Shown here: one piece after another, positions 1-24,594 of the stretch
How the letters are laid out: each line of letters begins with the position of its first letter
Position numbering within the stretch: position 1 is the first letter of the stretch
IMG/VR virus record: IMGVR_UViG_3300034685_000134
Location: 1-24,594 of that record
Direction: 5' to 3' (one strand)
From: a virus
Length of the DNA stretch: 24,594 nt
The notes under the pieces: generated by a model
Told to the model about the DNA's origin: nothing
The model's input: only the letters and a program-made list of their open reading frames with translations
The model's database searches: none
Made by a program: the position numbers and the translations under genes

Positions 1-55
1 CCTCTTTTTCTGGGTCTTGTTTTTTCAGCTCTTCGATTAGTTCTTTTACTTTCAT
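1..55 (-). CDS. N-terminal end of an unidentified small phage protein (partial)
   Basis: The reverse strand has an ATG at 55 followed by 18 open codons to the window edge, reading MKVKELIEELKKQDPEKE. Short phage proteins of unknown function often begin with this kind of amphipathic helix ('VKELIEELKKxDP'), so the frame is probably genuine. It lies 33 bases downstream of the stop of the small membrane protein and would belong to the same leftward transcript. Too little is present to assign a function. Confidence 0.5.
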   Translation of the reverse strand, partial: MKVKELIEELKKQDPEKE

Positions 56-88
56 ATGGTTAAAAATTGTTGTTAGGCACAATAAAAA

Positions 89-298
89 TTACTTACGTTC
101 TCGTTCCAATATTTCATTCTGTTTTTCTAGCAAAGTATTTCTATACTTCAACTCTATCTGTATATTTATTAGCAAAATGCTAATCAATATTCCAAAAACA
201 AGCATTGTCATAAAAATAAAAAATGTTCCCATAAATCGTAATTTTAAAAGCGTACTAACCTTATACTTTGCCGTTAGCGGTAATTTTCCATAAACCAC
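89..298 (-). CDS. small single-span membrane protein
   Basis: A 69-aa frame with one strong hydrophobic segment (about residues 23-45) followed by a charged, helix-prone tail rich in Lys, Arg and Glu. The longest form starts at a GTG at 298 and overlaps the preceding gene by 25 bases. It would place a basic stretch (several Lys, one Arg) before the membrane span, as expected for an N-in protein. The first ATG is at 232, giving a 47-aa protein with no overlap, and I cannot choose firmly between them. A membrane anchor plus coiled-coil-like tail resembles phage holins, inner-membrane spanins or superinfection-exclusion proteins in general form, but nothing here identifies one. The call rests on hydrophobicity and gene order only. 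Confidence 0.45.
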   Translation of the reverse strand: MVYGKLPLTAKYKVSTLLKLRFMGTFFIFMTMLVFGILISILLINIQIELKYRNTLLEKQNEILERERK

Positions 299-540
299 TT
301 AACACCTGCTATAAATGCTTCCTGTTTGTCGTACCAATTTACGACAACTTCCATAGTATCTTCGTTTGTGTTATCATCATTAGATTTATCGCTATAATTT
401 ATAGCAGCAGTTTCAATTTCATTTTCGGAAGGAAAACTACCGCTAACAGCAAATAAATCCAATAACTCACTTTCTGCATCATTGAAAGATAAATCACCAG
501 ATTTAATTCTATTTAGTATTTGTTTAATTTTTTCTTTCAT
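274..540 (-). CDS. hypothetical acidic phage protein
   Basis: An 88-aa protein starting with MKEKIKQILNRIKSGDLSF. An amphipathic N-terminal helix is followed by an acidic Asn/Asp/Ser-rich middle (about residues 38-62). The C-terminus (KQEAFIAGVKWFMEN) resembles the ends of many small proteins in Bacteroidota phages and prophages, but that similarity carries no known function. It overlaps the upstream 116-aa gene by 4 bases (537-540), which suggests translational coupling. No catalytic motif, signal peptide or membrane segment is visible. Confidence 0.6.
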   Translation of the reverse strand: MKEKIKQILNRIKSGDLSFNDAESELLDLFAVSGSFPSENEIETAAINYSDKSNDDNTNEDTMEVVVNWYDKQEAFIAGVKWFMENYR

Positions 541-887
541 ATCGTTGCTGTATTTATTTGCGTTCCGTTAAGTATTTCGTATGCTATAGCCGAAATTTTT
601 GTAATGGTTAAGAAGTTTTTAGCCATGATGTTATAAGTTTGGTTTGCTATGTTGACATAGTCTATTTTAGCGTCTGGGTTAATGATGCCGAAAAAATCTA
701 GGATGGCGTTAACTTCATTAAGGGATAGTAGGAATTTTTTTGCTTCATCGGTTGATTTAAACCTGTCTTTCTTTATGTGGACATAAAGATATAAAATTGC
801 CTCATGTGCTTTAAACTCTTGGAAAGAGTTTATTCTATTTAATCTGATATAATCGGTCAGTAAGTTTGTAATATCTTGTTTAATCAT
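537..887 (-). CDS. hypothetical protein, predicted mostly helical
   Basis: A 116-aa protein beginning MIKQDITNLLTDYIRLNRIN. It appears helical throughout and soluble, with no metal-binding cysteines, no membrane segment and no recognisable enzyme motif. It follows the amino-methyltransferase gene after a 30-base gap and overlaps the next gene by 4 bases, so the two are probably co-transcribed from the promoter at 1662-1693. I do not recognise the family. Confidence 0.6.
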   Translation of the reverse strand: MIKQDITNLLTDYIRLNRINSFQEFKAHEAILYLYVHIKKDRFKSTDEAKKFLLSLNEVNAILDFFGIINPDAKIDYVNIANQTYNIMAKNFLTITKISAIAYEILNGTQINTATI

Positions 888-917
888 GTGGAGTATTTTT
901 TTTGTGGTTTTCGTCTA

Positions 918-1610
918 TTAGTTAAACCATTTGATTATAGTATCGCCCTTGAAACCTTTTTCCCAAATAAACCAAGCATATGCAACTGCACTACCACCGC
1001 CCGCAATCATTTCATCAAATCGTGCATTTTTTGCACATAATAATCTACTACTTGATACATAGATTGTTTTAGGTGGATTAGATAAAAATAATTTTTTACG
1101 TTCTTTACCCTCTAAAAATTGGATTTTTAAAAACATTGCGATTTTATTACCTTCGGGTATAATATTTAATGCTTTTTCAATAAATTGTTTAGCATATTTA
1201 TATGGTGGATTTGTGATAATATCACCATTCCAAAAAGTAATATCATCGCTAAGAAAATCAACACCACCTTCACCAAATCCTCTATAAATTAGATCGGTAC
1301 TTTTTACAGTATAACCAGCCTTTTCAAAAACTTTACTTAAATGACCTTCACCACAAGCACATTCCCATATGTTTTGGGAGAATGTTTCAAGTTCTAACAA
1401 TAATTCACCCGCTTTAGGGTCAGTTGCGTAAAAATCGTGTATGTCTCTATGCTCTTTAGACAACTTTTGTTTTTCAATTCTCCATTCCGCATACTGATCT
1501 GCGAAATCATCCATTGCTATACGAATAGAATCGTAAAGCTTAGGATTTTTACTCTTTATGTCGTATACTGGAATCCCCGCATTTTCTAAAATCATATCTG
1601 GAGTTTTCAT
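918..1610 (-). CDS. DNA amino-methyltransferase (N6-adenine or N4-cytosine type)
   Basis: A 230-aa protein with the two hallmark motifs of amino-methyltransferases. The SAM-binding motif is at about residues 82-89 (WECACGEG, the FxGxG-like loop), with the acidic residue closing the next strand at about 106 (STDLI). The catalytic motif IV NPPY is at 134-137 (DIITNPPYKY). The reaction is SAM-dependent methylation of an exocyclic amino group of adenine or cytosine in DNA. The order SAM motif then NPPY fits the gamma-like arrangement of single-chain phage enzymes. There is no large target-recognition domain, so specificity cannot be read. It has its own promoter at 1662-1693. The likely role is protecting phage DNA from host restriction or marking its own DNA. 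An RNA or protein methyltransferase with NPPY is possible but less likely in this context. Confidence 0.78.
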   Translation of the reverse strand: MKTPDMILENAGIPVYDIKSKNPKLYDSIRIAMDDFADQYAEWRIEKQKLSKEHRDIHDFYATDPKAGELLLELETFSQNIWECACGEGHLSKVFEKAGYTVKSTDLIYRGFGEGGVDFLSDDITFWNGDIITNPPYKYAKQFIEKALNIIPEGNKIAMFLKIQFLEGKERKKLFLSNPPKTIYVSSSRLLCAKNARFDEMIAGGGSAVAYAWFIWEKGFKGDTIIKWFN

Positions 1611-1661
1611 TGCGTTAGGATTTGTTGTTATTTATTCGCTAAAACAATTATTACGACACTA

Positions 1662-1693
1662 CAAAGATACGAACTTTTTTTGAGAAATGCAAA
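1662..1693 (-). promoter_or_regulatory. Bacteroidota-type promoter for the amino-methyltransferase gene
   Basis: On the reverse strand, TTTG (1693-1690) is followed after 20 bases by TATCTTTG (1669-1662), matching the Bacteroidota -33/-7 consensus (TTTG, 19-21 bases, TAnnTTTG). The -7 box is preceded by TTCG, as in the promoters at 9887 and 10401. The start codon lies at 1610. Confidence 0.7.
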
Positions 1694-1710
1694 TTTTTTT
1701 AGCTAAAAAT

Positions 1711-2139
1711 TTATATTCCAGTAGATCCAAAGCCTCCTCTGGAATCATTATTCAAGTTATCAACCATTTCAAACTTAACATTCGGCTGATTTTTGATAAT
1801 TCTGAATTGCAAGATGCGCTCGTATTTTTTTATGAATGTTTCCCCTGTTAAACAAAAAAGGTATCCACCCCAAATATCATCATCGCCGCGGTAGGAGTTA
1901 TCAATTATCCCTATTGAGTTGGCAAGAATCAACCCGTGCCTCTTGAACAAGCTGCTTCGGGGAGCGATTATGGCTTCGTACCCAGCTGGCAGTTCCATTG
2001 AAACACCTAAAGATATTTGTAAAATGTCTCCCTGTCTGATATGCCAACCATCACCTGTGAACCTGTCTGGTAGGTTAACAATATCCACCAAGTATAAATC
2101 AACCCAATCGCCGTTATCTAGTTTAACTAGTCTCGGCAT
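1711..2139 (-). CDS. dut: dUTPase (deoxyuridine 5'-triphosphate nucleotidohydrolase)
   Basis: A 142-aa trimeric-type dUTPase that hydrolyses dUTP to dUMP and pyrophosphate, keeping uracil out of phage DNA and feeding dTMP synthesis. Motif 2 is APRSSLFKRHG (about 60-70). Motif 3, the uracil pocket, is NSIGIIDNSYRGD (about 74-86). Motif 4 is RILQFRI (about 108-114). The C-terminal glycine-rich motif 5 is RGGFGSTG (about 134-141), which closes over the active site. Motif 1 is the divergent GDWVDLYL form seen in phage enzymes instead of the usual AGxDL. Length is normal for the family. It stands between two intergenic regions, separated from the methyltransferase operon upstream by 149 bases that may hold its own weak promoter. 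Confidence 0.93.
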   Translation of the reverse strand: MPRLVKLDNGDWVDLYLVDIVNLPDRFTGDGWHIRQGDILQISLGVSMELPAGYEAIIAPRSSLFKRHGLILANSIGIIDNSYRGDDDIWGGYLFCLTGETFIKKYERILQFRIIKNQPNVKFEMVDNLNNDSRGGFGSTGI

Positions 2140-2210
2140 GTTTTTGTCGTGATATTTTACTCTTATTATAGATTGTGTTTTTAGGGCTATTTTAAGCCGA
2201 AATTTTAATT

Positions 2211-2218
2211 CAAAAATA
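2211..2218 (-). promoter_or_regulatory. possible weak -7 box upstream of the dUTPase gene
   Basis: On the reverse strand TATTTTTG fits TAnnTTTG, 72 bases before the dUTPase start. The nearest TTG (2244-2242) is 23 bases upstream, longer than the preferred 19-21, and lies inside the palindrome of the 43-bp shared element. This is a candidate only. Confidence 0.3.
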
Positions 2219-2230
2219 CTAGTGATTAAT

Positions 2231-2273
2231 TATACTACTTACAAGTAGTTCGTTTAAATGTAAGCCTAAAAAT
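2231..2273. repeat. 43-bp intergenic element, copy 1
   Basis: This segment matches 10516-10558 at 34 of 43 positions with no gaps; both run TATAC...CG.TTAAAT...AGCCTAAAAAT. This copy contains a perfect 7-bp inverted repeat ACTACTT/AAGTAGT (2234-2249) around a 2-base centre. Both copies lie in non-coding DNA just upstream (leftward sense) of a gene transcribed leftward. It could be an operator or a phage promoter element; the function is unknown. Confidence 0.55.
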
Positions 2274-2278
2274 AGGCT
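2263..2278 (-). terminator. weak hairpin after the cytosine methyltransferase gene
   Basis: AGCCTA, a 4-base loop and TAGGCT form a 6-bp stem 11 bases beyond the end of the 17-gene leftward operon. Only a short, interrupted T stretch follows, so it would be a weak intrinsic terminator. It overlaps the 43-bp shared element, whose other copy does not form this hairpin. Confidence 0.3.
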
Positions 2279-2288
2279 AAAACGGGCT

Positions 2289-3266
2289 TTAAACAGTTTT
2301 GATTATCGCTTTAAAAATTTGATATGCAACCTGGGGGACTATGGCGTTACCGTATGCTTTTAATGACTCTTTTCTCCATTTAGAAAAGGTAATTCCGTCC
2401 AGTCTGTCGGAAAGCCCATCATCTCCGCTACAAACCGGGGGTTGAGTTGGGAAGTTTTGCCAGGAGTCTGTGCGAAGCAATGGGCAAAGGTTGCATTCTG
2501 TAATTTCGGATTTTTCCTTACCGCGCCGCTCTTGCAGCAACTCACTACTGGCGTTGGTAGAAGCGTTTTTGCTATTACCTCCTCTAGGTTGCCCTTGTTT
2601 CTGTTGGCTAACTTTACATTGCCCACAAGGTTGGAACCATTCACTTCGTTGGCTCTCGGGGTTGGTAATAATCGGTTGTAAATAAATCCAGTTGCAACCT
2701 CCTGTGCAAGTGTGCCGCTGTTGCCCATCCGTTGTTCCTTCTTGTTTAGATTTTCCGAAATGGCATCCATTGCGCTTGGTGTTTTTAGCAACAATCCAGA
2801 CCCTATCCCTTCTGTGCGGCGCGTTGACACCTGCAGCTGGAAGTATAACCGTTTGAACCTCGTAGCCTTCATTTTCCAAATCAGAAAGCACCTGCTCGAA
2901 TACCACTCCCCCTCCCGAACTAAGTAGCCCAGAAACGTTTTCGCCCACGACGAATAACGGGGAAGTTTCTCTAATTGCTCTAAGCATTTCCGGCCAGAGG
3001 TATCGGTCATCTTCATTGCCTTTTCGCTTCCCGGCAACGCTGAATGGCTGGCATGGGAATCCCCCTGTGAGGATGTCAACATTTCCTCGATGTATAGTGA
3101 AGTCTGTTTTTCTGATGTCCTCATAACTAATTGTATTAGGCCAGTAGTAATTAAGCACCTTTCGGCAGAATGGGTCTATTTCGCAGTTAAATATGTTATT
3201 CCACCCCATCCATTCGGCGGCTAAATCAAAGCCACCTATCCCGCTGAATAAACTTGCATGATTCAT
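2289..3266 (-). CDS. DNA (cytosine-5) methyltransferase
   Basis: A 325-aa C5 methyltransferase transferring methyl from SAM to cytosine in a specific DNA sequence. Motif I is FSGIGGFDLA (about 7-16). Motif IV is GGFPCQPFS, with catalytic Cys72. Motif VI is ENV (109-111). Motif VIII is PHRRDRVW (about 150-157). Motif X is YGNAIVPQ (305-312). The region between VIII and X (about 160-290), where the target recognition domain should lie, is polar and low in hydrophobic residues. It ends in the FPTQPPVC and GITFSKWR stretches common in phage members. It is the last gene of the long operon and overlaps the DnaA-like gene by 1 base. The stretch is visibly more GC-rich than its neighbours, suggesting separate acquisition. 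A second frame is open inside it (see 2360-3124). Confidence 0.92.
   Translation of the reverse strand: MNHASLFSGIGGFDLAAEWMGWNNIFNCEIDPFCRKVLNYYWPNTISYEDIRKTDFTIHRGNVDILTGGFPCQPFSVAGKRKGNEDDRYLWPEMLRAIRETSPLFVVGENVSGLLSSGGGVVFEQVLSDLENEGYEVQTVILPAAGVNAPHRRDRVWIVAKNTKRNGCHFGKSKQEGTTDGQQRHTCTGGCNWIYLQPIITNPESQRSEWFQPCGQCKVSQQKQGQPRGGNSKNASTNASSELLQERRGKEKSEITECNLCPLLRTDSWQNFPTQPPVCSGDDGLSDRLDGITFSKWRKESLKAYGNAIVPQVAYQIFKAIIKTV
2360..3124 (-). CDS. overlapping +1-frame ORF inside the C5 methyltransferase gene
   Basis: A 254-codon ORF lies wholly within the methyltransferase gene, in the +1 frame relative to it. Its first 110 residues are the alternate-frame reading of motifs IV to VIII. The rest has its own order: three similar LLxTP blocks (about 111, 152 and 188), then LNPRFVAEMMGFPTDWTELP (227-246). 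That last block resembles the LNPxWVExLMGFPxGWT ending I associate with phage cytosine methyltransferases and the LTPREcARLMGFP motif IX of classical ones. The 325-aa frame has no MGFP motif. It could be a translated companion protein, a frameshift product joining both frames, or a relic. A frame this long without stops is unlikely by chance in AT-rich DNA. It is not certain that it is expressed. Confidence 0.45.
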   Translation of the reverse strand: MRTSEKQTSLYIEEMLTSSQGDSHASHSALPGSEKAMKMTDTSGRKCLEQLEKLPRYSSWAKTFLGYLVREGEWYSSRCFLIWKMKATRFKRLYFQLQVSTRRTEGIGSGLLLKTPSAMDAISENLNKKEQRMGNSGTLAQEVATGFIYNRLLPTPRANEVNGSNLVGNVKLANRNKGNLEEVIAKTLLPTPVVSCCKSGAVRKNPKLQNATFAHCFAQTPGKTSQLNPRFVAEMMGFPTDWTELPFLNGEKSH

Positions 3267-3709
3267 TAAACTATTGATTTGCTTTCTCCGGTTACAGCAT
3301 TGTAATAAGCCAAAAATTTTTCGGCTTGCTCCATGTAGTAGTAAGCGTCATTTCTATCTTTAAGATAGTTCTCAATATTATCTTCTATTTGTTTAATAGT
3401 AGTGTAAATTGTAACTGGCATTTTAGTTTCCATAATATCTGACACCACATTTAGGCTATTTAAAATAGTAGCATGAGCCTTCCTGTTCGTTAAATTGGCT
3501 ATCTGCTCAAGTGTTAAAGATGTATATTTAAAAGCGAAATATTGAAATATTTGACGTTTATAGCGTATGTTATCTACCCTGGAATCAATAGAAATCATAT
3601 CCAAATCAAAACCAATAATAGCCGTCAAAACGTCAACAGGAATAAGTTTCTCGCTCTTTTTAAACACTCTCCCATTAGAAACGATTGTTGATGCGCAATG
3701 ATTATTCAT
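3266..3709 (-). CDS. stand-alone DnaA domain IV-like DNA-binding protein
   Basis: A 147-aa protein whose middle (about residues 43-95) matches the DNA-binding domain IV of the bacterial initiator DnaA. It has the SRVDNIRYKRQIFQYF helix, then TSLTLEQIANLTNRKAHATI, which corresponds to the DnaA signature around GGRDHTTV. The AAA+ ATPase domain is absent and the protein is too short to hold one. The likely role is sequence-specific DNA binding at a phage origin, or regulation at DnaA-box-like sites. The C-terminus (about 95-147) is helical and acidic and not recognised. It lies second to last in the operon that begins with the sliding clamp, consistent with a replication role. Confidence 0.65.
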   Translation of the reverse strand: MNNHCASTIVSNGRVFKKSEKLIPVDVLTAIIGFDLDMISIDSRVDNIRYKRQIFQYFAFKYTSLTLEQIANLTNRKAHATILNSLNVVSDIMETKMPVTIYTTIKQIEDNIENYLKDRNDAYYYMEQAEKFLAYYNAVTGESKSIV

Positions 3710-3720
3710 AGTCTTAAAAA

Positions 3721-4281
3721 TTAAAATGGTACTTCATCTTCCACTTGTGGTAAGTCCAACGGTTGCGTTGATTGTTTCTTATCCTCAAATGGTTTATACA
3801 AATCAAAATAATCCTCGTTAGTTAAAACAATTTCTTCATCTATGCGATGGACGCTTCTTATGTAATTCTCCCAGTAGTAGCTATATATATATCCCCCTAC
3901 TGTCGGCTCTGCTCGCTCAACCTCTCGGCGCCCGATAACTGCTTTAAATTTAGGTCGAGTGGATAAACGCTCCCTTAGATGTTCCAAAAAATGTTCATTA
4001 AGTGTCGTTGTAAACCTATCATACCAATTCTCCTTTGGGTCGTCGAGCAAAGTAGGGATATGAAATAATTTAATCTTACCGTAAGATACCGCTTCTTTAG
4101 CGTATGGATGATATTCAGGTCTTTTCCATAGCTCGACATACAGGTATCTTTTCATTTTACCAACGCGCCACTCGCACTTGGTGCATTTTAAAACATGAAC
4201 GCCGCAGGGAATAAGAGGCTTACCCCATTGCTTAGTAGGGAGAAACATCCTATTTAACGTATCTCGCCAATTAGCGTCCAT
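3721..4281 (-). CDS. hypothetical protein with an SSB-like C-terminal tail
   Basis: A 186-aa protein of no family I recognise. The N-terminus has three cysteines in CGVHVLKCTKC (about 26-36), possibly a small metal site. The last residues, PQVEDEVPF, are acidic and end in Pro-Phe after a polar linker (KKQSTQPLDL). This is the arrangement of the SSB C-terminal peptide (DDDIPF in E. coli) that recruits replication and repair enzymes, and the true SSB of this phage ends in DDDGLPF. The protein may therefore compete for or join the SSB interaction network. It sits 2 bases after the 72-aa gene in the clamp operon. Confidence 0.65.
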   Translation of the reverse strand: MDANWRDTLNRMFLPTKQWGKPLIPCGVHVLKCTKCEWRVGKMKRYLYVELWKRPEYHPYAKEAVSYGKIKLFHIPTLLDDPKENWYDRFTTTLNEHFLEHLRERLSTRPKFKAVIGRREVERAEPTVGGYIYSYYWENYIRSVHRIDEEIVLTNEDYFDLYKPFEDKKQSTQPLDLPQVEDEVPF

Positions 4282-4283
4282 AA

Positions 4284-4502
4284 CTACTCATTATCCTCGA
4301 TTAGCTTGGTTAACGAAATGTATCCAAAACTATTCTCATATAGGCAGTTTAAATAATTGCTAACCGCCTCATCGTTTCCTTGCATCAAGAAATAATTAGC
4401 TGTTCTCGGGTCCAGCGGGAATATTTCTCCCGTCTCCGTTTCGTAGTAATGATACTTACCAGTATCTATATACCGTCCGTCTTTAAATTTTACTATTTCC
4501 AT
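4284..4502 (-). CDS. hypothetical small acidic protein
   Basis: A 72-aa protein beginning MEIVKFKDGRYIDTGKYHYY. The N-terminal half looks like short beta strands, with a helical C-terminus ending in LTKLIEDNE. There are no cysteines that could bind metal, no signal and no membrane span. It overlaps the NinG-like gene by 20 bases and precedes the SSB-tail protein by 2, so it is translated within the same transcript. The family is unknown. Confidence 0.6.
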   Translation of the reverse strand: MEIVKFKDGRYIDTGKYHYYETETGEIFPLDPRTANYFLMQGNDEAVSNYLNCLYENSFGYISLTKLIEDNE

Positions 4503-4869
4503 TTATCTTAGCTTTAAAATGGTTAATCATTTCTTCCAACTCAGAGAGCGAAAATTTTTTTGGTTGCCTAGCCAATCTTTTAAGCTCATCAACATCAACA
4601 TCGGTTACTCTAAGGTAAAACTCATAAATATCAGGTTTTCCGTCGAATAGCCTATTACACTCTCTGCACTGAGGAAACGCGTTTTGTTCATTCCAACGTA
4701 TCGAGTGGTGTCTCCTTGACAAAAAATGTCCGCAGTCTAAATCTTCCACCCGAAAAGGATGGTTGCAGGTAAAGCATCTATTCCACCCATTAACCGCTCC
4801 TCTATTTCTTATGTACTTGCTGAACACTTTGTCCAGCTCTTTCTCCAACTGGCTTCTCGACTTCTTCAT
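4483..4869 (-). CDS. ninG: NinG/Rap-like HNH-fold recombination protein
   Basis: A 128-aa protein matching the lambda NinG (Rap) family. It opens with the typical KKSRSQLEKELDKVFSKYIR helix. This is followed by a zinc-binding pair C32-x2-C35, the DCGHF block (45-49), His54-His55, and a second pair C68-x2-C71 followed by N72, which together form an HNH-like treble-clef fold. Lambda Rap is a structure-specific DNA endonuclease acting on recombination intermediates. This protein probably processes branched DNA during phage replication or recombination. The start is fixed by the conserved N-terminal helix, although it makes a 68-base overlap with the upstream 68-aa gene. No Redβ, Erf or RecT-type partner is visible in the window. 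Confidence 0.8.
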   Translation of the reverse strand: MKKSRSQLEKELDKVFSKYIRNRGAVNGWNRCFTCNHPFRVEDLDCGHFLSRRHHSIRWNEQNAFPQCRECNRLFDGKPDIYEFYLRVTDVDVDELKRLARQPKKFSLSELEEMINHFKAKINGNSKI

Positions 4870-5008
4870 CTATTAAACAACCTTTACTGCGTAAATAGTT
4901 AAAATATTTCTCTGAGCTCCAAAAAATCTGATAGTCATCATCTGGTAATTTTACCCTCGCAGGTGTTGAATCTAAAACATAAAAAGTAAATCCCTTTACA
5001 CTCGTCAT
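4802..5008 (-). CDS. hypothetical small protein overlapping ninG
   Basis: A 68-aa frame beginning MTSVKGFTFYVLDSTPARVK. Residues 1-48 precede the NinG-like gene. The last part (about 46-68, EKPVGERAGQSVQQVHKK at the end) is encoded in the same DNA as the NinG N-terminus in another frame. Its ATG overlaps the upstream stop by 4 bases (5005-5008), a junction typical of this operon and the main argument that it is real. The aromatic stretch IFWSSEKYFNYLRSKG is plausible globular sequence. No function can be assigned. Confidence 0.5.
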   Translation of the reverse strand: MTSVKGFTFYVLDSTPARVKLPDDDYQIFWSSEKYFNYLRSKGCLIDEEVEKPVGERAGQSVQQVHKK

Positions 5009-5682
5009 ACAAGCATGAAATTTATCATCTTATCGCATCTTATCCGACAAGATAAGCACTGGTTAAAATTCGGTGAATACTCTTTCGATTCCTTATAGAG
5101 TCTTATTAATTCTTTTGCCTCGCTAAATCTAACCTTACTAGGGGCGTATATAATATCCTCAATGTGTCCGTGATAATCAACCAATCTATGGACGTAGTAA
5201 ATATTACCCCTAAATTTTTCTAAATTCTTAGGCATGTCGTTAGTGTAATTGTTAAGAATATACACTGCCACATTTGCCTGATTCTGAATGCTAACATAAT
5301 AGTTTCCATACGACTTCTTTATCCTGTTGCTTATCGATGAACATACTTCAAAGTTAACTCCACAAACAAACCTACGGCCGTTAGCATTCACAACCTCGGG
5401 GAATGAATGAAAATAATTTCCTGCCCCTTCTGTTTCCAACCATACATAATTCACTCCTGCAATCCGTTTTTTTGCCTCATCGGCTGCTGCATCAATCTTC
5501 TTCTGCTCAGCCGTAGGTTTTCCAGTTTTAGTTAACTTAAACGTTTCTACGATTTCACCATCTGGTGTTGATCCGAATAATTTGGTTAAAAAATAATTCT
5601 GGCGCAACTCATCCTCATAGTCGTCGATATACGACTTACAATTAAGCTCATCTATCTTATTTGCTAATTTGGGAATAAGCAT
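5005..5682 (-). CDS. hypothetical 225-aa protein
   Basis: An unrecognised protein starting MLIPKLANKIDELNCKSYID. Residues about 50-75 form a Lys/Ala-rich helix (AEQKKIDAAADEAKKRIAG). The rest is mixed, with aromatic beta-type segments (NYVWLETEGAGNYFHSFPE, GNYYVSIQNQANVAVYIL). A C-terminal cysteine group, CLSCRIRC (about 209-216), could bind a metal. It overlaps the genes on both sides by 26 and 4 bases. Its position among replication genes suggests a DNA-metabolism role, but nothing in the sequence shows one. Confidence 0.65.
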   Translation of the reverse strand: MLIPKLANKIDELNCKSYIDDYEDELRQNYFLTKLFGSTPDGEIVETFKLTKTGKPTAEQKKIDAAADEAKKRIAGVNYVWLETEGAGNYFHSFPEVVNANGRRFVCGVNFEVCSSISNRIKKSYGNYYVSIQNQANVAVYILNNYTNDMPKNLEKFRGNIYYVHRLVDYHGHIEDIIYAPSKVRFSEAKELIRLYKESKEYSPNFNQCLSCRIRCDKMINFMLV

Positions 5683-5911
5683 CTATTGTATCGTAAAACG
5701 TTTTTAAAAACAGTTCTTTGTTTCTCGTGGCAACATAAACTCTAGTGGCATTCTCGAGGGCTACATCAGCCCAACCTCTCGGGGCTTTTTCAAGTCCAAC
5801 ATTGTAATGCTTCTCTACAGCCTTTAGGTAAGGGATGAGGTCATCGATAGTTGACGCTTCGATTATATGCCCTTCGATTAGTGCCTCAACACACTTTACT
5901 ATTGCTTTCAT
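5657..5911 (-). CDS. hypothetical small helical protein
   Basis: An 84-aa protein starting MKAIVKCVEALIEGHIIEAS. It looks helical, without signal, membrane span or metal site. It overlaps the secreted protein gene by 4 bases upstream and the 225-aa gene by 26 bases downstream, which supports it as part of the tightly coupled operon. The family is not recognised. Confidence 0.6.
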   Translation of the reverse strand: MKAIVKCVEALIEGHIIEASTIDDLIPYLKAVEKHYNVGLEKAPRGWADVALENATRVYVATRNKELFLKTFYDTIDAYSQISK

Positions 5912-6318
5912 TCCTTAGCGAATAAAAAGTTTGCCTTCCTGCCATTAGACCTAAACAGTATAGACCCCCTGCCCGGATAAGACAATTGCGATTTGTTAAC
6001 TCTTACGCTATACGGAACGAAAGGCATCAGCACATCGTAAAAAGCATCATCATCAAAAACTATCTGTACAGCGATTATTATATTATTCTCATCGGCTCCG
6101 ATTCTAATTTCCTCGTTATTGTATTCCCTTTTATAAATTCTCTCCGTACCGAAGCCCACTTTAAACGGAATAATTGTGTCTGGCTTAGCCCAGAAAATAC
6201 TATCAGCTGTTTCCGCTGGTTTCCCGAATAGCCCAAAATATTTCGCTGCAATCATATTAGTTTGACTGTAAGCAGCTAGGCTAAACATCATTGTAATCAG
6301 TAATAACATTCTTTTCAT
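5908..6318 (-). CDS. small secreted or periplasmic protein
   Basis: A 136-aa protein with a classic Sec signal peptide: basic KR at positions 2-3, a hydrophobic core to about residue 16, and a likely cleavage at AYSQ|T (about 18-20). That is a common cleavage region in Bacteroidota exported proteins. There is no lipobox cysteine. The mature part is about 115 residues of mixed beta-rich sequence with no enzyme motif I recognise. It overlaps the upstream gene by 38 bases and the downstream gene by 4. A secreted product inside a replication operon is unexpected. It may act in the envelope, for example in superinfection exclusion, but that is inference from location only. Confidence 0.62.
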   Translation of the reverse strand: MKRMLLLITMMFSLAAYSQTNMIAAKYFGLFGKPAETADSIFWAKPDTIIPFKVGFGTERIYKREYNNEEIRIGADENNIIIAVQIVFDDDAFYDVLMPFVPYSVRVNKSQLSYPGRGSILFRSNGRKANFLFAKE

Positions 6319-6595
6319 GGCGCTCTTTAAATTTAGTTCTTAATTTATTTTTATAAAAATTAACTAACTTACCGATTTCGTTTATTACAAACTTAATCTC
6401 TCTTTTGTTTTGTACGTTACGTTCGACTCCATGGTTGCCTACAATCTTAATGTTTTTATAAAAACCAACTCGAACATAAAGTTTTTCGTTTTCGTTTTCC
6501 ACATCTACGATTACTCCGTCGTATGGAACAAAGTTCAAATAGACTTCGAGCAACCGTTTCAGGTATAACAATTTAATTTCTTGGCTCCTTTTCAT
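6281..6595 (-). CDS. hypothetical small basic protein
   Basis: A 104-aa Lys/Arg-rich protein starting MKRSQEIKLLYLKRLLEVYL. It has an N-terminal helix, a middle of predicted strands (GVIVDVENENEKLYVRVGFY) and a basic helical C-terminus. The charge would suit nucleic-acid binding, but no motif supports it. It overlaps the GroES-like gene by 23 bases and the secreted protein gene by 38. The function is unknown. Confidence 0.6.
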   Translation of the reverse strand: MKRSQEIKLLYLKRLLEVYLNFVPYDGVIVDVENENEKLYVRVGFYKNIKIVGNHGVERNVQNKREIKFVINEIGKLVNFYKNKLRTKFKERHEKNVITDYNDV

Positions 6596-7244
6596 AAACT
6601 CCTTCTATGTTAAAGATAGAAACAAACCTGTACTTGTTGCCGTCTAAAAACAAATGCAAATCATTCTCGAGGAATATTATAGGCTGTCTCGTAATAATCC
6701 TATCTCCCACTTTAACAGGTGCAGCTTTCTTATGCTTATGCTCAACCACCTGTCCTACATATTTAACAATTGCTTCTTTTGCGTCAACATATTCCTCCTC
6801 ATAACCAAGGGCAGACTTTTTCTTAATTACAGGTTCGCACAATACTTTCCCATTCAGCGGATAAATTTCATCCCCACGTTTTCGGACTATCAACGACGCA
6901 TAGTCGAGGAGGTAATAGTAACATTTTCCGATTTCAAATAGCGTAGCAGTCATTCCTGAGTGGAAGTCAAACCACACCAAATCACCTACCTCGACTTCAA
7001 TATGCGCCGTAATGTTTTCCGACAGACTTAAACCAGAGGATTTTAAAACTACCTCGCCATATCTTATAGCATGATCGACAGGCTGATACCTTCTTTTTTC
7101 GGTATGTACGCTTTCAATATCGCCAAGCATAAGATTTCCAACTTTAAGGTATTCATCTGGGAATACCCTAATCAACACCTTCCCATTTAAAATCCTCTGG
7201 GGAAGTTTTTCTAACATTATGCTAGAACGGTAATCCGTCATCAT
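6573..7244 (-). CDS. GroES-like co-chaperonin, tandem-domain candidate
   Basis: A 223-aa protein that appears to hold two GroES-type beta-barrel repeats. The first runs from about residue 20 (NGKVLIRVFPDE) through RYGEVV and VEVGDLVWF to YASLIVRK (about 135). The second runs from about 143 (YPLNGKVLCEPV) through IVKYVGQVV and VKVGDRII to the end. GroES-family markers are the opening 'GkVLi.p', the 'G.Vv' strand, 'VkVGD.v' and a closing hydrophobic strand. If correct it would cap or modify the host GroEL for folding phage proteins, like T4 Gp31. A start at the in-frame ATG at 7217 would avoid the 23-base overlap with ssb. The assignment rests on pattern resemblance and is moderate. Confidence 0.5.
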   Translation of the reverse strand: MMTDYRSSIMLEKLPQRILNGKVLIRVFPDEYLKVGNLMLGDIESVHTEKRRYQPVDHAIRYGEVVLKSSGLSLSENITAHIEVEVGDLVWFDFHSGMTATLFEIGKCYYYLLDYASLIVRKRGDEIYPLNGKVLCEPVIKKKSALGYEEEYVDAKEAIVKYVGQVVEHKHKKAAPVKVGDRIITRQPIIFLENDLHLFLDGNKYRFVSIFNIEGVYEKEPRN

Positions 7245-7524
7245 CTTTCTTTTGGCTTGATGCTTTTTCTACTATGGTTAAATTTTCAACAACCAATGAA
7301 GTATAATATTTTTCTTTATACTCCCTACAGTTGATTTTAAAATCAACCGTTAAAACATCGCCTATTTGGGCTTCGGAAAGCAATTCTGCGTGCTGGTTCC
7401 ATGCGTCAAAACAGAATAGCCTATCTTTAACGCTGATGACAAACTGGGCTACTTTCCATTGTCCGTTCTTTCCCTCGCCTGAACGAGTTTCAAGTTTTTT
7501 TGCTAGTTTTCCTTTTACTTCCAT
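7222..7524 (-). CDS. ssb: single-stranded DNA-binding protein, DUF3127-like
   Basis: A 100-aa OB-fold protein. The start MEVKGKLAKKLETRSGEGKN and the following strands (QWKVAQFVISV, LFCFDAWNQ, IGDVLTVDFKINCREY) match the compact DUF3127/SSB-like family found in Bacteroidota. The C-terminal tail KKDDDGLPF is the acidic Pro-Phe peptide by which bacterial SSBs bind polymerase, helicase and repair partners. The protein would coat single-stranded phage DNA during replication or recombination. It overlaps the 75-aa gene upstream by 10 bases. The start is supported by alignment of the first strand with the family's usual N-terminus. Confidence 0.85.
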   Translation of the reverse strand: MEVKGKLAKKLETRSGEGKNGQWKVAQFVISVKDRLFCFDAWNQHAELLSEAQIGDVLTVDFKINCREYKEKYYTSLVVENLTIVEKASSQKKDDDGLPF

Positions 7525-7742
7525 ATTAACACTTTTTTAAACATTTCGGTTATTTGAAATTCATCACTCTCTATTATTTCAACAGGATACTCATAAACTT
7601 CCCGAGGTCCTGCCACGAATATACTCTTGACTTTATACGTATAAAACTGTTCCTTTGTAGGGTCTATTTGCACAATATCAAATATTGTCATTACTGGCGT
7701 TTTGCCAGACGGCATTTTACTGTAAGTCGCTATCGGCTTCAT
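7515..7742 (-). CDS. hypothetical small protein
   Basis: A 75-aa protein that looks beta-rich (MTIFDIVQIDPTKEQFYTYK, SIFVAGPREVYEYPVEII), ending in a basic helix. There is no signal, membrane span or metal site. The start at 7742 overlaps the previous gene by 26 bases. An in-frame ATG at 7715 lies directly after the previous stop and is an equally good start. It immediately precedes ssb in the operon. The family is unknown. Confidence 0.58.
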   Translation of the reverse strand: MKPIATYSKMPSGKTPVMTIFDIVQIDPTKEQFYTYKVKSIFVAGPREVYEYPVEIIESDEFQITEMFKKVLIWK

Positions 7743-7914
7743 CCGTAAACGTTTTTACAAATACATCAATAAATTCTTTTTCTTCATCCGAAAGGTCGAG
7801 GCTTTTAACAAAACCAGGCTTTGAAAAATGACTTGAAATTTTCAAAAGAATGCCAACTAGCATTTGCAATTCTTCAGCCTCAAAATCTATTCGATACCTG
7901 TAATTAACAATCAT
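7717..7914 (-). CDS. hypothetical small acidic protein
   Basis: A 65-aa acidic protein starting MIVNYRYRIDFEAEELQMLV, with a short strand then two helices and an acidic tail (TDEADSDLQ). It overlaps the upstream gene by 4 bases (7911-7914) and the downstream gene by 26. Small acidic proteins in early phage operons are often inhibitors of host enzymes, but there is no direct evidence for that here. Confidence 0.58.
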   Translation of the reverse strand: MIVNYRYRIDFEAEELQMLVGILLKISSHFSKPGFVKSLDLSDEEKEFIDVFVKTFTDEADSDLQ

Positions 7915-8261
7915 AAATTCAAATACTTTTTAATTTGTAATATTTTTTCACTGTCAGGAACGCGGCTTTCGATTATTCTAACTATCTTGATAAACGCCTT
8001 ATCATCAAGCACTCTCTCAAATAGATAATAATAGTTTAGTGTTTTCATTAACGACTTCTTTTCCATCGATAATTCAGACACTTTCTGCTCTAATTTCTTT
8101 GCTTTTACTTGAGCGTTCTCCTGGACTGCACGGATAAGACCATACTTAGTGGCAACAAATCTTTCTCCATCTGGAGAAACATACGCTCCATCTCGTGGTT
8201 TTAAATCGTTATACCACGCTATATAAGCGATTGCTTTCGCTAAAAGTTCTTTGCTTTTCAT
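7911..8261 (-). CDS. hypothetical coiled-coil protein
   Basis: A 116-aa protein. Residues 1-45 contain KPRDGAYVSPDGERFVATKY, followed by a likely coiled coil at about 47-75 (Lys/Glu/Leu heptad-like, VKAKKLEQKVSELSMEKKSL) and a helical C-terminus. It overlaps both neighbours by 4 bases (8258-8261 and 7911-7914), which is strong support for a real, coupled gene. The function is not recognised. Confidence 0.62.
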   Translation of the reverse strand: MKSKELLAKAIAYIAWYNDLKPRDGAYVSPDGERFVATKYGLIRAVQENAQVKAKKLEQKVSELSMEKKSLMKTLNYYYLFERVLDDKAFIKIVRIIESRVPDSEKILQIKKYLNL

Positions 8262-8845
8262 CTGAAAAGAATGCTATCTAGAGTTGCCTCATCATTATCT
8301 AATATATCGCCAAGTTCAATTGTACATGAAGCGTCTCGCTTCAATATCGCCGACGTATAAATTCCCCACCTATCTATTGCTACAACATAAGTAATTACAC
8401 CTAAGTTGTTTAAATGTTTTACCAGTGGGCCATAGTCAGTGTCAGACACAAAAAGTACAGCTACTTGGAACTCGTTGTTCATCGCTCCCCGAATTGCATC
8501 GCAGGCTAAATCAACGTCCACCCCTCTTTCCATCATATCATCATCTTTTGGATACATAGGGGTTATAGATAAATCATACCCTAGAGACCACACAACTTCC
8601 ATTGACAGACGATCATACTTTATTGCATCTTCCTCCAAAGATCGAGTAGGCTTCGCCCCTACAAAGAATTTTGCTCCGCAAAAGATTGTTTCTTCTGATG
8701 AGCCAATCCTTTCGTTTTTAATCACTTCGTCTGAAATGAATGAGACTAATTTACCAAGATTCAACCCATGGCCAGTTTTCTTTTTTACAGCGTCAAATAA
8801 GGCCATATATACTCTGTGTTGTACGAACAATTTTATCTTTTTCAT
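8258..8845 (-). CDS. NYN/LabA-like PIN-domain protein
   Basis: A 195-aa protein of the NYN (LabA/DUF88) group, a PIN-fold family that usually cuts RNA. Visible motifs are ERGVDVDLACDAI (about 107-119, with D110, D112 and D116) and FVSDTDYGPLVKHL (about 132-145, with D135 and D137), matching the family's KGVDVxLxxD and SGDxDFxPL. The usual opening FVDGxN is instead FVQHRVYM at residues 7-14, so the first catalytic Asp and its partner Asn appear replaced. The enzyme could be inactive, or use other acids. It starts 2 bases after the dnaN stop, so the pair is co-translated. The role may be RNA turnover or binding during infection. Confidence 0.72.
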   Translation of the reverse strand: MKKIKLFVQHRVYMALFDAVKKKTGHGLNLGKLVSFISDEVIKNERIGSSEETIFCGAKFFVGAKPTRSLEEDAIKYDRLSMEVVWSLGYDLSITPMYPKDDDMMERGVDVDLACDAIRGAMNNEFQVAVLFVSDTDYGPLVKHLNNLGVITYVVAIDRWGIYTSAILKRDASCTIELGDILDNDEATLDSILFR

Positions 8846-8847
8846 TT

Positions 8848-9858
8848 TTATTCAACCATTAAAGGCATTAAGTAAGTTTTTTTATTCCCATTCTGAAACA
8901 AAACAATCTTGTTTGAACCCCAAAAAGACATTGTAATATCATCTGCATATTCAAATACAGAAAGGATTTCAAGCAAGTATCTTCCCGATAACCCAACATT
9001 AACATCTGCTTTAATCCCAGTGTCAATCAGACACGATACATTAAAATCGAGATCAACAGCGGATATTTTTAAGGTATCATCTGAAAAGAATTTAATGGTA
9101 TGCGTGTTAGCGTTAGCGTAAACTAAAGCCTGATTAATAACAGACTTCAAATTACCAACGTTAAACTGTGCTATGGATAATGGAGATTCCTTAGGAAGCA
9201 TCGCTGCAAAATTAGGATAATTACCTTCCACAAGCCTAGATTGCACTTTGACATGGTCATTGTCAAATGTTATTGATTGATTCCCAATAGTAACCCTACC
9301 TGGGCTACTTGGGGCCAATCTAGGTAAGGAAGGGTTAATTATTACTGAAAAATTTCCGACTGGTTCATTAATTTTCGTATGGAACAACCTATGAGCATCT
9401 GATGAATAAATACTGATACCGTCCCCACCTTCAATATAAATACCAGATAGATAAGGTCTCAACTCATCTTTTGAAACAAAGGTAGATGCCGATTTAATGG
9501 CGTTAATAAAATCCTCATCAACATCAAACGATATTACCTCATCATCGATTAATGGGATAGGATAATCCTCGGCAGGCAGATGCGGAAGAGTAAATTTCCC
9601 AGTCTTGGTTTTGATGATTACATTCTTGTCATCTGTAATGATTTCATAATCAGAATCTCCCAACACGGAGATTGTTTTATTAAACCTGCCGTACTCGACG
9701 CATACAGGATTAAATGCAAATGGAGCTTTAACCGTTATATGCGTCTCGAGGTCTGTTCCCTCGATTTTTTCTGCGCCTATAACCACATACTCAAGTATAG
9801 GTATAGGGGACTTTTTAATTAGCCCAGAAAAGGGCTTTAATAGGTCTTTAATGTTCAT
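8848..9858 (-). CDS. dnaN: DNA polymerase sliding clamp (beta clamp, DnaN-like)
   Basis: A 336-aa protein with the marks of the bacterial beta clamp: LPAEDYPIP (about 93-101), RPYLSGIYIE (about 137-146), SSDAHRLF (about 155-162, family ATDgHRL), RLVEGNYPNF (about 211-220, family RLieGxFPdY) and the C-terminal TYLMPLMVE (328-336, family LvMPmrl). It is slightly shorter than bacterial DnaN (about 366 aa), as phage copies tend to be. A ring of two subunits would tether a DNA polymerase, host or phage, to the template. It is the first gene of the 17-gene leftward operon, with its own promoter at 9887-9918. No clamp loader or polymerase gene is in the window, so it probably relies on the host loader. 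Confidence 0.93.
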   Translation of the reverse strand: MNIKDLLKPFSGLIKKSPIPILEYVVIGAEKIEGTDLETHITVKAPFAFNPVCVEYGRFNKTISVLGDSDYEIITDDKNVIIKTKTGKFTLPHLPAEDYPIPLIDDEVISFDVDEDFINAIKSASTFVSKDELRPYLSGIYIEGGDGISIYSSDAHRLFHTKINEPVGNFSVIINPSLPRLAPSSPGRVTIGNQSITFDNDHVKVQSRLVEGNYPNFAAMLPKESPLSIAQFNVGNLKSVINQALVYANANTHTIKFFSDDTLKISAVDLDFNVSCLIDTGIKADVNVGLSGRYLLEILSVFEYADDITMSFWGSNKIVLFQNGNKKTYLMPLMVE

Positions 9859-9886
9859 AGATTTTATTTTTTTTAAAATAACATTG

Positions 9887-9918
9887 CAAAGATACGAATA
9901 ATTTTTAACAATTCCAAA
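9887..9918 (-). promoter_or_regulatory. Bacteroidota-type promoter for the dnaN operon
   Basis: On the reverse strand TTTG (9918-9915), 20 bases, then TATCTTTG (9894-9887), preceded by TTCG. The ATG of dnaN follows at 9858. No other convincing promoter was found down to 2289, so this one probably drives the whole clamp-to-methyltransferase operon. Confidence 0.75.
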
Positions 9919-9935
9919 TTTTTTAACAGAAAAGA

Positions 9936-10349
9936 TTAAGAAATATTTATCTCCACTATATTCCTTTTATATTTATTTACCTTATTTTTATACTTAATTG
10001 TGGCAGTTTTTTTATGCCCTTTTGGGCCGCCATTCCATATCCTTACATCGTTGCCATAAATATCCAAATAACGCTTAAAAACCGTTATAGCTTTTAATGG
10101 ATTATACATTTCTTCAAGTTTATAATTAGTGCCATAATAATAGTTTATATCATCTATAACGCACTGCCTAACTTGAAGAAGTCCAACGGCGTTTTCCGCA
10201 GGGTTGTATGCTTTCATGTCCCCCGCTGATTCTACCATTACGACTCCCCACAATATGGATAAAAATTCATCATGGTTTATCTCATATGAAAATCCAGGAG
10301 CGTAACATTTAATAGGAATGAACAATGCAAAAAAGAGTAACTTTCTCAT
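9936..10349 (-). CDS. secreted lysozyme-like lytic transglycosylase
   Basis: A 137-aa protein with an N-terminal signal peptide (basic RK, hydrophobic core LLFFALFIPI, likely cleavage after CYA at about 17) and a compact SLT-like domain. The catalytic acid is probably Glu40 in VMVESAG. AVGLLQVRQ (about 54-62) corresponds to the family GLMQ motif, MYNPLKAI (81-88) to the conserved 'Np..ni' segment, and IWNGGPKG (104-111) to AYNaG. It would cleave peptidoglycan between MurNAc and GlcNAc in the periplasm after Sec export. It is transcribed alone from its own promoter at 10401-10432, between the origin-like region and dnaN. A DNA-entry or lysis role are both possible. Cys15 is not in a good lipobox. 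Confidence 0.75.
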   Translation of the reverse strand: MRKLLFFALFIPIKCYAPGFSYEINHDEFLSILWGVVMVESAGDMKAYNPAENAVGLLQVRQCVIDDINYYYGTNYKLEEMYNPLKAITVFKRYLDIYGNDVRIWNGGPKGHKKTATIKYKNKVNKYKRNIVEINIS

Positions 10350-10400
10350 AATTAATTTTTTTTGTTATCGGCAAAAATAGCATTTTAAATTTTAACGGCA

Positions 10401-10432
10401 CAAATGTACGAAAAAATTTTGAGAAATCCAAT
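10401..10432 (-). promoter_or_regulatory. Bacteroidota-type promoter for the lysozyme-like gene
   Basis: On the reverse strand the -7 box is TACATTTG (10408-10401), preceded by TTCG. The -33 position holds ATTG (10432-10429), 20 bases upstream. The spacer closely resembles that of the promoter at 1662-1693 (shared TTTCTCAAAA). Confidence 0.65.
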
Positions 10433-10511
10433 TTTTTTTAAGCAAAAAAATACCATGCCTCTAATTTTGCATTTTAAGGTATCAAATTTCAACGTTCTTC
10501 GTTCGGGAGTA

Positions 10512-10519
10512 CAAATATA
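10512..10519 (-). promoter_or_regulatory. candidate second -7 box in the non-coding region
   Basis: TATATTTG on the reverse strand fits the Bacteroidota -7 consensus exactly and abuts the 43-bp shared element. There is no good TTG 19-21 bases upstream; that position is occupied by the conserved TTTAAGCG of the element. It may therefore depend on an activator that binds the element, or be fortuitous. Confidence 0.35.
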
Positions 10520-10558
10520 CCACTTAGGGGTAGAACGCTTAAATATGAGCCTAAAAAT
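10516..10558. repeat. 43-bp intergenic element, copy 2
   Basis: Matches 2231-2273 at 34 of 43 positions in the same orientation. The central inverted repeat is degenerate here (ACCACTTAGGGGTAGA), while TTAAAT and AGCCTAAAAAT are preserved. The element lies directly upstream (leftward sense) of the -7-like box at 10512-10519. Confidence 0.55.
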
Positions 10559-10619
10559 GCCCTTAAATGGCTTTCTATTAATCGAGATTAAATCGAGTTG
10601 AGTTATGATTAACTTTTTT

Positions 10620-10646
10620 GGGGGGGGACTATAGGGGGGGGTATAG
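10620..10646. repeat. paired G8 runs with inverted repeat
   Basis: Two runs of exactly eight G (10620-10627 and 10634-10641) are separated by ACTATA. The second run is flanked by ACTATA and TATAGT, so it forms the loop of a 6-bp inverted repeat. The pair could fold into a four-tract G-quadruplex. It borders the iteron array. Confidence 0.6.
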
Positions 10647-10873
10647 TAAGTAATATTAGTTATTCTATATCGATTCTTATAGTATATCTAGTATGTATTA
10701 AACATCTTTTAGCATTCCTTACATTCTGTTAGTTTACTTATATTGGTTTATCTATAATACTATTCTTTTAGTAAGTAATAATGGTTATAAATATAGTTTA
10801 AGCCGCTTGTGTTATTTAGTATATTATAGTAAATACTATTGGTTATACTAAGTAATAGTGGTTTATCTATATA
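10645..10873 (+). repeat. iteron-like direct repeats (five imperfect copies)
   Basis: Five same-direction copies of a degenerate unit resembling AGTAAGTAATAnTGGTTAT, usually followed within about 10 bases by TATA. They begin at 10645, 10731, 10770, 10828 and 10847. Copies 2 and 5 share GGTTTATCTATA exactly, and copies 4 and 5 are almost adjacent. Repeats next to an A/T tract are typical of binding sites for a replication initiator; the DnaA-like protein at 3266-3709 is one candidate to bind them. Confidence 0.5.
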
Positions 10874-10910
10874 CTAACATATATGTTTTATACATAAACA
10901 TTCTTTGTAT

Positions 10911-11020
10911 ATATTATATATAAGCATTGTTCTATATTATATATTATATATTATATATATATATTATATATTATTATATATAGTATATTATATATAAGTA
11001 AGTAAAGTAATTAGTATATA
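10911..11020. other. A/T tract, candidate DNA unwinding element
   Basis: Almost entirely A and T, including 50 consecutive A/T bases at 10933-10982 with a tandem TATATTA heptamer at its start. Such tracts melt easily and sit beside initiator repeats in many replication origins. Confidence 0.5.
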
Positions 11021-11021
11021 A

Positions 11022-11037
11022 GGGGGGTATGGGGGGG
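11022..11037. repeat. G6-TAT-G7 tract
   Basis: Six G, TAT, seven G, immediately beyond the stop codon of the exonuclease gene. It mirrors the G8 pair at the other side of the AT-rich region, so the two G-rich tracts bracket the repeats. Confidence 0.5.
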
Positions 11038-11040
11038 AAA

Positions 11041-11940
11041 TTATCTGAGCAAGTTTTTCTTTGTGAGCTTTTTGATGTTGTTGTGTCGTCCTCTAGAAAC
11101 ATGTCCGCAATCTTTGCATCTGTAAGAGCTGTAAACGCCAGCAGGTGTAAAATATTCGCCAATTTCTTTTACATTGTAAGAACCACATCTGGGGCATGCT
11201 GAATCTATTGCTTCTGTTAAAATAGCCATATTTGGGTGGGTTTTTATCCAAGGTCTTATTTCCACGTATGCTTCTTCAAGAAGTCTAACATCGTTATCGC
11301 AATATTCTGCCATATAGGTTAGAGCTTCTTCATCTCCTTTGATACATTTCTCCCAAAGTTCAATGTCGGTTTGTATTTTTTCTTTATTGAACATTAGTTG
11401 AGAAACATAGTTTAGACTTGAACGAGTAAAAGCGAATCGGCTTTTGACGGTTTTATATAAATCAATTGAAGCAAAATTTTTAGGCGGTGGCATTTTATGT
11501 AGTAGAAATCTGGTGTTCAATCTTTTAATATCAAATTTATCTCCGTTATAAGTTACAATGGCATCAGCCTGGTTTATTAAATTATAAATTTCTTCTGCTA
11601 TTCTTTTGTCATCTTCATTAATAGCCTCATCAGGTGTTTGCACGGCTGAAAAAATTTCTGGCTCAAAAAGCCATTTAGCAGACCAACATATCATATGCCA
11701 TTCCCGTAAAATTTTATCCGTGCTAAATACAGGCTGAAAAATATTAAAAGCCATACAAACCATAGGGGATATTTCAATATCAAGCAAAAGAATCTTAGGA
11801 ATCCTGAATTTAATTTCTTTTGCGAAATTTATATATCTAACCAACGATGCTGGTCGTAGATTGTAATGTACTAGAGTTGCATTAAAACCGTGTATCTCGA
11901 GATATTCCATGATCTCGATTAGTTTACTATCGCTAATCAT
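11041..11940 (-). CDS. DnaQ-like 3'-5' exonuclease with zinc ribbon
   Basis: A 299-aa protein in three parts. Residues about 5-42 form an N-terminal helix-turn-helix-like segment (LRPASLVRYINFAKEI). Residues about 48-230 form an RNase H-fold exonuclease with the DEDD acids: LLLDIE (D54, E56), TYNGDKFDIKRL (N132, D137) and AEYCDNDVRLL (D217). This is the YprB/RNase_H_2-like group related to family B polymerase proofreading domains. Residues 249-278 form a zinc ribbon with CPRC (249-252) and CKDC (275-278). It probably trims DNA ends or single strands, with the ribbon helping nucleic-acid binding. It follows the 89-aa gene by 6 bases, as the second gene of a two-gene leftward operon from the promoter at 12241. 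There is no polymerase domain. Confidence 0.8.
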   Translation of the reverse strand: MISDSKLIEIMEYLEIHGFNATLVHYNLRPASLVRYINFAKEIKFRIPKILLLDIEISPMVCMAFNIFQPVFSTDKILREWHMICWSAKWLFEPEIFSAVQTPDEAINEDDKRIAEEIYNLINQADAIVTYNGDKFDIKRLNTRFLLHKMPPPKNFASIDLYKTVKSRFAFTRSSLNYVSQLMFNKEKIQTDIELWEKCIKGDEEALTYMAEYCDNDVRLLEEAYVEIRPWIKTHPNMAILTEAIDSACPRCGSYNVKEIGEYFTPAGVYSSYRCKDCGHVSRGRHNNIKKLTKKNLLR

Positions 11941-11946
11941 GGTTAT

Positions 11947-12216
11947 TTATTTTTCGTCAAGGAGTAATTCTTTTTGCACAAGTTCTTCTAGCTTACTCCC
12001 CGAATATCCCATACGTGAATATTTTTCTATCAATAACTCTAATTCAGACTCACGTCTATGTAATTGTCTTTGGCTGAAGCCTTTTAATTTCTTGTTGACG
12101 TGTTCTCTTTTATTCCAGCCACGAATCCAAGCCTGTTGTAATTCATCTCTTAGAATCTTAACAGCGGTTTTATCATCCAATGTCCGAATGAGTTCAACCA
12201 ATTCTTGTGTTGTCAT
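11947..12216 (-). CDS. hypothetical small basic helical protein
   Basis: An 89-aa protein starting MTTQELVELIRTLDDKTAVK. It looks entirely helical, with a basic middle (RGWNKREHVNKKLKGFSQRQ, about 32-51) and a Glu/Leu-rich C-terminus. The basic patch could contact nucleic acid, but no known motif is present. It is the first gene after the divergent promoter region and precedes the exonuclease by 6 bases. Confidence 0.6.
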   Translation of the reverse strand: MTTQELVELIRTLDDKTAVKILRDELQQAWIRGWNKREHVNKKLKGFSQRQLHRRESELELLIEKYSRMGYSGSKLEELVQKELLLDEK

Positions 12217-12240
12217 AACATGTTAATATTTTATTACACA

Positions 12241-12248
12241 CAAATATA
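12241..12248 (-). promoter_or_regulatory. leftward -7 box of the divergent promoter region
   Basis: TATATTTG on the reverse strand, 25 bases before the 89-aa gene start. The upstream DNA is nearly pure A/T and no clear TTTG -33 element lies at the expected distance. Confidence 0.5.
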
Positions 12249-12291
12249 ATAAATTTATTATCAATAACATAATAAATAATAAAAAAATTAT

Positions 12292-12299
12292 TATATTTG
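12292..12299 (+). promoter_or_regulatory. rightward -7 box of the divergent promoter region
   Basis: TATATTTG, 18 bases before the ATG at 12318. It would start the rightward head-gene transcript. No clear -33 TTG is seen. The TTG inside this box is not a sensible start codon. Confidence 0.55.
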
Positions 12300-12317
12300 A
12301 ACAAAATTTTATTGACA

Positions 12318-12977
12318 ATGGCTAAGAAAAAACAAACTAATAATTTACCCTATGAGGTAGGGATGATGTATGATCCGAATAAAACTTTATCGGACTTAAT
12401 TTTGTATGATGAATTTAGGGTTGATTTTGGAATAGATAAAGAGAAATTTTTAAAATTTGTTGTTTTGGTTTATGATATAAATTCTCCCATGCGAAATATG
12501 TATGTTGATTTGTGGGAGCGCAAGAGAGCAACAGCGATAATGGTAGGTTTCAAAGTTGATGAGAGCGGTAAATTTGAAGGGGATGTTGAAGCTATGCTTG
12601 TTGGTGAAAATATGGAATGTAATAAGGCCATTTCTAAATATGTTGTTGTGCAGGGTATCCCTGAATACACGGCTCTTGTAGCATTGCAAACCTCATTGCA
12701 TTGCGAAATGTTAAAAGTTCAAAAAGGCATAGCAAATCAAAATGTAACTAAAAATATTATTTTGCTGCAAAACAACATAAAATCTAATACAGAGTATTTA
12801 TTCGGTGGGGAAGAGCCCTTGAATTTAAGACAGGCTCTTTATGGAATAATTGAGAAAGATAGATTTCCTTTACCTGATGAGGTTGTAAGGCGAATTGCTG
12901 AGGGTGATAAGCTAGATGATTATAACCCTTATGGGGACTATAGCGTAGATGAATTAAAATTTATTGGCGATGAGTAA
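12318..12977 (+). CDS. candidate small terminase subunit
   Basis: A 219-aa protein encoded directly before the large terminase, with an 8-base overlap; that position is the main reason for the call. The ATG at 12318 (MAKKKQTNNLPYEVG) is preferred over the upstream in-frame TTG at 12297, which lies within the promoter box. Residues about 40-75 (FLKFVVLVYDINSPMR, then DLWERKRATA) and a helical stretch at about 105-165, rich in Gln, Asn and Lys, could be the oligomerisation core typical of small terminases. No clear N-terminal helix-turn-helix is visible. If correct, it recognises phage DNA and loads it on the motor. It could instead be an unrelated head-module protein. Confidence 0.5.
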   Translation: MAKKKQTNNLPYEVGMMYDPNKTLSDLILYDEFRVDFGIDKEKFLKFVVLVYDINSPMRNMYVDLWERKRATAIMVGFKVDESGKFEGDVEAMLVGENMECNKAISKYVVVQGIPEYTALVALQTSLHCEMLKVQKGIANQNVTKNIILLQNNIKSNTEYLFGGEEPLNLRQALYGIIEKDRFPLPDEVVRRIAEGDKLDDYNPYGDYSVDELKFIGDE

Positions 12978-15252
12978 ATATGAGTATTTACCAGCCGATG
13001 ATAGTTTTTTGATGAATGATGATCCGTCATTAACACCAATACGGATTTCATTACCTAAGCCACCACCATTAGAATTAATAGATGGATATGGGTTACCACC
13101 TGAAGAGCAACGGTTTGAGAGAGAAGTTGTTCCTCAGCGTTTGGTAAATTTATATGAGCATGTGAAGTCAGTTCTTCAAAATAAAGAATCAAAAGTAAGC
13201 AATTATAAAATGACGTTTTTTAGGCTGCAAAAAGAATTTTGGGAGAAATTAAAAAAAGATGAAAAACATTATAAAAAAGAAATAGAATGGTTAAAAAAAG
13301 TTTGGTGGCATAGGATAAATGGCTATTGGTTTTTTAATTATGGGAAGCCTACATATATTTGCGGTTGGCATTATATGTATTTAAACTTTTGGTATTTTCC
13401 TGAAAGCAAAAAAAAATCTGGGCATTTTCCTGAGTATAGAGATAGGGATAGGCGGTGGTTTTTATTTCAGTGGTATATCTATAAAACAACTGAAACCTTT
13501 GCGGATTATGATGAAAAAGGTCGGCCAATAAAAGTGGATGGGAAGTATAGGATGATTGATATTGGCCGAAAAACATTTTATGGAACAATTAATACTAAGC
13601 AAAGACGGGCAGGAGAAACACACAAATCGTTATGTATAGGGAATGAAATTGTATCATTGTCAGAAGGTAGTATAGGCGGTATAATATCTTACAATAAAAA
13701 GAATTCAGAGGATCATTTCAGAAAGAAACTATCCATAGCATGGCAGCATTTTCCAATCTATTTTATGCCATACTATGATGGGAGTTTTTCGCCACAAACA
13801 ACAATAAACTACAGAACACCTGGGACAGAAACAGGGGAAACAGGTTTGAACTCAGTAATAGACTATGCCGAAAGCGGAGAGGGTACTGCTTATGATGGGC
13901 AAAGGCTTGTGTTTATTCTTTGCGATGAGGAAGGTAAGACGGAAGGAATTGATATATTAAACCGTTGGTACCAGTTGGCAGAATGTATGTCAACGGGTAA
14001 TGGTATGGATATAATTGGCCATGCTATACATCCAACTACAGTGGAAGAAATGAGCTCTGGTGAGAACGTAGAGCGTTTTAAGATGCTTGTTGAGCAAAGC
14101 GATTTTTACGAGCGTGATAGGTTAACAGGGCGAACGATAAGCGGGTTATGCAGATTTTTTATTCCAACAGACGACGGAGCCGAAGGATTTATTGACAGTT
14201 ATGGGTATTCTGTAAAAGATGAATTAAAAGATTACCAAAAGAAAGAGGGGTTTCGATATACAGCCACAGAATTTTACAGAAATGAAAGGAAGGCCTTATT
14301 AGCTAAGGGTACACCAGACGCGTTAGAAAAATATCGTTCATTATGTAGGAAGTATCCACTAGAGTATGCTGACAGTTGGATAAGCACATCTTCAGGGATA
14401 GGGTGGGATATAACTAAAATTGAAAAACGTTTAGCAGAATTGGACTTATATCCTGCCAAGAAGCCACGACGTGGTAATTTTGTAGGTACCATAGAGACAG
14501 GCTATAGGTTTGTAGATGACCCTGAAGGGCGGTGGTACGTTTCGTATTTACCACCCGCATTAGAAGCAAACCAGTACAAGACAATAAATGGCATAGATTC
14601 CCTGACGGGAAAAAGCAAGCAAATGTATGCTCCGTTAAAAAGGGATAGGTTTACGCTAGGCGTGGACCCAATCAAGGAGATAGGACGAGGAAAGTCTAGA
14701 AATAAGTTGTCCAATTTCGGCGGTGCTATTTTTATGCATCACGATAGCCGAATTGATTACAGTGGGATACCCGACGAAAAGCGGATAACGAATAGGTTTG
14801 TTGCAACCTATTGCTATCGACCAGACGTTACAGAAGATGCCTATAAGGATATGATAGCCGCAGCAATTTATTACGGTGCGATGATTTACCCCGAGGTGAA
14901 TGTCAGCGGATTTTGGGAGTACATAGAGGAGAAAGGGCTAGGTGGATATTTGAAGTATGACTATGATATAGTTCATAATAAAATTAAAGATAAGCCAGGA
15001 GTTTATACCAGTCCGCAAACAAAGCAGGATATGTATAATGCTTTTAGAGATTATATAGCCATTGAAGTTGAGCGTGAAGTACATGATGACCTACTAAGGC
15101 AAGCGAGAGATATTCGTAATTTGGACCAGCTAACAGATTTTGACTTACTAATGGCAGCAATGATTGCTTATAGAGGCGCAACATCAAAAGTGAATGATGT
15201 GTTAGTCGAGGAAGTTGAGTTGGATATATCTAAGTTGAGAGGTATATTCTAA
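12970..15252 (+). CDS. terL: terminase large subunit (packaging ATPase and nuclease)
   Basis: A 760-aa protein driving ATP-powered DNA packaging into the prohead and cutting the concatemer. The ATPase half has a Walker A-like segment RRAGETHKS (about 212-220; K219, S220) and Walker B LVFILCDEE (about 313-321; D319, E320). The RNase H-like nuclease half has FTLGVDPI (Asp about 566), IYPEVN (Glu about 642) and LTDFDLLMAAM (Asp about 723 and 725). It is longer than most large terminases (450-600 aa). The extra length includes an N-terminal region of about 200 residues rich in Trp, Tyr and Lys. The ATG at 12970 is used because it overlaps the upstream stop; the in-frame TTG at 12964 is less likely. 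Confidence 0.9.
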   Translation: MSKYEYLPADDSFLMNDDPSLTPIRISLPKPPPLELIDGYGLPPEEQRFEREVVPQRLVNLYEHVKSVLQNKESKVSNYKMTFFRLQKEFWEKLKKDEKHYKKEIEWLKKVWWHRINGYWFFNYGKPTYICGWHYMYLNFWYFPESKKKSGHFPEYRDRDRRWFLFQWYIYKTTETFADYDEKGRPIKVDGKYRMIDIGRKTFYGTINTKQRRAGETHKSLCIGNEIVSLSEGSIGGIISYNKKNSEDHFRKKLSIAWQHFPIYFMPYYDGSFSPQTTINYRTPGTETGETGLNSVIDYAESGEGTAYDGQRLVFILCDEEGKTEGIDILNRWYQLAECMSTGNGMDIIGHAIHPTTVEEMSSGENVERFKMLVEQSDFYERDRLTGRTISGLCRFFIPTDDGAEGFIDSYGYSVKDELKDYQKKEGFRYTATEFYRNERKALLAKGTPDALEKYRSLCRKYPLEYADSWISTSSGIGWDITKIEKRLAELDLYPAKKPRRGNFVGTIETGYRFVDDPEGRWYVSYLPPALEANQYKTINGIDSLTGKSKQMYAPLKRDRFTLGVDPIKEIGRGKSRNKLSNFGGAIFMHHDSRIDYSGIPDEKRITNRFVATYCYRPDVTEDAYKDMIAAAIYYGAMIYPEVNVSGFWEYIEEKGLGGYLKYDYDIVHNKIKDKPGVYTSPQTKQDMYNAFRDYIAIEVEREVHDDLLRQARDIRNLDQLTDFDLLMAAMIAYRGATSKVNDVLVEEVELDISKLRGIF

Positions 15253-15266
15253 ATTTTATATATTTG
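15235..15266 (+). promoter_or_regulatory. Bacteroidota-type promoter for the portal gene
   Basis: TTG (15235-15237) inside the end of the terminase gene, 21 bases, then TATATTTG (15259-15266) followed by CA. The portal ATG is at 15280. Confidence 0.65.
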
Positions 15267-15279
15267 CAAAAAGAACGAT

Positions 15280-17532
15280 ATGATACCAGATAAATTAGTA
15301 GAGGATTACCAGGTTGAATTTCCGTATGGAGATCCAGATGAAGAATTTGCATTGAGGTATGCAAAGGCCGCATGGTCAGCTTTTTCTCGTGGCTCATCAG
15401 GTGTTGATTATAGTTTCCTAAAAGGGTGGAATACTTGGCGTCTTTATGGGGCTGGGAAACAACCATCGTTTATTTACGAAACGTGGGCAAAAAACACGAA
15501 GGCAATTTCTACAAAAATAAATGAATCGCCAAACCAATACAATATAGACAGTAAGAAAATAAATAACTATTTAAGAAAGGCATGGAAGAATGTAGACTTT
15601 ACTGTTATATCGTTTATACCCAAAATAAAATCAATAATAAAGGGTGCATTAGAAAATGCTGATTATAATGTAAAAGTTTACGCAATTGACAGTTTTAGTA
15701 GAGATTCCGAAGAGGAACAGAAATGGAAGTTTTATGTAGAAAACGTTGAGAGAGAATTTCTAGATGGAGTAAGAGAACTGATAGGGCTACAAGCCCCAGA
15801 TATGCCAGTTAAAATAGATTCAATAAAAGAGTTACAATTACTATCAGATGCTGAAGGATTCAAAGTGAATTGGGCTATTGCGCTAGAAAAAATATGCAGG
15901 TTTTCGTTTGAGATGTCAGGTTATAAAGAGCAGCGCGATATGCTAATAGATGACTTGCTAGACGGAGGCATGGCTGTTGTTAAAGACGACGTGGTAAATG
16001 GATTCATTCAGCATAAGTACGTTGACCCGGAAATGTTTATTATTCAATTTTCTAATAGAAGTGATTATGCTGATGCACAGTATGCTGGCCATTTGGAATA
16101 CGTTCCTTTAAGCGAAATAGCATCCAAAGTAGGACACGATGCAGCCAAAAATATAGTCAGCTTTTACAATGAAAATCAAGTAATTCCAGAAAGCGAATGG
16201 GGAAGACCTGGCGTGATGACAGGTAGTAACGGATTAAACGACTACATAGGGAAAGTACTAGTTTTGAATTTATCTTTTATCGCAAATGAATATGATTATT
16301 ATAGAGAGATAAATTATTGGGGGAGAACCAAGATAAAGAGAGTTGACAAAAACTATAAAAAGAAGGGCGATTCAAAAATAGTTAAGTATCCACGTCCCAT
16401 GCTATTTGAGGTAAAATGGGTTGTAGGTACAGATTGTGTTTATGAATTTGGGCCTGTATTTAATCAGCCAAAAGATAGAAATAATAACGTAAGGCTTAAT
16501 TATCATGTTTACGCATTGCCTGTTACCAGTTTGGTACAGCAATTAATACCGTTAGAAGATGAGTATATGAAGGGCTGGTTGCTATATCAGGCAGGCGTTA
16601 ACGGCGGGTTTAAGTCAGGAATTGCGTTAAATACAGCAATGCTAAAAAATGTTACATTAGATGGCCAAGCCGCAGATCCAATAGAGTTGATAGCGTTTTA
16701 TAAAGAGGAGCGAGTTATGCCATATGGGCAGTCTCATACAGGAGAGTATAGGGGAGGAGCAGTAAGTCCAGTCGTTCCGATTCAAGGTATTTCAGAAATG
16801 GTGATCAATGAAGCTGTAAATAGGAAGCGTTATGTTAGCGAAATGGTTTATGATATTGTTGGAATAGATGTTTTGAGGCAGCCGATAGTTAATGGACAAA
16901 ATGTGGGTATGGATGAAATTAGGCTAGAGTCTGTTCAGCTGGTTGTTAAGCCGATAGTCCATGCATTGTTAAACATAAAAGATAGCCTTGCAAAAAATAT
17001 GGCCTTAAGGGTTCAAAATCTTGTAGCGTATGATGAAGAATTTGCTAAGAGATATTCTGGGATTTTGAATAATAGCGAGGTAGAAATGCTTAAGTTGGCT
17101 GAAAAATCAGATGTTATATATTCTGTCGTACTCAAGGCTAAACCTACTCGTGATGATGTAATGTCAATGATGCAGTCGGTACAAGCATCTTACTCTCAAG
17201 GTCTCCTTGATCCACATGATTATATGTATATCATGGAGCAAATTCTAAACGATGTTGAACTTGGGAAGATAAGACAGTTTGTAGCGTATAAGATAGAGAA
17301 GAGAAGGCAAGAAATGCAACAACAACAGATGGCTGCTATTGATAGGCAAAATCAAGGTTTGGCAATGGTTAACCAGTCCAGCATGGAGCAACAAATGGCT
17401 CTATTAGATAAGAAGATACAAGGAAAGATTGAAGAAGTAACGGCTAAGTATCAAGGCGAATTGGTTAAAGAAAGAGAAATAACTAACCGAGAGCTTGAAA
17501 AGGTAATTAGAAAAATAATGGCCAATGGATGA
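15280..17532 (+). CDS. portal protein
   Basis: A 750-aa protein directly after the large terminase and before the scaffold and capsid genes, where tailed phages keep the portal. The sequence agrees with that fold: an N-terminal segment GWNTWRLYGAGKQPSF (about 49-64), a long mixed alpha/beta body with repeated acidic and aromatic strands, and long helices at about 560-640. The C-terminal tail is Gln-rich and coiled-coil-like (about 670-750, with RRQEMQQQQMAAI). Twelve copies would form the DNA channel at one head vertex. It is larger than most portals (about 450-600 aa), in keeping with the large terminase. The last 8 bases overlap the next gene. Confidence 0.8.
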   Translation: MIPDKLVEDYQVEFPYGDPDEEFALRYAKAAWSAFSRGSSGVDYSFLKGWNTWRLYGAGKQPSFIYETWAKNTKAISTKINESPNQYNIDSKKINNYLRKAWKNVDFTVISFIPKIKSIIKGALENADYNVKVYAIDSFSRDSEEEQKWKFYVENVEREFLDGVRELIGLQAPDMPVKIDSIKELQLLSDAEGFKVNWAIALEKICRFSFEMSGYKEQRDMLIDDLLDGGMAVVKDDVVNGFIQHKYVDPEMFIIQFSNRSDYADAQYAGHLEYVPLSEIASKVGHDAAKNIVSFYNENQVIPESEWGRPGVMTGSNGLNDYIGKVLVLNLSFIANEYDYYREINYWGRTKIKRVDKNYKKKGDSKIVKYPRPMLFEVKWVVGTDCVYEFGPVFNQPKDRNNNVRLNYHVYALPVTSLVQQLIPLEDEYMKGWLLYQAGVNGGFKSGIALNTAMLKNVTLDGQAADPIELIAFYKEERVMPYGQSHTGEYRGGAVSPVVPIQGISEMVINEAVNRKRYVSEMVYDIVGIDVLRQPIVNGQNVGMDEIRLESVQLVVKPIVHALLNIKDSLAKNMALRVQNLVAYDEEFAKRYSGILNNSEVEMLKLAEKSDVIYSVVLKAKPTRDDVMSMMQSVQASYSQGLLDPHDYMYIMEQILNDVELGKIRQFVAYKIEKRRQEMQQQQMAAIDRQNQGLAMVNQSSMEQQMALLDKKIQGKIEEVTAKYQGELVKEREITNRELEKVIRKIMANG

Positions 17533-18772
17533 GAAAAAAGAATGGTTTTTGAACCAGATAGAACAGTTGTATCTTAACCACAGCATCACAGCTGAGGAAA
17601 AGGAGGCATATATACAGCAATACGACTATTACGAAAAAAATAAAACAGATGAAGAGCAATATGTAAAAGCGTTGGCCAATGACCCAGAAGCATATTACGA
17701 CGGGGAAAATAAATATTACGCGCTAGCTGCCAGAAACGCAGCAGCAGGCGATGTTGTTCGGACAGATTTAATTTACCTTTTTGGGAAGCAAATATACGAA
17801 GCAGCCCAGCAAGGGCATATTATTGTTTTGCCTAAGCATTTTAATTTTAACGATTTTAATACGGGATATACAAGGAGAATTACAAATGTTGCCTATACTG
17901 TTCCTCAATTAAAAATGGAAGAAAAAACGGGGATGAAAGATCCAATGCACCTTAGTGGGGACTCGATGAAACAAAAAGTAAATCAACCAGCATTACATAA
18001 TTATGTGGCTAATATGTCTCGTTTTGCTAATACAAAAACATTAATTAATTTCTTTTCGATACAAAATGAGAACTCTTTAGTATATAAACAGGGTGGCGAA
18101 AAATTATTATTAGACCACGAGCCAATTGATTTCAAGGTTGGGAAAATTATGTATGATATTAGCATTAAGGTAAAGAACAGTAAATTATTTATAAAAACAT
18201 TTGGGAATAAGCCATTTGAACTAGGTTTTAACCAGAAGCGTGAAGAAATTGAAATAATGAGAGCTTTAGCTGTTACTGTAAGAGACGGTACGGAAAGGTA
18301 TATGGATAACTATGTAAAAAGTTATCGGACTGTTGGCGATTTTGCAATTAAATTTGATGATAAAAATAGTGAGTATTCACAAGAAATTTACGAAAAGATT
18401 AAGGGCTATCCTGGCGACGGAATTTATGCCAAGATGAGTTCAATGATAAAAGAAATTAATAATGAGGGAGTTGTTTCACCCGAAGATGTAAAACGAAAAA
18501 TAGAGGAAAAAATAGGAATGAGTTTACCTAAAACTTATTTAGATATTATTAGTAAAGATGAATTAAATAAACGGGCTAGAAATATTGGACTAACAAAATA
18601 TCCGATGATAACTGGTCAAAGGTATTATAATTTATCACCAATCGAGCCTGTTTATGATTTATCTCAAAATGGAGTAGTTCACGAAAAGTTAAATTTGCAA
18701 AGAGTTATTGATACTGATGAGGAGACAAATTTAGGCTCAAATAACGTAGAATCTGAACAAATTAGAAAGTAA
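17525..18772 (+). CDS. unknown head-region protein
   Basis: A 415-aa protein between portal and scaffold, starting with an ATG that overlaps the portal stop by 8 bases. The N-terminus (about 1-60) is acidic and helical. The centre carries basic and aromatic strands (GYTRRITNVAYTVPQ, GKIMYDISIKVKNSK). The C-terminus ends in a short polar tail. In many phages this slot holds a prohead protease, a minor head protein or an ejection protein. No Ser/His/Asp protease triad is evident to me, so none of these can be chosen. Co-transcription with portal is likely. Confidence 0.75.
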   Translation: MDEKKEWFLNQIEQLYLNHSITAEEKEAYIQQYDYYEKNKTDEEQYVKALANDPEAYYDGENKYYALAARNAAAGDVVRTDLIYLFGKQIYEAAQQGHIIVLPKHFNFNDFNTGYTRRITNVAYTVPQLKMEEKTGMKDPMHLSGDSMKQKVNQPALHNYVANMSRFANTKTLINFFSIQNENSLVYKQGGEKLLLDHEPIDFKVGKIMYDISIKVKNSKLFIKTFGNKPFELGFNQKREEIEIMRALAVTVRDGTERYMDNYVKSYRTVGDFAIKFDDKNSEYSQEIYEKIKGYPGDGIYAKMSSMIKEINNEGVVSPEDVKRKIEEKIGMSLPKTYLDIISKDELNKRARNIGLTKYPMITGQRYYNLSPIEPVYDLSQNGVVHEKLNLQRVIDTDEETNLGSNNVESEQIRK

Positions 18773-18784
18773 ATTTATTTTTTA

Positions 18785-18792
18785 TATATTTG
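18785..18792 (+). promoter_or_regulatory. -7 box upstream of the scaffold gene
   Basis: TATATTTG followed by CA, 17 bases before the ATG at 18810, in the short gap after the 415-aa gene. The -33 position is poor (TTAG at 18762-18765, 19 bases upstream). Confidence 0.5.
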
Positions 18793-18809
18793 CATAAAAT
18801 GAATAGTCT

Positions 18810-19901
18810 ATGGAACGAATAGAAGATGTTTTAAAGGGGATAAAAGAAAAATACAGTCCTCAAGGTAATCCTGAGCAGGAAGAAAATGTTGAACAAACGC
18901 CACCAGTTGAAGAAAAATCGACAGAAGCAGAGGTGGTAGAGGAGCAACAGACCGAAGAAAAAGAGGTGAATACTAGCGGTGAAGCCGTAGTAGAAGATGA
19001 TAAAGCCTCTGCTGTTAATGTACCTGATGAACGATATTTGGAGATTGAAAAAGAAAATGAGGAGTTGCGAAAAAAACTCGAAGAGTTAAAGGAATATTTT
19101 GAAAAAGTCTCTGACCCTACTGCGTATTTTTCAAGTGAAGAAGCTTTTAAGGCAGAGCAATTGAAGAAAGTAAGAAAGGATTTGCCAGATGAGGTAGCCA
19201 AAGCTGCAGTAGGTGATATTGACAAGTTGGGCTTGACTGACCTGTTGGTTTATGATATTTTGATGGACGTACCAAACATCGAAGGGGGAGTCGAGGGGGC
19301 AATGGAATTATTGATGGAGAAATACGGGATAGACAGTTTTGAAGATATACCCCGTATAGTAAAGAACAAGATGTTGGTAGATGCCAATCGTTCTAAACAA
19401 AGGCTGTTAGAGTTAAGGAATAGCATTCCCCAAGTGGAGCGTCCAAAGGTTTTAGACGAGGTGTTTAGCAACATAAACAACACCAAAGAGCAGGTTGTAA
19501 AGTTGGAACAAGAATGGCAAACCAATGTGCCAACGGTTGATAAGATAGTTATCAAACCTAATGACGGCACAGCTGAGTTTCAATTCGCAATAGATTCAGA
19601 GTTTCTTGAAAAGGCTAAGCAGGATTTACCAAAGCTGATGGCAGCCTATGGGCTTGACCCTAAATCGCCTGAGGCCGTAGAGCGAGCAAAGGCTGAAATA
19701 AAAGTTGCGTACTTGGCAAGCAATTTCGAGCGAATTGCAGAGGAGTATGCAAACTATAGGGTTACTCAAGCTTTGGATAAGTTTAGGCGTGAAAATGCCG
19801 GAATGGTATCAAAGCCTAAAGAAGGACAGCCTGTAAATCAAGAAACAGATTTGGTTAATAGTGCAATTAGCGCAGCTAAGAAAGCAGGATTAAGAATATA
19901 A
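18810..19901 (+). CDS. candidate head scaffolding protein
   Basis: A 363-aa acidic protein immediately before the probable capsid gene. Residues about 20-70 are a low-complexity Glu/Val/Thr stretch. Residues about 75-100 form a clear coiled coil (LEIEKENEELRKKLEELKEY). The middle and C-terminus are helical and charged. Acidic, coiled-coil, elongated proteins next to the major capsid gene are the usual form of phage scaffolds, which guide head assembly and then leave or are digested. The call rests on composition and position. The frame opens with MERIEDVLKGIKEKYSPQ, and no other start competes. Confidence 0.7.
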   Translation: MERIEDVLKGIKEKYSPQGNPEQEENVEQTPPVEEKSTEAEVVEEQQTEEKEVNTSGEAVVEDDKASAVNVPDERYLEIEKENEELRKKLEELKEYFEKVSDPTAYFSSEEAFKAEQLKKVRKDLPDEVAKAAVGDIDKLGLTDLLVYDILMDVPNIEGGVEGAMELLMEKYGIDSFEDIPRIVKNKMLVDANRSKQRLLELRNSIPQVERPKVLDEVFSNINNTKEQVVKLEQEWQTNVPTVDKIVIKPNDGTAEFQFAIDSEFLEKAKQDLPKLMAAYGLDPKSPEAVERAKAEIKVAYLASNFERIAEEYANYRVTQALDKFRRENAGMVSKPKEGQPVNQETDLVNSAISAAKKAGLRI

Positions 19902-19928
19902 AAACAACGCAAAAAAAATATTACATAA

Positions 19929-21428
19929 ATGGCAAACACAAAAACACCAGCATCTGTACCCGTAACTGGGTATGTAGGTAATTACGGTCAAAGTTATATT
20001 GACCTAGTCTCCTTAGCAGGAGCAGTTCCTGAAATTAAGGAGCAAGTATTAGCAAAACTTTACAGGCAAGAGGGAGATGGCGCTAAGTTATTAGACTTGC
20101 TTCGTATCGTAGGTAATGAGTTTTTCGTAAAAGGCGAAAGGCTGACAGCGTTTGAAGAAATAGGCGTGAAGGGTACTGTAACTGTAGCAGCAGCTGGTCC
20201 AGCAGCCATAGGACATACAGCAGGAGATCCTATTTACTTTCAGTTAAGTTCATCTGATTACAGCGCATCTGGAAGTTTACCTTTAAGGGTTGCTGAAACT
20301 GTATATTTACCAGGTACACTGTTTAACAAGGATTATCCTGTAGCAGCTCAGGTTATTACTAGCTACACCAGTGGTTCCTACGGTGGTTTGACAGCAGGGT
20401 CTGGTGCATCAAGGGTATGGGAAGTTAAAATACTTGAAGGCGTTAAGTTGCAGTCAGACATAACTGCGTCCACTATCCTTTCTATTGGTGCAACCTTGTT
20501 TGGCCGTGGGGCAGGACAGCCTGAACCAAAAAACTATCTGAACTATCAAAGGGATTTCTATACTGGTATTTCAAAAGAGACAGTAGAAATCGAAGGTGGT
20601 GTTCAAGCGATGGAGCGTCAAGTAGCATTTGATATTGATGGTCAGATGCGAGTTTGGGACGCTGGGTTAGCACGCGCAGAGTTTTCGCTTGACAAGCAGA
20701 TTGAACATCAGCTCTGGGTTGGTAACCTCAACACTGGTGATGTAACATTAAACAACACCGAAAGCGGTGCGCCAACTAAGACTAAGTCAACTAAAGGGCT
20801 ATTACCTACCGTAGCAGACAGTGCTTCTCGTTTAGTACTAGACAGCGGTCTTTTCAATGGGCTGGAAGATTTTGATGACATTCGAGACCTTCAGTTGGCA
20901 AACAATGTTATTGCCGATATTAATCTTTTCATTACTAACCCCGCGCTGTACACACAGGTTGAGAATACTGTCCTAACAGCTTCTGATAACGGGGCTGCTA
21001 CATTGTACGACAAGGAGATGCAGATGTTTGGTATTCCTTTCAAGCGCGTAATGAAGAACAATCGTATCTACTACTTGGTTGAACTTTCTACCCTTGCTAA
21101 CCCAAGAGGCTTAGGTGCTACAACCTTAGGTACTGGTCCTAATGGATTCGTAATTCCGCTTGAAAACGTTGCTACCAATGTTTCAAATGAGATTACATTC
21201 GGTAATGTTACCTATGGTCCAATGAGCGGTAAGGTTACTATTCCTAATATTGCTGTTGGATACCTGAATAATAACGGTGAAAACCGTAGGAAGATTATTC
21301 AGCCAGTAGCAGGTGTAAACGGAATGGGCTTACCAGCCAGCAATCAGTACGATAGCATTAAAGGTTTCTTGTTAAGTGAATACATGCTGACAGTGATGAC
21401 ACCAAACAAGATTGTTTGGATTAAGTGA
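19929..21428 (+). CDS. probable major capsid protein
   Basis: A 499-aa protein in the capsid position, after portal and scaffold. Codon choice is visibly more GC-rich and even than in neighbouring genes, and a strong terminator follows the stop; both fit a highly expressed structural gene. The N-terminal part (about 35-90) begins with the helix EIKEQVLAKLYRQEG and then a strand and loop region. Later parts are rich in Gly, Ala, Thr and Asn with many beta strands, as expected for an HK97-type fold, but I cannot demonstrate the fold by eye. The C-terminus ends SEYMLTVMTPNKIVWIK. The start is the first ATG after the scaffold stop, in an A-rich leader. Confidence 0.75.
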   Translation: MANTKTPASVPVTGYVGNYGQSYIDLVSLAGAVPEIKEQVLAKLYRQEGDGAKLLDLLRIVGNEFFVKGERLTAFEEIGVKGTVTVAAAGPAAIGHTAGDPIYFQLSSSDYSASGSLPLRVAETVYLPGTLFNKDYPVAAQVITSYTSGSYGGLTAGSGASRVWEVKILEGVKLQSDITASTILSIGATLFGRGAGQPEPKNYLNYQRDFYTGISKETVEIEGGVQAMERQVAFDIDGQMRVWDAGLARAEFSLDKQIEHQLWVGNLNTGDVTLNNTESGAPTKTKSTKGLLPTVADSASRLVLDSGLFNGLEDFDDIRDLQLANNVIADINLFITNPALYTQVENTVLTASDNGAATLYDKEMQMFGIPFKRVMKNNRIYYLVELSTLANPRGLGATTLGTGPNGFVIPLENVATNVSNEITFGNVTYGPMSGKVTIPNIAVGYLNNNGENRRKIIQPVAGVNGMGLPASNQYDSIKGFLLSEYMLTVMTPNKIVWIK

Positions 21429-21434
21429 TGATTT

Positions 21435-21463
21435 GGGCGGGTTTTTGCCCCGCCCTTATTTTT
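21435..21463 (+). terminator. intrinsic terminator after the capsid gene
   Basis: GGGCGGG, a 7-base loop and CCCGCCC form a perfect 7-bp G/C stem, followed by TTATTTTT. It starts 6 bases after the capsid stop codon. No clear promoter was found before the next gene, so partial read-through is likely. Confidence 0.85.
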
Positions 21464-21483
21464 AAAACTAAAATCTAAAAACG

Positions 21484-22500
21484 ATGATATACGTAAACGG
21501 AACATTACTAGACATTACACAAGACACGCCATATGTAAAGGAGTATTTGAGCAAGAGAGAAGAACTCCTTAAGAATTATGAGTTTCCTATGGTATTTACT
21601 ACAAGGCGTGAACCAATAATCAATCCGAGTGGGGTTGCTGAGCCACCTAAAATTATAATAATCCCAGCTGCCTCAGTAGTGCAGGAAGAATTTGGGACGG
21701 TTGAGTGGCGTTACACTAATTCTATCTCAAGAAACGGGCGTTACTCTCCACGCTCGATAATGATAAATGGAGAGATAGCAGTTGGGAAGGAAGATTTAGA
21801 TTTGGCTTTTTTTCTTTTGTACAAGTCCCAGCACGGGCCGAAGTCAGGTTTACTTTACCTGAAAGACGCTAAGAGAGAGGCTGACGAGTACGTAAGTAAG
21901 AAAGCAGCCCTAAGCGGATTGACATATATCCTATATGATGAAGATTCTCCTTTATCTGACGAGGATGTTAGAACTATTGCTCTAGCCTTAGGTATTTCAA
22001 ATGCTGATGACAAGAAGTACACAACCAACCAGGTTAAATTGATGATAGAGCAGGAGGTTATAAAAGGCGAAACATCAGGCGATACTTTCTGTAACTATAA
22101 AACATTTAAGGAGTTTAGCCGCGTAAACGATTGGGTTAAACTTTTGGCACGCATACAAAAACTGTACGATAAGAAAGTTATCGAGTATGATTATGTTGAC
22201 GGCTGTTTCTACTTAATCAACCAAGAAGGTCAGAGAATTAATAGGTTGTACAAGATTTCTGCGTCTGATTATGCTCAAAAAGATAGGCTATTAGCACGAA
22301 AGTTGATGGAGGACAAAGTAATGCTTTCCTTGCTGAATGAGCATGCGGGCGAAAAAGTTGATGGCGACTTAGATATACTAACCGAAGAAGAACTAAGCGA
22401 ACTCTCAATGGACGCATTACGTGGACTTGCTAAGCGCAAAGGGATTAAGTCCTTTGGCATATCAAAAGAGGAACTTATAAAGCAATTAGCAGGCGGATAA
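21484..22500 (+). CDS. unknown head-module protein with SAP/Rho-N-like C-terminus
   Basis: A 338-aa protein following the capsid gene. The N-terminal half (about 1-130) carries several strand-rich segments (EEFGTVEWRYTNSISRNGRY). The middle, at about 150-225, is helical. The C-terminal region (about 296-336; LTEEELSELSMDALRGLAKR, then KEELIKQLAGG) resembles the small helix-extended-loop-helix domains of the SAP/Rho N-terminal type, which bind nucleic acid. That could let it contact packaged or incoming DNA, or act as a head-completion or vertex protein. The true role is unknown. It ends 16 bases before a strong terminator. Confidence 0.75.
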   Translation: MIYVNGTLLDITQDTPYVKEYLSKREELLKNYEFPMVFTTRREPIINPSGVAEPPKIIIIPAASVVQEEFGTVEWRYTNSISRNGRYSPRSIMINGEIAVGKEDLDLAFFLLYKSQHGPKSGLLYLKDAKREADEYVSKKAALSGLTYILYDEDSPLSDEDVRTIALALGISNADDKKYTTNQVKLMIEQEVIKGETSGDTFCNYKTFKEFSRVNDWVKLLARIQKLYDKKVIEYDYVDGCFYLINQEGQRINRLYKISASDYAQKDRLLARKLMEDKVMLSLLNEHAGEKVDGDLDILTEEELSELSMDALRGLAKRKGIKSFGISKEELIKQLAGG

Positions 22501-22516
22501 ATGCTTAGCCTATGGG

Positions 22517-22548
22517 AAAAAACCCAGACGAAAGTCTGGGTTTTTTTT
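22517..22548 (+). terminator. intrinsic terminator before the tail-fibre gene
   Basis: CCCAGAC, a GAAA tetraloop and GTCTGGG form a 7-bp stem, extended by flanking A and T runs, ending in eight T (22541-22548). It starts 16 bases after the stop of the 338-aa gene. The A run on the other side makes it potentially bidirectional. Confidence 0.9.
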
Positions 22549-22550
22549 AT

Positions 22551-22558
22551 TATATTTG
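22551..22558 (+). promoter_or_regulatory. -7 box of the tail-fibre gene, abutting the terminator
   Basis: TATATTTG begins 3 bases after the T-run of the terminator and 24 bases before the ATG at 22575. The upstream -33 position falls inside the terminator hairpin and shows no TTTG. Confidence 0.5.
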
Positions 22559-22574
22559 TGTCAAATAAAAGGTT

Positions 22575-24594
22575 ATGGTAAATGATATACAGTTAAGATT
22601 TGTTTGTCGTACAGACAGCGGGGTGGATAACAAGCTGTACATAACAGACACATCGACATATTCGGGGGAAACCGTACAAATCAAAATAGAAATAATTGTA
22701 GATGGTACGGTTTATTATGTAGATAATTCGTACTCTCATCCACAGGGCGGCGAAAAGTCGTATAATGTGCCTATTTATGAAAGCAAGATTAAGAACGGCA
22801 CGTATGCCATAACAGCCTATTTCAAGGAAGGGGTTAATGAAACTACTGTAACCAAGAGTCTAGTATTAGATTACAATCCTCCATTAATAACGCCCAAGTT
22901 GATAGTGGACGGCATGGCATCCATAATTTATGGGCAGGATGACACGACCACGCCTTATCAGCACGTTAAGTCATACAAACATACAAAGCCAGACGGGAGT
23001 TATGTAATTTTTAGCGATAACTATAACATAACACCAATACAATCGGGGACACATAGACTTGATATATATCATGATATTACGGTAACCAATATTAATTACG
23101 AATTAAGAGATTATATAAGTGGATATACAGAAGTAGTAGCGTATAAGCTAAACGAAACAGATATATATTCTCAACTTGTTTCCTACAAGAGAGCATATGC
23201 ACAGGAAGCCAATCCGAGCGTAAGGCGCAATATGTTAAAAGTGATAAATCAACTTGATAGATACGAAGATGATTATTTCATGTCTAAGCGCATAAAAGAT
23301 TCATTAACTGCCTATGATGCTTTAAAAAATATATATTTAACGTTAAACGAAGCCCCAGTAGTAAATGTAGAAGATATACCAGTTTGGAGTCCGTCAGAAG
23401 GAGGTGTAACGGCACACGACCAACTCACAGAGGAGAGCCGCAACTTGTCAGACCAGCACCCGATAGCGGCGATAACTGGACTACAGGACGCTTTGGACAC
23501 CAAGCTTGATGAGTCGGAGTTTTCGGCTGGTAATATTTTAAGTAAGTTATTGACGGTTGATGGACATGGCAGCGGATTAGATGCAGATACAATCGATGGG
23601 TATCACGCTTCAGATATAGTGTTTCAAGGAGTACCAACGGGGCAAGTTGATGTTGGGTACGTACCATTCATTTCAAATACAAACTGGGATTTATATTCGA
23701 CAACGATATTTTGCGAAACTACCGCAGGTGGGGCTGTAAGCCGTTATTTTATAGGGGATGATACCTTAGCAGATGGTAAACATGGTATGTTTTGGATTGC
23801 TGCAAAATCTGATGATAACATAATTCTAAGATTAGGTAATAGTTTTGCAAAGCACGAAGACCCTATAGTAAATGCGCTGGATGTAGTGCTTGTTTCAGAG
23901 GAAAGCGATGTAACAAGTTCTGCTGAACTAACGGGTATAAATACGGATGTAACAATGGTTAATTATTCCGGCTACGACCCAAGTTATCCGGCGTATCTAT
24001 ATGGGCATAAAATATCAACACTGATAAATAGCCGAACAGCGGGCTTTGATGGAATTGTTGCAGAGCAGAAATGTTTAGATATTAAATATGGACATGATAG
24101 TATAAATGCAAGCAGCTCTCCTACTAGTACGGCAGCGTATGGGATATTCATAACTCCCTATGCGAAGAAGGGTACTATAACGAATGCTTACGATATTTAT
24201 CTTGATGCAGAGCAAACAGGAGGGACAGTAACCAATGGTTTTTCTATTTACCAAGCAAACACGAAGGAAAATTATTTCAAGGGTAATATAATAACAGAAA
24301 AACAACTTATATCGTCCATTGCCACTGGAACTTCGCCGTTACAGGTTACATCAACTACTGTTGTAACAAATCTAAATTCTGATATGCTGGATGGGAAGCA
24401 TGCCTCTGATTTTGCTTTGAGTAGTCATACTCACACTAAATCTGAAATAACTGATTTTGCTCATACTCACACTAAATCTGAAATAACTGATTTCAACCAT
24501 ACACATGGCAATTTGACAAATGATGGTAAGATTGGCATACAAAGTGGAAAAGTTATAACCACAGGAGTTGGTGGTATTTTACAAGCCAGTGATG
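22575..24594 (+). CDS. tail fibre / receptor-binding protein (N-terminal 673 codons)
   Basis: One uninterrupted frame from the ATG at 22575 to the window edge. Residues about 1-100 look like an Ig-like or BppU-like beta domain. Typical tail-fibre elements follow: SDQHPIAAITGLQDALDTK (about 292-310), two copies of a DxxDGxHASD block (LDADTIDGYHASD at about 333 and LNSDMLDGKHASDF at about 602), a beta-helix-like stretch (TITNAYDIYL and TVTNGFSIYQ), and tandem HTHTKSEITDFA repeats from residue 618. Such proteins form trimeric fibres that bind the host surface. The start lies just after its own promoter and terminator. The C-terminal receptor-binding tip is outside the window. Confidence 0.85.
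   Translation, partial: MVNDIQLRFVCRTDSGVDNKLYITDTSTYSGETVQIKIEIIVDGTVYYVDNSYSHPQGGEKSYNVPIYESKIKNGTYAITAYFKEGVNETTVTKSLVLDYNPPLITPKLIVDGMASIIYGQDDTTTPYQHVKSYKHTKPDGSYVIFSDNYNITPIQSGTHRLDIYHDITVTNINYELRDYISGYTEVVAYKLNETDIYSQLVSYKRAYAQEANPSVRRNMLKVINQLDRYEDDYFMSKRIKDSLTAYDALKNIYLTLNEAPVVNVEDIPVWSPSEGGVTAHDQLTEESRNLSDQHPIAAITGLQDALDTKLDESEFSAGNILSKLLTVDGHGSGLDADTIDGYHASDIVFQGVPTGQVDVGYVPFISNTNWDLYSTTIFCETTAGGAVSRYFIGDDTLADGKHGMFWIAAKSDDNIILRLGNSFAKHEDPIVNALDVVLVSEESDVTSSAELTGINTDVTMVNYSGYDPSYPAYLYGHKISTLINSRTAGFDGIVAEQKCLDIKYGHDSINASSSPTSTAAYGIFITPYAKKGTITNAYDIYLDAEQTGGTVTNGFSIYQANTKENYFKGNIITEKQLISSIATGTSPLQVTSTTVVTNLNSDMLDGKHASDFALSSHTHTKSEITDFAHTHTKSEITDFNHTHGNLTNDGKIGIQSGKVITTGVGGILQASD
24426..24509 (+). 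repeat. 36-bp tandem repeat in the fibre gene
   Basis: Two units of 36 bases (24426-24461 and 24462-24497), nearly identical over their first 33 bases, and a partial third starting at 24498. They encode HTHTKSEITDFA-type units, a histidine-rich repeat common in phage fibre shafts where His residues can bind metal in the trimer. Confidence 0.85.

Follow-up and report, generated by a model that had tools for sequence, protein, structure and literature searches.

The window analysed here, a 24.6-kb stretch of DNA (24,594 nucleotides) that is itself a virus record, carries on its minus strand, at positions 2289–3266, a gene for an α-like C5-cytosine methyltransferase of 325 residues; a protein-identical gene is also present in a 58.7-kb IMG/VR contig. 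The Pfam family PF00145 matches residues 1–176 only (E=2.9e-48), and phrog_363 matches over the full length. Enclosed within this gene, in the +1 frame of the same strand, is a second gene at 2360–3124 that opens with its own ATG (3122–3124) and runs for 254 codons from ATG to stop, or 271 codons from stop to stop. Its product, a β-like subunit of 254 residues, matches phrog_1008 (E=4e-24) and is under purifying selection. An earlier note on this DNA had singled out a 254-codon +1 frame within the 325-residue gene, and we find it on the minus strand exactly where that note placed it.

Upstream of the pair, a gene at 3266–3709 (minus strand) encodes a small protein with a match to the DnaA C-terminal helix-turn-helix (PF08299, E=2.5e-8), and its stop codon shares a single base with the start codon of the methyltransferase. 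Downstream, and in the same direction, lie a dUTPase gene (1711–2139, minus strand) and a second methyltransferase-like gene (918–1610, minus strand; phrog_799, E=1.3e-61). No restriction enzyme was recognised among the examined neighbours of the pair in the 24.6-kb window. In three phage records (L002, L003 and L006; Bacteroides phages and phage C72C1), the annotation places a gene for phosphoadenosine phosphosulfate reductase a short way downstream of the nested pair.

Motifs and predicted structure of the two products

The main-frame protein has the features of a C5 methyltransferase, namely the PF00145 domain, invariant PCQ, ENV, RxR and GN residues, and a fold match to M.HhaI and M.HaeIII. 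In the main-protein alignment, motif I (LFSGIGGFDLA, 3219–3251) and motif IV with the catalytic cysteine (GGFPCQPFS, 3039–3065) are invariant or nearly so and motif VI (ENV, 2934–2942) is invariant, as are R153 and R155 of motif VIII (PHRRDRVW, 2796–2819) and G306 and N307 of motif X (LKAYGNAIVPQV, 2328–2363), all on the minus strand. The earlier note had described the main frame as keeping motifs I, IV, VI, VIII and X while lacking MGFP, which proved accurate: MGFP is absent from the main frame of the gene at 2289–3266, and α (frame 0) was not found to combine motif IX and a target recognition domain in one chain. M.HhaI aligns with positions 3–171 of the main-protein profile, close to where the Pfam match ends at residue 176. 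Beyond this point, residues 168–292 (2391–2765, minus strand) are variable and occupy the usual place of the target recognition domain. Between motif VIII and a W.NFPTQSP segment the main-protein alignment has almost no majority residue, and the AlphaFold2 model of α, with a core of pLDDT >90 and confident motif X helices, has values mostly <50 for residues 168–292. The DNA of this unconserved region of α encodes, in the +1 frame, the MGFP segment and LPTP blocks that are conserved.

These blocks, three in number, had been reported in the earlier note as LLxTP repeats together with LNPRFVAEMMGFPTDWTELP, and all are present. Block 1 (LLLKTP, 2777–2794) contains T115, nearly invariant in the nested-protein alignment; block 2 (LLPTP, 2657–2671) is placed from the sequence, and in block 3 (LLPTP, 2549–2563) the LPTP is nearly invariant. 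They are followed on the minus strand by a motif IX-like segment (LNPRFVAEMMGFPTDWT, 2396–2446), with M236, G237, P239 and W242 invariant and a consensus among nested ORFs of LNPxFVxEMMGFPxDW. The database search of the 254-residue product proposed in the earlier note was productive in part: phrog_1008 is matched by nested residues 12–245 over positions 34–281 of 329, and profile searches of Pfam, NCBIfam and the PDB returned nothing significant. When a 26-residue segment of β (GKTSQLNPRFVAEMMGFPTDWTELPF) was compared with 177,635 PDB sequences, the sole match, a weak one (E=1.8), was to residues 269–289 of M.HhaI (GKTRKLHPRECARVMGYPDSY), a stretch that forms motif IX there. In 41 of 46 ordinary (classical) methyltransferases, motif IX is where the best 16-residue match to the β segment falls, and profile comparison gives E about 0.001–0.2 (single target) with a probability of ≤20%. 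Each of these matches is short and non-significant alone; the segment resembles motif IX in both position and residues. Modelled on its own by AlphaFold2, β is predicted with low confidence (pLDDT 58, pTM 0.24), and Foldseek found no fold match for this model, its matches being noise.

Coding signal and initiation in the +1 frame

A long open frame inside a conserved gene may be an untranslated by-product, the shadow of main-frame conservation and codon choice, and we examined this idea by synonymous shuffling, by which it was rejected. When the synonymous codons of this gene are shuffled, the longest open stretch in +1 has a mean of 102 codons; the 271 codons observed are reached in 0.02% of 5000 shuffles and never when the shuffles use the codon usage of the 24.6-kb window. 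The +2 frame of the gene is ordinary (34 codons), and in 14 other genes of the window the +1 frame is open for ≤58 codons. Viral relatives were gathered twice, by the +1 product (L010–L089) and by the main product (L090–L169). Were its claim false, the earlier note had reasoned, stops would be expected in most homologues; a homologous +1 ORF is kept in all 80 relatives picked by the main frame only, and indeed in all 169 viral and phage loci collected at that stage. The relatives selected by the main frame have a mean +1 stretch of 267 codons, compared with 102 after shuffling, and in 89% of the genes it is longer than in all 300 shuffles, while the +2 frame stands at the shuffled level (43 against 45).

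A β profile was trained on half of 111 non-redundant genes and scored on the other half, where the held-out genes average 337 bits against 139 for their synonymous shuffles, with 55 of 55 above all of their own shuffles. Since shuffled genes still reach 139 bits, part of the resemblance to the β profile is a shadow of main-frame conservation; the score above that level is, by this measure, that of the +1 protein itself. The synonymous-site check suggested in the earlier note points the same way. In pairs with 75–90% main-protein identity, fourfold divergence is 0.352 upstream of the nested ORF, 0.147 from the nested start to motif VIII, 0.143 in the recognition region, 0.045 in the MGFP core and 0.358 past the nested ORF, so that the core stands at 0.045 against about 0.35 outside the overlap. 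Within the core, main-frame third positions are almost invariant and first positions variable, the main protein alternating between S/P, L/I/F, D/N and G/R as the +1 protein stays nearly unchanged; in this core it is chiefly the +1 frame that is under selection.

The 139 bits retained by shuffled genes are what can be said for a main-frame shadow. Against it stand an openness and a profile score that exceed the shuffles, synonymous divergence suppressed only within the overlap, third positions frozen where first positions are free, and 42 ordinary C5 methyltransferases without such an ORF; we consider it scarcely credible as an explanation. Dual coding of the gene at 2289–3266, as the earlier note had proposed, is borne out by +1 openness, profile scores and fourfold constraint across relatives, and on these comparisons we regard it as firm and close to certain. 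That note had also allowed for a frameshifted fusion, in which ribosomes would move from the main frame to the +1 frame and so join the catalytic domain to the recognition part of β. At one locus (L562) both parts do share a frame, and frame changes that may be mutations occur at three more, but an ATG heads the +1 ORF, upstream of the PCQ motif, in 111 of 111 non-redundant genes, and a stop usually closes the +1 frame only a few codons before it. In 81 of the 111 this ATG lies 22 or 23 codons before PCQ (23 in the gene at 2360–3124). The pattern of a programmed frameshift, a +1 frame entered from the main frame and lacking a start of its own, was not found; the conservation of β begins near its ATG, and a fusion would lose motif X, which is kept in frame 0. 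The fusion is thus left unsupported and we judge it highly improbable. Because the ATG is the nested gene's own and conserved, and the frame upstream of it usually closed, internal initiation is favoured over frameshifting, and β is probably initiated internally.

The nested gene and motif IX in phages and bacteria

Nesting extends well beyond the viral relatives. Two distant proteobacterial types have the nested ORF in 80 of 80 and 63 of 67 loci, respectively (143 of 147 in total). Fourfold divergence in the core is 0.009 for the first of these types. The second type has a core under weaker constraint (0.23), but across its recognition half first positions diverge more than third positions. 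One locus of 67 (L562, of the divergent type) has the main-frame catalytic part and the nested C-terminal part in one open frame, and L554, L565 and L567 have frame changes in the same gene; these may be mutations or genuine fusion. All 80 chromosomal loci retrieved by the +1 profile are nested, 8 of them with a partial main-frame match. No standalone β was seen among the 332 nested-family ORFs in all loci collected, a retrieval that favours relatives of the queries, so rare and more distant standalone forms may exist. Wherever it was found, β lies inside α, save at a few frame-disrupted loci, and α is without motif IX in the members looked at.

The relation between nesting and motif IX was followed in a sample from bacterial genomes, in which a sequence pattern served to assign motif IX, supplemented in a few cases by visual inspection. 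The 42 C5 methyltransferases whose main frame includes motif IX are all without a nested ORF, and their +1 frames (64.8 codons) are no longer than when shuffled (65.8). All 8 methyltransferases without main-frame motif IX (L347, L348, L349, L350, L378, L393, L414 and L421) carry a motif IX-like +1 segment, the +1 ORF of L378 being shorter and possibly broken. With 42 in the main frame and 8 in the +1 frame, motif IX is therefore found in one frame or the other throughout this bacterial sample. At L414 the PCQ motif reads PCK (GGFPCKQTSRL), and a nested +1 ORF is still present, ending LHPELFEWLLGYPIGWTEL.

One family does not fit this division. Streptococcal-type phage methyltransferases (L262–L341) have LTPRECWRLQGFP in the main frame together with a selected nested +1 ORF of about 140–190 codons; L177 is Streptococcus phage Bonnie. 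Their +1 stretch is 166 codons against 67 when shuffled, with 14 of 14 above the shuffles, and fourfold divergence is 0.118 in the first half of the nested ORF against 0.42–0.49 outside. The nested product is without MGFP and ends in a conserved SLSDILEE.VDE.YFLS, within a consensus of ...SVEDFRARLS...WMNWGMMxNGKCLTAKI...SLSDILEExVDExYFLS. Profile comparison of this product with β gives a probability of 94%, a likeness that may be a shadow of related main frames. As these genes combine motif IX in frame 0 with a nested ORF, motif IX alone does not explain nesting: either the nested partner has a further role predating motif IX loss, or a second nested gene arose.

A putative two-polypeptide methyltransferase

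The gene probably encodes both the α chain and a motif IX-bearing β chain of a two-polypeptide C5-cytosine methyltransferase resembling M.EcoHK31I, a reading drawn from sequence comparison. In such an enzyme the main frame would supply a catalytic α with AdoMet binding, the catalytic cysteine and motifs I, IV, VI, VIII and X, lacking both motif IX and a folded target recognition domain. Initiation at the internal +1 ATG would yield β, with its conserved LPTP blocks and a C-terminal motif IX-like helix. Most likely β would dock on α and complete the small domain that holds the DNA, and the completed domain would in turn permit sequence-specific methylation; we infer both that the two chains form a complex and that activity would require β. 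The suggestion in the earlier note of a companion protein supplying part of target recognition fits the complementary motifs, the disordered recognition region of α and the IX-like C-terminus of β. That β sets target specificity is plausible, though we propose it tentatively.

A nested protein may be real and selected and still have an independent function (e.g. counter-defence or regulation), having been overprinted on the methyltransferase gene and forming no part of the enzyme. The streptococcal type, with a selected nested ORF despite motif IX in frame 0, would accord with such an origin, as would the lack of a recognised Pfam domain or fold match for β. Set against these are the loss from α of motif IX and a conserved recognition region where β has gained a motif IX-like segment, the position of that segment as the most constrained part of β, and the fact that β is not found without α. 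An independent function consequently seems unlikely, and a two-polypeptide enzyme is the reading we prefer. By extension of the two-polypeptide reading, many of the C5 methyltransferases of phages and bacteria that are now annotated as single chains, a large class, may be α/β enzymes in which the whole recognition module comes from a nested +1 gene and the main frame gives only a disordered linker, so that evolving specificity in one frame would be paid for in the other; we advance this generalisation with caution.

Split enzymes of this kind have precedents. For M.EcoHK31I, which recognises YGGCCR and is a precedent that the earlier note does not name, Lee, Kam and Shaw reportedly found in 1995 that the small polypeptide is read from a different frame inside the gene of the large one, both being required in vitro. 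M.EcoHK31I is a natural two-polypeptide C5 methyltransferase whose large chain holds motifs I–VIII and X together with a predicted recognition domain, motif IX being on the small chain (PMC3404938). The layout of motifs in our pair is alike, with a large chain lacking motif IX and an IX-like segment on a separate nested polypeptide, but where the recognition domain of M.EcoHK31I is predicted on the large subunit, the corresponding region of α is unconserved and predicted to be disordered. M.AquI is also split, its smaller chain having motifs IX and X and the distal half of the recognition region (PMC3404938), which makes it a split in sequence order. Our pair resembles M.AquI in comprising two polypeptides with motif IX on the smaller, and differs in that motif X stays on α and the small gene is nested. 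A further parallel is a phage methylase gene with a mobile insertion element, in which a second protein is likewise encoded out of frame; that element carries an HNH endonuclease, whereas in our pair it is the methyltransferase itself that is overlapped, and no HNH domain was seen.

The nested product is directly related to phrog_1008, which bears the annotation 'DNA methyltransferase', and to the gene recorded as 'g55 internal gene' in Paenibacillus larvae phage Shelly; annotators list Shelly gp56 and Lily gp63 as genes internal to the C5 methyltransferase, without a mechanism. Most database records annotate just one of the two frames, and since annotation treats phage and prophage C5 methyltransferases of this kind as one protein each, the second gene is missed. 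If the main frame were cloned in recoded (codon-optimised) form, the nested subunit would be lost and the enzyme could appear inactive. Within a partial coverage of the literature we found no paper describing the nested family at large; the two-part kind of enzyme is already known, while its breadth and near-obligate nesting appear new. The family offers gene pairs nested in nature whose products likely work together, where one can measure how coding constraint is shared between the frames, and it turns a single-enzyme curiosity into a testable rule, that a methyltransferase lacking motif IX in its main frame has the motif in +1. A Bacillus anthracis prophage methyltransferase is reported to have the same predicted site as M.EaeI, YGGCCR (PMC4722110).
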